Source: Bacteroidia bacterium (GTDB lineage Bacteria; Bacteroidota; Bacteroidia; Chitinophagales; Chitinophagaceae). From it: 64,000 nt of DNA. Both the position numbers and the translations under genes were made by a program. Positions 1 through 64,000 of the stretch are shown here, one piece after another (position 1 is the first letter of the stretch; each line of letters starts with the position of its first letter). The notes beneath the pieces are model-generated. The model was not told where the DNA came from. It worked only from the letters and a program-made list of their open reading frames with translations, and did no database searches. The DNA lies in contig JAUHYD010000016.1 of the NCBI GenBank assembly GCA_030426665.1, positions 1-64,000 on the forward strand. Reading direction: 5' to 3'.

Positions 1-2
1 GC

Positions 3-3000
3 GGAACGACAACGCTATCGAATGGTACGGGCGGCGGATATTGGAGTAGTAGCAATACAGCCCGTGCAACTGTTACGACAGGTACGGGAATAGTAACGGG
101 CGTGAGTGCCGGCACAGTAAATATATCTTACATCACCGGCGCGAGTTGCTACGCGATTACCGAAGTAACGGTATCCGCGAGTCCTGCATCCATAACAGGT
201 TCCTCCAGCGTGTGTGTGGGAGTTGGGGATACGATGAGTCATGCAGTGTCCGGCGGAACATGGAGCAGTAGTAATCCCTCAATAGCAACAGTAGGTTCGT
301 CTTCGGGAATAGTAACAGGTGTTAGTGCGGGATCGTTTTATGTAACCTACACAACGGGTCCCGGCTGCTTTGTGGTGAAGTTAATAAGTGTAAATGCATC
401 TCCTGCAGCAATAACAGGTACCGCTTCAGTCTGTGCGGGCGGAATAACAACCCTTGCGAATGCATCAGGCTTAGGTTTCTGGAGCAGTAGTAATCCTTCG
501 GTAGCAACCATTCCGACATTGTCGGGCAATGTAACGGGAGTAAGTGCAGGGACAACAATAATAACTTTTGTTAAGTGGGGAACAGGTTGTTACAGCACAA
601 GGGAGTTTACGGTAAATACCGTTCCGACGTCAATATCGGGTTCTTCATCGCTATGTATGGGTACAACGGCAACCCTTACGTCGTCTCCATCTGGTGGCGT
701 CTGGAGCAGTTCGAATCCGGGCGTAGGTTCGATAGAAGGAAGTACCGGAAGTATGACAGCAATTGCTGTCGGCTATACGTTTGTCCGTTATACAATGCCA
801 TCGGGCTGCTATGCGCAACGTACGATAGTAGTAACGGCACCTCCTTCCGCTATTTCGGGCTCATTGACAATGTGTGCAGGTGGAGCAACTACATTAAGTT
901 CGTATACATCGGGCGGTTCGTGGACCAGTGGCAATACTTCAGTTGCTACAATAGGAAGTTCTTCCGGCATAGTTTCGGCAATAGCTTCAGGTACTGCAAC
1001 AATTAGTTATAATGTAGGTAGCTGTACTACGACAGCAGTTGTGACAGTTAATAATGCACCACCTTCAATATCCGCGCCAACACTCATATGCGTAGGTTCA
1101 AGCATACTATTTACAAATTCTGTTACTGGTGGTACCTGGTCGAGTGGTGATCCTGGAGTAGCTTCTGTTGTGCCTTCTTCCGGGTTAGTAACCGGTGAAT
1201 CTATTGGAAGCACCAGCATCACTTACGCGTTGGCAGGTGATGGGTGTATCAGTGTGGCTTCAGTTTCTGTGACAGACGCTCCAGATCCGATAACCGGAGC
1301 AACTTCGTTGTGTGTAGGTAGTACTGCTGCTCTTGACCACTCGGTTAGTGGTGGCTCGTGGAGTACCGGTGATGCCGCAATAGCAACCATTAGCTCTGAA
1401 GGTGTTGTTACCGGCGTAAGTGCCGGCTATGTTACAGTTAGTTACTACATGAGTAGTGGGTGTTATGTGACCCGGACGATGCATGTGTTGGCTGTGCCCA
1501 CGACAATTAGCGGAACCTCAACGATTTGTGTCGGAACTTTAAGTTACCTGAGCAGTGCACCCGGCTCCGGTAGCTGGAGTAGTAGTGACCCTTCTGTGGC
1601 TACTATTTCCGGTTCCGGTGGTCTTAGCGGTATTAGTGCAGGTGTTGTTACAATAACTTATACATTGTCGACAGGTTGTTTTACAACACATGAAGTAACT
1701 GTAAACGCTGCACCATCTGCAATTTCCGGCTCCGGTGCAGTATGTGTTGGGAGTAGTACAACATTGAGCCATTCGACTTCAGGTGGTTCCTGGAGCAGCT
1801 CTTCTCCCGGCATTGCATCAGTAGATGCTGCAGGAGTAGTGACCGGCAATACGGTTGGCACGGCAACGATTATGTACAGTCTAAGTACCGGTTGTTCTGT
1901 TTCTTTGGTAGTGACGGTGGGCTCGGTTCCGGCGGATATCACGGGATATACAACACTCTGTGGTGGTGGAACAACAACACTTTCATCTACAACTACCGGT
2001 GGAACATGGATAAGTAGCGATGTGGGTGTTGCAGTTGCAGATACATTCACCGGAGTTATTACCGGAGTAAGTACCGGTTCTGCGACAATAAGTTATACGA
2101 TGTACGGTTGCGTAACAACAACAGTCGTAAGTGTATTGCCGGGTCTTTCGGAAAACACAGGTGTTGCAGTTACTTGTGTTGGGTCTACAACGACTTTAAG
2201 CAATTCTGCAACAGGTGGGTACTGGAGTAGTGGTACGACAGCCCGTGCAACGGTTTCGCCGAGTACAGGGGTAGTGACCGGCGTAAGTGCAGGAACCGTG
2301 AATATTTCTTACATCATCGGGGCGAGTTGTTTTAGTGTTACAATGGTAACGGTTACAGCAACCCCCTCAGCAATTTCGGGAAGTGGTTCTGCTTGTGTAG
2401 GGGCAACGACGCCGATGTACCACGGGACCAGTGGCGGAACATGGACAACGAGCAATGCGAGCATTGCAACCATAGATTCTACTTCAGGGGTGGTGACCGG
2501 TATAAGTACAGGAAGTGTGTACATAACCTATACAATTAGTGAAGGTTGTTATGTTCTAAAGTCTCTCGTTGTTAACGCGACACCACCGGCTATTACCGGT
2601 GATTCGGTTGTATGTGTTGCAGCCTCGACTGCTTTGCACAATACAATGACAGGAGGCGTATGGGGCAGCAGTAATGCATCTGTTGCAACTGTTGGTTATT
2701 CTTCGGGGACATTAACGGGGATTGCAGCAGGAACGGCATTGATATCTTACACCAAGACATCGACCGGTTGCTTTGTACTGAAGGAGGTGACAGTTAATCC
2801 GATACCTGATGCCATTTCGGGAGGTTCGGTAGTTTGTCTTGGTGTTCCTACAACATTTACGAGTGCACCATCCGGAGGCTCCTGGAGCAGTAGTAACCCA
2901 TCAATTGCAACAATTGGGGCGTCAACCGGTGTTTTAAGTTCTAGTGTGAGTGGATCTGTGACAGTTAGTTATACACTTTCTACCGGTTGTTACAGGACAC

Positions 3001-6000
3001 AATCTGTTGCTGTTCTGACAGGATTGGGTACAGTATCCGGAGCTACCAGTGTTTGTGTAGGCGGGACTGCAACATATAGTGCGACTATTCCGGGCGGAAG
3101 TTGGAGCAGCAGCGATGCTTCTGTGGCAACAGTAACAGCCGGAGGTGTCCTAACTGCCGTTAGCGCAGGGACAGCTGTCCTAAGTTATGCTCATTCAGGG
3201 TATTCGTGTAGCTCCACGATTGCAGTGACTGTTATTAGTGTCCCGGATGCCGGAACTATTTCGGGGGCTTCAACTATTTGGGTTGATTCTTCTGCTACGT
3301 TAAGTTCGACGGTAGGAGGTGGGTCATGGTCGTCTTCAAATACCTCAATAGCAACAGTAACCTCCGGTGGTATTGTTACTGGTGTTTCTGCAGGAAGTGT
3401 ACTAATCAGTTACATTGTGTCGAACTCTTGTGGCTCTGATGTTTCTGTGTATAGTGTATCAATTCTTGATTGCGGACTATCGGCAATAATCGGTTCTACT
3501 GCTGTATGTATTGGGTCTGATATTTCATTAGATAATACTACTGAAGGTGGCGTGTGGAATACTAGTGATGGTTCTATTGCTACGGTAAGCGGTTCGGGCG
3601 GAGTGGTCACGGGTTGGCTGGTAGGAACGGCAACTATAACCTATGGTTTGTCAGAGATGTGTTATGTGACTACAGTTGTTACGGTAACACCAGTTCCATC
3701 GGGTATTGATGGTGCCCTTACTATATGTGAGGGAGGGATGACAACGCTTACAGATACACTAGGTGGCGGAAGCTGGAGTAGTAGTGATGGCTCTGTGGCA
3801 TCCGTTGCTGAAAGCACCGGTGTTGTTACCGGAGTGAGTGGTGGAACGGCAGTTATTTCTTACGTTATGCCGGCCGGGTGTTATGCTACCGCTGTTGTGA
3901 CAGTTGATCCGTTGCCTGATGTTATCGGCGGACCTGATTCTATTTATGTATCTGCTTCTGCAACGTTAACAGAAGCCACAACCGGAGGTACCTGGAGCAG
4001 CAGTGATGTATCTGTAGCTACAGTTGGTTCTCTTTCCGGCGTGGTTTCCGGTGTTTCCGCCGGCTCAACAGTAATAACATATACGGTTCCGACAGGTTGT
4101 TTTGTTACAAGTACACTAACAGTGCTTACCGATACTGTTGAGGGTGGGGCTCCTATTGTGACTTCAGGTTCATCGGTTACAATTACACCGCCGGCTTCGG
4201 GTGGTACCTGGTCATCTTCTGATGAAAGTGTGGCTACTGTAGATACCGTGGGTGTAGTAACAGGCGTAGCTCCGGGAACAGCAATTATATCCTACATTTT
4301 CACGGTAGAAGGGGTAGCGGATACAGCAACCTATATGGTGACGGTAACTTCCCTGGAATGTACGTTAACAGCAATTGCCGGTGCTGATACCGTATGTCGA
4401 GGTTCTGTTACGACCTATAGTATATCGTCGACACACGGAACATGGAGCAGTAGTAACATTGAAGTTGCTGCGATAGATTCTGCAACGGGTGAGGTTACCG
4501 GGGTTGCAGCCGGAACTGCTACAATTTCTTATGTAGTTGCTGATACCTGCTACGAGACTCATGGTGTAGTCGTACAGCATACTTATTTGCCTACGGATAC
4601 GATACCCGGGCCAAGCATTGCTACTTTGGGCTACCACGGGGGTGGTATAGGGCTCGGTTTTTCCCCGTCGGGTTTTCCTTATATTATGGAAGCCGGCACT
4701 TGGTCTGTTTCGGATACTACGATATGCACGGTTAGTTCTTCCGGTTGGTTAACCCTTGTTTCTGCAGGGACTACTACCGTAACTTATATTTATAGTGGCA
4801 GTTGTGGTATGGATACTTTAACAAAGTCGTTTACCGTGCTTCCGGAATCATGTAAGGCATGGCAGACTGTAGACGGAGGTCCTTCATTGTCGACGAATGC
4901 AGGTAATGTGGCTCTGTATACACATATAACAACAGATCCGAACGGCGTTCCTGTTACGGCGATGTGTATTGCTGATCCGTTTTATGGTACCACTTTTGGA
5001 TATGGTTCTTCTGTAAAACGCTATAATGGTGACCGTTTTGAACATATTGGAGATCCCCCGGGGAAAGTTCCGATGGGTGTTTATACTACATATTTAGGCC
5101 TTGCTAATTTTGGGAATATCAATGATGTAGTTGTAGACGAAAACGGTGTGCCATATGTTTCGGTGACGTCATCTTCCGGTGCGTCGGTGTTGACTTTTAA
5201 TGATAGTGTATGGGTGCAAGTGGGAGGGGGTGCTTTGTCATCTAGCATAGATCGGGGAAGCCTTGCGCTTGACGGTGCAGGTAATCCATGTTTTGCATTT
5301 TGTGATCCGAGCGTTAGCGGTAAAGTGACAGTCAAGAAATATAATGGTAGCAGTTGGGTTACAATAGGTAGTCCCGGGTTTTCTTATTTATCAGCAGAAA
5401 ATATATCTTTAAGTTTTGATGGGTCCGGTACGCCATATGTAGCTTACGTTACCGATACTACGATACCTGTGGGGGGTGGTTACTATTCTGATTATACTCA
5501 AGTCGTAGTTAAGAAATTTAACGGAACAAGTTGGGAATATGTAGGAGATTATTTATATCGAGTATACTCTTTAGGTATTGACGATATCTCAATAGCATTG
5601 GACCCGAGTGGGACTCCATATGTGGGGCTGGCTGCACCGGCTTTTTCTGAAGCGTGGTCTCGTGCCGGTATCGTTAAAAAGTTCAATGGTTCTGAATGGG
5701 AGACAGTTGGTGCGGATTCCGCAAGTGGCAACGAACCTATTGCATATTTTGACATGACTTTGGACAATACAGGGGTGCCGTACGTTGTTTATAGCGGTGG
5801 TGATCATGGTTTCCGACCATCAGTTAAAAAGCTCGACGGAGGTAGTTGGGTAACGGTAGGGGCTGCAGGCTTTGGTGCCGGCTCAAGTGGTAAAGCGGAA
5901 ATTGCTGTCAGTAAGGATGGTACTCCATATATAGCATGTATGAGTGGAACGGACACCGTGCCGAATCCGTCTTTATTCTATTCCGACCCATACGGAAAGG

Positions 6001-7835
6001 TTTATGGCTCAGTATGGAAATTTGATGGAAGTAGTTGGGGTGAAATGACCGGTAGTGAAAATGTATCAAAAGGACAAGTATATTGTCCGCGGATGATGAC
6101 TGATGCCGGGGTACCATATGTTGCGTATTCTGATGACTTCTTTAATGGCAAGTTGGTCGTGAAGAAATTGGTTGATGATAAGTGGGAACTTGTAGGAGTA
6201 GAAGGAATCTCGGACAGTACAGTCGGTCAATTGGCAATTGCGGGCAATGACAGTGGTCCTATAATAGTAGGATTTCAGGATGTTGCTAATGGTTCTAAGG
6301 CGACGGTGATGAGGTTTGATGGTAGCAGTTGGGGCTTATTAGGCAGTGCCGGATTTTCAGATACATCTGTTAGATTCATTGATGTGGCGGTGGGGTCGTC
6401 GGGTGTGCCGCATGTCGTTTTTTCTGATACGTACACCGGCTTAATTAGCGTGCAGAAATATAATGGTAGTGCCTGGGTTGCGGAAGGGACAACTGGCTTC
6501 GACTGCGGGACTAAGCAGCCATCTATTGCTATGGTCGGTGATACAGCCTACATAGTTTTCTACGATGAATCAAACGATGGTAAGATGACTGTTAAGAAGT
6601 TCAACGGAAGTTCCTGGGTGACTGTCGGAACCCCGGTTTCTGTCGGTACTTCATTTAACTATGTTTCTGACATTGCATTTAGTAGTGCAGGTGTTCCATT
6701 TGTATTATGCGCGTCTAATGGTGGTTCTGGCGACGACTACTCGCCTATGGTTTTGACGCTTTCTGGTGGTGACTGGACTAAGCTTGCAAGTATAAATTGC
6801 CTGTACACAGCTGATGCTGTATTAGCAATCGGTCCTGATGACGCGGCGTATGTTTCTTGTATTAGAAATTATGAAGGTGATCATTCAAGTATCTATTCTG
6901 CTAAGTTTAACGGCTCCATATGGGAAGTAATAGAGCGACTATATGGTACCAGCCCCAGTTATCTTCCGTTCGTAAAGTCTATTGCATTCGGTATAGGCAT
7001 GACCGTAGATACAAGTGGTATTCCTTATTTTGCCCATTGTTTCCGGGATGTCAGGGGGCTATATGCGTCTGAAGATGTTGATATGAAACTTCGTGTCATG
7101 AGGGCAGGAGACAATAGAATTAACGGAGAAAAGCAGTTGTGTCCGGGAACAAGAACGTTTGTTGATAACTATCAAACTGGAGGAACCTGGAGTAGTGACA
7201 ATACTTCAATCGCCACTATTAACGGAGCAGGGACGATTGTTGGTGTTGCGCCCGGAACTGCAACTATTGCTTATACGATAGAAGGAGACTGTGGTGGCGC
7301 ATCTACAATAGTTACGGTAAATGCGGCGTCTGATGCGGGGACTATTTCAGGTTCCACGTCTGTGGCTGTAGGTAGTACCATTACGCTTTCGTCTACTTCC
7401 TCCGGAGGCGCATGGAGTTCTTCTGCAACGGGTACTGCCACAGTTTCGAGTGGTGGAGTGGTGACCGGAGTTGCAGCGGGTTCTGTAACTATTACCTATG
7501 CCGTTACGAGTGGTTGTGGTTTGGATATTGCTACTTATAGTGTAACAGTTACTGCTTCGAAGCCTGGTCTGCCATCTGATGGTGGTTGGGACGACGGTAC
7601 AGCGTTCAGCGTTCACCCGAACCCGACAGCCGGTGCCGTTACACTTATTTCGGAGGTAGCAGGTACTGTCCAAATGTACACGATTGACGGAAGGAAAGTT
7701 GCTGAGTATGTTATCAAAGAAGCGTCTCCAAACAACCTTGTGTTGCCGGAAGGGTTGGCAAATGGTATTTACATTTGTCACTTCAATGGTGACGACGGAA
7801 GCAACAAAGTTGTGAGATTAGTTTACAAGAAGTAA
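3..7835 (+). CDS. Giant T9SS-secreted BIG2-repeat surface protein (5'-truncated by the window edge)
   Basis: The reading frame is open to the left edge, so only the last 2610 residues are seen; the GTG at 102 is an internal codon. It holds about 22 tandem BIG2-like Ig domains (positions 3-4850, ~66-75 residues each) with cores such as GGxWSSSNxSVATV, VTGVSAGT and GCY. A segment at 4851-7110 follows with about 13 copies of a KKFNGSSWxxVG-type motif alternating with GxPYVAY-type strands, suggesting a beta-propeller. Two more BIG2 units follow, then a T9SS type A sorting domain from about 7605 (HPNPTAG start, Lys-Lys end). Most units carry two Cys, one near CVG and one at GCY. By family it would be an exported cell-surface or released adhesin-like protein; the ligand is unknown. 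A second, smaller BIG2/T9SS protein lies at 11716-13587. Confidence 0.9.
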   Translation, partial: GTTTLSNGTGGGYWSSSNTARATVTTGTGIVTGVSAGTVNISYITGASCYAITEVTVSASPASITGSSSVCVGVGDTMSHAVSGGTWSSSNPSIATVGSSSGIVTGVSAGSFYVTYTTGPGCFVVKLISVNASPAAITGTASVCAGGITTLANASGLGFWSSSNPSVATIPTLSGNVTGVSAGTTIITFVKWGTGCYSTREFTVNTVPTSISGSSSLCMGTTATLTSSPSGGVWSSSNPGVGSIEGSTGSMTAIAVGYTFVRYTMPSGCYAQRTIVVTAPPSAISGSLTMCAGGATTLSSYTSGGSWTSGNTSVATIGSSSGIVSAIASGTATISYNVGSCTTTAVVTVNNAPPSISAPTLICVGSSILFTNSVTGGTWSSGDPGVASVVPSSGLVTGESIGSTSITYALAGDGCISVASVSVTDAPDPITGATSLCVGSTAALDHSVSGGSWSTGDAAIATISSEGVVTGVSAGYVTVSYYMSSGCYVTRTMHVLAVPTTISGTSTICVGTLSYLSSAPGSGSWSSSDPSVATISGSGGLSGISAGVVTITYTLSTGCFTTHEVTVNAAPSAISGSGAVCVGSSTTLSHSTSGGSWSSSSPGIASVDAAGVVTGNTVGTATIMYSLSTGCSVSLVVTVGSVPADITGYTTLCGGGTTTLSSTTTGGTWISSDVGVAVADTFTGVITGVSTGSATISYTMYGCVTTTVVSVLPGLSENTGVAVTCVGSTTTLSNSATGGYWSSGTTARATVSPSTGVVTGVSAGTVNISYIIGASCFSVTMVTVTATPSAISGSGSACVGATTPMYHGTSGGTWTTSNASIATIDSTSGVVTGISTGSVYITYTISEGCYVLKSLVVNATPPAITGDSVVCVAASTALHNTMTGGVWGSSNASVATVGYSSGTLTGIAAGTALISYTKTSTGCFVLKEVTVNPIPDAISGGSVVCLGVPTTFTSAPSGGSWSSSNPSIATIGASTGVLSSSVSGSVTVSYTLSTGCYRTQSVAVLTGLGTVSGATSVCVGGTATYSATIPGGSWSSSDASVATVTAGGVLTAVSAGTAVLSYAHSGYSCSSTIAVTVISVPDAGTISGASTIWVDSSATLSSTVGGGSWSSSNTSIATVTSGGIVTGVSAGSVLISYIVSNSCGSDVSVYSVSILDCGLSAIIGSTAVCIGSDISLDNTTEGGVWNTSDGSIATVSGSGGVVTGWLVGTATITYGLSEMCYVTTVVTVTPVPSGIDGALTICEGGMTTLTDTLGGGSWSSSDGSVASVAESTGVVTGVSGGTAVISYVMPAGCYATAVVTVDPLPDVIGGPDSIYVSASATLTEATTGGTWSSSDVSVATVGSLSGVVSGVSAGSTVITYTVPTGCFVTSTLTVLTDTVEGGAPIVTSGSSVTITPPASGGTWSSSDESVATVDTVGVVTGVAPGTAIISYIFTVEGVADTATYMVTVTSLECTLTAIAGADTVCRGSVTTYSISSTHGTWSSSNIEVAAIDSATGEVTGVAAGTATISYVVADTCYETHGVVVQHTYLPTDTIPGPSIATLGYHGGGIGLGFSPSGFPYIMEAGTWSVSDTTICTVSSSGWLTLVSAGTTTVTYIYSGSCGMDTLTKSFTVLPESCKAWQTVDGGPSLSTNAGNVALYTHITTDPNGVPVTAMCIADPFYGTTFGYGSSVKRYNGDRFEHIGDPPGKVPMGVYTTYLGLANFGNINDVVVDENGVPYVSVTSSSGASVLTFNDSVWVQVGGGALSSSIDRGSLALDGAGNPCFAFCDPSVSGKVTVKKYNGSSWVTIGSPGFSYLSAENISLSFDGSGTPYVAYVTDTTIPVGGGYYSDYTQVVVKKFNGTSWEYVGDYLYRVYSLGIDDISIALDPSGTPYVGLAAPAFSEAWSRAGIVKKFNGSEWETVGADSASGNEPIAYFDMTLDNTGVPYVVYSGGDHGFRPSVKKLDGGSWVTVGAAGFGAGSSGKAEIAVSKDGTPYIACMSGTDTVPNPSLFYSDPYGKVYGSVWKFDGSSWGEMTGSENVSKGQVYCPRMMTDAGVPYVAYSDDFFNGKLVVKKLVDDKWELVGVEGISDSTVGQLAIAGNDSGPIIVGFQDVANGSKATVMRFDGSSWGLLGSAGFSDTSVRFIDVAVGSSGVPHVVFSDTYTGLISVQKYNGSAWVAEGTTGFDCGTKQPSIAMVGDTAYIVFYDESNDGKMTVKKFNGSSWVTVGTPVSVGTSFNYVSDIAFSSAGVPFVLCASNGGSGDDYSPMVLTLSGGDWTKLASINCLYTADAVLAIGPDDAAYVSCIRNYEGDHSSIYSAKFNGSIWEVIERLYGTSPSYLPFVKSIAFGIGMTVDTSGIPYFAHCFRDVRGLYASEDVDMKLRVMRAGDNRINGEKQLCPGTRTFVDNYQTGGTWSSDNTSIATINGAGTIVGVAPGTATIAYTIEGDCGGASTIVTVNAASDAGTISGSTSVAVGSTITLSSTSSGGAWSSSATGTATVSSGGVVTGVAAGSVTITYAVTSGCGLDIATYSVTVTASKPGLPSDGGWDDGTAFSVHPNPTAGAVTLISEVAGTVQMYTIDGRKVAEYVIKEASPNNLVLPEGLANGIYICHFNGDDGSNKVVRLVYKK

Positions 7836-7907
7836 GTAGTATTTAAAAGCGTGTGTCGTCCTAAAAAAGCGTTACAGGTTTTTATAAAAGATGATGTTAT
7901 CATTTTT

Positions 7908-7941
7908 AAAAGTAGCAGGTTTCCCGCCTGCTACTTTTTTC
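7908..7941 (+). terminator. Rho-independent terminator of the giant BIG2 gene
   Basis: A perfect 12-bp stem (AAAAGTAGCAGG with CCTGCTACTTTT) with a 7-nt loop runs into a T-run, 72 bases after the stop codon at 7835. Confidence 0.85.
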
Positions 7942-7977
7942 TTCCTGTAAACCCTTATCAGTAGCTTTTTCTGTTCT

Positions 7978-8840
7978 TTATGTTCTTATTGGCAACTCGT
8001 ACTGGCCCTGCATTTGTGCCAGGGTATTCGAAAAACAGGAACAGCGTGGTCGTTTGTGATTATATGCATTAAAGCTTTCTTTTACGATGTGTCGTCTAAC
8101 TGGTAAGTTACACTGGTGGTCTGCAATCATAAATTCTTGTTTTAAAAAGCCATTTACTCGTTTTGCTTCAGCATTTTGGTATGGGTCATAGTTCTCTGTC
8201 ATACTACTGACCAAACCGTTCTTTAAAAATACCTTTTTGATATTCGTTACAGTCTTCTGTCGGAATGGTGAATTAGTGGCAGAGACATATCTTTTCTGTT
8301 GCGTATTGCCATCATTAGTGCGGCAATACTATGTTCCGCATTCATGTTTTCTGCTACTTTATAACCAACAATTTTCTTAGAATAAGCGTCTGTAACCAGA
8401 GACAAGTAACAAGCATGCTGTCTATCTCCTAAAAATGCTATATATGATACCCATACTTGTTCTGGTCGTACTATACCCATTTTCTCAATCAGGTTCTTAT
8501 GCTTGTGGAATCCATGATGAGCGTTTGTTGTTGTCCTGTATGATCGTTTAGGCATTATCAACAAGTGATTAGCTTTCTGTATACTAAAGAGTTAATCTCG
8601 GCCTGCTCCTAAACGCTCCATGTCCTACTTTAACACATTGGACAGTTTGCGCACACCGATACGTGGCATTTGCCTACTTACAGACTTAACCAAATCTGTA
8701 ACTTCTGAAGCCTTGATTTGTCGGTCGTTATGCTTTTTCTAACTGCGATAATATACCTGTCTGCTTACCCCGAACAATACACAGGTGGCACTTAATGGCT
8801 CTTTGTATTTTTCTTTGTATTGGTTGGCTGTCCGGGTAAA
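7978..8840 (-). pseudogene. IS3-family OrfB transposase remnant
   Basis: From about 8807 down to 8247 one minus-strand frame reads as an IS3 OrfB: CVLFGVSRQVYY, then VKSVSRQMPRIGVRKLSNVL, then HHGFHKHKNLIEKMGI and the integrase core LVTDAYSKKIVGY, ending near IHHSDRR. This frame holds three in-frame stops. A frameshift near 8216-8247 leads into the C-terminus NYDPYQNAEAKRVNGFLKQE, which closes at 7978. The first catalytic Asp of the DDE triad, expected in WVSDIT, reads WVSYIA here. The gene is therefore inactive by stops, a frameshift and a lost catalytic residue. The OrfB start is not definable. Confidence 0.85.
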
Positions 8841-8844
8841 GAGT

Positions 8845-9224
8845 TTTTTCTTATATTAATATGATACTCCTTTTCTGCAATATCAATCATCGTATCAAAA
8901 ATGATTGCTTTCTTGTCTGTCTGAGCTGCCTGGTGTTCCGATAGGTTCTTTTCTTTTCCAAAAGCTTCGCTTTTGCTTCCAGTTCCATTATTCGTTGTTC
9001 AGGTATTTTGGGATATTTGATGGCGTTTGATTTTCCCAATCAAAGCTACCGAATTTGCGTAGCCATTACATTACAGGGCTCCGGCTTTGAATTTCATACC
9101 TCTTTTGGGCCTGATGTGTAGATAATTCGCCTTGCTCTATCTGGACAACTACCTGTATTTTCAGAAAGTGACTATAATCTTTTTGAGTGCGTTTGACGTA
9201 CCTTGTCTCTTTTCTTTGATTCAT
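8845..9224 (-). pseudogene. IS3-family OrfA remnant
   Basis: An ATG at 9224 opens a minus-strand frame reading MNQRKETRYVKRTQKDYS, then VVQIEQGELSTHQAQKRYE, which is the helix-turn-helix region of IS3 OrfA. A stop interrupts it, then KFGSFDWENQTPSNIPKYL continues and is interrupted again. After further frame changes the OrfA tail FDTMIDIAEKEYHINIRKNS is readable near 8850-8910. Recognisable along its length but carrying several inactivating lesions. Confidence 0.7.
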
Positions 9225-9272
9225 ACACTACTTTTCTGTGTATCGCTATTTCAGAACAAGACATTGAAAACA

Positions 9273-9310
9273 AAGAGAAACGCCATCGGAGGATCCGATG
9301 GCGTTTCTTG
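9273..9310 (-). terminator. Rho-independent terminator of rpsA
   Basis: A 15-bp perfect stem (AGAAACGCCATCGGA and its complement, 9276-9308) has a 3-nt loop. On the minus strand it is followed by a T-rich tract, just beyond the rpsA stop at 9335. Confidence 0.85.
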
Positions 9311-9334
9311 TAATGCTGATCGTGATTCCTCTGA

Positions 9335-11377
9335 TTATTCAGCGGCTCCGTCTTCAGCTTGTTTCAGTTTATCCTTAAGAGCGGCAAGTGCACCCAGGTC
9401 GCCAAGAGTTGGTTTCTCCATCTTACTTTGAATGTTCTTAACTGCTTTTTTGGTTTTTTCTGTTTCAGCAACTGCATCTTTACGAGCTGCTTCCTTTTCG
9501 TCGTTTTTCACTTGCTCCCATACTTTGCTATGAGATACCATGATACGCTTGTCATTTCTGTCAAATTCGATGATAACAAATGGTAGCGTTTCTTCAGCTT
9601 CTACATTCGAACCATCTTCTTTGCGCAGGTGACGGGCAGGCGCGTATGCTTCCAGACCATATTGAAGCTGTACTGTAGCTCCTTTTTCGTCTTTGCGGGT
9701 AACACTTCCCTCATGAATAGATCCGATAGGGAATACTGTTTCAAACGTATTCCATGGATCTTCTTCCAATTGTTTGTGTCCTAATGCAAGCTTACGGTTT
9801 TCTTTGTCAATAGACAGGATTGCGATATCTATCTGGTCGCCTGTTTTTACAAACTCACTTGGATGGTTGTAACGCTTAATCCAGCTAAGGTCACTGATGT
9901 GAATCATACCGCCGATACCTGTTTCCAGCTCAACGAATACGCCATAAGGAGTGATGTTTTTCACAACACCGGAGTGGCGACTGTCAATTGGGAAGCGGTC
10001 TTCGATAGTATCCCATGGATCAGCAGTCAGTTGCTTGATAGACAAGCTCATCTTGCGCTCATCTTTATCAAGTGTTACTACCATTGCTTCGTGCTCTTCA
10101 TTTATCTTGAAGAACTCTTTAGCATTGATAGGCTGTGACGACCATGTGATTTCTGATACGTGAACCAGACCTTCTACGCCCGGCATAATTTCCAGGAATG
10201 CACCGTAGTCTTCTATGTTCACTACTTTACCTTTGATTTTAGCACCTTCTACAATCTCTTCAGGAAGGTTATCCCAAGGATGTGCAGTAAGTTGTTTCAA
10301 GCCAAGGCTGATACGTTTCTTCTCGTCATCAAAGTCAAGTACAACGACGTTAAGTTTCTGACCGTTATGCAACACTTCGCTCGGGTGTGTAACACGGCCC
10401 CAGCTGATGTCAGTGATATATAGCAATCCGTCAACACCACCAAGGTCGATGAACGCACCGAAGTCGGTAACATTCTTAACAGTACCTTCCAGTACCTGAC
10501 CTTTTTCCAATTGGCCGATGATAACACTACGCTGCTGCTCGATATCGCTTTCGATAAGTGCTTTGTGCGAAACAACGGCATTGCGGATAGTTTCGTTGAT
10601 TTTTACAACTTTGAAGTCCATTGTCTTACCTACATACTGATCGTAGTCAGTAACAGGCTTCACATCTATCTGAGAACCCGGTAAGAATGTTTCAAGACCA
10701 CGTACATCCACAATAAGACCACCTTTAGTCTTAGATGTGATAGTACCTGTAACAACTTCACCTGTTTTGTAGAAGTCAACGATTTGCTGCCAAGAGCGAG
10801 CGGCACGTGCCAATCTACGGCTAAGTTGCAAGTGTCCGTGACGGTCTTCTTTCTGAACAACCATTACTTCTACTTCGTCGCCAGCTTTTACATCCGGCAT
10901 GTCACGGAACTCGTTAAGAGATACCAGACCGTCAGACTTAAAGCCGATATTGATGATTACATCGATATTGGTGATACCTACCACGATTCCGGTAAGTAGT
11001 TCTGATTCTGCAATTGACTTAAATGTGTTGCCATACAAAGAATCCATAGACGAACGCTGTTCCTCTGTGTAGGCCGCTACGTTACGCTTATCTACACTCC
11101 AGTCGAAATCGTCATGTGGCGTTTCTTCGATTTGGGTGTAATAATGACGGGGTGCCTTTGGTTCTGGCTGAGCTTCTGCAACAGGCTCAGTCGCTTCGGT
11201 TGCCGGAGTTTCTTCAGCAGGAGTAGCCTCTTTTGCTTCAACAGCAGGAACTTCTTCTGCAGGTGTAGCAGTTTCTTCAGCCGGTGTTGGTGTAACTTCC
11301 GGTGTTGATTCTGCTGAGTTCTCTACTGCTTCATTTTGGTTTTCCGCAGCTTCCGGTTTGTTTGTTTGTTCTTCCAA
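9335..11377 (-). CDS. rpsA: 30S ribosomal protein S1
   Basis: The 680-residue product has an acidic Glu/Ala/Pro/Thr low-complexity N-terminus (residues 1-75, several TPAEE motifs) and then six S1/OB-fold RNA-binding domains at roughly 126-190, 206-275, 292-362, 377-450, 465-535 and 550-620. The middle ones show the S1 signature ([38 protein letters not shown]). S1 binds mRNA on the small ribosomal subunit during initiation. The only plausible start is TTG at 11377: an in-frame TAA lies upstream and the next Met is residue 111, at the edge of the folded part. The TAnnTTTG box about 80 bases upstream implies an ~70-nt leader. It is monocistronic, with a strong terminator. Acidic extensions of S1 are usual in this phylum. 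Confidence 0.95.
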
Positions 11378-11457
11378 AATACTTTTACTTTTGTACGGAC
11401 TCGCTTATAGGCGTTCCGGTGGTTAATAATAAAAAATACCCCATTTTTTCGGGAGTG

Positions 11458-11465
11458 CAAAGATA
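11458..11465 (-). promoter_or_regulatory. Bacteroidota -7 box for rpsA
   Basis: The minus strand reads TATCTTTG, matching TAnnTTTG, followed by GCAC. No clear TTG lies at the usual -33 spacing, so only the -7 element is supported. Confidence 0.5.
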
Positions 11466-11715
11466 CGATAAATATTCTGAAAATTAGAAATTCATGGGGC
11501 TAACAATAAGGTGACTTATTGTTTAGTTGTTTCCGGCATTTACTAATAAACATGCAATATGTTTATAATTAGTTTATCTGGTCACTGGTGGGGACAGAAG
11601 TATGCCGTACGAGTTATCCAAGCTATTAACATGTTTCTTTGTTTTGAGAATTCTTGGGCGAATTTGTACAGCTAATTGCACCATTTTTTTTGTATATTCG
11701 TACAAAGTTCCATTT

Positions 11716-13587
11716 ATGAAAGTTGCCCTCCTTTCTATATTGTTGTTATTTGGTTTTGTATATGAGTTGTCTGCTCAATACAATACACCTCAAAATATGG
11801 TCTGGACTTTTGGTGATAGTACTGGTCTGGATTTTTCTTCAGGTGTACCTGTATCGATGATGTCCTCATTTTCCAATTTAGAGGGAGGCGCAACTGTTTC
11901 TGATACACGAGGCAACTTGTTATTTTACTCCAATGGTAGAACAATTTACAACAGAACACATGCCCCAATGCCATCAGCGTCTTCAATAGTTTCATTTGAA
12001 ACAAATAGTACAACGCAATCCTGCTTAATCGTGCCATTTGTTGATGATACCAACAAGTACTATGTTTTTTCTCTGGAGTGGAATACGTTTGCGAGACCTA
12101 GTTGCAGGTTGGCTTACTCAGAAGTAGATATGACACTTGATGGAGGTTTAGGTGACGTTTTACCAGGAAGGGTAGGGATGCCTTTGGAGAGTGCGATGGG
12201 AGAAAAGCTGATTGCTATTCCCGGAAATGATTGCAACGTTTGGGTCATAGCTCATAAAATGGACACGACATTATTTTATGTTTACGAAGTGACATCAGCA
12301 GGTGTCAGCACTCCTGCGGTGTATGATGTTGGTTCTATCCGGGGGACGGCATCGGATCCTATTTACCCCGGGTTTGGCCCTTACGCCTTTGGTGTAATGA
12401 AATGTAGCCATGACAGAAGCAATATTTTTGTTGCTACTTCGCGATATGCATCGCCGTTTATTGGTGGTGGAGAGTTGTTTGATTTTGATGCAAATACGGG
12501 GACAATTTCCAATTGCAGGGTAATAGCATCTACAGAAGGTATGTACGGGGCTGAATTTTCGCCGGATAATACTAAGTTATATACTTGTAGTGCTGACTCT
12601 CAATGTATTTTGCAATATGATCTTTCTGCTCCGTCTCTTTCCGCTATTGTAGCCTCAAGAACTGTTGTGTCAGGTGTTTTGGTAGTCTATTCAGATATCA
12701 AGCTTGGTCCAGATGGTAAGTTATATGTAAACGATCTCTCGTCTCATTACCTCGATTGCATTCCCAATCCGAATAACGCAGGGGTATCTTGTGGGTATCT
12801 TCGGCACTTTATCGATTTGTCGCCAAGAGTTTGTCGGTATAGTTTCCCTAATACAGTTTGGAGTACGTCTGTAAGGCCCTTTATTTCGGGCCCAGATGAA
12901 TTGTGTGCAGGAGACATAGCTACATTTACATCATCGGCAAGTGGAAACTCATGGGAGAGTAGCAATGTTTCGGTGGCATCCGTTGGGTCTTCCTCCGGAA
13001 TTGTATTTGGTGTTGCTGCCGGGACAGCTATTATTACGTGCTTTTCTTCGTCGGGATGCTTTACTACTTCTGAAATTACGGTTCATGCTACTTCGGGAGA
13101 TATTTTTGGTCCCGGTTTTATTTGCAAGGGAGATACCACCTACTTAAGCAGTGGCATGTCTGGTGGATATTGGTTAAGTAGCGATACCGCAATTGCGACA
13201 GTCGGTTATTCAGGAGGAGGTGTAAGAGGTAAGGCCGCAGGATTATGTACAATAACCTATTTTAGTGAAGGCGGTATTTGCCATTCGGAGCTGGAGATAG
13301 AAGTGAGAGATTGTGCGCTTCATGTTGTTGGTCCACCTGGGGAAAGCAAAAGCGTGAACATATATCCTGTACCTTCAGATGCTATTTTATGGGTAGATGT
13401 CAATCGGGATTTTACCGATGGTAAGTTGAGTATATATGACAACTTGGGCAGGAAATTAATTGTTGCAGAATTGGATAGAAACCATAGCTCTGTTTCTCTT
13501 GCTGCGCTTATTCCGGGTAGTTATTTGTGTGTGGTCTCTGATAGTACCGGAGGTACGGTTCATCGCCAACTTATATTGAAACAGTGA
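11716..13587 (+). CDS. T9SS-secreted propeller/BIG2 protein
   Basis: The 623-residue product starts at the ATG at 11716, followed directly by a signal peptide (KVALLSILLLFGFVYELSA, cleavage before Gln). An upstream in-frame ATG at 11602 would place 38 residues before the signal peptide and is rejected. Residues ~25-385 look like a WD40/YVTN-type propeller (NLLFYSNGRTIYN, AEFSPDNTKLYTCSADSQ, IKLGPDGKLYV). Two BIG2 units follow at ~390-456 and ~458-531 (SWESSNVSVASVGSSSG; YWLSSDTAIATVGYSGG), each with the paired Cys of the giant upstream protein. A T9SS type A sorting domain closes the protein (VNIYPVPSDA to QLILKQ). An exported surface protein of unknown ligand; the BIG2 units show kinship to 3-7835. 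Confidence 0.88.
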   Translation: MKVALLSILLLFGFVYELSAQYNTPQNMVWTFGDSTGLDFSSGVPVSMMSSFSNLEGGATVSDTRGNLLFYSNGRTIYNRTHAPMPSASSIVSFETNSTTQSCLIVPFVDDTNKYYVFSLEWNTFARPSCRLAYSEVDMTLDGGLGDVLPGRVGMPLESAMGEKLIAIPGNDCNVWVIAHKMDTTLFYVYEVTSAGVSTPAVYDVGSIRGTASDPIYPGFGPYAFGVMKCSHDRSNIFVATSRYASPFIGGGELFDFDANTGTISNCRVIASTEGMYGAEFSPDNTKLYTCSADSQCILQYDLSAPSLSAIVASRTVVSGVLVVYSDIKLGPDGKLYVNDLSSHYLDCIPNPNNAGVSCGYLRHFIDLSPRVCRYSFPNTVWSTSVRPFISGPDELCAGDIATFTSSASGNSWESSNVSVASVGSSSGIVFGVAAGTAIITCFSSSGCFTTSEITVHATSGDIFGPGFICKGDTTYLSSGMSGGYWLSSDTAIATVGYSGGGVRGKAAGLCTITYFSEGGICHSELEIEVRDCALHVVGPPGESKSVNIYPVPSDAILWVDVNRDFTDGKLSIYDNLGRKLIVAELDRNHSSVSLAALIPGSYLCVVSDSTGGTVHRQLILKQ

Positions 13588-13639
13588 CAATATCGTTCGG
13601 AATGTTGCGTTACGTAACTAATTACATTTTAAGAATTCT

Positions 13640-14302
13640 ATGCATAAATCCTCATTACGATTTACCCTCAAACCAATATTTTCCGGCTCATTGATTTTGG
13701 TTTTGCTTGCGGTTGTGTCTTTTTCTTCCTGCAAAAAAGACAGTCAGCTTACCAGAGCAAACGAACGAATGTTGATTGTTATAGATGCAGCACACGGTGG
13801 TAGCGATACGGGTACTAAAAGTGATACAGGTCTGCTGGAGAAAGACCTCGTGTTGCAGGTCTGTAATAGTATGGCTGCCATTGCGGACCAATACAATATC
13901 GACGTAATTCGTACGCGTACTGGTGATGAAGATGTATCCTGGGAGGATAGGGTAGCAATGGCAGACAGGCCGGATGTAGATTTATTCATATCCATTCATA
14001 TCAACAAAAGTACTCCTGCCAGGTCAGCCGATAAGTATGAAGTAATAATGGCACCTGAGAATCCGTTTCCGGATAATAGCCGTCGGTTAGCTACAACGGT
14101 GATTAACAATCTGTTGCAGGCAGGTGTAGATACAGCATATACCGAAAAAGGCGTTTTTGTGTTGCGGACAAATTCGCGACCCGCAATTGCAATTGAGTGT
14201 GGTGATATCGATAACCCAACTCATGTAGCCACCTTGCAGGACGAAAATCAATTGTGCCGATATTTCTTGAGTAGTGTTGTGGAATATGGGAATGGGGAGT
14301 AA
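13640..14302 (+). CDS. Lipoprotein N-acetylmuramoyl-L-alanine amidase (Amidase_3)
   Basis: The 220-residue protein cleaves the amide bond between N-acetylmuramic acid and L-alanine in peptidoglycan. A hydrophobic N-terminus leads to a lipobox-like VSFSSC (Cys31), so it is probably lipid-anchored. The Amidase_3 fold shows zinc ligands His52 (DAAHGG), Glu67 (LLEKDL) and His120 (ISIHIN), and the catalytic Glu186 (AIAIECGDIDN). It is little more than the catalytic domain, with no SPOR or LysM domain. The Asn commonly next to the conserved terminal Glu is Cys here. It lies 52 bases after the BIG2/T9SS gene on the same strand; co-transcription is possible but unproven. Confidence 0.9.
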   Translation: MHKSSLRFTLKPIFSGSLILVLLAVVSFSSCKKDSQLTRANERMLIVIDAAHGGSDTGTKSDTGLLEKDLVLQVCNSMAAIADQYNIDVIRTRTGDEDVSWEDRVAMADRPDVDLFISIHINKSTPARSADKYEVIMAPENPFPDNSRRLATTVINNLLQAGVDTAYTEKGVFVLRTNSRPAIAIECGDIDNPTHVATLQDENQLCRYFLSSVVEYGNGE

Positions 14303-14397
14303 GGTAGCATGTAATTGGTACGCAATTAGTGCTTACTCCGTGTTATTCATCATGTAGTTTAAATTTATCAAAAATCAATACAAAAATCAATACAATA

Positions 14398-16122
14398 ATG
14401 GTAAAATATACTAAATGCTTAGTTATTGTGGTATTGTCTTTTCTGGCGCTTCGCCCAGCTCGGTCACAATCTTTTAGTTGGGTACATTCAATTGGAGAAC
14501 CGATGTGTAGTGATACTTACACTGCTAATGGAATTAATATCGGGGGGAGCGGTAATATTTATGTAACTGGTGAGTATGCATGTACCGCAGATTTTGACCC
14601 GGGGTCTGGTGTTTTGCTGTTACCCAATTCGGGGTCAAGAAATATATATGTTCAGAAACTTACACCTTCTGGTGCGTTGATTTGGGCAAAGGGTATAGAA
14701 GGTACACCCTCTTCTTTGATGGCATCGTTCGCCACAACTGTTGATGAATTAGACAATGTATATATTGCTGGAAGGTTCAATGGTACAGTTGATTTTGATC
14801 CAGGAATTGGTGTAGATAGTTATACTTCACCTTCATTGATGCCAAGTAGTTTTGTTCTGAAGCTTAACTCGCTAGGTGAACTAGTATGGGTGAAGGTTTT
14901 TCAAAGTAACGATACAAGCAGTATTATTGCGTCAAGTATTAGAGTTGATAGCAATCATAACCTATATCTTGCTGGTGAGTTTACCGGAACTTCTGACTTT
15001 AACCCTGATGCAATTGCAGTTGATACAATAACCAGTTTGGGCTCGACTGATATTTTTATACTGAAACTTACTTCCATTGGTGACTTCGTTTGGGTAAATC
15101 ATGTTGGGTCATCTGGTCAGGAGATAGTCCCACAGTTGGCGTTAGACGGTATCGGTGGGATATACTTTTCGGGAGGATTCTCTGGCAACCTAGATATTAT
15201 TTCCGGCACAGATACAACTGCCTTTTATTGTAGCGGACCCTTTGATGTTCTTTTGTCAAAGATTGATACGTCTGGTAATTTTGGTTGGGTGAAGCAAATT
15301 AAGGCAATTGGTTCTGCTTCGAGCTTGCAGGTATTAAGCATCGAAATGGATGCTACCAATCACATTCTGATGGCGGGACAACTTATTGGCTCAGCTGACT
15401 TCGACCCTACAGCGTCGACAGCTTTAGTGACTGCGACCAATTCTGGCTTCACCGTGAAGTTTGATAGTAGTGGTAGTTTTTCATGGGTCAGGAATGTCGA
15501 TGGAAACTCAATTGCTATTGCTGTTGGTGCAGACGCAATGGGACATGTTTATACTCTTGGTACATATGGACAGATTCCAAATGATTTCGACCCTGGGTCA
15601 GAAGTCTATAGTTTGCCAATTATTTCACCAACTGGCTTTAATTTATACGTACAATGTTTGGATTCTGGAGGAGACTTTCTTTGGGCTGGAGGGATCCCTG
15701 CTTCGGATCAGGTAAATGTAAGGAGTGCAGCAGTTACTGAAATCGGCGATTTGTATTTTTCGGGATACTTTATAGGCAGTGCTGATTTTGACCCTGGGGT
15801 GGGAATAAGCAATCTTGCCACACCAAGCTCGTCTGATGTTTATGGGTTTGTTGAAAAGCTGAATCATGATGCAGTAGAAGTAACTCAGTTTAATACTGAT
15901 GAAGTGATTCAAGTGTACCCTAACCCTGTTTTAAACACTTTAAATATTAATAGTGGCTACATGGAGAAAGCGTTGGTAGTACGCCTTTTAGATCTGTTAG
16001 GTAGAGAAAGAATTGTAAGCAATCAAAAATGTATTGATGTTTCAACTTTGGAGCCTGGTATCTATATACTTCGCATAGAGGTTGGAGATAAACATTATAC
16101 CGGGAGAATGGTAAAGAGTTAG
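14398..16122 (+). CDS. SBBP-type propeller protein with T9SS type A sorting domain
   Basis: The 574-residue product starts at the ATG at 14398, where a signal peptide begins (MVKYTKCLVIVVLSFLALRP, cleaved around ARSQ). An earlier in-frame ATG at 14329 lacks a signal directly after it. The body has about six repeats of ~60-80 residues centred on DFDPG-type loops (ADFDPGSG, VDFDPGIG, SDFNPD, ADFDPT, NDFDPGSE, ADFDPGVG), each followed by strands such as VLKLNSLGELVWVK. This is the SBBP/beta-propeller pattern of secreted Bacteroidota proteins. The C-terminus is a T9SS sorting domain (IQVYPNPVLNTLNIN to GRMVKS). The acidic DxDPG loops could bind a metal ion, which is inference. The substrate is unknown. 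Confidence 0.85.
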   Translation: MVKYTKCLVIVVLSFLALRPARSQSFSWVHSIGEPMCSDTYTANGINIGGSGNIYVTGEYACTADFDPGSGVLLLPNSGSRNIYVQKLTPSGALIWAKGIEGTPSSLMASFATTVDELDNVYIAGRFNGTVDFDPGIGVDSYTSPSLMPSSFVLKLNSLGELVWVKVFQSNDTSSIIASSIRVDSNHNLYLAGEFTGTSDFNPDAIAVDTITSLGSTDIFILKLTSIGDFVWVNHVGSSGQEIVPQLALDGIGGIYFSGGFSGNLDIISGTDTTAFYCSGPFDVLLSKIDTSGNFGWVKQIKAIGSASSLQVLSIEMDATNHILMAGQLIGSADFDPTASTALVTATNSGFTVKFDSSGSFSWVRNVDGNSIAIAVGADAMGHVYTLGTYGQIPNDFDPGSEVYSLPIISPTGFNLYVQCLDSGGDFLWAGGIPASDQVNVRSAAVTEIGDLYFSGYFIGSADFDPGVGISNLATPSSSDVYGFVEKLNHDAVEVTQFNTDEVIQVYPNPVLNTLNINSGYMEKALVVRLLDLLGRERIVSNQKCIDVSTLEPGIYILRIEVGDKHYTGRMVKS

Positions 16123-16150
16123 GTCTGCCCCATGTTGGAAAAGGCAGACC
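16122..16150. terminator. Hairpin between convergent genes
   Basis: The inverted repeat GGTCTGCC/GGCAGACC with a 13-nt loop begins at the last base of the stop codon of the SBBP gene and lies before the convergent pspC stop at 16177. No T-run follows, so a terminator role is only suggested by position. Confidence 0.4.
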
Positions 16151-16176
16151 CGAGATAGGGCACACTTGCTAATTTA

Positions 16177-18024
16177 TCATTCGTGGTTTATTAATATTAC
16201 CGAATCCTGCTCCTGCATATCTTCCTCTATATCACTACGCTTTTTCAAACCTTCATGGGTCATAGTGTACTCTCTGTTGGTGCGGTAGTTACCATGACCA
16301 TGGCGCCAGTGTAGTCGTACTCTCCGGCGGTCATCGGGGTCTACCTCAAACCAGTTATACGCATTTACGTCTCTGCTTACCTCAATTGACTTCCCAATCG
16401 GAACCTCAATAGTTACTATTGCCTGCTGGTTGCGGAATTTATCTTTATTACTGATAGTAAATCCCCCCGGCAAACTGACAACATTGCCGGATTGGCGGGG
16501 AGTAAACCTGAAATGACTCGCATATTCTTTTGCCTGCATGGCGGTCTTACCCCGGCTGGTCCTCATTATATATACGCCATACATCGAATCGGGGCTTTCT
16601 TCAATATTAACCCGTACTGTATTGAGCCACAACGAATCCTGATCTATCAGACAAAATCCATCATTCTCGTCCCAATGCCCATGCCAATCACTATGGCGGA
16701 CGCCATTTCGGGAGCGACTTCGTTTGTCTACCTTGATGTATAGCTTTCCGTCGGTGGGTTGTGTTATGTCAAATTTTGTTTCAATCACCGATTTTGTTCG
16801 GAAATTGCTGATTATATTTCCTGTCATATATATTGTACAGACTACACCGGTTATCCATAAACCCGCAAATACGTAAGCGAGCGAATGGTGCCGGGTGCGG
16901 ACACCCATAACACGGCGAATAATCCAGACGATAAGCGCCATTAACGGTATTCCTAAAGTTAGACCAACAGCTGTCCAAGCTATGGCATATTCGTTTGTGC
17001 CGTTAATGAAAAAGTCAGCATAGGGTACTGTGGCCGTGCCTGCGAAGACAATCCCGATAAGTGCACCGAATAACCCCAAGGCCAGCGAACCTGCAACTAT
17101 CAGGAAAAACGCTTTAAAAAGCACTGCTATTACTTTCCCTAGCGAACTGCCCACAGGCCTCGATGGAGGTGGAGTGGTAGAGCGTGCCTGAGTGGCTGCC
17201 TTAATAGAGTTTATGTCTATTTTCTCTCCGCGCATTTCCATTTTGTCGGTATCAGAGCTGGCAAAGGGTACTGCTATCCAAAGAATGATATATAGTATAA
17301 AAGCAGTGCCTCCCATGGAGCCGAAAAATACACCGGACAGCCCTCTGAAATGCCAGGCAAAAGCATCTGTTTCAGCAAAAAGGGAGCTGAATATTAGCGG
17401 TACAATGAACAGCAACCTGATTTTCCAGCTATCCATTTTGAAGTAGTTAGCGAGTCCGCCGCATACTCCACCAAGCATCTTGTCGTCAGGGTCTCGGAAG
17501 AATCGGTGCGTAATATTTGACTGTAGACTTTTCATCGGCACTATAATCCAGAGTAAAATATACACCCACAGCAAAGCGCCCGATAGGACTACAAATAAAA
17601 TACGTACAATAATCGGGTCAATGTTCATGCGGATTGCCAATCCGCTACATACCCCTGCTATTACCTTGTCGTCGGCATTTCTAAACAGCCTGTTGTTTAC
17701 CGGCGGCATTCGGTGTTGGTTTGTCCCCGCTTTTTGTTGTTGGCTCGTATCCTCGCCGTCAGCAGCTGCTATGTCTTCCAGCCTGCCAATATTGTCAATT
17801 ACGGCATTAAGGTCAGCAGTGTTGATACACGGTGTACCTTGTTTAAGTCGCTCGGCGAGCAATTCTGCAATACGATTTTCGATATCGCTGATGATTTCCT
17901 CGCTGCTTTCCTCAGTTACAAAGTGACGACGTAGCGCATCTACATATTGCTTGAGAGCTTCATATGCAGTCTCTTCAATAGAAATTACTCTGCCTTGAAA
18001 ATTTATATTAATTACCTTTTCCAT
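16177..18024 (-). CDS. Tandem PspC-domain membrane protein
   Basis: The 615-residue membrane protein has an N-terminal cytoplasmic segment (1-~100), then two PspC domains: residues ~111-165 (RLFRNADDKVIAGVCSGLA, then a hydrophobic helix) and ~174-260 (HRFFRDPDDKMLGGVCGGLA, then hydrophobic helices). Further membrane helices lie around 300-420, and a soluble C-terminal region (~425-615) has conserved-looking beta strands. PspC proteins act in envelope stress responses. The gene starts 21 bases after a PadR regulator and the two form an apparent operon, an arrangement seen repeatedly for PspC proteins. The regulator presumably controls both. The ligand or stress signal is unknown. Confidence 0.88.
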   Translation of the reverse strand: MEKVININFQGRVISIEETAYEALKQYVDALRRHFVTEESSEEIISDIENRIAELLAERLKQGTPCINTADLNAVIDNIGRLEDIAAADGEDTSQQQKAGTNQHRMPPVNNRLFRNADDKVIAGVCSGLAIRMNIDPIIVRILFVVLSGALLWVYILLWIIVPMKSLQSNITHRFFRDPDDKMLGGVCGGLANYFKMDSWKIRLLFIVPLIFSSLFAETDAFAWHFRGLSGVFFGSMGGTAFILYIILWIAVPFASSDTDKMEMRGEKIDINSIKAATQARSTTPPPSRPVGSSLGKVIAVLFKAFFLIVAGSLALGLFGALIGIVFAGTATVPYADFFINGTNEYAIAWTAVGLTLGIPLMALIVWIIRRVMGVRTRHHSLAYVFAGLWITGVVCTIYMTGNIISNFRTKSVIETKFDITQPTDGKLYIKVDKRSRSRNGVRHSDWHGHWDENDGFCLIDQDSLWLNTVRVNIEESPDSMYGVYIMRTSRGKTAMQAKEYASHFRFTPRQSGNVVSLPGGFTISNKDKFRNQQAIVTIEVPIGKSIEVSRDVNAYNWFEVDPDDRRRVRLHWRHGHGNYRTNREYTMTHEGLKKRSDIEEDMQEQDSVILINHE

Positions 18025-18045
18025 GTTTTAGATTTAGCAAGTGTG

Positions 18046-18426
18046 TTAGTTTTCGTTTTGGGTGTCGGTTAGCGGCGGCAGCGAGTCGTCTTTGTTCTTA
18101 AGAGCATTTACTGCATTTGCCAGTTCATCCCAGGTATCTTCAAGTTGCTTATAAAATACCGTTCCTTCTTCAGTGAGAGAGAAATACTTACGTGGTGGTC
18201 CTGAGTTACTCTCAACCCATCGGTATGTTAGCATTCCTGCATTTTTTAGTCTGGTTAGCAATGGGTAGAGCGTGCCCTCTAATACCTGCAACTGTGCCGC
18301 TTTCATTTCCTCTACAATGTTACTCGGGTAGGCTTCTCCACGGCGAATAATTGACAAAATGCAAAACTCGAGGATGCCTCTGCGCATCTGGCTTTGTGTA
18401 TTCTCTATGCTTATTTTTCTTTCCAT
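18046..18426 (-). CDS. PadR-family transcriptional regulator
   Basis: The 126-residue protein is a typical PadR winged helix: RRGILEFCILSIIRRGEAYP at the N-terminus, the recognition region VLEGTLYPLLTRLKNAGMLT, then the wing SGPPRKYFSLTEEG and a short C-terminal dimerisation helix. The length fits PadR subfamily 2. It is the first gene of a two-gene unit with pspC. A well-matched promoter and three short direct repeats lie directly upstream, consistent with autoregulation. The effector cannot be read from the sequence. Confidence 0.92.
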   Translation of the reverse strand: MERKISIENTQSQMRRGILEFCILSIIRRGEAYPSNIVEEMKAAQLQVLEGTLYPLLTRLKNAGMLTYRWVESNSGPPRKYFSLTEEGTVFYKQLEDTWDELANAVNALKNKDDSLPPLTDTQNEN

Positions 18427-18446
18427 ATCAGGAACTGTTTACTGCA

Positions 18447-18476
18447 CAAATGTATGTATAGTTTGGTACTTTACAA
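18447..18476 (-). promoter_or_regulatory. padR-pspC promoter
   Basis: The minus strand shows TTG (18476-18474), exactly 19 bases, then TACATTTG (18454-18447). This matches the Bacteroidota consensus TTG-N19-TAnnTTTG. The padR ATG is 20 bases further on. Confidence 0.7.
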
Positions 18477-18534
18477 TGCATAGTACTGAATATAATTTAC
18501 TACAATGTATAGAAAGGTAATTTACAGTGTATGG
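18472..18534. promoter_or_regulatory. Operator-like direct repeats upstream of padR
   Basis: Three related 12-mers lie at 18472 (TACAATGCATAG), 18501 (TACAATGTATAG) and 18523 (TACAGTGTATGG), spaced 29 and 22 bases. The first overlaps the -33 TTG. A looser relative (TGTATGTATAG) overlaps the -7 box. They could be PadR binding sites; this is inference from position and repetition. Confidence 0.45.
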
Positions 18535-18565
18535 TAGAGGGAGGGTGGGTGGTGCATTTTGCGAT

Positions 18566-18718
18566 GTCGACGAAAGGAGACGTTTTTTACAAGTGTTGTG
18601 TATTGGTTCCTTCCTTCGTCAGGATGACAAGCAAGTTGTGAGCGGTGGTTTGTGTCTCTTGTTTGTCATGTCGACGATAGGAGACATCTGTTACTCGTGT
18701 TGTGTGTTAGTTCCTGCC
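18566..18718 (+). repeat. ~104-bp tandem repeat, left block
   Basis: About one and a half copies of a ~104-bp unit marked by GTCGACGA at 18566 and 18670. Each unit includes the inverted repeat ATGTCG...CGACAT (or AGACAT) and a second partial palindrome between ATGACAAGC and its near-complement TTGTTTGTCAT. The block ends at TTCCTGCC near 18718, where similarity stops. The stretch 18719-18791 holds nothing I recognise. Confidence 0.8.
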
Positions 18719-18791
18719 AGTCGTAAGTGTGAAACGTGTTTTGATGTGATAAAGGGTAACATAGTAACTGGAAGTATTTAATTTATTATAG

Positions 18792-19100
18792 TTACCAGTT
18801 TTCATTCAAAAAGTTCCAATCAGGGTTTACGCTGTTTATTAATGCTTCCTTTTTTTCTCTGCGCCACCTTTTTAGTTCCTTTTCTCGTGCAATTGCATTT
18901 GTAACATATTGGAAGTGTTCCATGTACAACAAGTAGTAGCAATTGTATTTTCCTGCAAAAGTTTTCTTTTCACCAAAGGCGTCAGCTTTATGCTGAGCCA
19001 CCCTTTTTTCTACAGAATTTGTTACACCAATATACAGAACAGTTTTCTGGTAGTTTGTTAGGATGTACACAAAGTAGTTGTGTGTTCCCAAATGTTTCAT
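18792..19100 (-). CDS. Small GIY-YIG endonuclease-family protein
   Basis: The ~102-residue protein matches a free-standing GIY-YIG domain (UPF0213/YhbQ-like): YFVYIL near the N-terminus, LYIGVTN for the second half of the signature, an Arg after it (SVEKRVAQHK), and a conserved Glu in REKELKRWRREKK. I prefer the ATG at 19100 because MKHLGTHNYFVYILTN fits the family start. An in-frame ATG at 19151 would add 17 residues. The gene sits inside a tandem-repeat array and runs opposite to the arbitrary repeat orientation. GIY-YIG proteins of this size are presumed nucleases of unknown target. Its placement suggests a link with the repeats, which is inference. Confidence 0.85.
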   Translation of the reverse strand: MKHLGTHNYFVYILTNYQKTVLYIGVTNSVEKRVAQHKADAFGEKKTFAGKYNCYYLLYMEHFQYVTNAIAREKELKRWRREKKEALINSVNPDWNFLNENW

Positions 19101-19154
19101 GTACACTAAAGTAATAAAGTGTGTGCTGCGAGCAAAGTCCGAATTCTTCAATTA

Positions 19155-19497
19155 GACAATAAGAGACATCCGTTACTCGTGCTTTGTGTTAGTTCTTTTC
19201 TTCGTCAGGATGACAAGCAGGTTGTGACGAGTGGGTAGTGTCTCTAGTTTGTCATGTCGACGATAGGCGACATCTGTTACTCGTGCTCTGTGTTAGTTCC
19301 TTCCTGCCGTCAGGATGACAAGCAGGTTGTGACAAGTGGGTTGTGTCTCTTGTTTGTCATGTCGACGAAAGGCGACATCTTTTTCTCGTGTTGTATGGTA
19401 GTTTCTTCCTTCGTTAGGATGACAAGCAGGTTGTGAGAGGTGGGTTGTGACTCTTGTTTGTCATGTCGACGATAGGAGACATCTGCTACTCGTATTT
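19155..19497 (+). repeat. ~104-bp tandem repeat, right block
   Basis: About three and a third copies of the same unit as in 18566-18718, marked by GTCGACGA at 19256, 19361 and 19465 (spacings 105 and 104). The block resumes just after the GIY-YIG start region, within a unit (GAGACATC at about 19164). The orientation matches the left block. It ends 8 bases before the next stop codon. No gene is supported inside it. Confidence 0.8.
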
Positions 19498-19504
19498 GTG
19501 CAAG

Positions 19505-19807
19505 CTACTTCCCACCCAGTTTCTTCAGTATAGCCTCAGACATACCGCTGGTGTATGTTCCGTATGCGGTTACAAGTATACCTTTTAGTCCCGAGCGGGA
19601 TTCGATGGCATAAACTGCAGCTTCGTCTGCCGGGTCAGAGTTTCCCTCGTAGCGGTAAACGTCTACTATCTCAAAATCTTCTGCAGCGTATTTTTTAAGG
19701 TCATGTACGATGCAGTTTTCTTCTAAGTTGAAGTCTACCGTAAAACCTTGTTTTCTAAGAGCGTTGATAGCCTCACTTACAGTACTATAGTGCATTTGAC
19801 TTTCCAT
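19505..19807 (-). CDS. Small conserved protein, function unknown
   Basis: A 100-residue soluble protein without signal peptide or membrane segment. It resembles a small Bacteroidota family that databases often label phosphoribosylpyrophosphate synthetase, but no PRPP-binding motif or PRPP synthetase fold is visible and the protein is far too short. Features: an N-terminal helix (SEAINALRKQGFTVDFNL), an acidic middle (AEDFEIVDVYRYEGNSDPAD) and the strand AAVYAIES followed by KGILVTAYGTY. It is followed by a short gap and lies downstream of the cupin gene on the same strand. I do not assign a function. Confidence 0.7.
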   Translation of the reverse strand: MESQMHYSTVSEAINALRKQGFTVDFNLEENCIVHDLKKYAAEDFEIVDVYRYEGNSDPADEAAVYAIESRSGLKGILVTAYGTYTSGMSEAILKKLGGK

Positions 19808-19841
19808 GATGTTTTTAGTTTTGGCTTCTTATCAAAGGTAC

Positions 19842-20138
19842 TTAACCTTGAGTAAGCAAACAAAGGCTGTCCTGCAATGCGTCTACACGGTGTGTCTCGT
19901 TAACGGGTATTTCAATTTCATCATGGGTGTTCAGTACTACTTCATTTTGTGCGTCATGGTAGCGTACACTGCCCGATAGTACCGTGAGCTTCGCAGGTAG
20001 GTGCGATTTATGATCTTTCAACACCATTCCGCTTTTGAATGCAATCGCCAATACTTTGAAGTGCTCTCCCTTGTGTATTGCTTTTGCTACCGGATGAGTA
20101 GTGGTCTCTACTTGTGCAAGTATTTCCTTGATAACCAT
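19842..20138 (-). CDS. Small cupin-like protein
   Basis: The 98-residue protein looks like a single cupin barrel: LKDHKSHLPAKLTVLSGSVR resembles cupin motif 1 with its Gly-containing turn, and DEIEIPVNETHRVDALQDS resembles motif 2 with a His. The usual HxH pair of motif 1 is only partly present (DHKSH), so metal binding is uncertain. It lies 17 bases after panB on the same strand and may be co-transcribed with it. The substrate is unknown. Confidence 0.65.
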   Translation of the reverse strand: MVIKEILAQVETTTHPVAKAIHKGEHFKVLAIAFKSGMVLKDHKSHLPAKLTVLSGSVRYHDAQNEVVLNTHDEIEIPVNETHRVDALQDSLCLLTQG

Positions 20139-20155
20139 AATTGAAGTTTTGTCGC

Positions 20156-20971
20156 TTAGTATTGTTCTTTTTCGTTGGGAAAATCACCGGTTTTTACGTC
20201 GTTGATATATTGCTTTGTTGCGTCTGTTATGTCTTCATACAAATTCAGATAGCGTCTCAAAAACCTTGGCGAGAAATTCTTGGTAATGCCGAGCATGTCA
20301 TGCATTACTAATACTTGTCCGTCCACGCCACCACCTGCACCAATTCCTATTATGGGTATCTTAAGTTGGTTGGCGACTTCGGTTCCCAGGCTTGCGGGTA
20401 TCTTTTCTAACACAATAGAGAAACATCCTGCTTCTTGTAGTGCCATCGCATTATTTATAAGTATTTCCGCTTCTTCTTCTTCCTTGGCGCGTACTGTGTA
20501 CGTGCCGAATTTGTATATCGATTGCGGCGTAAGTCCTAAGTGCCCCATGACCGGCACTCCGGCGCCTACAATACGTTTGATAGATTCTATTACTTCTGCT
20601 CCGCCTTCCAGTTTTATGCCATGTGCTCCGGCCTCCTTCATGATGCGGATGGCAGAGTTTAGCGCTTCCTTGCTGTTGCCCTGATAGGAACCGAAAGGGA
20701 GATCCACAATTACAAGGCAGCGCTTACATGCCCGTACCACGCTTTGCGCATGATATATCATCTGGTCGAGTGTAATAGGGAGGGTAGTCTCGTGCCCTGC
20801 CATTACGTTGGATGCCGAATCGCCTACTAGCAATACATCAATTCCCGCTTCGTCCAGAATTGTAGCCATTGAGAAGTCGTATGCAGTGAGCATACTTATT
20901 TGCTCGCCTTGCACCTTCATGCTTTGCAGCGTGTGCGTAGTTACCCTTTTAATTTCGTGATGCGTTGACAT
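20156..20971 (-). CDS. panB: 3-methyl-2-oxobutanoate hydroxymethyltransferase
   Basis: The 271-residue enzyme transfers a hydroxymethyl group from methylenetetrahydrofolate to 2-oxoisovalerate, giving ketopantoate in pantothenate and CoA synthesis. The TIM-barrel signatures are all present: [40 protein letters not shown] (metal-binding Asp after VG), [11 protein letters not shown] with the ligand Glu, [24 protein letters not shown] and the phosphate-region [19 protein letters not shown]. The length is normal. It begins 90 bases after the start of the divergent-looking but same-strand VWA-like gene region and is followed by the cupin gene. Confidence 0.97.
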
Positions 20972-21061
20972 GTCTTTGTTTCATTGGTTGATGTATGGCA
21001 GGGTCAATCAGGAAAGTACAGTAAAGGTAAGACACCTTGCCGATGTTTCAACATTCAGGAG

Positions 21062-23098
21062 CTATTGTGCTAACCAGTATTTGCGTAGCAACCATTCTGC
21101 CAGTGCCAGCCCCAGTATGATGAAAAAGAACCACTTACGGTCTATTAACGGTACTGTTTCTGTATTGGTTTTAATAAGTGGTGTAATTCGTTTGTTTGTT
21201 ATGATGCTGTCGTAAAGCGTTGCTACATTTCCTGCTGTTACAAACGTGCCATTGTGTTTTTTTGCAAGATTGTAAAGCAACGGGTAGTCTGCGCCGGTCT
21301 CCATAAGCTCGAGCGGTATCGTCTGTACAACAAATGATCCTGACGAAGAGAGGGCTTTTCCGTTGAAGTTACTTTTTGCTACGTAGGTGTATTTGCCCCC
21401 CGCATGTATACCTATATTCAGGTTGTAGCCCGTTCCCGACCGTTCCATTGAGTACTCTTCCGTATGCCCGGTACTATCCCTAACAGATAACTGCACATCG
21501 CTTGTGTTTATTTGTTCGTTATTTGCGTTAAGTAGATATGCATTAAATGATACCGGCTCCTGGTCGCTCCATACATGTTTCGGCATCATTACATTAAACG
21601 GCTTTTCTCTGTTGTTGGCACACAAAAAGGCTACCGTTTGCTTGATACATTCGTCTATTACATTATGCTCGTCAAAGTTCTTGTATTCATACAGCCGCCA
21701 CCGCCAGATTCCTTCGCCCGCAAGTATGGCAGTTGGTATAGCTCCTTGTTGCATTACCCATGCAGGCATGATTCCCGCCGGTGTCTTTTGAGTAAAAAGA
21801 ATATTGGCTCCGGGTGCGGAATTAATGTTTCCCGAATACCCTGACAACGGAGGCATCTTATCTGCCACAATATTGATACGTGGCGGAACGGTAAAAGCAT
21901 TAAAAGCAGAATGGTAAACAGCTTGTATATTATGCGGTGGCGCCTGAGCAATACCGGTATGGGTTATGCTCTTTAGCTTGTTAATGCTTACATAGTCGGT
22001 AGCAGAAGTGAGAATAAACCACAATGGCTTTTTGGCAGCTGTAAGGGCCTCTGAGAGGCGGTAACTAAGCGATGGTAGACCGTGAAGAATAATTGCATCG
22101 TACTGACTGACAGATGTAGGGAACTTATCGCCCGTGCAAATCGTGACTTTATAACTTTCAAGCGAGGACAAAGCATCTTTCAGCGCATTGACGTCCGGAT
22201 GCGGTGCGGCTGCGGCAATCAGTATGTTCTTTTTTCTGTCGGTAACTTCCACATATATGTCTCTTCTGTTGTTCGTTTCGTTTGCTTCTCCTTCCATTAC
22301 CGGGGCGTACAAAACATAGTGGTGTACACCAGGTTTGTCGGCCTTAACTGTAAATGAGATGGCACGGTCGTATCGGTTTCTATTGACAGATATGTTTGCA
22401 CTCCCCAGCAATTCGTTACCTTCTTTAAGGGCTATGTCATTGTTATACCCTGTTGCGCTTTCTGCTATTATGTCTGCACGTATTTCAAAGCTGCTATTAA
22501 TAGTTGCTGTGTTATTGGCATAAACTCTGGACACTTTTATGTCTTTCTCGCGAACACTATCACCAAAGGCAACCGAGTATATTGTCCCTTGATAGGCGGA
22601 TGGTCGATATTCAGGATTGATACCCTGATTGAACCTTCCATCGGATGCAAGTACGATTGCACCGAGATTTTGCATCCCATACAATTCTTCGGCACGCGAT
22701 AGTGCATCAGATATATCTGTTGCGCTTTTGTCGTATCGGAAGAGGCTATCCTGCTGTATTTCTTTTCCGAACCCCCATTGAACAACAGTGTATTTTTGAG
22801 AAAGCTTCTGCGACAGGTTTTCTATGTCTTTCCGATATGTTGTCGAATCTTTACCAAGTGCTATTCCGGCTGAAACCGAATTGTCGTGCAGCATGAGCAG
22901 AATCGGCTGTTCTGTGAAGTTCTTTGTAATAACGATATCCGGAACCAGAATCAGTAAAAGTGTCGATAAGACAACCAGGCCTCGCAAAACAGACGTAGCC
23001 ATCGGGTAGGGGACGGCCCGCCGTTTGTCGGCCCGGTATACCCAAAAAGCTGCGATGAAGGAAATAACAACGGCAAGAAGCCAGTACAGTAATTGCAT
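21062..23098 (-). CDS. VWA-like membrane-anchored protein
   Basis: The 678-residue protein has two N-terminal membrane helices (~1-25 and ~37-58), a large soluble region and a C-terminal helix (WFFFIILGLALAEWLL) ending in a short basic tail. Residues ~65-200 resemble a von Willebrand A domain with a MIDAS-like DNSVS and the strand LGAIVLASDGRFNQG. A CARDB-like beta domain (EIRADIIAESA...KPGVHHYVLYA) and a Rossmann-like segment (NILIAAAAPHPDVNALKDAL) follow. The plan resembles Bacteroidota membrane proteins related to BatA-type or glutamine-amidotransferase-like families. Its function is unknown; it may assemble a periplasmic complex. Confidence 0.7.
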   Translation of the reverse strand: MQLLYWLLAVVISFIAAFWVYRADKRRAVPYPMATSVLRGLVVLSTLLLILVPDIVITKNFTEQPILLMLHDNSVSAGIALGKDSTTYRKDIENLSQKLSQKYTVVQWGFGKEIQQDSLFRYDKSATDISDALSRAEELYGMQNLGAIVLASDGRFNQGINPEYRPSAYQGTIYSVAFGDSVREKDIKVSRVYANNTATINSSFEIRADIIAESATGYNNDIALKEGNELLGSANISVNRNRYDRAISFTVKADKPGVHHYVLYAPVMEGEANETNNRRDIYVEVTDRKKNILIAAAAPHPDVNALKDALSSLESYKVTICTGDKFPTSVSQYDAIILHGLPSLSYRLSEALTAAKKPLWFILTSATDYVSINKLKSITHTGIAQAPPHNIQAVYHSAFNAFTVPPRINIVADKMPPLSGYSGNINSAPGANILFTQKTPAGIMPAWVMQQGAIPTAILAGEGIWRWRLYEYKNFDEHNVIDECIKQTVAFLCANNREKPFNVMMPKHVWSDQEPVSFNAYLLNANNEQINTSDVQLSVRDSTGHTEEYSMERSGTGYNLNIGIHAGGKYTYVAKSNFNGKALSSSGSFVVQTIPLELMETGADYPLLYNLAKKHNGTFVTAGNVATLYDSIITNKRITPLIKTNTETVPLIDRKWFFFIILGLALAEWLLRKYWLAQ

Positions 23099-23268
23099 AG
23101 GGGCAGCAAGCTAACTAAAAAATTAAAAATAAAATGTAAAAATACGGATAAGGATGTGGCGCCGCTAATTTCCCCAGCGTTTAGATTCACACCCGATAGT
23201 TCCGCATCAAACAACTGGTAGCGCCGATTGCTCATATTTCCTTAGTTTTACGCTTCAGTTGATTTTGT

Positions 23269-24057
23269 ATGCGCCCAATCATTACCATTATAGTACTTAT
23301 TTTGTTTGTCCATCAGGCTAACGGGCAAGATAATCTCTTTGGTCCCTCTGAAAACAGAAAAAGCCGTCACGGATTTATACTGACAGGGTACGGCAGTCTG
23401 GACTTTCCGGGTGCCGACATGGCTAAACGGTTTAGTACTTCATTTCGTCTGGGGCCTGGGTTAATGTATAAAACATCGTCCAATTGGCTGTTTGGAGGTA
23501 AGTTTGACTTTATTGTAGGCAAGAACGTATCCGAAGACTCGTTAATGATAAATATTCGTGATAAATATGATACTTACAGCCAGAATTTATTTGAGTTTAT
23601 CAATATAGATGGGCAGCGGATAGGGGTGCCTGTTTATGAGCGTGGGTATGCTGTGGGTCTTTGTGTTGGCAAGATATTTTCAAAGTCTTTGGTACATCCC
23701 GATAACGGACTTTCCATCCTAACCACTGTTGGGTTTATGCAACATAAGATAAATATTTATGATAAAGACAAAACAGTGATGCAGCTTCGTGGGCATTACC
23801 TCAAAGGGTATGACAGGCTGGCAAATGGTCTTTTTGTAGAGCAGTATGTCGGATATATGTATTTTTCACAGAACCGATTGATTAACTTTTCTTTTGGCGT
23901 TGATTTTCTTGCCGGCTTTACGCAGGGGCGCCGTTCGTTTTTGTATGACGTTATGCGTCCGGACACTCAGAAGCGCCTCGATTTACTCATGGGGCTTAGG
24001 GTTGGCTGGTTTATTCCAATGTTTAGGAGAAGTTCTGAGGAGCTGCTTTTTGAGTAA
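23269..24057 (+). CDS. Exported outer-membrane-type protein, function unknown
   Basis: The 262-residue protein begins with a signal peptide (MRPIITIIVLILFVHQANG, cleaved before Gln). The rest has alternating strands with aromatic ends and Gly-rich turns (GFILTGYGSLDFPGADMAKR; SNWLFGGKFDFIVG; LINFSFGVDFLAGF), suggesting an outer-membrane beta-barrel. The C-terminus (RSSEELLFE) is not a classical barrel terminus. I recognise it only as a Bacteroidota conserved protein type. It is transcribed away from the VWA-like gene (170 bases between starts) and converges on the epimerase gene. Confidence 0.65.
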   Translation: MRPIITIIVLILFVHQANGQDNLFGPSENRKSRHGFILTGYGSLDFPGADMAKRFSTSFRLGPGLMYKTSSNWLFGGKFDFIVGKNVSEDSLMINIRDKYDTYSQNLFEFINIDGQRIGVPVYERGYAVGLCVGKIFSKSLVHPDNGLSILTTVGFMQHKINIYDKDKTVMQLRGHYLKGYDRLANGLFVEQYVGYMYFSQNRLINFSFGVDFLAGFTQGRRSFLYDVMRPDTQKRLDLLMGLRVGWFIPMFRRSSEELLFE

Positions 24058-24077
24058 AATTTTTGGTTTTATTTCTT

Positions 24078-25079
24078 TCAGTTGCCTGCTTTCTGTTGCT
24101 CATTCATTTCTTTAAAATATTCAACTGTAGGTATCAGACCTTCCAGAAATTGAGTTGTAGGGCTGTAGCCCAACAGTTGCTGCGCCTTTGTGATGTCTGC
24201 TAGTGAGTCCCTGATATCGCCTTGCCGTGGTTCCCGGTGTATTGGGGCATGATCAATTTTTAGCAGGTCTCTTATCGCATCATATAATAAGTTTACCGAG
24301 TATCGCGCCCCTGCAGCTACATTATATGCTTGCCCGAACGATGCAGGATTTTCCGACAGCATTGCCTTAACGTTGGCCTGGACAGCGTTTTCTACGTAAG
24401 TGAAGTCGCGGGTTTGTTCACCGTCACCGTTAATATATACAGGCGTTTGGTTCAGAATGCCAGTCACAAACAGGGGCATTACGGCTGCATACGGGCCATT
24501 AGGGTCCTGTCTCGGACCGAATACGTTGAAATACCTTAATCCGGCTACGTTTAAGCCATATAGACCATGAAATACGTTGGCGTATAACTCGTTTGCCATT
24601 TTAGTTACAGCATAAGGCGACAACAAATTGCCGGTTCGGTTTTCTGTTTTGGGTAGATTAGGTTCGTCGCCATAAACTGATGATGATGAGGCATAAACAA
24701 ATGTCAGCACACCAGCATCCTTGGCCGCGGTAATCATGTTCACAAATCCATTTACATTGACATCATTACTTGCTATCGGGTCTTTTACTGAGCGAGGCAC
24801 AGAGCCAAGTGCTGCCTGGTGCGACACATACGTTATTCCTTCGCACGCCTTGTCACACGTTGCTTTGTCTCTGATGTCTCCTTCCATAAATTCATAATTC
24901 GGAAAGTCCTTAAATAAGGAGACATTTGATTTTAACCCTGTCGCAAAGTTGTCGAGTACCCTTACTTTTTCAGCTCCATTGGTTAGCAGGTACGCAACAA
25001 TGTGTGAGCCTATAAACCCTGCGCCACCTGTGACGAGGAATTGCTTGCCGGAAAGGTTACCCGTGTGGAATAATGCCAT
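24078..25079 (-). CDS. NAD-dependent nucleotide-sugar epimerase (extended SDR, WbpP-like)
   Basis: The ~333-residue protein is an extended short-chain dehydrogenase acting on UDP-sugars. It has the NAD-binding LVTGGAGFIGSHI near the N-terminus, VYASSSSVYGD with the catalytic Ser, and SPYAVTKMANE with the Tyr-xxx-Lys pair (about Tyr156/Lys160). The sequence GLNVAGLRYFNVFGPRQDPN and the -QTRDFTYVENAVQA region are typical of UDP-GlcNAc/GalNAc C4-epimerases of the WbpP/TviC group. Substrate assignment is by family only. I chose the ATG at 25079 because the SDR fold starts soon after it; an in-frame ATG at 25121 would add 14 non-conserved residues. The nearby glycosyltransferase suggests a role in surface polysaccharide. 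Confidence 0.88.
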   Translation of the reverse strand: MALFHTGNLSGKQFLVTGGAGFIGSHIVAYLLTNGAEKVRVLDNFATGLKSNVSLFKDFPNYEFMEGDIRDKATCDKACEGITYVSHQAALGSVPRSVKDPIASNDVNVNGFVNMITAAKDAGVLTFVYASSSSVYGDEPNLPKTENRTGNLLSPYAVTKMANELYANVFHGLYGLNVAGLRYFNVFGPRQDPNGPYAAVMPLFVTGILNQTPVYINGDGEQTRDFTYVENAVQANVKAMLSENPASFGQAYNVAAGARYSVNLLYDAIRDLLKIDHAPIHREPRQGDIRDSLADITKAQQLLGYSPTTQFLEGLIPTVEYFKEMNEQQKAGN

Positions 25080-25125
25080 GCTTTTTTTGTTGTTAGTTGT
25101 GCCATGCCTAAGGATTGGCACAATA

Positions 25126-25155
25126 GAAAAAAGACCGTCCTTTTATGGCACGGCC
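25126..25155 (-). terminator. Terminator after the Thx gene
   Basis: On the minus strand GGCCGT pairs with ACGGTC (one G-U pair), followed by TTTTTTC. It lies 27 bases after the stop of the Thx gene and before the epimerase gene. Confidence 0.55.
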
Positions 25156-25181
25156 TATAATTTCTTTTTCAAAAATAGTAA

Positions 25182-25328
25182 TTATGCTTTTTCTTCAGCT
25201 GTTGCAGTAGTTGCAGCTGCAGGAGCTTTTGCAGCAGTTGCTTTTCTTCTCGAGCGTGCCGGACGTATTTTTCCGAAGCTGCCTATTGTTCTCTTACCTT
25301 TTTTGGTACGTTTGTCACCTCTTCCCAT
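25182..25328 (-). CDS. 30S ribosomal protein Thx
   Basis: The 48-residue protein starts at the ATG at 25328: MGRGDKRTKKGKRTIGSFGK, then IRPARSRRK. This matches the Thx family (Thermus Thx starts MGKGDRRTRRGK), a small basic protein that sits in the head of the 30S subunit. An Ala/Thr-rich tail (about residues 32-48) is an addition to the short family core. An upstream in-frame ATG at 25364 would add 12 residues before the conserved MGRGD start and is rejected. Likely monocistronic, with its own terminator. Confidence 0.9.
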   Translation of the reverse strand: MGRGDKRTKKGKRTIGSFGKIRPARSRRKATAAKAPAAATTATAEEKA

Positions 25329-25421
25329 AATTGTATATTTAATTCTGTTGGTTATGTGCTGCAAAAGTAACGAAAAGATGCGATTTAAACAGTATCACTC
25401 GTTAACTTTCTTTCTCATTTT

Positions 25422-26687
25422 CTATTGCTGCTCAAGGGCACTTTTATACAGTGCTCTGCTTACATGTATGGCTGCGCTCCACAGGTAAGTACTTTTTACA
25501 TATTCTTTTACTGCAAACCTCCTTTCAGACGAGCCCTCGTTGAGCCATGCATTAGTTTTTGAGACTTCCTCGTCGAAGTCAGGATTAGGTGAAGTAATTT
25601 CGATGCCATGCAGAATTCTATTTTCAAACATTACATCAGAAACGCCTCCTATACCTTTTTCGATGATGATTGGCAATCCCGCCGCCAGATATTCAGCAAT
25701 CTTCACAGGGTTTGCAACTCTGTTGACAAGTGTAGGTTTGCGAATTAAGATGCCGGCATCACATGCTGTTAGCGCGCCCGCAACTTCATTCTGAGGAAAA
25801 CTTTTTAAGATTATTTTACTCAGGTCAGCATCGGCAGCAACCAGCATTTGCTGTATTTTATCGGGCTGCGACGAAAAAAACGCCAGCTTCACTTTAGGAT
25901 TACTTTTTGCAAGCCGTTGCATGAACGGTATTGTCAGGTCTTCCAGGTGTTGGTAGGCTGCGGTAGTGCCCGAGTAAACAAGCAGGAGTTCATCGTCTTT
26001 AACATGCCATTCCTTTCGTAGGGCAGCGCGTTTATCATCGTTAGTTATATGGGTAACACAGCAGGGTACAACAGCACATTTCTGTGTTGCTCCAAGTTCA
26101 TTTTTTAATAGCGCACGCAGTGCGTCACTAACGGTAGTTAAGACATCAACCTTCGAGATTACAGTTGTCAATTTGTTTTTTAGTTGGTTGTATTCTGCGA
26201 GATTGTCGCCAGTTGCCTTTTCCGGAGATTCTATACCTATTTGGTATAGCCATTCGGCCGGCCAGTAGCCCCTTACATCCAATACAACTTTGTCGCCCGG
26301 AAAATGTTCGCGTAGCAATATTGCCCATTCAGCCGCACTCTCTCCTCTGCAATGGTATATCACCGGAGTGTTTTTGCCCAGTTTTCGTCTATGCCACTTC
26401 ATCAAGGCTATTATCGGGAAGGATTTCAAACGGCTGATGCCGTTTATCATTCTTATATTAATGTTTGGGCATCGCAATATCAGGCTGGTGATTTTGGCCT
26501 GTACGTTTAAGTTGATGTATTCCCTCATGGAACCAATAATCCATGCTTCAACCTTGTCCGGTGCGCCGTTACCCTTATTAATCGCCTGACACTCTGCCTG
26601 GTCAAATAGTTGACTCGCTACCAGTGGAGCTTTATACTCGCCGCTGGTGGTGATATGTACGAGGTTGTATTTTTTTGAATACTCCAT
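25422..26687 (-). CDS. Glycosyltransferase, GT-B type (group 1-like)
   Basis: The 421-residue protein has no signal peptide. Its C-terminal half shows a GT-B donor-binding domain: LLLVYSGTTAAYQHLEDL, VKLAFFSSQPDKIQQML, then SFPQNEVAGALTACDAGILI and the glutamate-containing NPVKIAEYLAAGLPIII that binds the nucleotide sugar in this superfamily. The N-terminal half contains VIYHCRGESAAEWAILLRE and VVLDVRGYWPAEW, typical acceptor-domain strands. Donor and acceptor cannot be read. It lies near a nucleotide-sugar epimerase on the same strand (Thx lies between), fitting a role in surface glycan synthesis. Confidence 0.85.
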   Translation of the reverse strand: MEYSKKYNLVHITTSGEYKAPLVASQLFDQAECQAINKGNGAPDKVEAWIIGSMREYINLNVQAKITSLILRCPNINIRMINGISRLKSFPIIALMKWHRRKLGKNTPVIYHCRGESAAEWAILLREHFPGDKVVLDVRGYWPAEWLYQIGIESPEKATGDNLAEYNQLKNKLTTVISKVDVLTTVSDALRALLKNELGATQKCAVVPCCVTHITNDDKRAALRKEWHVKDDELLLVYSGTTAAYQHLEDLTIPFMQRLAKSNPKVKLAFFSSQPDKIQQMLVAADADLSKIILKSFPQNEVAGALTACDAGILIRKPTLVNRVANPVKIAEYLAAGLPIIIEKGIGGVSDVMFENRILHGIEITSPNPDFDEEVSKTNAWLNEGSSERRFAVKEYVKSTYLWSAAIHVSRALYKSALEQQ

Positions 26688-26841
26688 TTGTTACTGTTGG
26701 TTGGGCTAATCTACATAACAGCTTGCTAAGTAGGTAATTTTGTTATCCAATAACTGAAATTTAGTTGAAACATATCGTTCAAGGTTATTTGTGGGTTATA
26801 TTAGTCGTTGTTTTCAGCGAGGGATAGTACTTTTACAACGT

Positions 26842-27468
26842 ATGCCAAAACAGAATCTTTTTATTGCTATAGAGGGTACCGATGGAAGCGGGAAAAGCAC
26901 CCAAGCCAAATTACTAGCCGAAAGACTGACCCGGGATGGTCACAATGTTCACACTACATTTGAACCTACTGATAGAAGCATCGGTAAGTTATTACGTCGT
27001 ATTCTTAAAGGAGAATTGGTTGTTGACCAAAAGGCTATTGCCGGACTGTTTTTGGCAGATAGGTTAGATCATTTGCTCAATGAGGAAACCGGACTGGTGA
27101 AGAAACTCGCAGATGGATATTCAGTAATCTGCGACCGCTATTACTTCTCTTCGTATGCATATCATAGCGTATACATGGATATGGACTGGGTGATTGATTG
27201 CAATAGTATGTGTGCCGATATTCTCCGTCCGGACCTAAATGTCTTCATTGATGTACCTGTGGAGGTTTGTATTGCCAGAATACAATCAAACAGAGCTTCT
27301 GCCGAATTATATGAGACCGGCGAGATATTAAACAAAGTACGCAATAACTACCTGGCTGCTTTCGACAGGTTGAAGGGGGTAGAACAAATTGCTGTTATTG
27401 ATGGTAACAGAAGTATGAATGAAGTCGCAGAAGAAGTGTGGAGTACGGTTGGCAAGCTCGTTCAATAA
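26842..27468 (+). CDS. tmk: Thymidylate kinase
   Basis: The 208-residue enzyme phosphorylates dTMP to dTDP with ATP. It has the P-loop IEGTDGSGKSTQAK, the DRx motif in VICDRYYFSSYAYH, and a LID region with Arg residues (ARIQSNRASAELYE). I chose the ATG at 26842 (MPKQNLFIAIEG), which puts the P-loop at the normal distance. An in-frame ATG at 26791 would add 17 residues unlike the family. The gene is transcribed away from the glycosyltransferase gene. It ends in a perfect shared terminator. Confidence 0.95.
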   Translation: MPKQNLFIAIEGTDGSGKSTQAKLLAERLTRDGHNVHTTFEPTDRSIGKLLRRILKGELVVDQKAIAGLFLADRLDHLLNEETGLVKKLADGYSVICDRYYFSSYAYHSVYMDMDWVIDCNSMCADILRPDLNVFIDVPVEVCIARIQSNRASAELYETGEILNKVRNNYLAAFDRLKGVEQIAVIDGNRSMNEVAEEVWSTVGKLVQ

Positions 27469-27494
27469 TCGAGGTGTTCCTATGCATAGAAATT

Positions 27495-27537
27495 AAAAAG
27501 CGAAACAGGCAGCTTCAACTGCCTGTTTCGCTTTTTT
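27495..27537. terminator. Bidirectional terminator between tmk and the CHU_C gene
   Basis: A perfect 18-bp stem (AAAAAGCGAAACAGGCAG and its complement) with a 6-nt loop carries an A-run on one side and a T-run on the other. It lies between the tmk stop (27468) and the convergent stop at 27558, so it can serve both genes. Confidence 0.92.
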
Positions 27538-27557
27538 TGAACGGTATTACACCGTCG

Positions 27558-30500
27558 CTACCTAAGTAGCGTTACGTTTCCTTTGTGGCTTTCATGCTGA
27601 CCGTCTTTGAATATTGCATCAATCTGGTAAACATAAACACCTTCCGGTTGAGGGATTTCATTTAGTTTTCCGTCCCATCCTCTGCCTTGCAGCGAGTTGG
27701 CCGTGAATATCAACTGACCCCAACGATTAAATATATTCATATTGAAGTCAATCAAACCGCTGCTCAACAATTGACGTGGGAAGAAGTAGTCATTTACGCC
27801 ATCACCATTCGGAGTGAATACGTTTGGAACGTTAATGTAACAGTCTTTAACTACTTCGATAGAGTCTGTGTGTGAGCACCCGTTAACGGTGATCGTTGCG
27901 TGGTATGTACCTGGTGCAACAATCGTGATATAAGGTGATTTTTCACCTGTGCTCCATTCCCATGCCGGTACTCCACCTGCTGCATTAATTCTCTTTGCAG
28001 AAAGCATAATTGAAGCACTTCCCGGACAGATTGTAGTATCTCCACCAAGGTCCATTGTAGGAGCAGGGAAGATATTTATCTCTTGCTCCAGCGTTGCAGT
28101 TGGGCAGTATACATATTCTGCGGTAGCTGTCACGGTAAACGTTCCCGCAGTATTGAATGCATGTTTTATCGGGTTTGTATCTTTAAATATATCTTCACCC
28201 GTTCCGAATTGCCATGTCAGGCCGGAACTTCCTTCTCCGATGTTCTCATCCGTGAAAGTGATATATTTTCCGGAACAGGAAACACTATCTGTAAATGAAA
28301 GATGCGGATTAGGGAACGTCCATACCCGAGCGGTTACTTTCGCGCGTTCACTTGTACAGCCCTCGATTGAGGTCTGTGTAACGTACATGCTGTAAATGCC
28401 GGGCTTGTCTGTAGGCGGCGTTGCTGCGGTTGATGTGCCGGTAAAGTCAAATTCAGACGTATACCACATCAGATTGTCGCCGGTTACATCATACGTCACT
28501 GCAATATCATTTTGACAATAGTTGGTGTCAACAACTATTGGCGCATCAGGCGTTTGGTTAACAATTACCTGTACTGTATCAGATACAGTACAACCATTAA
28601 GCGTCATCGCTACCGTATAAGTTCCTGTTGAAACCGTTTGCACGTGAGCTATATACGGATTCTGAGCAAATGAATTGTAGTAGTCAGGCCCGTTCCACTC
28701 ATAGGATGTAGCACCACTAGCAGATTCACTCATTAAGAATAATGTATCATTAGAGCATACCGGAGTATTGCTTGTTGCAACAGGTTCTGGTAGTGGTCGT
28801 ATCTCAACTACAGTCGAAGCATAATTAAAACAATTTGCTTTTGACGCAGTAACTGAGTAAACTCCTGCATTTGCCATTATTGCCGGTACTATTTCCGGAT
28901 TTTGAAGAGCAGATGTAAAACCTGAAGGACCAACCCATGAGAACGTAACCCCTGCCGTAGTGCTTGATGCAAAAAGTTTCAGTGTTTCGCCAACACAGAC
29001 AAAACTGTTGCTCGTCACTCCCGTCAGGTCAGGAATAGGAGGGTCGGACAGGAACACCGGACCGACAACATTATAGTTACATGTGGCACCAATTATCGTA
29101 ATATTTGTGTAGGTGCCGGCGGTCAGGCCGGTAATAACTACGCGTCCGGCAGAGTTTGCCACAATCGTTGTAGTGATAGGCGTACCGTCTTTCTGATACG
29201 TAACAGTATAAGTCGTGTCAGGAATAAGTAGTCCGGAGAGTGTTATACTACCGTTTGCAGCAAGACACATACTCGGGTCAGCAAAGGTTTCGACCGCAAT
29301 AATTCTTTCGTCAGGATCCAGAATAAAGTCTGATGTGGTATCCTTACAGCCGTTATTATCGGTTACAATCACAGTATATGTACCCGTCCCGAGGCTCGTC
29401 GCCAGCGAGGTCGTCTGCACGGGGGTTGTACTCCAGACATAGGTATAAGGTGCTGTTCCTGTTGCCACTGTCACCCAGGCAGACCCGTCGTTGTAGCCAT
29501 GACACGTAGGTGTGTCTACGGATATATTAGTTATCAGGTTCGGAAGTATGTCGACTCGGAACTCATGCTCCATGGTACATCCGTTGGTATTTGTTACCAC
29601 AACTGTATATACTGTATTTACCGTTGGACTAGCTAATGGGTTAGGGCAGTTTGTACAGCTTAGCCCGGAAGCAGGGGACCAGCTATAAGTAAGCGGAAGC
29701 GCTACATCTGTTGCATTTGGTTCCAGCATTGTGCTTTGACCCAGACAAATTGCTGTGTCATTTGATGGATGTAAAGCCATATTTGCTGGCCGGATAGTAG
29801 TATAAAGAGTGTCAGGGCAACCGAAACCGACCAAAGGTGTCAGAATTACAGCCAAAGTAATTGGCGAAGAAGGGAAAGGCACGGTGATTGTCTCACCTGT
29901 TCCATAAAATACAGAGAACGTTGCCGAGTCGTACCACTCATAAGTGGCAAAACCTGCAGGCGCTGTCAGTGTAGGAGGTGTCATCGTGTCGCAAATCACA
30001 GAAGAAATTGCAAACAAACCACAGCTCATATCCAGATAGCCATATCCAAAGTGTCCACCTAAGTCACAGTCTCCACTGGTAAAGTCAATTCCAACTGTGG
30101 TGCCGGCCAAACCTGACAAGTTAATACTTGAAGTTGTCCAGTCTTTGTAGTAAACGGGAGTACCTGTACTGGATCTTGGTGCACAGGTATCACAACCTGA
30201 AAACATGAATCCGGGTAGTGACGCATCAGCCACATAAACATAGTGAGAACAGGGAATGTCAGTCAGCGTCGCAGAATCATATACATTCACCTCAAATCGT
30301 GGTTGCCCGTCATCAGAGTGTCCTGCCGGGTTTTGCAATACGACTGCATATCGATAAATCAAACTGTAATTGTCTGCACCAGCGGGAATCGGAACGTAAA
30401 AACGAGCCCGTTCTGCCTGACGGCTAACAGATTTGTTACCTAATTTCAAAGAATAGGTCCCCCCACCGGGTGCAACAATTGGAAAATTTCCGTACTCATC

Positions 30501-30767
30501 ACGAGCCATTGGCGGAAACCCTGGTGTCGGTGATGAAGTACAGCCAACCAATCCGGATGCTTGAGTAAGCGTGTGACGGCATGCTATAGGTGGAACCGCG
30601 GTTGTGGATATAACTAAAGGACAGCAACTCCCGGTATAATAAGACCAGCCGGATAGGTCGCCCATCTCAAAGTCAATGTTGGGTGGGCATACGCTGCTTT
30701 GACTGTACGATGTTGTCCCGAAACATAAAATAGCAAAAATGATAGACAGAATTTTTTTTGCGTTCAT
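27558..30767 (-). CDS. Large secreted protein with CHU_C (T9SS type B) C-terminal domain
   Basis: The 1069-residue protein has a signal peptide (MNAKKILSIIFAILCFGTTS, cleaved near SYSQ). Residues ~30-260 resemble an N-terminal carbohydrate- or ligand-binding beta domain. The middle holds several PKD/Ig-like units (SCSGKYITFTDENIGEG is a clear PKD stretch; GTYTVIVTDNNGCKDT marks an SprB-type repeat). The last ~93 residues are the gliding-motility-associated CHU_C domain, starting NVFTPNGDGVNDYFFP and containing IFNRWGQLIF and WDGK. CHU_C directs export by the type IX system. The protein is probably surface-bound or released. Many Cys residues suggest disulfides. Confidence 0.9.
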   Translation of the reverse strand: MNAKKILSIIFAILCFGTTSYSQSSVCPPNIDFEMGDLSGWSYYTGSCCPLVISTTAVPPIACRHTLTQASGLVGCTSSPTPGFPPMARDEYGNFPIVAPGGGTYSLKLGNKSVSRQAERARFYVPIPAGADNYSLIYRYAVVLQNPAGHSDDGQPRFEVNVYDSATLTDIPCSHYVYVADASLPGFMFSGCDTCAPRSSTGTPVYYKDWTTSSINLSGLAGTTVGIDFTSGDCDLGGHFGYGYLDMSCGLFAISSVICDTMTPPTLTAPAGFATYEWYDSATFSVFYGTGETITVPFPSSPITLAVILTPLVGFGCPDTLYTTIRPANMALHPSNDTAICLGQSTMLEPNATDVALPLTYSWSPASGLSCTNCPNPLASPTVNTVYTVVVTNTNGCTMEHEFRVDILPNLITNISVDTPTCHGYNDGSAWVTVATGTAPYTYVWSTTPVQTTSLATSLGTGTYTVIVTDNNGCKDTTSDFILDPDERIIAVETFADPSMCLAANGSITLSGLLIPDTTYTVTYQKDGTPITTTIVANSAGRVVITGLTAGTYTNITIIGATCNYNVVGPVFLSDPPIPDLTGVTSNSFVCVGETLKLFASSTTAGVTFSWVGPSGFTSALQNPEIVPAIMANAGVYSVTASKANCFNYASTVVEIRPLPEPVATSNTPVCSNDTLFLMSESASGATSYEWNGPDYYNSFAQNPYIAHVQTVSTGTYTVAMTLNGCTVSDTVQVIVNQTPDAPIVVDTNYCQNDIAVTYDVTGDNLMWYTSEFDFTGTSTAATPPTDKPGIYSMYVTQTSIEGCTSERAKVTARVWTFPNPHLSFTDSVSCSGKYITFTDENIGEGSSGLTWQFGTGEDIFKDTNPIKHAFNTAGTFTVTATAEYVYCPTATLEQEINIFPAPTMDLGGDTTICPGSASIMLSAKRINAAGGVPAWEWSTGEKSPYITIVAPGTYHATITVNGCSHTDSIEVVKDCYINVPNVFTPNGDGVNDYFFPRQLLSSGLIDFNMNIFNRWGQLIFTANSLQGRGWDGKLNEIPQPEGVYVYQIDAIFKDGQHESHKGNVTLLR

Positions 30768-31204
30768 AATTGGTTATTTTTTATTCATGTTACACAAAAA
30801 TCAACTCTATTGTAACATGTGAGGTGTTGTTTTTATTAAAAGTATTTAATTATTGTCTAATGCATGGCGGACATAACATTCCCCGCAATTCAATAGACAC
30901 TATGTTTCTGTTAATTGTTGGGTTTGTTGTCACATTTAATGTTATGCAATATTATCTAATTTCTTTCACTTAACTATATGATGTAGCAATTTATGAAGTA
31001 TTTTTTGAATTTCACAACAGAAATACGCATATAAAATATTATATGTGAATTAAGTGGATTATTGACCCGAAATATGTACTATTGGTTAATTGTGTGTTGT
31101 AATTTTATAATGTGATAATACTCATGGATTGATTTTGTATGTATGAACAAAAAACGCCCTGCATTTGCAGAGCGTTTTTTAATAATTACTTTGAGGGTAT
31201 AACA
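30768..31204. other. AT-rich intergenic region
   Basis: This gap separates the start of the CHU_C gene from the end of the C1-peptidase gene, both on the minus strand. It is very AT-rich. Apart from the hairpin at 31149-31180 no gene or RNA is supported, and a short plus-strand frame at 30770-30973 looks accidental. The promoter of the CHU_C gene must lie here, but no clear TAnnTTTG box was found. Confidence 0.6.
31149..31180 (-). terminator. Terminator of the C1-peptidase gene
   Basis: The stem AAAAAACGC-CTGCA / TGCAG-GCGTTTTTT (one mismatch, 2-nt loop) lies 24 bases beyond the peptidase stop at 31205 and ends in a T-run on the minus strand. Confidence 0.8.
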
Positions 31205-32431
31205 CTAATTTAGATTCATCTTGTATCGAAGCGTGTTTGGGATGCCATTCTTATGCAATAGAATGGCGGTTGTTTTATAGCGAACATAATTTTTTGAAAC
31301 ATAAAGGAACCCCTTATAGTCATTTTTTTCGCCCCATGAGTTCTTAACTATGTAATACCTCCGCCCGTTCTGGTCGGCAGCAAGTCCTACAATATGCATC
31401 CCATGGTCGTCGGTAGTGGTGTAATTGTCAAACGCCTCCTGCCTCATTTCCTGAGTGATATATCGTTCGTTTTTCGGACCATTGAACATATATTTCTTCT
31501 CAGAATCATTCATGTCAGCATATTCTTTCTCAGGAACGTATGCAACACCATTTTTCCAACTAAAGTACTTTTCGCTAACATCAGTTGCCCATGCCACAGT
31601 GAAGCCTTTGTTGAGTGCGTTATCAATTATGTCCGTCAGGTCTTCCATTTTTACATTGTACACTCTGTCAAATGACCAGTTGTCCGGTACCATTAATACT
31701 GTTTTCTTATACCATGGAGCTGTAGTTACCGATGTAAGTTCAACGTAATCTTCAGGATGAATACCCACGCGAAGTTTCGCAAAGCTTTCCGGTGTATAGG
31801 TGCGGTTATTCCATTTAAACTTCTCGGGTATTTTACCAAGGTAAGAATCCAAAACCTCGTCATATGCTTTTCTCCACGACGGGGTAAGCTTTTTATTCGG
31901 ATTAGAAACTACTGCATCCAACATTGACTTTAATATTGCCTGCATTTCCGCAAATTTGTTTTTGTCGGTGCCGTATTGTAGCCCCGTATATGCTTCCTGA
32001 GGCATAGCTCCGTATTTGGCGTACATGTTTATAACGTCATGGCATGCGCCACCGTCTCCCCAGGCCACAGCTCCATGCATGCGCACATAGTTGTCTGCTT
32101 TTTCACGGTACACACAGTGCGCGCTGAAAATTTGTGCCAATTCTATTGGCTCTTTTCCCATGCGCATCATCTCACTCTCCAAAAATGAGTTCGTTGAATA
32201 ACTCCAGCAAGTGCCTGAACTAGCTTGGTTTTTAACACCTGTGTGTTCCAGATCTATAAGTTTATGAAACTTGTACTTGCTGTTGGGGTCTTCTTTTTTC
32301 TTGGTCTCTTTATCGGGTTTATGGTCTGTGGTTGTGTAGCTGTGGTTCGACTCTATTTTTCTTATCAGGTCATCCTGAGCATTGGTAACCAGCGGTGCGA
32401 TGCACAACGCAAGTATCGAGATTTTCTTCAT
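31205..32431 (-). CDS. Secreted C1-family cysteine peptidase (bleomycin-hydrolase-like)
   Basis: The 408-residue protein has a signal peptide (MKKISILALCIAPLVTNAQD, cleaved before Gln) and the papain-superfamily catalytic residues: Cys75 in SSGTCWSYS, His343 in DDHGMHIVG and Asn364 in VKNSWGE. The Gln before the Cys (VKNQASSGTCW) fits the oxyanion position. The architecture (about 400 residues, insertions between the catalytic residues) is like the C1B/PepC-bleomycin hydrolase branch, but this one is exported. It probably degrades peptides in the periplasm or outside. A short hydrophilic linker (residues ~20-52) is not conserved. Confidence 0.9.
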   Translation of the reverse strand: MKKISILALCIAPLVTNAQDDLIRKIESNHSYTTTDHKPDKETKKKEDPNSKYKFHKLIDLEHTGVKNQASSGTCWSYSTNSFLESEMMRMGKEPIELAQIFSAHCVYREKADNYVRMHGAVAWGDGGACHDVINMYAKYGAMPQEAYTGLQYGTDKNKFAEMQAILKSMLDAVVSNPNKKLTPSWRKAYDEVLDSYLGKIPEKFKWNNRTYTPESFAKLRVGIHPEDYVELTSVTTAPWYKKTVLMVPDNWSFDRVYNVKMEDLTDIIDNALNKGFTVAWATDVSEKYFSWKNGVAYVPEKEYADMNDSEKKYMFNGPKNERYITQEMRQEAFDNYTTTDDHGMHIVGLAADQNGRRYYIVKNSWGEKNDYKGFLYVSKNYVRYKTTAILLHKNGIPNTLRYKMNLN

Positions 32432-32488
32432 TTTTAGAATAATGATTTTTGTAAAAGTAAAATTAAAAAGGTAAAAAGAAAAAACAAC

Positions 32489-33109
32489 TCAATTTTTAGA
32501 AGGCAGGACTGCATTGGTGCTCAGTATGTTTCGGGTTGCAGGACCTTCGGAAAACAATAGATCCAGTATGCTCAGGTTGGGTAAATAGCCTATTCGGTCT
32601 GCGAATATCTGGTAGTATTCCGGACCATCTGAATTAAAGCTATCCATTATTCTTAGGTCAAATGCATAGTTTTCTTTATTGTCAGGTGTATTTGCGACTG
32701 CGTTGACTGCTATTTTGAGTTTCAGTTGGTTGAGCACCCAAAGCAAGGCGGCATCATTAAAGTCAGTCAGGAAATCAAATTTTGTCTCGTACAGTTTCTG
32801 CAGTGAATCTTTATAATGAAAAAAATAGGGCGATCTGTTATACGTTGACGTGAGCGCTCGCCAATGTTGAGTTTGCCATCTGGTGTCGTTTTTTATTTTA
32901 ATTTGGCGGGTAGTGTTTTGTTGATTGCGACCTTTGTCAAGTGGAATAGATAGTAAGATAGCGTTGTTGGCACCCGAAATGCTATATCTGTTCCTTGGGG
33001 TCATCTTTTCAAACTTTTCAGTTTTGTCAATAATTACTTGGTCTGCCGAAACAGAACGCAACCACCAACCGACGGGAGGAAAAGTGTATGATGCAGAAAT
33101 GATAGTCAT
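32489..33109 (-). CDS. WbqC-like family protein
   Basis: The ~206-residue protein starts at the ATG at 33109 (MTIISASYTFPPVGWW); a longer frame from 33217 adds 36 residues with no family look. The WbqC-like features are the N-terminal YTFPPVGWWLR, then ILLSIPLDKG, RNQQNTTRQIKI and HWRALTSTYNRSPYF. WbqC proteins occur in polysaccharide loci and elsewhere in Bacteroidota, with unknown biochemistry. The gene lies between the C1-peptidase gene and the divergent rRNA-methyltransferase gene. Confidence 0.8.
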   Translation of the reverse strand: MTIISASYTFPPVGWWLRSVSADQVIIDKTEKFEKMTPRNRYSISGANNAILLSIPLDKGRNQQNTTRQIKIKNDTRWQTQHWRALTSTYNRSPYFFHYKDSLQKLYETKFDFLTDFNDAALLWVLNQLKLKIAVNAVANTPDNKENYAFDLRIMDSFNSDGPEYYQIFADRIGYLPNLSILDLLFSEGPATRNILSTNAVLPSKN

Positions 33110-33245
33110 GAAATAGTATTCGTACCTGTGCAAAATAAAGAAATGATTATCTAGGTTGTGCAATTTGTGATATTTACCCGTAGTTTTGTTTTGAGAAAGA
33201 CATGCAATTAATTGCACTATTTTTTGACTTTAAACTAGTTGTGTC

Positions 33246-34601
33246 CTGAAAATCCCCGATACACTGCTTAGAGAGTTACAAACGGTTAAAACGTTTGACC
33301 AACGATCTTTTGTGGCTGCACACATGCAGCCTCCGCCTGTTTCGATACGTACACATCCAATTAAAGGTTCTGAATTGTTTACTGAAGAGTCGTCCGTTAG
33401 TTGGTGTGCTAATGGAAAGTACCTTAAAGATCGTCCTGTTTTTACGCTTGATCCGGCATTTCATTCCGGTGCATATTATGTGCAGGAGGCATCCTCAATG
33501 TTCCTTGGTAAGATGATGGAGGTTGCAATCGGTGGGCGAAAGAATCTGCGCGTGCTTGATTTGTGTGCTGCTCCGGGAGGTAAAAGCACGCTTATTGCTT
33601 CTATGCTCGACTCAGAAAGCTTACTTATTTCAAATGAGGTGATTCGCTCTCGTGCGTCTATTCTCGAGGAGAATATGTCACGATGGGGGTACGCAAATAC
33701 ATGGGTTACGAGCAACGACCCTCGTGATTTTGGAAGACTGCACGGGTATTTTGACATTGTGGTTGTTGACGCACCCTGTAGCGGGTCTGGACTTTGGCGC
33801 AAGGATAGCGCCTCGCTTGGAGAATGGAGTGAGGAAAATGTTCGACTTTGTAGTGCCCGACAACAGAGAATACTTGCGGATGTTTGGCCGGCCATTAAAG
33901 AAGGCGGTACTATTATTTATTCAACGTGCTCGTTTTCTCAGGAGGAGGATGAAGACATTCTTGAATGGGTGGCCGAAGAATTTGGTGCAGGAAAGGTCGA
34001 GGTCGCGATAGAGCAAGACTGGAACATTGTTCCTACTATAGCCCCCCGTACCGGAATGGTAGGGTATCGTTTCTTTCCCGACAAATTGAGGGGAGAGGGC
34101 TTTTTTATCGCTGCCATGACAAAGCAAACTAAGGCCGATAGTATTAAGGTCAGGAAATTCAGAAGTGCCGGTAATAAGGATGCGCTGCGGGCGGGCGGAC
34201 ACCTGCTGAATGTTGACGACATTGTTTTTACTCCCGTGTCTGACAAAGCGTTTCATGCGGTTTATTCCTGGCACGAGCAAGATATAGAAGTGCTGAAAAG
34301 TCATGTTTATCTGAGGAAAGCAGGATTGGAAGCGGGTATGCCGCTCAAGGGAGACTGGCTGCCGGCACATGATATTGCCATGAGCGTCAACCTTGGTGAC
34401 GCGGTAAACACTGTGGATGTTGATAAAAATGAGGCGCTTAGATTCCTAAAGAGAGAAGATATGGGTATCGATACTGCGCGTGGCTGGCATGTAGTCCGAT
34501 ACCGGGGGTGGGGCCTTGGTTGGGTTAAAGGGTTAGGGAATCGGGTCAACAATTACTTACCCAAACACTGGCGTATACGCATGGACGTCGACTTCGAATA
34601 G
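33246..34601 (+). CDS. RsmF-like rRNA m5C methyltransferase
   Basis: The protein belongs to the NOL1/NOP2/Sun family, which uses S-adenosylmethionine to make 5-methylcytosine in rRNA. It has the SAM motif LDLCAAPGGKSTLIASML, the VVDAPCSGSGLWRKD motif with the Pro-Cys catalytic pair, and YSTCSFSQEEDE with the second conserved Cys. A C-terminal PUA-like domain (~residues 310-450) follows, with WLPAHDIAMS. No ATG start exists. Conserved-looking N-terminal sequence (IPDTLLRELQTVKTFDQRSF) precedes the first usable GTG at 33312, so I place the start at CTG 33246, just after a TAA at 33231. GTG 33312 is the conservative alternative. The start is uncertain; the gene is not. Confidence 0.85.
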   Translation: MKIPDTLLRELQTVKTFDQRSFVAAHMQPPPVSIRTHPIKGSELFTEESSVSWCANGKYLKDRPVFTLDPAFHSGAYYVQEASSMFLGKMMEVAIGGRKNLRVLDLCAAPGGKSTLIASMLDSESLLISNEVIRSRASILEENMSRWGYANTWVTSNDPRDFGRLHGYFDIVVVDAPCSGSGLWRKDSASLGEWSEENVRLCSARQQRILADVWPAIKEGGTIIYSTCSFSQEEDEDILEWVAEEFGAGKVEVAIEQDWNIVPTIAPRTGMVGYRFFPDKLRGEGFFIAAMTKQTKADSIKVRKFRSAGNKDALRAGGHLLNVDDIVFTPVSDKAFHAVYSWHEQDIEVLKSHVYLRKAGLEAGMPLKGDWLPAHDIAMSVNLGDAVNTVDVDKNEALRFLKREDMGIDTARGWHVVRYRGWGLGWVKGLGNRVNNYLPKHWRIRMDVDFE

Positions 34602-34709
34602 GTAAGTTTCTCAATGTTTGTCCGACATTTACATTGATGTGTTTTCACGTATTTGTATCTGAAAAATGTATGATTTAACATTTTCGTTTTCATAATTGTA
34701 AGTAGCTTT

Positions 34710-36491
34710 ATGAAAAACACTACTATGGATAGGCAAAAAGCAATGATTGGCGGGGGATTCCTTATTGAACCAACAGGTGATGACATATTTACTCCCGAAG
34801 ATTTCAGCGAAGAACAGCGAATGATTATCCAGATGTGTGACGAATTTCTGGACAAAGAAGTTTTGCCAAACATTGTAGAAATTGATGCGCAAAAGGAAGG
34901 TTTGATGCCTGAGCTATTAGATAAGGCAGGAGAACTGGGTTTGCTGGGAGCGGCTTTTCCCGAGCAGTATGGTGGTTTGGGCAAGGACTTTATTACAGCT
35001 ACACTTGTTAATGAGTGCCTGGGAGGCGGCCATTCATTTGCAGTTGCCATGGCAGCTCACAATGGTATTGGCTCCTTGCCGATTCTGTATTTTGGAACTG
35101 ACGAGCAGAAAGAAAAATATATCCCGAAATTGGCCACCGGTGAAATGAAAGGTGCATATGCTTTGACTGAGCCAGGGTCAGGATCTGATGCATTGGCGGC
35201 AAAAACAACCGCAACACTATCCGAAGACGGGAAGAACTATATCCTTAACGGGCAAAAAATATGGATAACTAATGCCGGGTTTGCCGATGTGTTTACCGTT
35301 TTTGCAAAAGTTAATGGTGAACAGTTTAGTGCTTTTATTGTTGAGCGTGGTACACCCGGTTTGTCTTTTGGTGAGGAAGAGCACAAAATGGGCATAAGGG
35401 GCAGCAGCACGCGACAGTTGTTTTTTGAAGACTGTAAGATTCCTGTTGGCAACTTATTAGGTGAAATGGGAAGGGGGCATGTCATTGCCTTTAATATTCT
35501 GAATATCGGTAGACTGAAACTTTGCGCAGCGGCTATGGGCGGTGCGAAACGTGCACTGAACTCCTCTGTGAAGTATGCAAAGACAAGAGAACAATTCAAA
35601 ACGCCGATAGCTAATTTCGGTGCCATACAGCATAAGTTAGCTGAGATGGTTATTCGTGTGTTTGCAGCGGACACTTCTTTGTACCGTACGTCTAATTGGA
35701 TAACAAAAAAGGAGCAGGAATTAGAGTCAACAGATAAGGCTGGTGCGCTGCTTGGAGCAGCAGAAGAGTATGCTATAGAATGTGCCATGCTGAAAGTTCT
35801 TGGTTCTGAAGCGCTGGATTATGTGGTGGATGAAGGGGTGCAGATACATGGTGGCAATGGGTTTTCTGATGAGTACAATATTTCAAGGTCTTATCGGGAT
35901 AGTCGTATCAATAGGATATTTGAAGGGACAAATGAGATTAATAGACTGCTGATATTAGATATGTATCTGAAAAGAGCAATGAAGGGTAGGATTGACTTAA
36001 TGAAACCCGCTATGGCGATTCAGCAGGAGTTGATGAGTATCCCTGACTTTGGTGAGGATGACACACCATTCGCGACAGAGTTGAAACATATCGCTAATTT
36101 CAAAAAAGCAATATTGATGTGTGCCGGAGCGGCCGCACAGCAATTGATGATGAAAATAGAACACGAGCAGGAACTATTGATGTACCTCGCAGATATGGCA
36201 ATTGATACATTTCAGGCTGAAAGTGTATTGATGCGCGCCATCAAAATGAGCCGTAATAATCACGAAGAAGCAGAAACAGCGATGGATATCGCACACGTAT
36301 ATATTTATGATACGGCCGATAGGGTTAGTTGTGCCGGCAAGGCTGCGGTGAATGCTTTTGCAGAAGGCGACACACAACGAATGATGTTGCTGGGCATAAA
36401 GCGATTTACCAAAGTAGGTGGATATAATACAAAGGATGCTCGTCGCCGAATTGCTGCGAAACTTATAGAAAAGGAAAAATATTTTTTCTGA
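34710..36491 (+). CDS. Acyl-CoA dehydrogenase (VLCAD/ACAD9-like, long form)
   Basis: The 593-residue protein is a flavin acyl-CoA dehydrogenase of the long Bacteroidota form. It has the ALTEPGSGSDALAA flavin-binding loop, the KIWITNAG motif, the REQFKTPIANFGAIQHKLAE signature and the catalytic Glu405 in RIFEGTNEINRLL. The position of this Glu matches VLCAD. A C-terminal extension of about 180 residues after the core helix bundle is also a VLCAD/ACAD9 feature. It starts fatty-acid beta-oxidation by making the 2,3-enoyl-CoA. The start at 34710 is supported by length; another ATG at 34725 is possible. Confidence 0.95.
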   Translation: MKNTTMDRQKAMIGGGFLIEPTGDDIFTPEDFSEEQRMIIQMCDEFLDKEVLPNIVEIDAQKEGLMPELLDKAGELGLLGAAFPEQYGGLGKDFITATLVNECLGGGHSFAVAMAAHNGIGSLPILYFGTDEQKEKYIPKLATGEMKGAYALTEPGSGSDALAAKTTATLSEDGKNYILNGQKIWITNAGFADVFTVFAKVNGEQFSAFIVERGTPGLSFGEEEHKMGIRGSSTRQLFFEDCKIPVGNLLGEMGRGHVIAFNILNIGRLKLCAAAMGGAKRALNSSVKYAKTREQFKTPIANFGAIQHKLAEMVIRVFAADTSLYRTSNWITKKEQELESTDKAGALLGAAEEYAIECAMLKVLGSEALDYVVDEGVQIHGGNGFSDEYNISRSYRDSRINRIFEGTNEINRLLILDMYLKRAMKGRIDLMKPAMAIQQELMSIPDFGEDDTPFATELKHIANFKKAILMCAGAAAQQLMMKIEHEQELLMYLADMAIDTFQAESVLMRAIKMSRNNHEEAETAMDIAHVYIYDTADRVSCAGKAAVNAFAEGDTQRMMLLGIKRFTKVGGYNTKDARRRIAAKLIEKEKYFF

Positions 36492-36618
36492 TTTTACTGT
36501 ATTTGGTGATTCGGAATTAGAAAATGTTTGTAAACATTGGTGCCCAATAATTAGAAATTGCCGGAAAATTACCGATATTAGCTGCAATTTTTAAGTCTGA
36601 CAGTTCAACAAGAAATAC

Positions 36619-36777
36619 ATGAAGTATAAAGTACTCCGGGTCATAGCGTTATTTTTATTGATGGCAAGCTTTAGTAGTTGCTACATGGGTTCGTGGTCAC
36701 GGTACAGACATAAACAACACTATATCCACAAAAAGAAGTATCGCTCGTTCCATAAGCACCACAATAGGGATTGGTAA
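36619..36777 (+). CDS. Small basic lipoprotein (52 residues)
   Basis: A short ATG frame in the gap between the acyl-CoA dehydrogenase and dut genes. The N-terminus MKYKVLRVIALFLLMASFSS is a signal peptide, followed by Cys21 in a lipobox-like FSSC. The mature part is very basic and His/Tyr/Lys-rich (SWSRYRHKQHYIHKKKYRSF), unlike random translation. I do not recognise the family. Supported by the signal peptide, lipobox and clean stop at 36777; homologues in other genomes would confirm it. Confidence 0.6.
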   Translation: MKYKVLRVIALFLLMASFSSCYMGSWSRYRHKQHYIHKKKYRSFHKHHNRDW

Positions 36778-36951
36778 ATCATACTTATGCGTGCAGCTTG
36801 AAGTGCAATGCATATATCTGGCAATGCCCTTGTGGCAGAGTTGACGTCTGAGCTATACCTAATATTATACCCTATTTAGTTATGTTTCATTAATTTATCT
36901 TCAACTTTGTTGTTTTAGTGTAGAACTTTAAACATTAGAACGCAAGGTACT

Positions 36952-36959
36952 TACCTTTG
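36952..36959 (+). promoter_or_regulatory. Bacteroidota -7 box for dut
   Basis: TACCTTTG matches TAnnTTTG and ends 11 bases before the dut ATG at 36971, implying a very short mRNA leader. No TTG at -33 was found. Confidence 0.5.
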
Positions 36960-36970
36960 CAGGACTAACG

Positions 36971-37408
36971 ATGATACAAGTACAAATTATTAATAAGTCT
37001 CCCCATTCTTTGCCTGCTTACCAAACTGAGGGAAGCGCAGGTATGGATTTAAGAGCCTGGCTTAAGGAGCCGGTTACTTTGCTGCCTTTAGAGCGCAAGC
37101 TGATTCCCACAGGACTGTTTATGGCATTGCCACAGGGTTATGAAGCGCAGGTGCGACCCAGAAGCGGACTCGCTATTAAAAGAGGATTGACGGTCATAAA
37201 TTCCCCGGGAACAATAGATAGTGACTATCGTGGTGAGTTGATGGTCGCACTGATAAATTTGTCTTCAGAGCCGCAAAAAATCACAGATGGTGAGCGCATA
37301 GCACAATTGGTAGTGGCTTCGCACGCGGTGGTAAGCTGGAGTGCCTCTGAAACCCTGGACGATACCTCGCGTGGAGCCGGTGGGTTTGGGCATTCGGGGA
37401 CTAAGTAG
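36971..37408 (+). CDS. dut: dUTP diphosphatase
   Basis: The 145-residue trimeric dUTPase hydrolyses dUTP to dUMP and pyrophosphate, keeping uracil out of DNA and feeding dTMP synthesis. All five motifs are visible: [21 protein letters not shown] (with the Ser of motif 2), [16 protein letters not shown] (catalytic Asp of motif 3), [10 protein letters not shown] and the C-terminal Gly-rich arm [11 protein letters not shown]. Length is normal. It is the first gene of an apparent operon with the nucleotidyltransferase (51-base gap), TPR and DUF4292 genes. Confidence 0.97.
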
Positions 37409-37459
37409 GCGCGATTCTTGTTTAAACCATATTTTAATACAATTTTAAATACAATATAG

Positions 37460-38467
37460 ATGAACATAATTATACCAATGGCCGGTATGGGTAAAAGAAT
37501 GAGGCCACATACACTTACTACAGCCAAGCCTCTGTTACCTGTTGCAGGGAAGCCGATTGTGCAAAGGCTGGTAGAAGATATTGTAGCCACATGTAATGAA
37601 AAGGTGGATGAAATCGCTTTTATAATCAACCCGGCTTTTGGAAAAGATGTAGAATCGCATTTGTGTTCTGTTGCAGAGGCGCTTGGTGCCAGAGGAAAAA
37701 TATGCTATCAGGAAAAACCTCAAGGTACTGCTCATGCTATTTTATGCGCGGGTGATACGCTGAATGGTAATGTATTTATTGCTTTTGCTGATACATTATT
37801 TAAGGCAACATTTAGCATTGACACAAGTATGGACGCTATTGTATGGACACAAAAAGTAGATGACCCGAGCGCATTTGGAGTTGTGAAGCTAAACGACAAG
37901 GAGGAAATTGAAGCATTTGTTGAGAAACCCAAAGATTTTGTTTCTGATTTGGCCATAATTGGGGTGTATTATTTCAAGGATGGTGTCCGGTTGAAGAGTG
38001 AGCTGCAGCGCCTTATAGATAATAATATTTTGTTGAAGGGCGAGTATCAGATTACCGATGCTATGGAAAATATGCTGAACAACGGCGTTAAATTCTATAC
38101 CGGACAAGTAGAGGAGTGGCTCGATTGCGGGAATAAGGACGCAACGGTATACACAAATGCAAGAATACTTGATATAAAGAAAGATAGCGAACAGCTGGTA
38201 CACTCATCAGCAAAGGTTGTTAATTCAGTGATTATTTCGCCCTGCTTTTTGGGTGAAGGGGTCGTTGTAGAAAACTCCGTAGTTGGTCCTTTTGTCTCTC
38301 TGGAGAAAGGAGTGTCGATAGAGAATTCTCGTATCACTAACAGTATAATTCAAACCGATAGCATTGTTAAAAATGCATGTATTGACACATCGATGTTGGG
38401 TAAATGCGTAAATTACGCGGAAAAGCCGTCCGAGCTAAGCTTAGGCGACTTTTCTACGCAGGTATGA
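37460..38467 (+). CDS. Sugar-1-phosphate nucleotidyltransferase with left-handed-helix domain
   Basis: The 335-residue enzyme belongs to the NTP_transferase family. The N-terminal signature is IIPMAGMGKRMRPHTLTTAK followed by PLLPVAGKPIVQ, with the activating Lys; EKPQGTAHAI and FADTLFK follow (the metal-binding Asp is in FADT), then FVEKP. The C-terminal ~80 residues hold isoleucine-patch repeats (VNSVIISPCFLGEGVVVENS) typical of a left-handed beta helix. It makes NDP-sugars from sugar-1-phosphates; base and sugar are not readable. The TPR gene starts within its stop (ATGA, 4-base overlap). Confidence 0.88.
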   Translation: MNIIIPMAGMGKRMRPHTLTTAKPLLPVAGKPIVQRLVEDIVATCNEKVDEIAFIINPAFGKDVESHLCSVAEALGARGKICYQEKPQGTAHAILCAGDTLNGNVFIAFADTLFKATFSIDTSMDAIVWTQKVDDPSAFGVVKLNDKEEIEAFVEKPKDFVSDLAIIGVYYFKDGVRLKSELQRLIDNNILLKGEYQITDAMENMLNNGVKFYTGQVEEWLDCGNKDATVYTNARILDIKKDSEQLVHSSAKVVNSVIISPCFLGEGVVVENSVVGPFVSLEKGVSIENSRITNSIIQTDSIVKNACIDTSMLGKCVNYAEKPSELSLGDFSTQV

Positions 38468-40206
38468 AAAAGATAATATACATACAAGCCCTATTTACTG
38501 GTGTATTGCTTGCTGGCATGCCGGTGCATGCGCAGCATGTAAAGATTTCAACGGAGGAGTCAACCGAAACAGAAGAAGGAAGAAGAGCAAAAGCCGATGA
38601 AGCTTTCTTTGAAGCTATTAAGGCAAAAATACACGAAGACTATCCGCTTGCCGAAAAGCTACTTAAGCAGTTTTTAGAGGACCGACCGGAATCGGCTGCT
38701 GCTAATTTCGAGTTGGCAATGCTTTATGACAAGAAAAAAGAAGCAGGGTTTGCACTGGTAAGAATAGATAAGGCAATTGAGCTGGATCCGTCCAATAAAT
38801 GGTATAAAGAAACTAAGGGTGGGATTTTGGCGAATTCCGGAAGGTATGCTGAGGCGGCCGATATGTTTGCCCAGTTAAGTCAGTCAGAAATCAGGGATCC
38901 TGATTATCCTACACAAGCAGCAGAGCTATATGAGCGCGCCGGTAATACTACCGAAGCACTAAAATATATAAACATTGCCATTGCCAGAAGCCTGGATGAT
39001 GAGGAGCTGATGCTGAATAAAATGCAGCTTTTTGTCAGTTTGAAGGAGATTGATAAGGCCGCTGACGTGATAAATGCGTTGATTGCCAAAGAGCCTAAAA
39101 ATGGAAAGTATTATAAACTTCTCGGAGAGTTGTACGATAACAACAATCTACCTGCAAAAGCGCAGATAGTGTATGACGACGCGAAACAGAAACTGCCAAA
39201 CGACCCTTCCGTGCAGCTTGGGTTGGCCGGCCATTATTATCGGACTGGCGATACTGCTCAATATAAGTTATACGTTCGTCAGGCCATAACAAATAATGGC
39301 GTCGCTTCGGATGCTCAACTGGATTTGCTAAAGGCTTACGTACAAAGCTTGCCCTCAGAGGCTGAGGCGATAGGAGAAGCGTTGCCGTTGGTGCGTAGGT
39401 TGGTGGCGCAAGAGCCCAAAAACTCTTTGATACTTGATTATTATGGCGAGGCGCTCGAAGTCAATGGAATGAAAGACAGCGCAGTTTTGATTTACAAAAG
39501 GTCGCTTGCTGTTAATCCTGCCAATTTCAATACCTGGGGGCGTTTGTTGGCCAATTATCTGGACGAAGCGTATACAGATTCGTTAATAAAGTATAGTGAA
39601 AAGGCAATGCGTCTGTTTCCTAATCAGGCGGTCACCCATTACTACAACGGAATTGGGTATATGTATAGAAAGGACTATTCATCTGCCATTAAGGCGATTA
39701 ATCGTGCTATTGATCTCCAGCCTGAGAATGAAAAGGCGGTATTAGCACAAATGTACGGTACCCTTGCTGATGTATACAACTCCGATAAGAAGTATGAATT
39801 GTCCGATAAAAGCTATGACGAAGCTTTGGCTTTAGACCCGGACAATGGCTTTATGTTGAATAATTACAGCTATTATTTGTCTGAACGTGGGGAGAAATTA
39901 GATGATGCGGAGCGAATGTCTGCAAGGTCACTCGAAATAGGTCCCGATGACCCGAATTCTTTAGATACTTATGGGTGGATTCTGTACAAAAAGGGCGATA
40001 ACCAAAAAGCCAGAACATACATTCAGAAAGCAATAGATGCAGCAAAGGGAATAGATGATGGAACCTACTACAACCATATGGGCAACATACTCTTTAAACT
40101 TAACAAAAAAGACGAGGCGATAGCATCCTGGAAAAAGGCAAAGGAAAAGGGATGTGATGATAAAAATATTGATAAGAAAATTCGTGATGGGAAATTGTAT
40201 GAATAG
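38464..40206 (+). CDS. Exported TPR-repeat protein
   Basis: The 580-residue protein has a signal peptide (MKKIIYIQALFTGVLLAGMP, cleaved around VHAQ). It then carries about 12 tetratricopeptide repeats (ADMFAQLSQSEI, AIKAINRAIDLQPENEKA, DEALALDPDNGFMLNNYSY). TPR arrays bind proteins; in this phylum such proteins often sit beside a DUF4292 lipoprotein and may help build outer-membrane complexes. The ATG at 38464 overlaps the previous stop by 4 bases; a longer in-frame ATG at 38404 lies inside the upstream gene and would bury the signal peptide. The next gene starts before its stop, so the three genes are translationally coupled. Confidence 0.9.
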   Translation: MKKIIYIQALFTGVLLAGMPVHAQHVKISTEESTETEEGRRAKADEAFFEAIKAKIHEDYPLAEKLLKQFLEDRPESAAANFELAMLYDKKKEAGFALVRIDKAIELDPSNKWYKETKGGILANSGRYAEAADMFAQLSQSEIRDPDYPTQAAELYERAGNTTEALKYINIAIARSLDDEELMLNKMQLFVSLKEIDKAADVINALIAKEPKNGKYYKLLGELYDNNNLPAKAQIVYDDAKQKLPNDPSVQLGLAGHYYRTGDTAQYKLYVRQAITNNGVASDAQLDLLKAYVQSLPSEAEAIGEALPLVRRLVAQEPKNSLILDYYGEALEVNGMKDSAVLIYKRSLAVNPANFNTWGRLLANYLDEAYTDSLIKYSEKAMRLFPNQAVTHYYNGIGYMYRKDYSSAIKAINRAIDLQPENEKAVLAQMYGTLADVYNSDKKYELSDKSYDEALALDPDNGFMLNNYSYYLSERGEKLDDAERMSARSLEIGPDDPNSLDTYGWILYKKGDNQKARTYIQKAIDAAKGIDDGTYYNHMGNILFKLNKKDEAIASWKKAKEKGCDDKNIDKKIRDGKLYE

Positions 40207-41071
40207 AATTCTGTTGTTTGTCTTTTTTGCAACCTTACCTCTTTTTTTTGCTTCCTGTTCGCTCAAGATATTTAAGGGGAAAAAGCGGCACAAACGAAAA
40301 ACGGAAAATGTCGTCACGGTTCCAATAGACGCCGGAGATAAAGATATTTCGGACATTGTAGACCCGTCGGCAACACTTTCAAAAGAAACCCGAACGCTGA
40401 TTAAAGAATTGATACCACTCTGGAAAAGAAGGTTAGACTACAACACCTTTTCCGGAAAAGCTAAAATGGATTATGATGGACCAAGCGGTTCTGTGAGCTT
40501 CTCTGCTAACTTTCGCATTGTAAAAGACAGTTTGGTTTGGGTACACATTTCAGCACTTGGTGGATTGTATAACGTCGCCAGAGTAATGGTAACCCCCGAT
40601 AGCTTTTTTATGATTAATTATAGTAAAAAAGAGGTGATGTCAATTCCCGTCAGCGAGGTTGCAAGTGTGTTGCCGGTACCCGTGTCGTTTAATCAGCTTC
40701 AAGGTCTGTTCACTGGTGAGCCGTTATCAGACGGTAAGATTACTTTCGCCAGAGAGTCAGACAGCTCTTGGTTGATTAATACTGCCGATACTACCTATTT
40801 GCAACAACTGACAATTGCCCGATCAGATAGCTTGATGAGTTTTGGGAACCTGCAGACACGGCAGCCAAATGGACCGCAAGCAATGATAGACTACAATGAC
40901 TATCAGTTAGTTGATAATCGGCGCGTTTCCAAGCGGAGAACCGTTCATGCGCAAAATGGTGTTACAACCCACACCATCGAAATGAATCTGGTAAATGTAG
41001 AATTTGATAGTAAATTGAACTTTCCGTTTTCTTTCCCGAAGAACTATGCCGTCAAAAATATTAAGGAGTAG
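40199..41071 (+). CDS. DUF4292 lipoprotein
   Basis: The ~290-residue protein has a signal peptide with a lipobox (LLFVFFATLPLFFASC) and a basic segment (KIFKGKKRHKRK). The rest follows the DUF4292 pattern: LIPLWKRRLDYNTFSGKAKM, VSFSANFRIVKDSLVWVHIS and VSFNQLQGLFTGEPL. The family resembles LolA/LolB-like lipoprotein carriers in fold, which is known only by inference. The start at 40199 puts the lipobox at the usual distance; in-frame ATGs at 40187 and 40154 exist upstream. It overlaps the TPR gene by 8 bases. Confidence 0.85.
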   Translation: MNRILLFVFFATLPLFFASCSLKIFKGKKRHKRKTENVVTVPIDAGDKDISDIVDPSATLSKETRTLIKELIPLWKRRLDYNTFSGKAKMDYDGPSGSVSFSANFRIVKDSLVWVHISALGGLYNVARVMVTPDSFFMINYSKKEVMSIPVSEVASVLPVPVSFNQLQGLFTGEPLSDGKITFARESDSSWLINTADTTYLQQLTIARSDSLMSFGNLQTRQPNGPQAMIDYNDYQLVDNRRVSKRRTVHAQNGVTTHTIEMNLVNVEFDSKLNFPFSFPKNYAVKNIKE

Positions 41072-41080
41072 CGTTGTTGC

Positions 41081-41416
41081 TTAGAATATTTTTGTACATC
41101 CCCAGAACGCAATCAATACACCAACACTTGTAAGGCCGAAAAGTACAAAACCATATTGGTCTCCGGAAAACACTTCGGTAATTGTAAGCAGAAAACTCGC
41201 AAAGCAGATTATTCCGCCGACAAGAATAAACGAAAGTCCTTTGACCCTTTTTGCCGACTGATGTAGTTTAACGGTTTCTTCCAAAATCTCCATTACAAAA
41301 GCGTGCCCATGCCCCTGATGCAGCAATTCTTTACGAATATTGTCACGTGTCTCTCCGTTTTCCAGCATGCGCAGGATGTACTGACTGGTCGTCTCGTTTT
41401 TGTTTGGTTTTGTCAT
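41081..41416 (-). CDS. Small membrane protein, function unknown
   Basis: The ~111-residue protein has a soluble N-terminal helical part (TSQYILRMLENGETRDNIRK) with many charged residues, then two predicted membrane helices (~60-80 and ~88-106). I do not recognise the family. I chose the ATG at 41416; an in-frame ATG at 41449 adds 11 residues. It converges on the DUF4292 gene with a 9-base gap, and divergently faces the 2-oxoacid dehydrogenase gene. Confidence 0.6.
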   Translation of the reverse strand: MTKPNKNETTSQYILRMLENGETRDNIRKELLHQGHGHAFVMEILEETVKLHQSAKRVKGLSFILVGGIICFASFLLTITEVFSGDQYGFVLFGLTSVGVLIAFWGCTKIF

Positions 41417-41588
41417 GCCGGTAGTTATGTGATTGTACAAACATAACAAACCGACACAGGTAAATAAATGATATTCGTCAGTTTGTGGTGATGCCTTAAA
41501 GTTTTAGAACAACTGAATATGGATTTTCTTGCGCACGGTTACCGTGGGCTTATTTGGAGGTGGCATTTTACTTTTCATTGTTATGGCT

Positions 41589-41596
41589 TACTTTTG
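41589..41596 (+). promoter_or_regulatory. Bacteroidota -7 box for the 2-oxoacid dehydrogenase gene
   Basis: TACTTTTG matches TAnnTTTG and ends 7 bases before the ATG at 41603. Transcription would begin at or next to the start codon, suggesting a leaderless or near-leaderless mRNA. Confidence 0.5.
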
Positions 41597-41602
41597 CCGT
41601 CC

Positions 41603-43657
41603 ATGCTACCGAAAGAAACACTACTTAAGGCGTATCGCCTGATGATGACTGCCCGGGCAATGGCAGAAATTTATGATGCCAACAGGCAAGTGTGTAAGTA
41701 CGTACACAGTACCTCCCGTGGGCATGAGGCGATACAATTGGCCACAGGTTTCCTTTTACAGCCTTGCGACTTTGTCAGCCCATACTATCGGGATGAAAGT
41801 CTTATGCTCGGTATGGGGTATCGCCCCTACGAGTTGATGCTGCAGTTGCTGGCAAAGGGAGACGACCCTTTTACCGGTGGTCGGGAGTATTATAATCACC
41901 CGAATATAAAGCGGGAAGGTTTTCCGGGTATTATTCATCAGAGCAGCGCTACGGGTATGCAGGCAATTCCTACGACCGGAATTGCTCAAGGCATACAATA
42001 CAGGGAAAAGGAAAAGTTATCTGACTACAAGGTGCCACCGGTAGTCGTATGCTCATTGGGAGACGGCAGCGTAACAGAGGGCGAGGTGAGTGAGGCATTT
42101 CAATTTGCGGTATTACATCAGTTACCGATTATCTATCTAGTACAGGACAATGACTGGGGTATATCGGTAAGTAGCGATGAGGCAAGAACCATGGATGCCT
42201 ATGAGTTTGCTGCAGGGTTTAAAGGAATGGAGCGAATGAAGGTAGACGGTAGTGACTTTTCTGCTTCATACAGTGGTATGTTGTCCGCTATTAGCCATGT
42301 TAGAGAGAAGCGTTCTCCTATTCTGGTGCATGCTAAGGTGCCTTTATTGGGGCATCATACTTCGGGTGTGCGAAAAGAGTGGTACAGGACACCGGAAGAC
42401 TTGGCTAAACATGGTCAGGATGACCCCGGTCCAAAATTGAAAAAATTATTACTGGAGAAGTACAAAATTTCTGCGAAGGAGTTAGATAAGATAGAAGCCG
42501 AGCAGGTTGAATTCATCAGGCAGGAGTTTGAAGCAGCAGTAGCTGCGCCGGACCCGAATCCGACAACTGTTACAGACTACGTGTATGCTCCATCTGGCGC
42601 AACCGAAGAGAAAGGGGTTAGGTGCCCTGAGGGGAAAGAAAAGGTGGTGATGGTGGATGCCGCACTACATGCCGTGGAAGAGTTGTTGCAAGACTATCCC
42701 GAGGCACTGTTTTACGGCCAGGATGTAGGCAAGCGACTTGGCGGTGTATTCCGCGAGGCGGCTACATTGGCAGATAAGTTTGGCGACAACCGTGTTTTCA
42801 ATATGGCTATTCAGGAAGCATATATTGTTGGGTCTACTGTGGGGATGAATGCCGTAGGGTTAAAACCAATAGTAGAGGTGCAGTTTGCAGATTATATATA
42901 TCCTGGCATAAACCAATTAGTAACAGAAATTAGTAAGTCTTGCTATTTGAGCTGTGGTAAGTATCCGGTATCTATGATATTGAGAGTGCCTATAGGAGCG
43001 TATGGTGGCGGTGGTCCATATCATAGCGGTAGCGTAGAAAGTACACTTGCGACTATCAAAGGAATTAAAATTGCCTACCCGAGCAATGCTGCAGACATAA
43101 AAGGCCTTATTAAAGCTGCCTATCACGATGGTAATCCCGTGGTAATGCTGGAGCATAAAGGACTGTACTGGAGTAAAGTGCCGGGTACAGAAGAAGCAAA
43201 GACAGTCGAGCCTGACAGGGATTACATTTTGCCGTTTGGTAAAGGTAATGTCGTGCTGCAGGCGTCTGATGAGGCTGTAGACAATGGAGAATCGCTTTGT
43301 ATCATCACCTACGGTATGGGGGTTTACTGGGCAAAGAATGCGGCTAAACAATTCCCGGGTCAGATAGAGATTGTTGATTTACGCACTATTTATCCGTTAG
43401 ACGAAGCCTTAGTGTATAATACGGTTAAGAAACACGGTAAATGTATCGTACTAACAGAGGAGCAATTGCGTAATTCTTTTTGCGAAGCATTGGCGGGCAG
43501 AATTGCTCAAAATTGTTTTCAGCATTTAGATGCACCTGTTCAGACCATTGGTGCTTTAGACTTGCCGGCTGTGCCTATGAATATGGTTCTTGAGGCTGCT
43601 ATGTTGCCAAGTGCCGACAAGGTGGCCGCGAAGATTTCTGAACTGTTGTCTTGGTAG
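41603..43657 (+). CDS. Branched-chain 2-oxoacid dehydrogenase E1, fused alpha and beta subunits
   Basis: The ~684-residue enzyme decarboxylates branched-chain 2-oxoacids with thiamine diphosphate. The alpha half (to about residue 345) holds the TPP motif GDGSVTEGEVSEAFQFAV ending in DNDWGIS, and the phosphorylation-loop region HTSGVRKEWYRTPED. The beta half (from ~350) shows ALFYGQDVGKRLGGVFREA and FNMAIQEAYIVGSTVGMNAV, with the transketolase C-terminal domain (VDLRTIYPLDE) at the end. Most bacteria encode the two as separate genes; fusion is known in Bacteroidota. I chose ATG 41603; ATG 41519 would add 28 residues, overlap the promoter box and look unlike the family. Confidence 0.95.
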   Translation: MLPKETLLKAYRLMMTARAMAEIYDANRQVCKYVHSTSRGHEAIQLATGFLLQPCDFVSPYYRDESLMLGMGYRPYELMLQLLAKGDDPFTGGREYYNHPNIKREGFPGIIHQSSATGMQAIPTTGIAQGIQYREKEKLSDYKVPPVVVCSLGDGSVTEGEVSEAFQFAVLHQLPIIYLVQDNDWGISVSSDEARTMDAYEFAAGFKGMERMKVDGSDFSASYSGMLSAISHVREKRSPILVHAKVPLLGHHTSGVRKEWYRTPEDLAKHGQDDPGPKLKKLLLEKYKISAKELDKIEAEQVEFIRQEFEAAVAAPDPNPTTVTDYVYAPSGATEEKGVRCPEGKEKVVMVDAALHAVEELLQDYPEALFYGQDVGKRLGGVFREAATLADKFGDNRVFNMAIQEAYIVGSTVGMNAVGLKPIVEVQFADYIYPGINQLVTEISKSCYLSCGKYPVSMILRVPIGAYGGGGPYHSGSVESTLATIKGIKIAYPSNAADIKGLIKAAYHDGNPVVMLEHKGLYWSKVPGTEEAKTVEPDRDYILPFGKGNVVLQASDEAVDNGESLCIITYGMGVYWAKNAAKQFPGQIEIVDLRTIYPLDEALVYNTVKKHGKCIVLTEEQLRNSFCEALAGRIAQNCFQHLDAPVQTIGALDLPAVPMNMVLEAAMLPSADKVAAKISELLSW

Positions 43658-43663
43658 TAGAAG

Positions 43664-44782
43664 CTAAGGAATAGGAATCATACGTTTTCTTCTGAACTTT
43701 CCTGTTTCTTCAAGTCGCCACGCGTCATCGGTGACGTTGCTATAGCTTTTTATGCCTTTTTCTTGATTTTGCAGGTGAAGATAGCTGTCATATATCTTTG
43801 AAGTATAATGAGAAAAAACACCCCGATACTTTTTGTTGATTTGTTCTAAGGTGTCAAGGTGCTTCAGCGTTAGGTCATTCAGCTGATTTTCGAACTTTTT
43901 CGCCGCTGTAGAGTCATATCGCCAAAGTCGATGGTTGGCATAGAGCCAGAGACTAAGATATGCGGAGTACCTGAATGTGGGGTCTTTAGTTGCGGTGCAA
44001 AGCGCATATGCCAGCAGGTTGGCATCTCCTTCTGATGCTATCCCCGCCTGATGTGCCATTTCATGGCAGATCGTGTAGGGCATCATAAACAGCGGTATAC
44101 GAGTAGAGATTTGTCCTTCGCCGGTGAAAGGGTTATAATATCCGTCTATTCCCATTACCTGCATCGGGTAGGAGTATAATGTTGCTTTGACCTCTAAGCC
44201 ATGCTCCTTAACCTGACTGTTCGTAAACGTTCGGTAATAAGCTTTCGCTTTTTCATTTATGTGATCACGAGGCGTAGTTTTGTACTGCGGCGCAAACGTG
44301 TTTAATTTCTTCACCAGAAAGCGGTTAAATGATTTAGCCTCTTGTGTTTTCTTTGCTTTTCTATGAGAAGCCGACATGTTTTCGTCATTTGATATTTTCC
44401 AGCTTTCTGCTAGTGGTATCTTGTAGTAGTTCGCTCCCCAGCCTATAAGAAAAAGGATGTAAATAATAGCGCCGACAATAACAGTGTTTAAGAGAGATTT
44501 TGCCAGGCGTTCTTTTCGTGCTCCGAATTTTCGGATATAATATAGCCACCTTAGTAATGTAATTAATAGCCATATCCACCCAAGGGCGTAAAATATATCG
44601 CCCATGCTAAATGGAATAAAATCAAACAAAACCATTCGGAACGACTGGACGCCGGGGTAGATATGCTGACTGTAGTAGTCAACACAACTATCAAATTGAT
44701 TTAATAAGAACGAAAACAGCCATATCAATGCCAAAAGCACAGTAAGTATTATTCCTCTTGCCTTCATACTCATACGGCTCAA
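43664..44782 (-). CDS. DUF3810 membrane metallopeptidase-like protein
   Basis: The 372-residue protein has membrane helices near the N-terminus (~9-28, ~60-80, ~100-120) and a soluble domain with an HExxH-type motif, CHEMAHQAGI (His240, Glu241, His244), plus GDANLLAYALC nearby, as in the DUF3810 family. This suggests a zinc metallopeptidase; activity is unproven. Start candidates are ATGs at 44782, 44773 and 44767. It converges on the E1 gene with a 6-base gap and is divergent from gmk. Confidence 0.85.
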   Translation of the reverse strand: MSRMSMKARGIILTVLLALIWLFSFLLNQFDSCVDYYSQHIYPGVQSFRMVLFDFIPFSMGDIFYALGWIWLLITLLRWLYYIRKFGARKERLAKSLLNTVIVGAIIYILFLIGWGANYYKIPLAESWKISNDENMSASHRKAKKTQEAKSFNRFLVKKLNTFAPQYKTTPRDHINEKAKAYYRTFTNSQVKEHGLEVKATLYSYPMQVMGIDGYYNPFTGEGQISTRIPLFMMPYTICHEMAHQAGIASEGDANLLAYALCTATKDPTFRYSAYLSLWLYANHRLWRYDSTAAKKFENQLNDLTLKHLDTLEQINKKYRGVFSHYTSKIYDSYLHLQNQEKGIKSYSNVTDDAWRLEETGKFRRKRMIPIP

Positions 44783-44887
44783 ATGTCAATATTCACTATG
44801 ATATTTCCAAACGTGGCTTGAAAAGTTGTTATCCGTACAATTATTAAAACCCGTCATTTTTTCCGTTATTCGCATACTATAAACTGG

Positions 44888-45463
44888 ATGGGTTTGAAAA
44901 ACGATAAAATCATTGTTATTGCTGCTCCTTCCGGTGCCGGAAAAACCACCATGGTTAAAAGACTGCTAACCTACAATTTGGGGTTGGAGTTTTCAATATC
45001 AGCCTGCACCCGGCATCCGAGAGTGGGCGAAGTAGATGGAAAGGATTACTACTTTTTTGATGAAGAGAGGTTCAAGGGATTAATGGATGAAGACGCTTTT
45101 GTAGAGTGGGAGATGGTCTATGCAGGCAAGTATTACGGAACGCTACGCTCAGAGCTGGACCGGATATTAGACAAAGGGAATACCCCCTTGGTTGATATTG
45201 ATGTGAAGGGGGCAATGTCTGTGATGGACAAGTATAAAGGACGCTGCCTTTCCATTTTTATCAAGCCACCTTCCACAGAGGAACTGAAAAACAGATTGAT
45301 TGGTAGGGGAACGGAAACCGAAGAGACCCTTGCAGAACGAATAAATAAGGCAGAGTTAGAGTTGTCCTATGCTCATGGATTTGACAAAGTAATTATTAAC
45401 GATGATCTGGAAAGGGCTTCGGCGGAGCTGCTTGAAATAGTCAGAGGTTTTGTTAAAGCATAG
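44888..45463 (+). CDS. gmk: Guanylate kinase
   Basis: The 191-residue enzyme phosphorylates GMP to GDP with ATP. It has the P-loop APSGAGKTTMVKRL (residues ~13-26), the GMP-binding SACTRHPRVGEVDGKDY and FVEWEMVYAGKYYGT, and VDIDVKGAMSV; the family's RLIGRGTETEETLAERI lid region is intact. Length is normal. Transcribed divergently from the DUF3810 gene. Confidence 0.97.
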   Translation: MGLKNDKIIVIAAPSGAGKTTMVKRLLTYNLGLEFSISACTRHPRVGEVDGKDYYFFDEERFKGLMDEDAFVEWEMVYAGKYYGTLRSELDRILDKGNTPLVDIDVKGAMSVMDKYKGRCLSIFIKPPSTEELKNRLIGRGTETEETLAERINKAELELSYAHGFDKVIINDDLERASAELLEIVRGFVKA

Positions 45464-45520
45464 TTTGCCGAAAGGGGTGACTTTAAATCGATACAAATTA
45501 GTAAGACCCCGATAATTAGT

Positions 45521-45528
45521 TATTTTTG
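45521..45528 (+). promoter_or_regulatory. Bacteroidota -7 box for the TMTC-like gene
   Basis: TATTTTTG matches TAnnTTTG and ends 18 bases before the ATG at 45547. Confidence 0.5.
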
Positions 45529-45546
45529 GGTATCACATAGTGTACA

Positions 45547-47862
45547 ATGGCCAAAAAATATAATAAGCAATCCAAACCTACGGTTAAGCAACCTGAAAAG
45601 ACTGAATTAGAAGCAGAAGTGCCAAAGGAAAAAGTACCCTTTGATTTCAAAGATGTTAAGGCGTGGCTATTTGATTTCAGAGGTCAGGCAATTATTGTCG
45701 CTTTGCTTGCCTTTGCGCTTTATTGCAATACGTTCCAACATGAATTCGCTCATGACGATGGAATTGTTATTGTAAAGAACGAGTACGTTCTGGAAGGGTT
45801 TGCGGGTATTCCCGGTATTTTCACAAAAGATGCTTACGATAGTTATTATCGGCAACTAAACACTTCTAATCAACTGAAAGGTGGCCGTTATCGTCCATTG
45901 TCTATGGTTACATTTGCCATAGAGCAGCAGTTGTTGGGTGCAGTAGATAAGGCCGATGTAGATAGTGTGCTGAAACAGACAATATCTTATGGTGTGTCAG
46001 GTCCTACCCAACAGAAACTGGTAAGTAATATGCACGTCCGGCACGTGTTTAACGTGTTGTGGTATATGTTGTCAGTTGTTGTGCTGCTATACTTTTTCCG
46101 GTATATTGTTTTCAGAAAGTACCCGGTTATGGCGCTTATAGCCGCTGTGTTGTTTACGGTTCATCCCATTCATACAGAGGTCGTAGCAAATGTGAAGAGT
46201 CGCGATGAGATAATGTCACTATTGTTTATGTGTCTTACATTTATTTTCGCTTTCCGATATGAAGAGAATCGGAAAAAGTTGTGGCAACTGATTGTAGGGA
46301 TGTTATGTTTTTTTCTTGCATTCCTGTCCAAGGAGTATGCGATTACCATGATTGTATTATTGCCGTTGGCATTTTACATTTTTCGGGGATATTCTTTTTT
46401 CAGAAGCATTACCACAGTATTGCCGTATGCAATGGTGGTAACATTATATTTGGCTGTGCGGCTCAATGCCATAGCCCCGGATTACGGTGTCGGGGTAGAT
46501 ACGTCTGCATTTTCTGATATGGTGCTGAAGTTCTTTCCGTTGCTGGCATTAGGTGCCGGCATATATGGTATGATTACTTTCCTGAAACCTGTTAAAGAGT
46601 TAAAGACTGATAGTGCCATATTTGTTCGAAAGTTTATGATGTTTCTGCCATATTTCGTTTTTGCAGGGCTGTATCTTTTGCTTCGTTTTAAGGCTATACC
46701 CGAGGTGGCTGCCAGTGCGGCTAAAGAGGTGCTGAATAACCCATACCTCTTTGCAGAGGGCAATCAAAAAGTGGCAACCGAGATTTCATCTTCGTTGTAT
46801 TATATCAAGATGTTGCTGTTTCCCCATCCCCTTTCGGCAGACTATTCTTACAATCAAATACCCTACAAAGATTTCGGGCATCCTTTGGTTTGGTTATCAA
46901 TCGTAGTACACCTGGGCATTATTGGGATGATGGTGGCCTTTTTCCCAAAGCGCTCCTTGAATAAATCTGTAGCCAAGTCAGATTTTAGCGTTGATGGAAA
47001 GGCGCTGATTTGTTTTTCAATTGCATTTTACGTGATTCATCTGATTTTGGTAAACAACCTGATTTTTGATATCGGAGCTACTTTGGGTGAGCGCCTGATA
47101 TATCATTCATCTGTGGGCTTTGTCATTATTGTGGCATGGCTGCTGTACAAGGGTATGGAACGCATCCAACCTGCGGGTTTAGGACCAAAAGTGTTGGCAG
47201 GTTTTATGATTGTGGTTGTCGGGTTAATGAGTTTCAAGACTATTGATAGAAATGTGGCATGGAAGAACGATAGTACTTTGTTTGGGACCGACATTAAGAC
47301 GGTACCCAATAGTGTGCTTGTCAATGCAAATGTGGCTGCCTCATACATTACTCTTGCCGATTATGCCGAGGATAGTGCAAGGAGAGAGAAGTATCTTACT
47401 GATGCTGTTAAGATTCTGGACCATACATTATCGATTCACACAAAGTTTGTTGCCGCCTATCTGAATCGAGGTATTGCCTGGTACAAGTTGCAGAACATTG
47501 ATAAAGCCCTGGAGAATGTAAACAAGGTTAAGGAACTGTACCCAACCTATCCTACATTGCCCGGCATGTATAAGTTGATTTGTGATTATTACTTGAAAGC
47601 CGGCTGGGAAAAATATGGTAAATTCGGAAAGTATCCTGAGGCAATTGCAATGTATAAGGCCGGACTTAAAATAGACTCTACTAACGTAGATCTATGGTAT
47701 AATATGGGTGGCGCATATTATACAAATAGGCAACCGCAGGAGGCCGTAGAAGCCTTTAGTAAAGCACTGGAGATAAGCCCGGACAACGAGCAATCCAAAC
47801 GAGGATTGAGTGCCGCGCTGCAGATGCTGAACGGCACAGGTGGTCAGGTACAGCGTAAGTAA
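45547..47862 (+). CDS. TMTC-like GT-C glycosyltransferase with C-terminal TPRs
   Basis: The 771-residue membrane protein has about ten predicted membrane helices (residues ~40-560) and then TPR repeats (~590-760: VDLWYNMGGAYYTNRQPQEA, KALEISPDNEQSKRG). The first luminal/periplasmic loop holds the acidic DDGIVIVKN, and a later loop holds VHPIHTEVVANVKSRDEIMS, both typical of TMTC-family O-mannosyltransferases of the GT-C fold. By family it would move a sugar from a lipid-linked donor to proteins on the far side of the membrane, with the TPRs helping to bind substrate. The substrate is not known. Some Bacteroidota O-glycosylate secreted proteins, so this gene is a candidate for that role; this is inference. 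Confidence 0.8.
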   Translation: MAKKYNKQSKPTVKQPEKTELEAEVPKEKVPFDFKDVKAWLFDFRGQAIIVALLAFALYCNTFQHEFAHDDGIVIVKNEYVLEGFAGIPGIFTKDAYDSYYRQLNTSNQLKGGRYRPLSMVTFAIEQQLLGAVDKADVDSVLKQTISYGVSGPTQQKLVSNMHVRHVFNVLWYMLSVVVLLYFFRYIVFRKYPVMALIAAVLFTVHPIHTEVVANVKSRDEIMSLLFMCLTFIFAFRYEENRKKLWQLIVGMLCFFLAFLSKEYAITMIVLLPLAFYIFRGYSFFRSITTVLPYAMVVTLYLAVRLNAIAPDYGVGVDTSAFSDMVLKFFPLLALGAGIYGMITFLKPVKELKTDSAIFVRKFMMFLPYFVFAGLYLLLRFKAIPEVAASAAKEVLNNPYLFAEGNQKVATEISSSLYYIKMLLFPHPLSADYSYNQIPYKDFGHPLVWLSIVVHLGIIGMMVAFFPKRSLNKSVAKSDFSVDGKALICFSIAFYVIHLILVNNLIFDIGATLGERLIYHSSVGFVIIVAWLLYKGMERIQPAGLGPKVLAGFMIVVVGLMSFKTIDRNVAWKNDSTLFGTDIKTVPNSVLVNANVAASYITLADYAEDSARREKYLTDAVKILDHTLSIHTKFVAAYLNRGIAWYKLQNIDKALENVNKVKELYPTYPTLPGMYKLICDYYLKAGWEKYGKFGKYPEAIAMYKAGLKIDSTNVDLWYNMGGAYYTNRQPQEAVEAFSKALEISPDNEQSKRGLSAALQMLNGTGGQVQRK

Positions 47863-48080
47863 GGGCTACTTAATATCACCACTAACAATATTGATGTTCC
47901 CGCCAGACCTGATTGTAGTTTAGGTGGCTTTGGTTAAGTTCGTGGTATAGTAAGTTAGTTAATTGGTATTACTCGGTTGATGCAACAGATAAGTTGATAC
48001 ATAGGGCTATTAACATAGTGACGTTTTTTTAACAACCTGCCTCGCATTTTTTCCCCTACATTTATACGAGAAAGTAAATT

Positions 48081-50696
48081 ATGAGGATACAACGTGCCGC
48101 TCCTGTCAATGAGTTTTTGGCCAAACTTATTTTTCTGGTGTTGCCCACAGCGATAGTAGGGTTCTTTCTGCTACAGAGTGTCAACGAATATTACTCAATT
48201 CTCCGCAATGATGCCTTTCGTCAGGCGTTATTTTTCGGGGCGGGAATGGGTGTGTCTGCCTTGTTTTACTCATTTCGTTTCCGCTTTTTACCAACGTATA
48301 TTTTGCTCCTTTTCGGGATGTACCTGATGTATCAGGGGCTTGATAAATATGAAACGGGAGAGTTTGATGCCTTTTTCATTGCAAGGCAATTTCAGATTCT
48401 GGCCATTTTGGTTGGGGCAGGATGGTTGATGGGGTGGGGATTTCTGCGCATGCGGTATTGGTCGGTTTTCGTTGCCGCTGCAACGCTTTGTGGATGTGTA
48501 CTTGTAATTGCCAAAGGCGATGTAGAAACCGTGAAAGGCCTGTTGATGTCGTTTGCACCGGCGCTGCTATATGGCGTATATATTGTTTTTACAGCAGAAC
48601 AAATATATAATTACAAGGATAAAAGCCAGAAATTCTGGTGGTTTCTTACAAGAAGGCTCTCGCTGTTTCTGATTATCTCAATAGGTTTTCTGGGAAGTAT
48701 TATCTACTGGCGGCGCGCCGAGATACAGGAAACGGTAGACAATTACGGCGGAAAGGGAAAGGAGGGGCAGAATAGTATGCTCAAAAAGAACAAAGACAAC
48801 TCCTTCGACCTTAAGGATTATTCGCGTTTAAGTGGAGCATTGGGCAGAAGTAATGAGTTATTGTTTTGTGCGCATATCAATAACTATTTCCCGGAATCGG
48901 AAATTCCTAATCCGCTTTACCTGACCGCATTTTACTTTACCAAGTTCGATACGCTTACCGAAACATTTGAACGGGATTCTACCATTCCATATAACGACTT
49001 GTTCGAGCCCGACCCGTCTAAGATTGCGCTCTTTAATACAAAGTACGACTCATCTGTTATTGAAAACAGCATGGGCGAAAAGCTGCGACAAACGGTAGAG
49101 ATTGAGGTGTATAGTAAGACGCTGTCAGACAATACCTATCTGGCACCCAATGTCGGTTATTTTGTCCAGCCGATTACCATTGAGAAGGACTTTAGAAAGG
49201 AGTTTAAATCGGCATTCAGGGCCAAAAGTTATGTTTCTGCCCTCAATAGTGCCTATTTTGTTTATAATGTAGATAATCCTGAGATTAAGAAGTTTCAGGA
49301 AATGAGGTTCAGCCTCCTGAGGAAAGTAGGAGGGTACGAAGGGATGGATGAGCGGTTTATGAAATATTATACTTTCATGCCTTCCAATAGCAAGTTTGCA
49401 CCTATCAGTAAGCTGGCCCATGAAATTGCCGATAGCGCGGAAACCGCAGTAGATAAAGTGCTGGCTATTCGTGATTATTTTCTTTCGAAAGACGAGAACG
49501 GTAAACGTTTGTATGAATATACAGACAATCCCGGCATTCCTGATTTGCCCAATGCATCCAAGCTGATGTACTTTCTGAATGATAACCATAAAGGCTATTG
49601 CGCCTACTTTGCCGGTGCAACGCTTTTTATGTTGCGGTCGTTGGGTATCCCTTCACGAATAGCAGTAGGCTTTCTTACAGAAGATAGGAGCGACAAGAAT
49701 AAAGGATGGTATTGGTATTATGCTAATCAGGCACACGCCTGGGTGCAGGTATATTTTCCGGGCTATGGTTGGTTAGACTTTGATACAACAGTTGGCAACG
49801 ACAACGAAAATCGCTCGACGCCACAACCGGATGGTACACCACCAATGCAACCACCTAAGGCATGGTTGGCAGCGGAAGGAATCGTTGTAGATGTTGATAC
49901 GTTGAGGAAAACTATGGAGATGCTCGTAAAGCAGTTTGTGTTTCATGATAAGGAGTACAAGCCAACTGACTCCACCAAGGTGCAGATGGACATGAAGGTA
50001 GCCGTCATTTACCGAGATAGTATTGCGATACCACTCAGCAAATTACAAATTGGGGACGAAGGAACTGCTGTGTCTTACTCAGAGGCAATGAAGCGGCTGC
50101 ATCCTAGAAACGGAGAAAACGCACGGGACTTGGTAAAAAGGTTTCCGGATGCTGTTCCTGTTGACGAAGTATATGTAAAACGGAAAGATGTCGCCGCGCC
50201 CAAAGATGAGCCTCCCGTTAAACAAGCTGATAAGCCGGTGTCAGTTAAAGATATGCTGGCAAAGGCAATGGTGCTGATAGGAGGTATTGCATTGATTCTA
50301 CTATTATTGCCCTCACTCGTACTTCGTTATTATTTGTTGCGGTACAGAAACGCCGCAGCTGATAAAAGCAAGCCTTATTGGGCGTATCGGGCGGCCACTT
50401 ATTATCTGCACATGACGGGTATTGTACGCGGAGTAAAGACCCCTATGCAGTTTGCAAAAGATACTGTGGACCCGATGCTTGGTACTGACTTTTCAGGATT
50501 TATGAATGTATATTTGAAACGAAAGTATGCGAAGCAGCCTTTGTCTGCATCAGAGCAGGAGCGCGTTAATACATTTTTGTATCCTTTTCTTAAACAAATC
50601 AGAAAAGGTACAAAGGCTGCCCAACGGCTTGCAGGCTTCATGAGTCCGTTACGATGTGTTTCGTTTTTTGTGATGCCTGAAGATGATATAGTATGA
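48081..50696 (+). CDS. Transglutaminase-like membrane protein
   Basis: The 871-residue protein has about six N-terminal membrane helices (to ~residue 215), then a soluble region with a transglutaminase-like core: GYCAYFAGATLFMLRSLGIP (Cys507), QAHAWVQVYFPGYGWLDFD (His552, Asp566). Another membrane helix lies at ~735-755 and a cytoplasmic tail follows. The plan (N-terminal helices, core, C-terminal helix) matches the TgpA/TransgluC family, whose function is poorly known. A papain-like peptidase or ligase acting on envelope peptides is likely. A TAnnTTT-like box (TACATTTA, near 48059) precedes the ATG; its last base deviates. Confidence 0.85.
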   Translation: MRIQRAAPVNEFLAKLIFLVLPTAIVGFFLLQSVNEYYSILRNDAFRQALFFGAGMGVSALFYSFRFRFLPTYILLLFGMYLMYQGLDKYETGEFDAFFIARQFQILAILVGAGWLMGWGFLRMRYWSVFVAAATLCGCVLVIAKGDVETVKGLLMSFAPALLYGVYIVFTAEQIYNYKDKSQKFWWFLTRRLSLFLIISIGFLGSIIYWRRAEIQETVDNYGGKGKEGQNSMLKKNKDNSFDLKDYSRLSGALGRSNELLFCAHINNYFPESEIPNPLYLTAFYFTKFDTLTETFERDSTIPYNDLFEPDPSKIALFNTKYDSSVIENSMGEKLRQTVEIEVYSKTLSDNTYLAPNVGYFVQPITIEKDFRKEFKSAFRAKSYVSALNSAYFVYNVDNPEIKKFQEMRFSLLRKVGGYEGMDERFMKYYTFMPSNSKFAPISKLAHEIADSAETAVDKVLAIRDYFLSKDENGKRLYEYTDNPGIPDLPNASKLMYFLNDNHKGYCAYFAGATLFMLRSLGIPSRIAVGFLTEDRSDKNKGWYWYYANQAHAWVQVYFPGYGWLDFDTTVGNDNENRSTPQPDGTPPMQPPKAWLAAEGIVVDVDTLRKTMEMLVKQFVFHDKEYKPTDSTKVQMDMKVAVIYRDSIAIPLSKLQIGDEGTAVSYSEAMKRLHPRNGENARDLVKRFPDAVPVDEVYVKRKDVAAPKDEPPVKQADKPVSVKDMLAKAMVLIGGIALILLLLPSLVLRYYLLRYRNAAADKSKPYWAYRAATYYLHMTGIVRGVKTPMQFAKDTVDPMLGTDFSGFMNVYLKRKYAKQPLSASEQERVNTFLYPFLKQIRKGTKAAQRLAGFMSPLRCVSFFVMPEDDIV

Positions 50697-50756
50697 TTTA
50701 TAAGTTGATGTGGTTTTTGTGACTTCGCAGGTAGATTTTTTTGGCAGATAAAATGA

Positions 50757-51635
50757 ATGAATATGAAGAAAGTGTTTGGTTTTTTTGCAGGGCTATTGGT
50801 ATTACTTTCCAATGGTGCAGTAATGGCACAGCCTGCCGATGCAGGTAATTCGTTACTATGGAAAGTAACGGGTAATGGATTAAAGCAACCTTCGTTTGTA
50901 TTCGGCACCATTCATCTGATTTGCAAAGATGACTATTTATGGACTCCTGCAATGCAGCGGGCATTAGACAGCAGTAGTAAGTTGTGTCTGGAAATGGATA
51001 TGGATGACATGAACGTGATGATGGCGGCTCAGACTGGTTTGATGGACATGCATGGAAAAAAGCTGTCAGAATACTTCACAGATATGCAATATCGATTGCT
51101 TTCTGAATATGTGAAGGATAGTATAGGAATTGAAATGATGATGCTTGAAATGATGAAACCGATAGCATTGCAAATGTTGATGACTGCCCGTGTTAGCTAT
51201 TGTGACTCTCCGGTATCGTACGAAGAACAAATTATGGATGTAGTGAAAGGTGAGGGGAAAGAAATTATTGGGCTGGAAACGCCCGAAGAACAGATATCGG
51301 CATTAGAGAGTATTCCTGCCGATAGTGTGGTAGCGTCTATAATGAAGTCTATTATGGAAGACAACGGAGACAGAGGAGAGTACAACAGATTGGTAGGGGC
51401 GTTTAAAAAGCAGAATATAGATAGTCTGCATAAAATAATTATGGAATCTGAAGATGTGTCCTCATCAACAAGTGTTTTGTTGACAGATAGAAATGATAGA
51501 TGGATAAGTAGGATGAAGGGCATGATGGATAAGTCTTCTGTATTTTTTGCTGTCGGTGCGGGTCACCTTGCCGGGAAGAAAGGTGTTTTGGCTTTGTTGC
51601 GGGCGCAGGGGTACGAAGTTGTACCGGTAAAGTAA
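50757..51635 (+). CDS. TraB/GumN-family exported protein
   Basis: The 292-residue protein has a signal peptide (MNMKKVFGFFAGLLVLLSNG, cleaved near AMAQ) and the TraB/GumN signatures: FVFGTIHLICKDDYLWTPAM near the N-terminus, LETPEEQISAL in the middle and AVGAGHLAGKKGVLALL at the C-terminus with the conserved His. The family is a proposed metallopeptidase (the GTIH and GHL His residues would bind metal). Length is typical. ATGs at 50757 and 50763 are both usable. It follows the transglutaminase gene after 60 bases. Confidence 0.88.
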   Translation: MNMKKVFGFFAGLLVLLSNGAVMAQPADAGNSLLWKVTGNGLKQPSFVFGTIHLICKDDYLWTPAMQRALDSSSKLCLEMDMDDMNVMMAAQTGLMDMHGKKLSEYFTDMQYRLLSEYVKDSIGIEMMMLEMMKPIALQMLMTARVSYCDSPVSYEEQIMDVVKGEGKEIIGLETPEEQISALESIPADSVVASIMKSIMEDNGDRGEYNRLVGAFKKQNIDSLHKIIMESEDVSSSTSVLLTDRNDRWISRMKGMMDKSSVFFAVGAGHLAGKKGVLALLRAQGYEVVPVK

Positions 51636-51688
51636 AGTTGCAGTTTCGGTTCGTGATAAAGGATACTGCTATTTGTGAGATATGCGGT

Positions 51689-51696
51689 TAACTTTG
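51689..51696 (+). promoter_or_regulatory. Bacteroidota -7 box for the glycosyltransferase/rsmG pair
   Basis: TAACTTTG matches TAnnTTTG and ends 5 bases before the GTG start at 51701, implying a leaderless transcript. Confidence 0.45.
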
Positions 51697-51700
51697 GGGG

Positions 51701-52822
51701 GTGATATTTGTTCTGTTTATAGTTGTGGCAATTCAATGTGGCTACGCCTTCTTTTTTTTATGGGGGCTTAGGAAAGCACGCTTGGCTACGCAGTTATCTG
51801 AATCAACAAATAAGCAGTTTGTTTCCGTAATTATTTGTGCAAAAAACGAAGCAGAGAACCTGTCTAAACACCTTTCCACTGTTTTAGAGCAGAATTACTG
51901 TGGTCGCGACGGTAATAGATTATTTGAGGTTATAGTAGTAAACGACTGCTCCGAAGACAAAACTGAAGAAACGTTACGGGGGTACTGTAAAACCTATCCG
52001 CAGCTGAAAGTGCTTACTATCGCTCCCGATTCATCCGAAAATATTAAAGGCAAGAAAGCGGCCTTAGCAAAGGGCGTTGCAGCCGCTCGTGGAGAATGGC
52101 TGCTATTTACTGATGCCGATTGCAAGGTGTCTGGTAGGTGGATAGATTTAATGACCCGACCGCTTACAAACGGTAAGGAGATCGTTGCCGGATATGGTGG
52201 CTACAACGAAGGAGTTGGATTGCTTAATAAGTTCATCAGGGCAGAAACCATGCACTCATTTATCCAGTACAATGCTTATACGCATGTAGGGATGCCTTAT
52301 ATGGCGGTCGGCCGAAATATGGCATGTGTAAGGTCGGTAGCAGAGCGGGTGATGGCGGACGAGCTGTGGTCGGTGATACCGTCTGGCGATGATGATTTAC
52401 TGGTGCGTATTGCCGGGACTAAGGACAATGTAGCTATCGTTTGTGACCGGGAGAGTTTTACGTATTCTTCTACAAAGGAATCGTGGTCAGATTGGGTACA
52501 GCAGAAACAAAGGCACCTTTCAACCGGGAAGTATTACAAGCCCAGTGTGAAGCTGCTATTGGGACTTTATGGTGTGACTCATGCATTGGTATGGGTTTTA
52601 ACTGTGTTATCACTGTTTCAGACGTCGCTGTGGTGGTGGTTGGCTATTGGTTTATTCTTAATAAGGGCACTCGTATTTAGCGGCGTATGGAATTTTGCTG
52701 AAAAGAGGTTAGGCGAAAAAGGTTTTGTTTATTTCTTTCCGGTGTTCGATTTCGGGTGGTTGATTTATAACTTTGCGTTCTTACCATATATAGCATGGAA
52801 AAACAAGACAAATTGGAAATAG
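51701..52822 (+). CDS. Family 2 glycosyltransferase, membrane type
   Basis: The 373-residue protein starts at GTG 51701. It has an N-terminal membrane helix, the GT2 core with VSVIICAKNEAENLSKHL, VIVVNDCSEDKTEETL, the DxD motif in LLFTDADCK and PSGDDDLLVRIA, then the motif QKQRHLSTGKYY in place of the usual QxxRW. Two or three C-terminal membrane helices follow. It transfers a sugar from an NDP donor to an unknown acceptor at the membrane. It overlaps rsmG by 28 bases, so the two are co-transcribed. Confidence 0.9.
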   Translation: MIFVLFIVVAIQCGYAFFFLWGLRKARLATQLSESTNKQFVSVIICAKNEAENLSKHLSTVLEQNYCGRDGNRLFEVIVVNDCSEDKTEETLRGYCKTYPQLKVLTIAPDSSENIKGKKAALAKGVAAARGEWLLFTDADCKVSGRWIDLMTRPLTNGKEIVAGYGGYNEGVGLLNKFIRAETMHSFIQYNAYTHVGMPYMAVGRNMACVRSVAERVMADELWSVIPSGDDDLLVRIAGTKDNVAIVCDRESFTYSSTKESWSDWVQQKQRHLSTGKYYKPSVKLLLGLYGVTHALVWVLTVLSLFQTSLWWWLAIGLFLIRALVFSGVWNFAEKRLGEKGFVYFFPVFDFGWLIYNFAFLPYIAWKNKTNWK

Positions 52823-53448
52823 TATCTAAGTACTTCGGCGACTTCACGGAGCAGCAGACTAATCAGCTCCGGCAGTTAGAGGCCTTATACACTGAGTGGA
52901 ACGAAAAGATAAATGTCATATCCCGGAAAGATATAGATGCACTTTACGAAAAGCATGTGCTGCACTCTCTGGCTCTGGCAGTAGTGTGTCCCTTCGATAA
53001 AGGAGCTAGGGTAGTGGACATCGGTACCGGTGGCGGTTTTCCGGGTATTCCATTGGCTATCTTTTTTCCTGAGGTCGAGTTTCTTTTGTCCGATAGCATC
53101 GGTAAAAAGATAAAAGTAGTCCAGGAAGTGGCCGACGCAATAGGGTTGAAGAATGTGACTGCAGTACATACCAGGGTAGAGGAGATAAAGGGCAGAACGT
53201 TCGACTATGCAGTGTCACGTGCAGTAGCTCCGCTCAAAGACCTGTGGCGGTGGGTGAATCCAATGCTGGCACGGGGACAGAAAGGTGAGGAACTGCCAAA
53301 CGGACTTATCTGCCTGAAAGGCGGCGACCTGACTAACGAAATCAAGGATACCGGGCTCAAGAGAATTATACAGGCATGGAGTGTTCATGATATATTTCCG
53401 GAACCTGCATTCGAGGAAAAATTCGTTGTTTACATACCCAAGCTGTAA
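52795..53448 (+). CDS. rsmG: 16S rRNA (guanine527-N7)-methyltransferase
   Basis: The 217-residue enzyme methylates N7 of G527 in 16S rRNA using S-adenosylmethionine. It has the N-terminal LYTEWNEKINVISRKDIDAL and the HVLHSLALA helix, the SAM motif VVDIGTGGGFPGIPLAI, the RVEEIKGRTFDYAVSRAVAP motif and LICLKGGD. It shares 28 bases with the upstream glycosyltransferase gene. Length is normal. Confidence 0.97.
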   Translation: MEKQDKLEIVSKYFGDFTEQQTNQLRQLEALYTEWNEKINVISRKDIDALYEKHVLHSLALAVVCPFDKGARVVDIGTGGGFPGIPLAIFFPEVEFLLSDSIGKKIKVVQEVADAIGLKNVTAVHTRVEEIKGRTFDYAVSRAVAPLKDLWRWVNPMLARGQKGEELPNGLICLKGGDLTNEIKDTGLKRIIQAWSVHDIFPEPAFEEKFVVYIPKL

Positions 53449-53458
53449 CATCTTTTCT

Positions 53459-53466
53459 TACTTTTG
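53459..53466 (+). promoter_or_regulatory. Bacteroidota -7 box for the yebC-family gene
   Basis: TACTTTTG matches TAnnTTTG, 11 bases after the rsmG stop and 34 bases before the ATG at 53501. Confidence 0.5.
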
Positions 53467-53500
53467 CGGTCTGATTTTTTTAATACAATAACTTAATTAT

Positions 53501-54211
53501 ATGGGTAGGATTTTTGAAGTTCGTAAGTCGTCTATGTTTGCCCGGTACGACCGTATGGCGAAACAGTTTAGCCGGGTAGGTAAGGAAATTGCAATTGCTG
53601 TAAAGAAAGGTGGTCCTGACCCCGACAATAATCCGTCGCTACGTCGTGTGATACAGAATGCTAAGTCCTTTAATATGCCCAAGGACAGGATAGAAGCTGC
53701 TATCAAGAATGCAATGGGTAAGGATACCAGCAACTACGACGAGGTGTTGTACGAAGGATATGCTCCTCACGGTATTGCTATATTGGTAGTAACAGCAACA
53801 GACAATACTACGCGTACGGTGGCAAACGTTCGTTCTCACTTTAATAAAGGTGGTGGCTCGCTTGGAAACAGTGGCTCTGTTGGTTTTCTTTTCAAGCATT
53901 TGGGTATGTTTAAGATTGCCGCTGATGCTATGGATATTGAAGAAATGGAACTGGAACTGATAGATTACGGTTTGGAAGAAGTAGGGGAGGATAGCGAAGG
54001 TAATATCATAGTTAGATGTGGTTTTACTGATTTTGGAAATATGCAGAAGGCGCTTGAGGAGAAGGGTATTACCCCTATTTCTTCGGAACTGGAGTGGATA
54101 CCGGAAAATACAATTGAAATTACTGAGGAACAATCAGAAGATGTATTTAAGCTGATTGCTCGTCTTGAAGAAGACGATGACGTTCAGCACGTATTTCATA
54201 ATATGGGATAG
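53501..54211 (+). CDS. YebC/PmpR-family protein
   Basis: The 236-residue protein matches the YebC/TACO1 family: MGRIFEVRKSSMFARYDRMA, SLRRVIQNAKSFNMPKDRIE, VLYEGYAPHGIAILVVTATD, NVRSHFNKGGGSLGNSGSVG and the acidic C-terminal half. Family members have been described as transcription regulators and as factors that ease translation of difficult peptides. The family usually begins with a segment ending in WANI, and here it begins GRIFEVRKSSMF. Length is normal. Monocistronic, with its own promoter and terminator. Confidence 0.95.
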   Translation: MGRIFEVRKSSMFARYDRMAKQFSRVGKEIAIAVKKGGPDPDNNPSLRRVIQNAKSFNMPKDRIEAAIKNAMGKDTSNYDEVLYEGYAPHGIAILVVTATDNTTRTVANVRSHFNKGGGSLGNSGSVGFLFKHLGMFKIAADAMDIEEMELELIDYGLEEVGEDSEGNIIVRCGFTDFGNMQKALEEKGITPISSELEWIPENTIEITEEQSEDVFKLIARLEEDDDVQHVFHNMG

Positions 54212-54238
54212 AGACTGAGGCTATTTAGTATTTGCGGG

Positions 54239-54272
54239 AAAGCTCATGATATTGCATCATGGGCTTTTTCTT
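54239..54272 (+). terminator. Rho-independent terminator of the yebC-family gene
   Basis: A 12-bp stem (AAAGCTCATGAT with ATCATGGGCTTT, one G-U pair) with a 5-nt loop and a T-rich tail, 27 bases after the stop. Confidence 0.8.
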
Positions 54273-54388
54273 TGGTAGCGTTTTTTACAAATTAATCTGC
54301 TTCTTGTAAGTGAAACCACTTTTAATGAGGTAAACTTGTATCTCCACTTTATTAGTGATTTATACGACTCAATTAATTGGCACTTTCA

Positions 54389-55324
54389 TTACTTGTTTTT
54401 GTTCGGGACATTTTTAAGCAGCTCAATTAGTTTCGCATTAAACTTCTTAACGCCATTTTGATTTAGATGATCAGCATCGAAAAAATATAGGGAATCGTCC
54501 AAATTCATGATTTTATTGAAGTTGATGTAGGTTGCGTATGTTCCCATTAAACTATCAAAATAATTGTTGTTGGTGTACCTGTAATAATTAGCCTTTGGTA
54601 AGGGGGCATAAGTCAGCATCAATTCGATGTTTCTTTCTTTTAGCATATTTACTATTTCTGCCAAATTTTTAATCTGTATTTGGTTTAACGTAATCTCTTT
54701 CTTTTTTAGCTGCGTCGGTATATAGTGTCTCATTTTTCTTTCCACAAAACCACCGGCAATATACCGGTCAGTACCCTTACTTATAGGTTCGGTATATGTT
54801 TTGTTCAGCCCTATGAAGTCGCACATCAAGCCGTATAGAAAGGTATTGTATGTTTTTATATTGTTGATTTTTAGAGCCATTTTTAGTGAATGAATATCAT
54901 TCTTGTCGTTGGAAATAATATCCAGAGATGACTCTACACCATCAATAGATAGGGTGTAGGGGTACACTTCGTATATCACCATTTTTGGGTTTAGCGCATT
55001 TAAATACCTGTCTAGTAGAACCTTTGTTTGAATAGGTGTTTGAGCACTGGAACCCAAGTTGAATGTTCTATAGCCACTGTCTGAAAATATCCGTGTATCG
55101 AATCCTCTATAAGCATGAGAAGAACCCAAGAAAAGAATATCAACGTTGTGATAGTTCTTTATGTTAGCAATCCGGGAATGCATATGCCCCCAGGAGCCTA
55201 TACGGTAGTTGATATTTGGCTTAAGTACATTTGGTGCAAAGCTTCCCCAAAGAAATAAGGCAATGATGTAAAACACCATCGCAAAGAGTGTAAATGAAAA
55301 TATATTTATAGCGAATTTTCTCAA
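54389..55324 (-). CDS. SGNH-like partner of the MBOAT acyltransferase
   Basis: The 311-residue protein has one N-terminal membrane helix (~5-28) and a soluble SGNH-like domain: DILFLGSSHAYRGFD carries the catalytic-type Ser, and FFDADHLNQNGVKKF carries the Asp and His. It starts 6 bases after the MBOAT stop and is clearly co-transcribed. In alginate- and DltB-type systems a paired SGNH or DHHW protein finishes transfer of an acyl group brought across the membrane by the MBOAT protein. The acceptor here is unknown. The residues fit an active hydrolase or transferase. Confidence 0.8.
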   Translation of the reverse strand: MRKFAINIFSFTLFAMVFYIIALFLWGSFAPNVLKPNINYRIGSWGHMHSRIANIKNYHNVDILFLGSSHAYRGFDTRIFSDSGYRTFNLGSSAQTPIQTKVLLDRYLNALNPKMVIYEVYPYTLSIDGVESSLDIISNDKNDIHSLKMALKINNIKTYNTFLYGLMCDFIGLNKTYTEPISKGTDRYIAGGFVERKMRHYIPTQLKKKEITLNQIQIKNLAEIVNMLKERNIELMLTYAPLPKANYYRYTNNNYFDSLMGTYATYINFNKIMNLDDSLYFFDADHLNQNGVKKFNAKLIELLKNVPNKNK

Positions 55325-55330
55325 GTCGGT

Positions 55331-56782
55331 TTAAAATTGGAAATAAATGAATGGAGATTCAACAGAAGGCATATACATGCCAATCGAAAAAACGATTAAC
55401 GCATAAAATGACCACCTGACCGGACGATACCACGCACTGCCTATGTCAGCAATTGCATATTGGCGTTCTCTGCCTCGCCACTCCAATGCAACGAAAAGAA
55501 TCACAAGGAGTATCGTTGAAAGTGCTCGTCCCATTCCCTCAAATTCAGGTGTTGTAAATGTAGACGGTGATAATATTTCTGAAATGTAGCTTGTAGCATG
55601 TTCGATGTTGTTTGCCCTGAAAAATATCCAACCGAAAACAGTCAACCCAAAAGTTAAGAACATGGACGCTACTTCGCGTACGCTCGGAAATGTTTTTCCT
55701 TTCGCCACTGTGTCTAAGTTGCTTCTATTATTATTTGTCAACAGAAGTGGTAAGAAAAAGCATGCGTTTAATGTGCCCCAAGCTATAAAGGTCCAGTTTG
55801 CTCCATGCCATAAGCCACTGACAATAAATATGATAAACACATTCCTGACTTTTTGCAAAGTACCTCCACGACCGCCTCCCAAAGGAATATAGAGGTAATC
55901 TCTGAACCAAGTTGATAGGGATATATGCCAGCGTCTCCAGAACTCTGCAATGTTTCGTGAGAAGTAAGGGAAGTTAAAGTTTCGCATCAGTTCAAAACCA
56001 AATAGGCGTGCTGTGCCGATTGCGATATCTGAGTAGCCGGAAAAATCACCATAAATCTGAAAGGTGAAAAATAATGCACCAAGCACCAATGTACTGCCCG
56101 CATAGTCTGCTGAGTTATTGAAAATCAGGTTGGCATAGTGTGCACAATTGTCAGCAATTACAATCTTCTTAAACAAACCCCAGAGAATCTGGCGCATGCC
56201 ATCCGCAGCTTTGGCATAGTTAAACGGTCGCTTTTTGTAAAACTGAGGAAGTAGGTTGGTTGCTCTCTCAATTGGTCCGGCAACTAATTGTGGAAAGAAA
56301 CTTACGAACGCAGCAAACGCAATAATGTCTTTCGTTGGTTCAAGTTTTCTCCGGTATACATCGATGGTATAACTCAAAGTCTGAAAGGTGTAGAAGCTGA
56401 TGCCAACAGGTAGAATTATGTCTAAGGAATTGGTTTTGATTTCGGTGCCAAATAGTGAAAATGCCGCAGTGAAATTGTCAACAAAGAAATTGAAATATTT
56501 GAAGAACCCAAGCAAGCCAAGGTTTATCGATATGCTTGTCCACAGTAGTGCCTTTCGATGTGTTTTGTTTTCGGCTGTTTTTAGCTTTAAGCCTACCGCA
56601 TAGTCAACAAGGGTACTGAATACGATAAGCGAGAGGAATCGCCAGTCCCACCAGCCATAGAACACATAGCTGGCTATGACAATCAGGAGGTTTTGCAATT
56701 TTAGGTTCCTGTTTGCCGCAAACCAGTATAGTATGAAAACTATCGGTAAAAATATTGCAAAGTCTATTGAGTTAAAGAGCAT
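55331..56782 (-). CDS. MBOAT-family O-acyltransferase
   Basis: The 483-residue protein has about 11 membrane helices. It shows the MBOAT signatures LQTLSYTIDVYRRKLEPTKD, FPQLVAGPIERATNLLPQF, FRDYLYIPLGGGRGG, and the catalytic His in IVSGLWHGANWTFIAWG. It matches the AlgI/DltB type that acylates a surface sugar or polysaccharide. Co-transcribed with the SGNH-like gene, which is translated after it. The lone pair suggests O-acetylation of a cell-surface glycan; the glycan is unknown. Confidence 0.92.
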   Translation of the reverse strand: MLFNSIDFAIFLPIVFILYWFAANRNLKLQNLLIVIASYVFYGWWDWRFLSLIVFSTLVDYAVGLKLKTAENKTHRKALLWTSISINLGLLGFFKYFNFFVDNFTAAFSLFGTEIKTNSLDIILPVGISFYTFQTLSYTIDVYRRKLEPTKDIIAFAAFVSFFPQLVAGPIERATNLLPQFYKKRPFNYAKAADGMRQILWGLFKKIVIADNCAHYANLIFNNSADYAGSTLVLGALFFTFQIYGDFSGYSDIAIGTARLFGFELMRNFNFPYFSRNIAEFWRRWHISLSTWFRDYLYIPLGGGRGGTLQKVRNVFIIFIVSGLWHGANWTFIAWGTLNACFFLPLLLTNNNRSNLDTVAKGKTFPSVREVASMFLTFGLTVFGWIFFRANNIEHATSYISEILSPSTFTTPEFEGMGRALSTILLVILFVALEWRGRERQYAIADIGSAWYRPVRWSFYALIVFSIGMYMPSVESPFIYFQF

Positions 56783-57333
56783 GTATTCTGTCTTGGCTTT
56801 TTACGTTTATATATACCATTTTCTTTTGCTGCACAGGGTAAGCCGTGTAGCCTTGCCTTCAAATCGTAGGTTTTAAAAGTAGAGATTTTGTTTGGTTTTC
56901 ATCTTCTTGTTTTTCAGATATTTTGTGTCAAGTGTCAGGAATAGAAGTCAGGTGGGGATAGGGGAGCGACAAACAAAGTCTTAGTTGATTGACGCTTAAC
57001 CTGCATTTTATGTTGGTGAAGTCAAGAACCAAAGCAACGTATGACTATCGTGGTGTTGCTTATCCAACCTTCTGAAAAGTGTACGCTAATAAGAACCTAT
57101 GATCCATTAACTCCCCAATAGGTTCTCGTTAATAGATGGTAATTTGTTGTGCTGTGCTGATTGTATTCATTCGGCGAGGTGATTTAGGTCTCTATGGGTC
57201 AGGGAGGGGCGTAGTAATTTTAACACGTGTAAAGTGCTGATTTATGTTGAGAGCGACATTTTTGGATGAAGGTTTTAGATGAAAGTACGGGCAACCAAAA
57301 TACAATTAAACAATACATAGTATACACAGCGAC
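56783..57333. other. Intergenic region with an inverted repeat
   Basis: No gene is supported between the divergent MBOAT and CPBP-like genes. The inverted repeat AGAACCTAT (57092-57100) and ATAGGTTCT (57118-57126) with a 17-nt loop could be a hairpin or regulatory site. A near-consensus -7 box for the MBOAT gene (TACTTTTA, minus strand, 56881-56874) lies here. The plus-strand promoter of the next gene was not recognised. Confidence 0.5.
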
Positions 57334-58032
57334 ATGAGTTTAAAAGGTCTTCTTACTGTTCTTGTTAGTAGAACTATTCTTTTCGCCATCTTTCAGTCGG
57401 TTGTTGCACTGCTGTTGCGCTCCTGGAATGAGTCAATCAAATTTTGGATGCTCACCGCAACACTAACCAATTTTGTATCCATAGCGTTACTCGTTATGTT
57501 GTTTAAACGTGAAGGAAGAAGCTACATGTCTATGTTTCATCTCAGAAAAGAAGAATGGAAAAGAGACTTATCGGCGTTTTCTGTTTTGGGGCTCATCAGC
57601 GTATTGCTTGTAATGGTCACTCCTTATCTTCTTCAGTATTTGTTGTTGGGTGATGCCACTTATTCTCAAAAATATTTGTTGCAACCTCTTCCTGCATACC
57701 TTGTTTATTTTTTGCTTATTGCATTTCCCGTATCTGTTGCCTATGCTGAGCTGGCAACATACTTCGGCTATATAATGCCCCGATTAAAACGCCAAAGTCA
57801 TTCAAGTTGGTTGGTTGTGATACTTCCCGTATTTTTTCTATCCATACAGCATTGCACTTTGCCTTTGGTTTTTGACTTGAAATTCCTCCTGTTTCGAGGT
57901 CTGTCTTATTTGCCTTTTGCGCTGTTGCTTGGATTGTCATTGTACAAAAGGCCAGCGTTACTTCCATATTTTGCAATTCTGCATGGGCTATTAGATGCGC
58001 TTGCGGTCGCGATGTACTTGTTCGAACCATAA
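57334..58032 (+). CDS. CPBP-like intramembrane protein
   Basis: The 232-residue protein has about seven membrane helices. Late in the sequence it has motifs spaced like a CPBP (CAAX-type) intramembrane protease: VAYAELATYFGYIMPRL, which keeps one Glu of the usual Glu-Glu pair, then FFLSIQHCTLPL with a His and ILHGLLDALAV with a His and Asp. The first Glu is replaced by Ala, so catalytic activity is uncertain. Function is not known. It is followed after 13 bases by the next gene, so the two are probably an operon. Confidence 0.6.
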   Translation: MSLKGLLTVLVSRTILFAIFQSVVALLLRSWNESIKFWMLTATLTNFVSIALLVMLFKREGRSYMSMFHLRKEEWKRDLSAFSVLGLISVLLVMVTPYLLQYLLLGDATYSQKYLLQPLPAYLVYFLLIAFPVSVAYAELATYFGYIMPRLKRQSHSSWLVVILPVFFLSIQHCTLPLVFDLKFLLFRGLSYLPFALLLGLSLYKRPALLPYFAILHGLLDALAVAMYLFEP

Positions 58033-58045
58033 GATATTTTAAACG

Positions 58046-59128
58046 ATGTTAAGAATCCTTTTTGCTTTAATTGTTCTGTTACATGGTCTGATTCATTTTT
58101 TAGGCTTTGTAAAGGCGTTTGAATTTGCTAAAATCAGTCAACTCTCACAATCTATATCCAAGCCGACAGGTCTTGTCTGGCTATTCGCAGGGTTGCTGTT
58201 TGGTGTTTCGGTAATAGCGTTTCTTTTTAAAAAGGATTTGTGGTGGACATTTGGGCTTGCAGCAGTTGTATTGTCCCAGATACTCATTTTCTTACATTGG
58301 CAGGATGCGAAGTTTGGAAGTGTGGCAAATCTTATCGTCCTTTTAATTTGTCTTACAGGTTTTGGCCGTTGGCAGTTCGACCAGATGGTTAAGACAGAAT
58401 TAAATTCTTTTCTATCCCCCGATGGCGGCCCATCACGAGTAGTTACTGAAGAAGCAATTTCGCATTTGCCGAATATTGTCCAGTTATGGTTAAGGAAAAG
58501 CAATGTAATAGGAACGACTATGCCCAATACTGTACATTTAGTACAGTCGGCGAGAATGAAACTGAAACCTGATGCTGACTGGATGAAGGCTACTGCAGAG
58601 CAATGGTTTACTATTGGTAAGCCCGGGTTTATCTGGAATGCAGATGTTGGGGAAGGGTCTATTGTACAGTTTTCGGGAAGGGACAAGATGATTGATGGGA
58701 AAGGAAACATGTTGATTAAGTTGTTTTCCGTTATTCCAATTGTAGATGCAGATGGCGAATCTATTGATCAGGGTGTGATGGTTCGATATTTGTCGGAGAT
58801 TATTTGGTTTCCATCAGCGGCACTAAGTAAGTATATTGTTTTGGAGGAAATAAGCCCAACCGAGGCCAGAGCTGTATTTGCCTATAACGATATGCGTGTT
58901 GATGGTGTATTTACTTTTAGTGATAAGGGGTATCCATTGAGTTTTGAAGCAAAAAGATACTATGGTGAGACAAATAAATTGGAGACCTGGTTTATAAATA
59001 TTGACAAACACCATTTCGAATCATTCAATAAAATAACCGTACCTACCGTTGCAACTGTGACATGGAAACTGAAAAATGGAGATTTTACATGGTTTGAAGT
59101 TAAGATTACTAAGTTAGAACAAAACTAA
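58046..59128 (+). CDS. Conserved membrane protein, DUF6544-like
   Basis: The 360-residue protein has three to four N-terminal membrane helices (residues ~1-20, ~45-65, ~70-90 and ~95-115) and a soluble C-terminal region. The soluble part contains ISHLPNIVQLWLRKSNVIGT, LVQSARMKLKPDADWMK and WFTIGKPGFIWNADV, which I associate with a large DUF family seen in many bacteria (DUF6544/DUF6920); the exact number is uncertain. Function unknown. Likely co-transcribed with the CPBP-like gene. Confidence 0.65.
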   Translation: MLRILFALIVLLHGLIHFLGFVKAFEFAKISQLSQSISKPTGLVWLFAGLLFGVSVIAFLFKKDLWWTFGLAAVVLSQILIFLHWQDAKFGSVANLIVLLICLTGFGRWQFDQMVKTELNSFLSPDGGPSRVVTEEAISHLPNIVQLWLRKSNVIGTTMPNTVHLVQSARMKLKPDADWMKATAEQWFTIGKPGFIWNADVGEGSIVQFSGRDKMIDGKGNMLIKLFSVIPIVDADGESIDQGVMVRYLSEIIWFPSAALSKYIVLEEISPTEARAVFAYNDMRVDGVFTFSDKGYPLSFEAKRYYGETNKLETWFINIDKHHFESFNKITVPTVATVTWKLKNGDFTWFEVKITKLEQN

Positions 59129-59360
59129 ATTCGGCACATCCCAGGTTGTGTTCCGGCAGTAAGGGCAGGGCGTGTGATTGCTGTAAAAAGAGTGCTACTC
59201 TAGCGTTTATCATAAGCTGACGATAGGAAGCAACTGATATACAAAACAAGTGTAGCGAATGTCTCCCTCTGTCATTCAGCCGATTGGCTACCGCGGTGAT
59301 GTTGTCAGAGACGTACGCCAATCACGTTATTATTCAGACAACGCTTAGCGGGCTTTTGGG
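59129..59360. other. Intergenic segment, nothing recognised
   Basis: Between the end of the DUF-type gene and the first twin-hairpin repeat I see no gene, RNA or clear signal. Together with the repeat and 59437-59537 it makes the 409-base convergent gap. Confidence 0.5.
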
Positions 59361-59436
59361 TTACGGTTAGTGTGTCCAATTCGTCGGTCAGAAACCGACC
59401 ACCGCTCTTGCCGTAGGACCATCCTATGGCAAACAT
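59361..59436 (+). repeat. Twin-hairpin repeat, copy A
   Basis: A 76-bp element with two adjacent hairpins: GTCGGT-cagaa-ACCGAC and TTGCCGTAGGA-cca-TCCTATGGCAA (one G-T pair). It matches copy B at 73 of 76 positions and part of copy C in inverse orientation. It sits in the convergent gap before the AHSA1 gene. Confidence 0.92.
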
Positions 59437-59537
59437 TGAGGACAATAAGCTGCTTGCTTCTTTTCATAAACCACGAGATTGACAGACGCTATGACGTGAG
59501 TCTGGTGAAGTATTCCAATACTGTTAGTTATCTTTCC

Positions 59538-59996
59538 CTATTGTTTTTTCATACTATTTAACACAGCTTCCATTCTGTCGAATGCGGAACCCCAACCATT
59601 ATAGAACCCCATTTTTTCTTGCTGTATGCAATATTCTTCAGTTGCGTGAATGACGCTAAAAGTAAAAACAGTTTTATCTCCATCTTCTTCAAAAAGCACA
59701 TGAAGCTCCACACCTTCCGTCATTGGCTTGAAGTCTGCAGACGTTATTATTTTTCTGTACTGGTTAATTTCAATGTATTTTCCTTCGGAAATAAATAAAT
59801 TGCCGTCGGGCATAGGCATACAATATTTCCATTTACCACCTACTACGAAGTTATTTTCTATAACATCTATTTTCATCCCTTTGGGTGCCCACCACTGTAC
59901 GATATGGTCGGAATTAGTATAAGCTTCCCAAACAGTTTTGACCGGAAAATTAAAGACCTTTTGTAATGTTAATGTGCGTTTTTTGGCATCACTCAT
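59538..59996 (-). CDS. AHSA1/SRPBCC-domain protein
   Basis: The 152-residue protein has the SRPBCC (START-like) fold of the AHSA1 branch: LTLQKVFNFPVKTVWEAYTN, HIVQWWAPKGMKID, GGKWKYCMPMPDGNLF and the C-terminal helix EEYCIQQEKMGFYNGWGSAF. The domain usually binds a hydrophobic ligand. The ATG lies inside the end of the arsR gene (4-base ATGA overlap), the usual arrangement of an ArsR regulator with an AHSA1 partner. Substrate unknown. Confidence 0.9.
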   Translation of the reverse strand: MSDAKKRTLTLQKVFNFPVKTVWEAYTNSDHIVQWWAPKGMKIDVIENNFVVGGKWKYCMPMPDGNLFISEGKYIEINQYRKIITSADFKPMTEGVELHVLFEEDGDKTVFTFSVIHATEEYCIQQEKMGFYNGWGSAFDRMEAVLNSMKKQ

Positions 59997-60346
59997 TTTT
60001 TAGATTTTTTAGATTGGTTATCGTTGGAATTAAAATTATTCAAGTACTCTTCAAAGGAATCAATTCGTTCAATCCATTGTTGTTGATATTTTTCCAACCA
60101 CATGAACGCCGGAACCAGGTTTTGCGGTTTTATTTTGCAGTAGCGTTCTCTTCCTTTTTGCTCAATCTCAATAATGTCACATTCGGTTAAGTGTTTTACA
60201 TGTTGCGAAATTCCGGGTCGGCTCATGTCGAATTTATCTGCAATTGCATTTAGTGTCATTGGCTGGCTTGATAGCAAGTCAATGATTTTGCGCCTCGTTG
60301 GGTCTGCAATAGCTTGAAAAACATCTCGTCTGATTTCTGTTGGCAT
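59993..60346 (-). CDS. ArsR-family transcriptional regulator
   Basis: The 117-residue protein is a typical ArsR winged helix: FQAIADPTRRKIIDLLSSQP, MTLNAIADKFDMSRPGISQH (recognition helix), VKHLTECDIIEIEQKGRERY (wing). The metal-binding Cys motif of the arsenic-type members is absent, so it belongs to the non-metal group often paired with AHSA1 proteins. It overlaps the AHSA1 gene by 4 bases. Its promoter carries two identical-core palindromes, so autoregulation is likely. A Lys/Ser/Asn-rich C-terminal tail follows the wing. Confidence 0.93.
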   Translation of the reverse strand: MPTEIRRDVFQAIADPTRRKIIDLLSSQPMTLNAIADKFDMSRPGISQHVKHLTECDIIEIEQKGRERYCKIKPQNLVPAFMWLEKYQQQWIERIDSFEEYLNNFNSNDNQSKKSKK

Positions 60347-60351
60347 TATGT

Positions 60352-60399
60352 GTAAGTAAAACCTTACGCAAAGGTATGTGTAAGTTTTTGCTTACGCAA
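60352..60399 (-). promoter_or_regulatory. arsR promoter with two palindromic operators
   Basis: The minus strand reads TTG (60399-60397), 20 bases, then TACCTTTG (60376-60369), a good Bacteroidota promoter. Two perfect inverted repeats GTAAG-N6-CTTAC occupy 60380-60395 (between -33 and -7) and 60352-60367 (over the expected transcription start). Their centres are 28 bases apart. A repressor bound at either would block initiation. Confidence 0.75.
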
Positions 60400-60553
60400 A
60401 TATATTTTGACTTATTTAGTCTTATCTCCTAAAATTAGTTGGCACAGATGATAATATCGTTCTGAGTTTGTATGCATTTATATGACCCGTGGGCGGCGAA
60501 TTGTCTATGTATTATGGAATGCTACTATGGACAGTACCTGCCAACATCCTTAG

Positions 60554-60629
60554 TTACGGTTAGTGTGTCCTATTCGTCGGTCAGAAACCGACCACCGCTC
60601 TTGCCGTAGAACCATCCTACGGCAAACAT
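60554..60629 (+). repeat. Twin-hairpin repeat, copy B
   Basis: The same 76-bp element as copy A, same orientation, three mismatches. The second hairpin, TTGCCGTAGAA/TCCTACGGCAA, differs from copy A at two of those positions. It lies between the arsR start and the next stop codon at 60664. Confidence 0.92.
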
Positions 60630-60663
60630 AGACAGGCAGTTATAAACAAATGTGTTATTTGTG

Positions 60664-61098
60664 TTATTGCTTTACAAATTTATATTTTACCATTTCATCG
60701 GGGTCCCCTTTCCATATAAATAAATCCCAAGGGGCTTTATTTTCATTAAGTCCTTGTCCTGAAATATAAAATTCAATTCCGCCTTTCCCCTCTCTATCGG
60801 GCAATTGATATGAGATTTTTATCCCTTTATTTATTCCGTATGTTATGCCGCTTTCAACATTATCAACTAGCTTCCAACGTCCCGTCGTGTTCAATCTCTT
60901 ATTTTTGTTTGTAGGAAAACTACTTACAATAAAATAATCCATGTCATTAATGGAACAACTGCTGTCAGATTTAAACGCAATACTTGCTCCGTCATTCGAT
61001 TTCCATTTACCAACAAAGTCATTAATGTCGAATCTCGCTTCCTTGCAGCCAAACAATACCATTAAAAACGGCAATATGTAGTGTTTCTTCTTTATCAT
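60664..61098 (-). CDS. Small exported lipoprotein, function unknown
   Basis: The ~144-residue protein starts at the ATG at 61098 (MIKKKHYILPFLMVLFGC) with a signal peptide and lipobox Cys. A longer frame from 61125 adds 9 residues without a signal function. The mature part has alternating strands (NDFVGKWKSNDGASIAFKSD, TTGRWKLVDNVESG) resembling a small lipocalin-like beta protein; no family is recognised. It lies between twin-hairpin copies B and C with the next gene. Confidence 0.6.
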   Translation of the reverse strand: MIKKKHYILPFLMVLFGCKEARFDINDFVGKWKSNDGASIAFKSDSSCSINDMDYFIVSSFPTNKNKRLNTTGRWKLVDNVESGITYGINKGIKISYQLPDREGKGGIEFYISGQGLNENKAPWDLFIWKGDPDEMVKYKFVKQ

Positions 61099-61173
61099 TT
61101 TTTCATAGGTAATGTTTCTGTCCAATTAAATGATTGAGACGTTTTTGTTCCCAACCTGAGACACCAAATTATG

Positions 61174-61683
61174 CTAACCCTTCAACATCTTCACGATTTT
61201 TTTTATTGTTTTATCCACTTTTTTTTGAGATTCAAAAATTGAATATGATAATTCAATCATGGTTATATCTCCTTTCTCAAAAGTCATGCATACGCCTCCC
61301 TCACTTAGTGTAATGTTTAACTTCCTTTCTATAAACTTTGGATTATCATTCATTGAAATAAAAACCTGTGGCGTGTGCGCAAGGATTCCACTGTCATCTA
61401 TTACCCATGAGTCAATAACATACGAGCGGTGTCCCCAACCATATTGAACATAGGAATCATAAAAGCGCCTTTCTTTTAACATAAACGAATAGGTAAACAT
61501 ATCGAGAACCCCTCTCATTGTATCCAAACATTTTAATGAATGACCTTTTTTTTCGAAGAAATAAATTGCACTTTGGGATGTGTCGTAGCGAAAACTTAAC
61601 TGCGCATTTGCATTAGTTGTATATAATAACAGACTACTCAAACAAAGTTTAATTGCCCCCTTTAAAAGTTTTCGTATTTTCAT
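61174..61683 (-). CDS. Exported hypothetical protein
   Basis: The 169-residue protein begins with a signal peptide (MKIRKLLKGAIKLCLSSLLL, cleaved near NANAQ). The mature part contains HSLKCLDTMRGVLDMFTYSF and FISMNDNPKFIERKLNITLS, ending in a basic helix (SQKKVDKTIKKIVKMLKG). No family is recognised. It lies 75 bases upstream of the lipoprotein on the same strand, so they may be co-transcribed. Both lie between copies B and C of the twin-hairpin repeat. Confidence 0.6.
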   Translation of the reverse strand: MKIRKLLKGAIKLCLSSLLLYTTNANAQLSFRYDTSQSAIYFFEKKGHSLKCLDTMRGVLDMFTYSFMLKERRFYDSYVQYGWGHRSYVIDSWVIDDSGILAHTPQVFISMNDNPKFIERKLNITLSEGGVCMTFEKGDITMIELSYSIFESQKKVDKTIKKIVKMLKG

Positions 61684-61728
61684 CCGGACCTTTTTGTCTA
61701 AATATATAATTTAAAATTTGTCTCGCCC

Positions 61729-61788
61729 ATGTTTGCCGTAGGATGGTCCTACGGCAAAAGTGGTAGTCGGTTTTTGACCGACGAATGG
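61729..61788 (-). repeat. Twin-hairpin repeat, copy C (inverted, shortened)
   Basis: About 60 bases match the reverse complement of copy A with both hairpins kept: TTGCCGTAGGA-tgg-TCCTACGGCAA and GTCGGT-ttttg-ACCGAC. Similarity stops at GAAT near 61785; the flank found in A and B (GGACACACTAACCGTAA in this orientation) is absent. Confidence 0.88.
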
Positions 61789-61881
61789 AATTCTACAAAT
61801 GCATATGTTTAACCCAAATGCCCCACTAGTCCAAGTTTTCAATGCGGACTCATCGGGTTGGCTATTGTATGGCTTGTAATG

Positions 61882-62904
61882 TTATCGTTGCTGAGAAGGG
61901 TGATATGGGTTATTGTAGTTGTTTGGTAAAGGTGCTGTTTTTTTGTTTTCTTCAATCTGTGTTTCTTTCAATTCTGGTTTTTGCGCATTTTGGATTGGGT
62001 TTTTTGTTTTGGGTTTGTCTTTCGGTAAATCTCTGTAAGTCAATATTTTATAAAATTCGGCGAGTGTGTTTTTGCTCTTTTCTTGCTCACATTTTGCTGG
62101 TTTGTGCATTTCGCTTAGGGGTTGTTCGGGGCAAGGTTGTTTGTCTATTTTGTGCAGATTGTTATTTGTGGGTAGGGGGCTTTTGCTGTTAGGTTTGTCT
62201 TTGTTAGGAGGTTGTTCTTGTGGGTTGCTTAGTAGCTTTGCATCGTTTTCTTCTATTGATTTTTGAGGTGCTGGTTGTGTTGATGGTATTGAGCTAATTT
62301 CGTCTTCGTCGGGAAAAGGGATGTTATACTTCTTATAGGTTTCGATGGTTTCGGGGTCGTTAAAGAAGTCTTCTCTACCGTCTATAACTGCTTCGGTATT
62401 GTCTTCGTGTTTCCATGGGATACGCCCTCCTATACCTGTGAAGTTATCTGGCATGAGGTCGGAGGTGTAGATGTTGGCTCGTTTTGCAATGTACTCATCG
62501 ACATAGGGTGTGATTTTTTGTGCTAGTGGTTGGTCGTGCTGTTTTATATTGTCGAGCATACAAGTAAGTACCTGCATGCTTTCATTGATGGTAGAGCGGC
62601 TTTTAAGATTTTTGATAGTTAGGGTGAGTTTGTGTAGGGTATCGACTTCTTTGTAGGAGACGGGGTTTGTAAGCCGTCGCTCGGAGAGATAGTACTCCGT
62701 AAGGTGTCCGAATATATGGTAGCAATTTTCGGCGAGTATGGCGGGCATGTGGTTGTGTGCGTTTTTGAGTCGGTTCCAGTTGCCTTCTTTTACCCAATAA
62801 GAAAGTGTGCGTCTGCTGATATTGAGGTGTTGTGCGATTTGTGTTTTGGTGAGGTCTGTCTGAAAGAAGAGATTTCGGGCTTGTAGTTTTTGTTCTGTTT
62901 TCAT
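61882..62904 (-). CDS. Helix-turn-helix protein with long charged tail (terminase-small-subunit-like)
   Basis: The 340-residue protein has an N-terminal helix-turn-helix: LTKTQIAQHLNISRRTLSYW, then VKEGNWNRLKNAHNH, resembling the DNA-binding part of phage terminase small subunits. A helical segment follows (~50-150: LHKLTLTIKNLKSRSTINES, CMLDNIKQHDQPL). From about residue 200 the sequence is Pro/Gln/Lys/Asn-rich and probably disordered. No neighbouring phage gene is visible, so its role is open: a stray phage-derived regulator is possible. Confidence 0.6.
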   Translation of the reverse strand: MKTEQKLQARNLFFQTDLTKTQIAQHLNISRRTLSYWVKEGNWNRLKNAHNHMPAILAENCYHIFGHLTEYYLSERRLTNPVSYKEVDTLHKLTLTIKNLKSRSTINESMQVLTCMLDNIKQHDQPLAQKITPYVDEYIAKRANIYTSDLMPDNFTGIGGRIPWKHEDNTEAVIDGREDFFNDPETIETYKKYNIPFPDEDEISSIPSTQPAPQKSIEENDAKLLSNPQEQPPNKDKPNSKSPLPTNNNLHKIDKQPCPEQPLSEMHKPAKCEQEKSKNTLAEFYKILTYRDLPKDKPKTKNPIQNAQKPELKETQIEENKKTAPLPNNYNNPYHPSQQR

Positions 62905-64000
62905 GTGATAGAAGGTTTTACGTGATAAAGGTCTTTATAGGTGACGAGATTGGCAAATCGGGTTTTTATGATAGTCCGTTTTTTGACTTATCATAGACTG
63001 ATGTGTGTCTATGGTAAAAGTCCCTTCCTCCATGGCGGACACAGTAAGGGGAGGTGAAAGCCCCTCCCTTAAGGGAAGCGAGGTGTTATGTACCCCTTGT
63101 TTTGACAATTTGGTAATTGGTGTTTTTGGAAAGTTGTTTTTGTTTGAATTTTAATGGCAGGATTGAAGGGTAGGTTAGAGCTTGTTGCAGTGGCCGTGCG
63201 AGGAGATAAATGTAAATGTGTAGGAGTGAGGGAAGCAGAATTTTACCACCCCAGCCACAAAAACCGGTAAACCGGAGTTTTTGTGCCGTCCCCTCCTAAA
63301 AACAGGAGGGGAGTTCCCTTAAGGCGTAAACTTAACAAGTGTAATAGACATTTGTGAGTGGAGGCCCCCACCCGCCACTGCGGACACGGCAAGGGGAGGG
63401 ACGTGTTACGTACGACTCTTGTTGTTGTGTTTTAAGTGTTTGGCAATTAGTGTTGTTTATTGTCTGAACCATGATGGGCAGGGTTAAAGGAATGACAGCA
63501 TTGTGTGCTGTACGGAAGAGGAGGTGTTTATCGGCGTTAATAACGCCGTGCCAAAGCATCCGAGTTACAAACTTGGATGAGTGGGTTATATACTTTTCTC
63601 GAACGTACTTTCTTTTGTTTGCCGATAAGAAAGTACCAAAGAAAAGGCCCCCATTGCCTAACTGCATCTGCCACGGCAAAGGGATGGCTATACGTTGTTG
63701 TTGCAGGGGAATATTTAGCGACATGGTGCTGGTTTTCTGTCTATCTCTTGCTGTTATTGGGCTGTAGTGCAGGGTCAGCCTTTCGGTTTTTCCATTTTGC
63801 GTTTTTGCTTACTGCTACGACCGAAAAAGGCACCATCAGAGGCTGGGCAGTTGTTCCGCTGTCGTCGTTTTTGCCGTCAGAGTACTGCTTCTGTCAGTAA
63901 TGTTTCGTCAATTAGCAATTGACTGCCGTTGTGACGAGTCGGGAGACTTCACCATTCATTTGTTTTAAGTGACTACGGTAATCGGGGTCTTAACAAACGA
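62905..64000. other. Hairpin-rich non-coding region at the window edge
   Basis: No gene is supported; short plus-strand frames at 63471-63767 and 63577-63900 have no family look and overlap each other. Inverted repeats are dense: TATGATA/TATCATA (62967-62995), CATAGAC/GTCTATG (62992-63013), CCCCTCCT/AGGAGGGG (63290-63311), ACTTTCTT/AAGAAAGT (~63608-63635). Two diverged copies of one segment lie at 63035-63123 and 63380-63452 (GCGGACAC at both starts), the first holding an extra ~30 bases. The region may be old mobile-element debris. Confidence 0.5.

Follow-up and report, generated by a model that had tools for sequence, protein, structure and literature searches.

REPs are divided into the GTAG and CGTC superfamilies, and those of the CGTC superfamily (in which the tag is often TGTC) have a stem that begins with AT, occur mostly as head-to-head pairs and include dRS3 of Neisseria and RPE-4 and RPE-6 of Rickettsia (Di Nocera et al. 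2013, PMC3733652). These REPs 'apparently lack a dedicated transposase', and no tyrosine transposase flanked by them was found (Di Nocera et al. 2013, PMC3733652). The hairpins described here, which we located in a 64-kb stretch of Bacteroidia DNA (the window), share with CGTC REPs the [C/T]GTC tag, the AT-starting stem, the short tail, the dispersed distribution and the arrangement mostly in pairs of opposite orientation. Copies that flank the nuclease gene in Proteobacteria are textbook CGTC REPs, CGTCATCCCCGCGAAGGCGGGGATCCA, whereas the Bacteroidota copies differ in having 5-bp outer stems and CT or CC tails. A further difference is that the present hairpins regularly have a GIY-YIG gene beside them as partner, where the 2013 study reports no transposase.

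The REP/RAYT systems (REPtrons and REPINs, with Y1 HUH enzymes of the IS200/IS605 kind) are similar in plan, with a small enzyme gene between oppositely oriented REPs, many non-autonomous REP pairs elsewhere and an enzyme type that goes with the REP type. In the present case, however, the enzyme is of the GIY-YIG rather than the HUH/Y1 type, the tag is [C/T]GTC rather than GTAG, and Y1 genes show no link to the hairpins; the nuclease-hairpin system works like REP/RAYT, yet it is not a member, as it has neither an HUH protein nor a GTAG tag. Free-standing GIY-YIG homing endonucleases (I-TevI and its relatives) have the same catalytic domain and patchy, mobile-looking genes, whereas the window gene is associated with no intron or intein, encodes no separate DNA-binding region (102 aa) and is flanked by hairpins. 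Small GIY-YIG proteins of the UPF0213/COG2827-like kind, Slx1 and the UvrC N-domain share the fold and the active-site residues, but those that have been studied are of housekeeping or unknown function and are not linked to repeats. Our literature search, which did not cover preprints and subscription journals, found no paper tying GIY-YIG proteins to REP, RAYT, dRS3 or CGTC repeats.

Tandem Repeats Finder located a repeat with a period of 104 (3.2 copies, 87% matches) at 19165-19493 of the window, and BLAST with the 104-bp unit revealed matches to the left of the gene at 18579-18681 (86%) and 18683-18718 (92%). The array thus amounts to ~4.6 unit copies, all in the same orientation, confirming the proposal of an earlier sequence-only reading that a GIY-YIG gene splits a ~104-bp tandem array. 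That reading had also placed an inverted repeat, ATGTCG/CGACAT, in every unit. The palindrome is ATGTC...GACAT, with arms of 5 bp enclosing a loop, and CGACAT occurs in some copies only; a second hairpin of opposite orientation (for example, 18606-18629 on the - strand) had been overlooked. Each 104-bp unit consists of two oppositely oriented REP-like hairpins, REP-A on the + strand (TGTCAT-GTC-GACGATAGGA-GAC-ATCT) and REP-B on the - strand (TGTCATCCTGACGAAGGAAGGA). The tag of the window hairpins is TGTC; other phyla have either CGTC or TGTC. The features of the array are as follows.

18560-18585, + strand: REP-A, degenerate copy TGCGATGTCGACGAAAGGAGACGT (pattern with 3 mismatches)
18606-18629, - strand: REP-B, TGTCATCCTGACGAAGGAAGGAAC on the - strand (from sequence)
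18664-18689, + strand: REP-A, TGTCATGTCGACGATAGGAGACATCT (exact pattern match)
18709-18732, - strand: degenerate REP-B, left edge of the gene segment (shuffle p 0.001 for the local alignment)
18792-19100, - strand: GIY-YIG nuclease gene, 102 aa (PF01541, E 1.9e-14; homologue alignment; AlphaFold pLDDT 94)
19148-19170, + strand: degenerate REP-A, right edge of the gene segment (local alignment, 0/1000 shuffles)
19192-19215, - strand: REP-B (from sequence)
19250-19275, + strand: REP-A (exact pattern match)
19296-19320, - strand: REP-B, variant GTTCCTTCCTGCCGTCAGGATGACA on the + strand (read from sequence)
19355-19380, + strand: REP-A (exact pattern match)
19401-19424, - strand: REP-B (from sequence)
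19459-19484, + strand: REP-A (exact pattern match)

The repeat blocks do not stop abruptly beside the gene, as had been supposed, but pass on both sides into the degenerate hairpins at 18709-18732 and 19148-19170, although the portions of these hairpins outside the clear array are not significant alone (p 0.11-0.12). From the degenerate hairpins at both edges we infer that hairpin pairs probably once followed one another along the array, the GIY-YIG gene lying between two of them. With their tag and the AT start of their stem, the window hairpins fit the CGTC superfamily as far as primary sequence can decide. No further such hairpins were found in the rest of the 64-kb window, and an Rfam search of the window gave no match. 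Minor tandem repeats of 12-bp and 17-bp units, apparently ordinary, are present at 14369-14399 and 62905-62937.

The open reading frame within the array encodes a GIY-YIG domain. Its start was assigned to the ATG at 19100 rather than to the TTG given by the ORF finder because homologues start MKTLGTHNYY, and with the stop at 18792 this gives the 102-residue product. Residues Y12, Y23, G25, R33, H37 and E73 are invariant in an alignment of 37 diverse sequences. The conserved Tyr, Tyr, Gly, Arg, His and Glu of the GIY-YIG nuclease superfamily are thus present and the predicted fold is as expected, so that the requirements for membership are met; nuclease activity is inferred, without biochemistry. 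The ratio dN/dS was 0.08 (L140/L141) and 0.04 (L138/L140), which, with the invariant catalytic residues, shows strong purifying selection at the level of the coding sequence. In a fold comparison, the closest solved structures to the AlphaFold model were UPF0213 BH0048 and then Slx1. Slx1 is a nuclease that acts on branched DNA, and the likeness of the model to it fits an enzyme that would work on hairpins or cruciforms.

To assess the association between hairpins and nuclease, loci were picked by protein sequence alone and their flanks were inspected afterwards; the first query alignment (A1) included proteins already known to have hairpins, and the claim is hence limited to this subfamily and does not extend to all GIY-YIG proteins. 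Inverted repeats flanked the gene in 67 of 122 loci, compared with 7 of 262 placements of equal size on other parts of these contigs. The pair of 250-bp bins adjacent to the gene held 109 and 112 hairpins of the form GTCAT-xxY-GA...Rx'x'-AT, whereas bins more than 1 kb away held 0-9 each. A looser motif, [T/C]GTC-AT-xxY...Rx'x'-AT-C[T/C], was found within 500 bp of the gene in 62 of 66 loci (260 hairpins), whereas positions shifted by 2-3 kb gave 10-20 of 61-70 (Fisher p 5e-21). A second, profile-selected Bacteroidota sample had a hairpin in 28/29 loci, and the loose motif was present in 26/27 full-length loci. Of 15 plasmid or chromosome records, drawn from Proteobacteria, Cyanobacteria and Bacteroidota, most also had hairpins beside the gene. 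The taxa represented among the loci include Acidobacteriota, Bifidobacterium, Thermodesulfovibrio, Alphaproteobacteria, Anaerolinea, Kiritimatiellae and Clostridia, and CGTC repeats adjoin the gene in Rhizobium, Neorhizobium, Shinella, Aeromonas, Photobacterium, Sphingobium and Planktothrix; no clear flanking hairpin was seen at the nuclease copies of S. meliloti, R. tumorigenes and Novosphingobium. UvrC-type and other GIY-YIG genes (4/14) and tRNA-linked and other GIY-YIG genes of the source genome (3/11) were near background, and the idea that every GIY-YIG gene is a hairpin partner was rejected.

Two of the taxa listed in the 2013 study (PMC3733652), Azospirillum lipoferum and Neisseria, have a GIY-YIG gene among perfect CGTC repeats, and in Neisseria gonorrhoeae dRS3 hairpins lie on the flanks of the gene. 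One gonococcal locus (L284, NZ_CP119140.1, 1880287-1884532) has a small GIY-YIG gene in a dense dRS3 array; the gene has no feature in the gene table used, which is incomplete, and the record, at 2.17 Mb, is chromosome-sized, though PLSDB labels it a plasmid.

The pairing of the hairpin arms was assessed by collecting [T/C]GTCAT heads within 350 bp of the gene without demanding a stem and seeking an arm within 45 nt. This yielded 553 heads in 129 of 144 loci, of which 370 had their own complementary arm ending in AT, compared with 65.6 expected (maximum 81) when arms were swapped between sites; the nucleotides after the arm were CT in 241 and CC in 93. The norm for CGTC REPs, a stem of 8-9 bp with a 4-5 nt loop and a CCA tail, is matched by the Proteobacterial loci; in the Bacteroidota copies a 5-bp outer stem encloses a longer loop and the tail is CT or CC. 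Taken as isolated single strands of DNA, the Bacteroidota hairpins form only weak folds (-1.9 to -2.4 kcal/mol, z near 0), no better than those of shuffles, whereas the Azospirillum hairpin folds strongly (-9.7 kcal/mol, z -4).

When the nearest stem type was mapped onto a tree of 101 nucleases, a tree that is short and poorly resolved, 39 changes were required; 300 shuffles needed 53.7 on average and never fewer than 49. For the TGC stem alone the number was 6, compared with 14.9 when shuffled (minimum 12), and this stem unites nucleases of Alphaproteobacteria, Chloroflexota, Kryptoniota and Bacteroidota. This comparison shows that, at the resolution of such a tree, stem type tracks nuclease phylogeny. 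Strict stem specificity is unsupported, as orthologues of ~70% identity adjoin different stems (GTC, GCT and CCT).

At the genome level, 198 complete Bacteroidota genomes were searched for the nuclease family (threshold E <= 1e-15), and 100 of them possess it, with as many as 10 copies. The median number of hairpin pattern matches was 14 in genomes with the nuclease versus 2 in those without (p 2e-15), and at least 10 matches were found in 58 of the 100 genomes with it versus 13 of the 98 without. REP number increases with the presence and number of nuclease genes (Spearman 0.57); neither this value nor the p value is corrected for relatedness. Eleven REP-rich genomes scored as nuclease-less were rechecked at E <= 0.001, upon which G238 gave a weak match and ten gave none. 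In these ten (of the 98) the small GIY-YIG gene is absent, Pfam finding only UvrC-like or other long GIY-YIG proteins. An example is G061, a closed 3.9-Mb Bacteroidota genome that has 257 REP pattern matches, arranged as regular nested pairs (+ + - -; e.g. L294-L323), and no small GIY-YIG gene. A perfect link between repeat and gene is therefore rejected, and the hairpins are able to survive, and may even spread, where this enzyme is lacking. The sequence-only reading had held that a repeat widespread without GIY-YIG genes would make the link accidental. This situation obtains in part: REPs would be expected to leave dispersed copies away from the gene, but the ten REP-rich genomes have no small GIY-YIG gene at all and form the chief evidence against a dedicated pairing.

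The block itself is compact, measuring ~370-720 bp from GTC tag to GTC tag in most loci of the canonical REP-gene-REP form. Orthologues of the window gene, at 65-76% nucleotide identity, lie in unrelated contexts; those of G001, G004, G006, G013 and G017, ~67-75% identical to one another, have the element alone in common. The alignment between G001 and G004 is limited to the ~0.5-kb element, comprising the gene segment and terminal hairpins, while G004 and G021 are syntenic across 9.7 kb at 83%. In Azospirillum lipoferum 4B, the gene and two CGTC hairpin pairs lie between sufB and sufC, whereas sufB directly adjoins sufC, without gene or hairpins, in A. ramasamyi, A. oryzae, Azospirillum sp. 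B510 and A. thermophilum. As these four related sites have no hairpins, the A. lipoferum gene and hairpins must have arrived together. Measured against the criterion for homing, that a gene sits at its own recognition site and that this site is present in the empty allele, the window gene does lie between hairpins, but the empty Azospirillum sites have none. Comparison of the window locus with relatives, which had been suggested as a check, left the exact empty site unresolved: G010 and G002 have ORF100-panB in common with the window and neither gene nor hairpins there, but their other flank differs. No target-site duplication could be defined at the loci compared. Mobility, binding and cutting were not observed.

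We consider it likely that the array is a cluster of CGTC-superfamily REPs, TGTC-tagged here, and that the inner GIY-YIG gene encodes their dedicated enzyme, carried as a compact REP-gene-REP block; recognition, cutting and mobilisation are inferred. The suggestion of a single unit of nuclease and repeat, modelled on REPs with their transposases, draws support from the constant association across many phyla, the covarying arms, the stem types that follow the nuclease tree, the genome-level correlation, the purifying selection and the presence of the block in unrelated contexts, all of which the comparisons show directly. We conclude that this GIY-YIG subfamily is, on comparative evidence, the dedicated partner of CGTC REPs, with mobilisation again an inference. 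This corrects the 2013 statement without excluding the hairpins from the CGTC superfamily, since the absence of a transposase was an observation and not a structural criterion. Nuclease and hairpins probably constitute a tiny, previously unlinked kind of bacterial mobile or repeat-spreading element. The protein would recognise the hairpin, extruded or single-stranded, through the GTC-AT tag and the stem (there are no binding data) and would then cut at it, and repair or recombination would copy the hairpins, and the gene along with them, into tandem arrays as well as to new sites; lone hairpin pairs in other parts of the genome would be non-autonomous copies. GIY-YIG enzymes hydrolyse DNA and are not known to form a covalent strand-transfer intermediate, and for this reason nick- or break-driven, homing-like copying is more likely than RAYT-like single-strand transposition.

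The main rival is that the gene is a homing-like parasite of pre-existing REPs, which would spread otherwise or be relics, and that it cuts them as entry sites and is copied between REP pairs by recombination. The position of the gene between hairpin pairs in both the window and A. lipoferum would be accounted for in this way, as would the bare hairpin pairs elsewhere in the source genome and the REP-rich genomes without the gene, and homing endonucleases typically have GIY-YIG domains. A parasite, however, does not readily explain why REP numbers climb with the presence and number of nuclease genes, and the hairpin-free sufB-sufC sites of four related Azospirillum genomes indicate joint arrival; we regard this explanation as rather unlikely, though it has to be kept in mind. 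It is harder to defend a domesticated role in which the nuclease resolves REP cruciforms or hairpins in the manner of Slx1 or SbcCD and the pairing is kept for repair. The Slx1-like fold and the strong purifying selection agree with such repeat maintenance, but a trans-acting housekeeping enzyme needs no flanking substrate, and the gene is patchy, multicopy and found in unrelated contexts, which makes this reading improbable.

Mobilisation of the hairpins in trans by RAYT/Y1 transposases, with a merely secondary GIY-YIG link, could be entertained given that Y1_Tnp genes occur in 21 of 22 relatives' genomes. At 30 Y1_Tnp loci of these 22 relatives, however, the hairpin excess was absent, and the loose motif was found at 7/23 Y1_Tnp loci versus 8/23 for a control motif; Y1 transposases were rejected as the mobiliser and we see very little room for them, the more so as no tyrosine transposase with CGTC repeats on its flanks had come to light in the 2013 study (PMC3733652) either. 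Chance deserves practically no credence. The hairpins are intergenic and the nuclease family is common in Bacteroidota, so that the gene might simply happen to sit in a REP-rich region, but only background levels are seen at shifted positions of these contigs, at Y1 transposase genes and at GIY-YIG genes of other types, and the flanking-repeat, distance-bin, shifted-position and arm-covariation results refute a fortuitous association.

If the favoured reading, a dedicated enzyme carried between REPs, is extended to its full scope, CGTC REPs with their GIY-YIG gene would be a novel class of minimal autonomous transposable elements, each consisting of a ~100-aa nuclease and two terminal hairpins with hairpin-directed cutting, and would be the long-missing source of the CGTC REPs of Rickettsia (RPE-4/6), Wolbachia, Neisseria (dRS3) and many Bacteroidota and Alphaproteobacteria; we put the chances of this broader proposal at about even. 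CGTC REPs are one of the two large REP superfamilies, and a constant GIY-YIG partner derived from protein searches makes the question of their missing enzyme directly testable. If the enzyme does move the hairpins, a chemistry quite unlike that of HUH transposases has evolved the same lifestyle, and genes annotated as 'GIY-YIG nuclease family protein' or 'excinuclease ABC subunit C' would gain a function; the dRS3-rich intergenic arrays of Neisseria would likewise gain a candidate enzyme.

There are 18 GIY-YIG places in the source genome, which comprises 4.6 Mb in 43 contigs. A search of it for unit copies and neighbouring GIY-YIG genes, as the sequence-only reading had advised, recovered about ten more REP-A/REP-B copies or pairs beyond the window, but none adjoins a GIY-YIG gene. 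Other GIY-YIG genes of this genome carry hairpins of their own type: L007 has TGTCATGGTGAGCCGCGCCGAACCATGG on both flanks in opposite orientations, and contigs C1 and C34 have three and two tandem ~600-bp hairpin-gene-hairpin units, respectively, of stem type TTTGCGAGGAACGAAGCAA. On the right side, the similarity between C1 and C34 stops just past the outer hairpin.

Further GIY-YIG genes of the source genome form a second group, located immediately beside tRNA genes (Asp, Arg, Val and Ala) with tandem duplicated tRNA fragments and without CGTC hairpins, at L001 (C22:131645-132249), L003 (C8:9643), L004/L005 (C13:99195-99784) and L008-L010 (C30:139527-140450); judging from this arrangement, it looks like a separate, putatively tRNA-targeting GIY-YIG element. 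The sole Y1_Tnp match of the source genome, L185 (C31:246970), has a repeat of another kind on its flanks, ACTCGCGCCAGTG / TTTGCAACCGG, which is also found near the C34 GIY-YIG array (L014, around 1960-2060).
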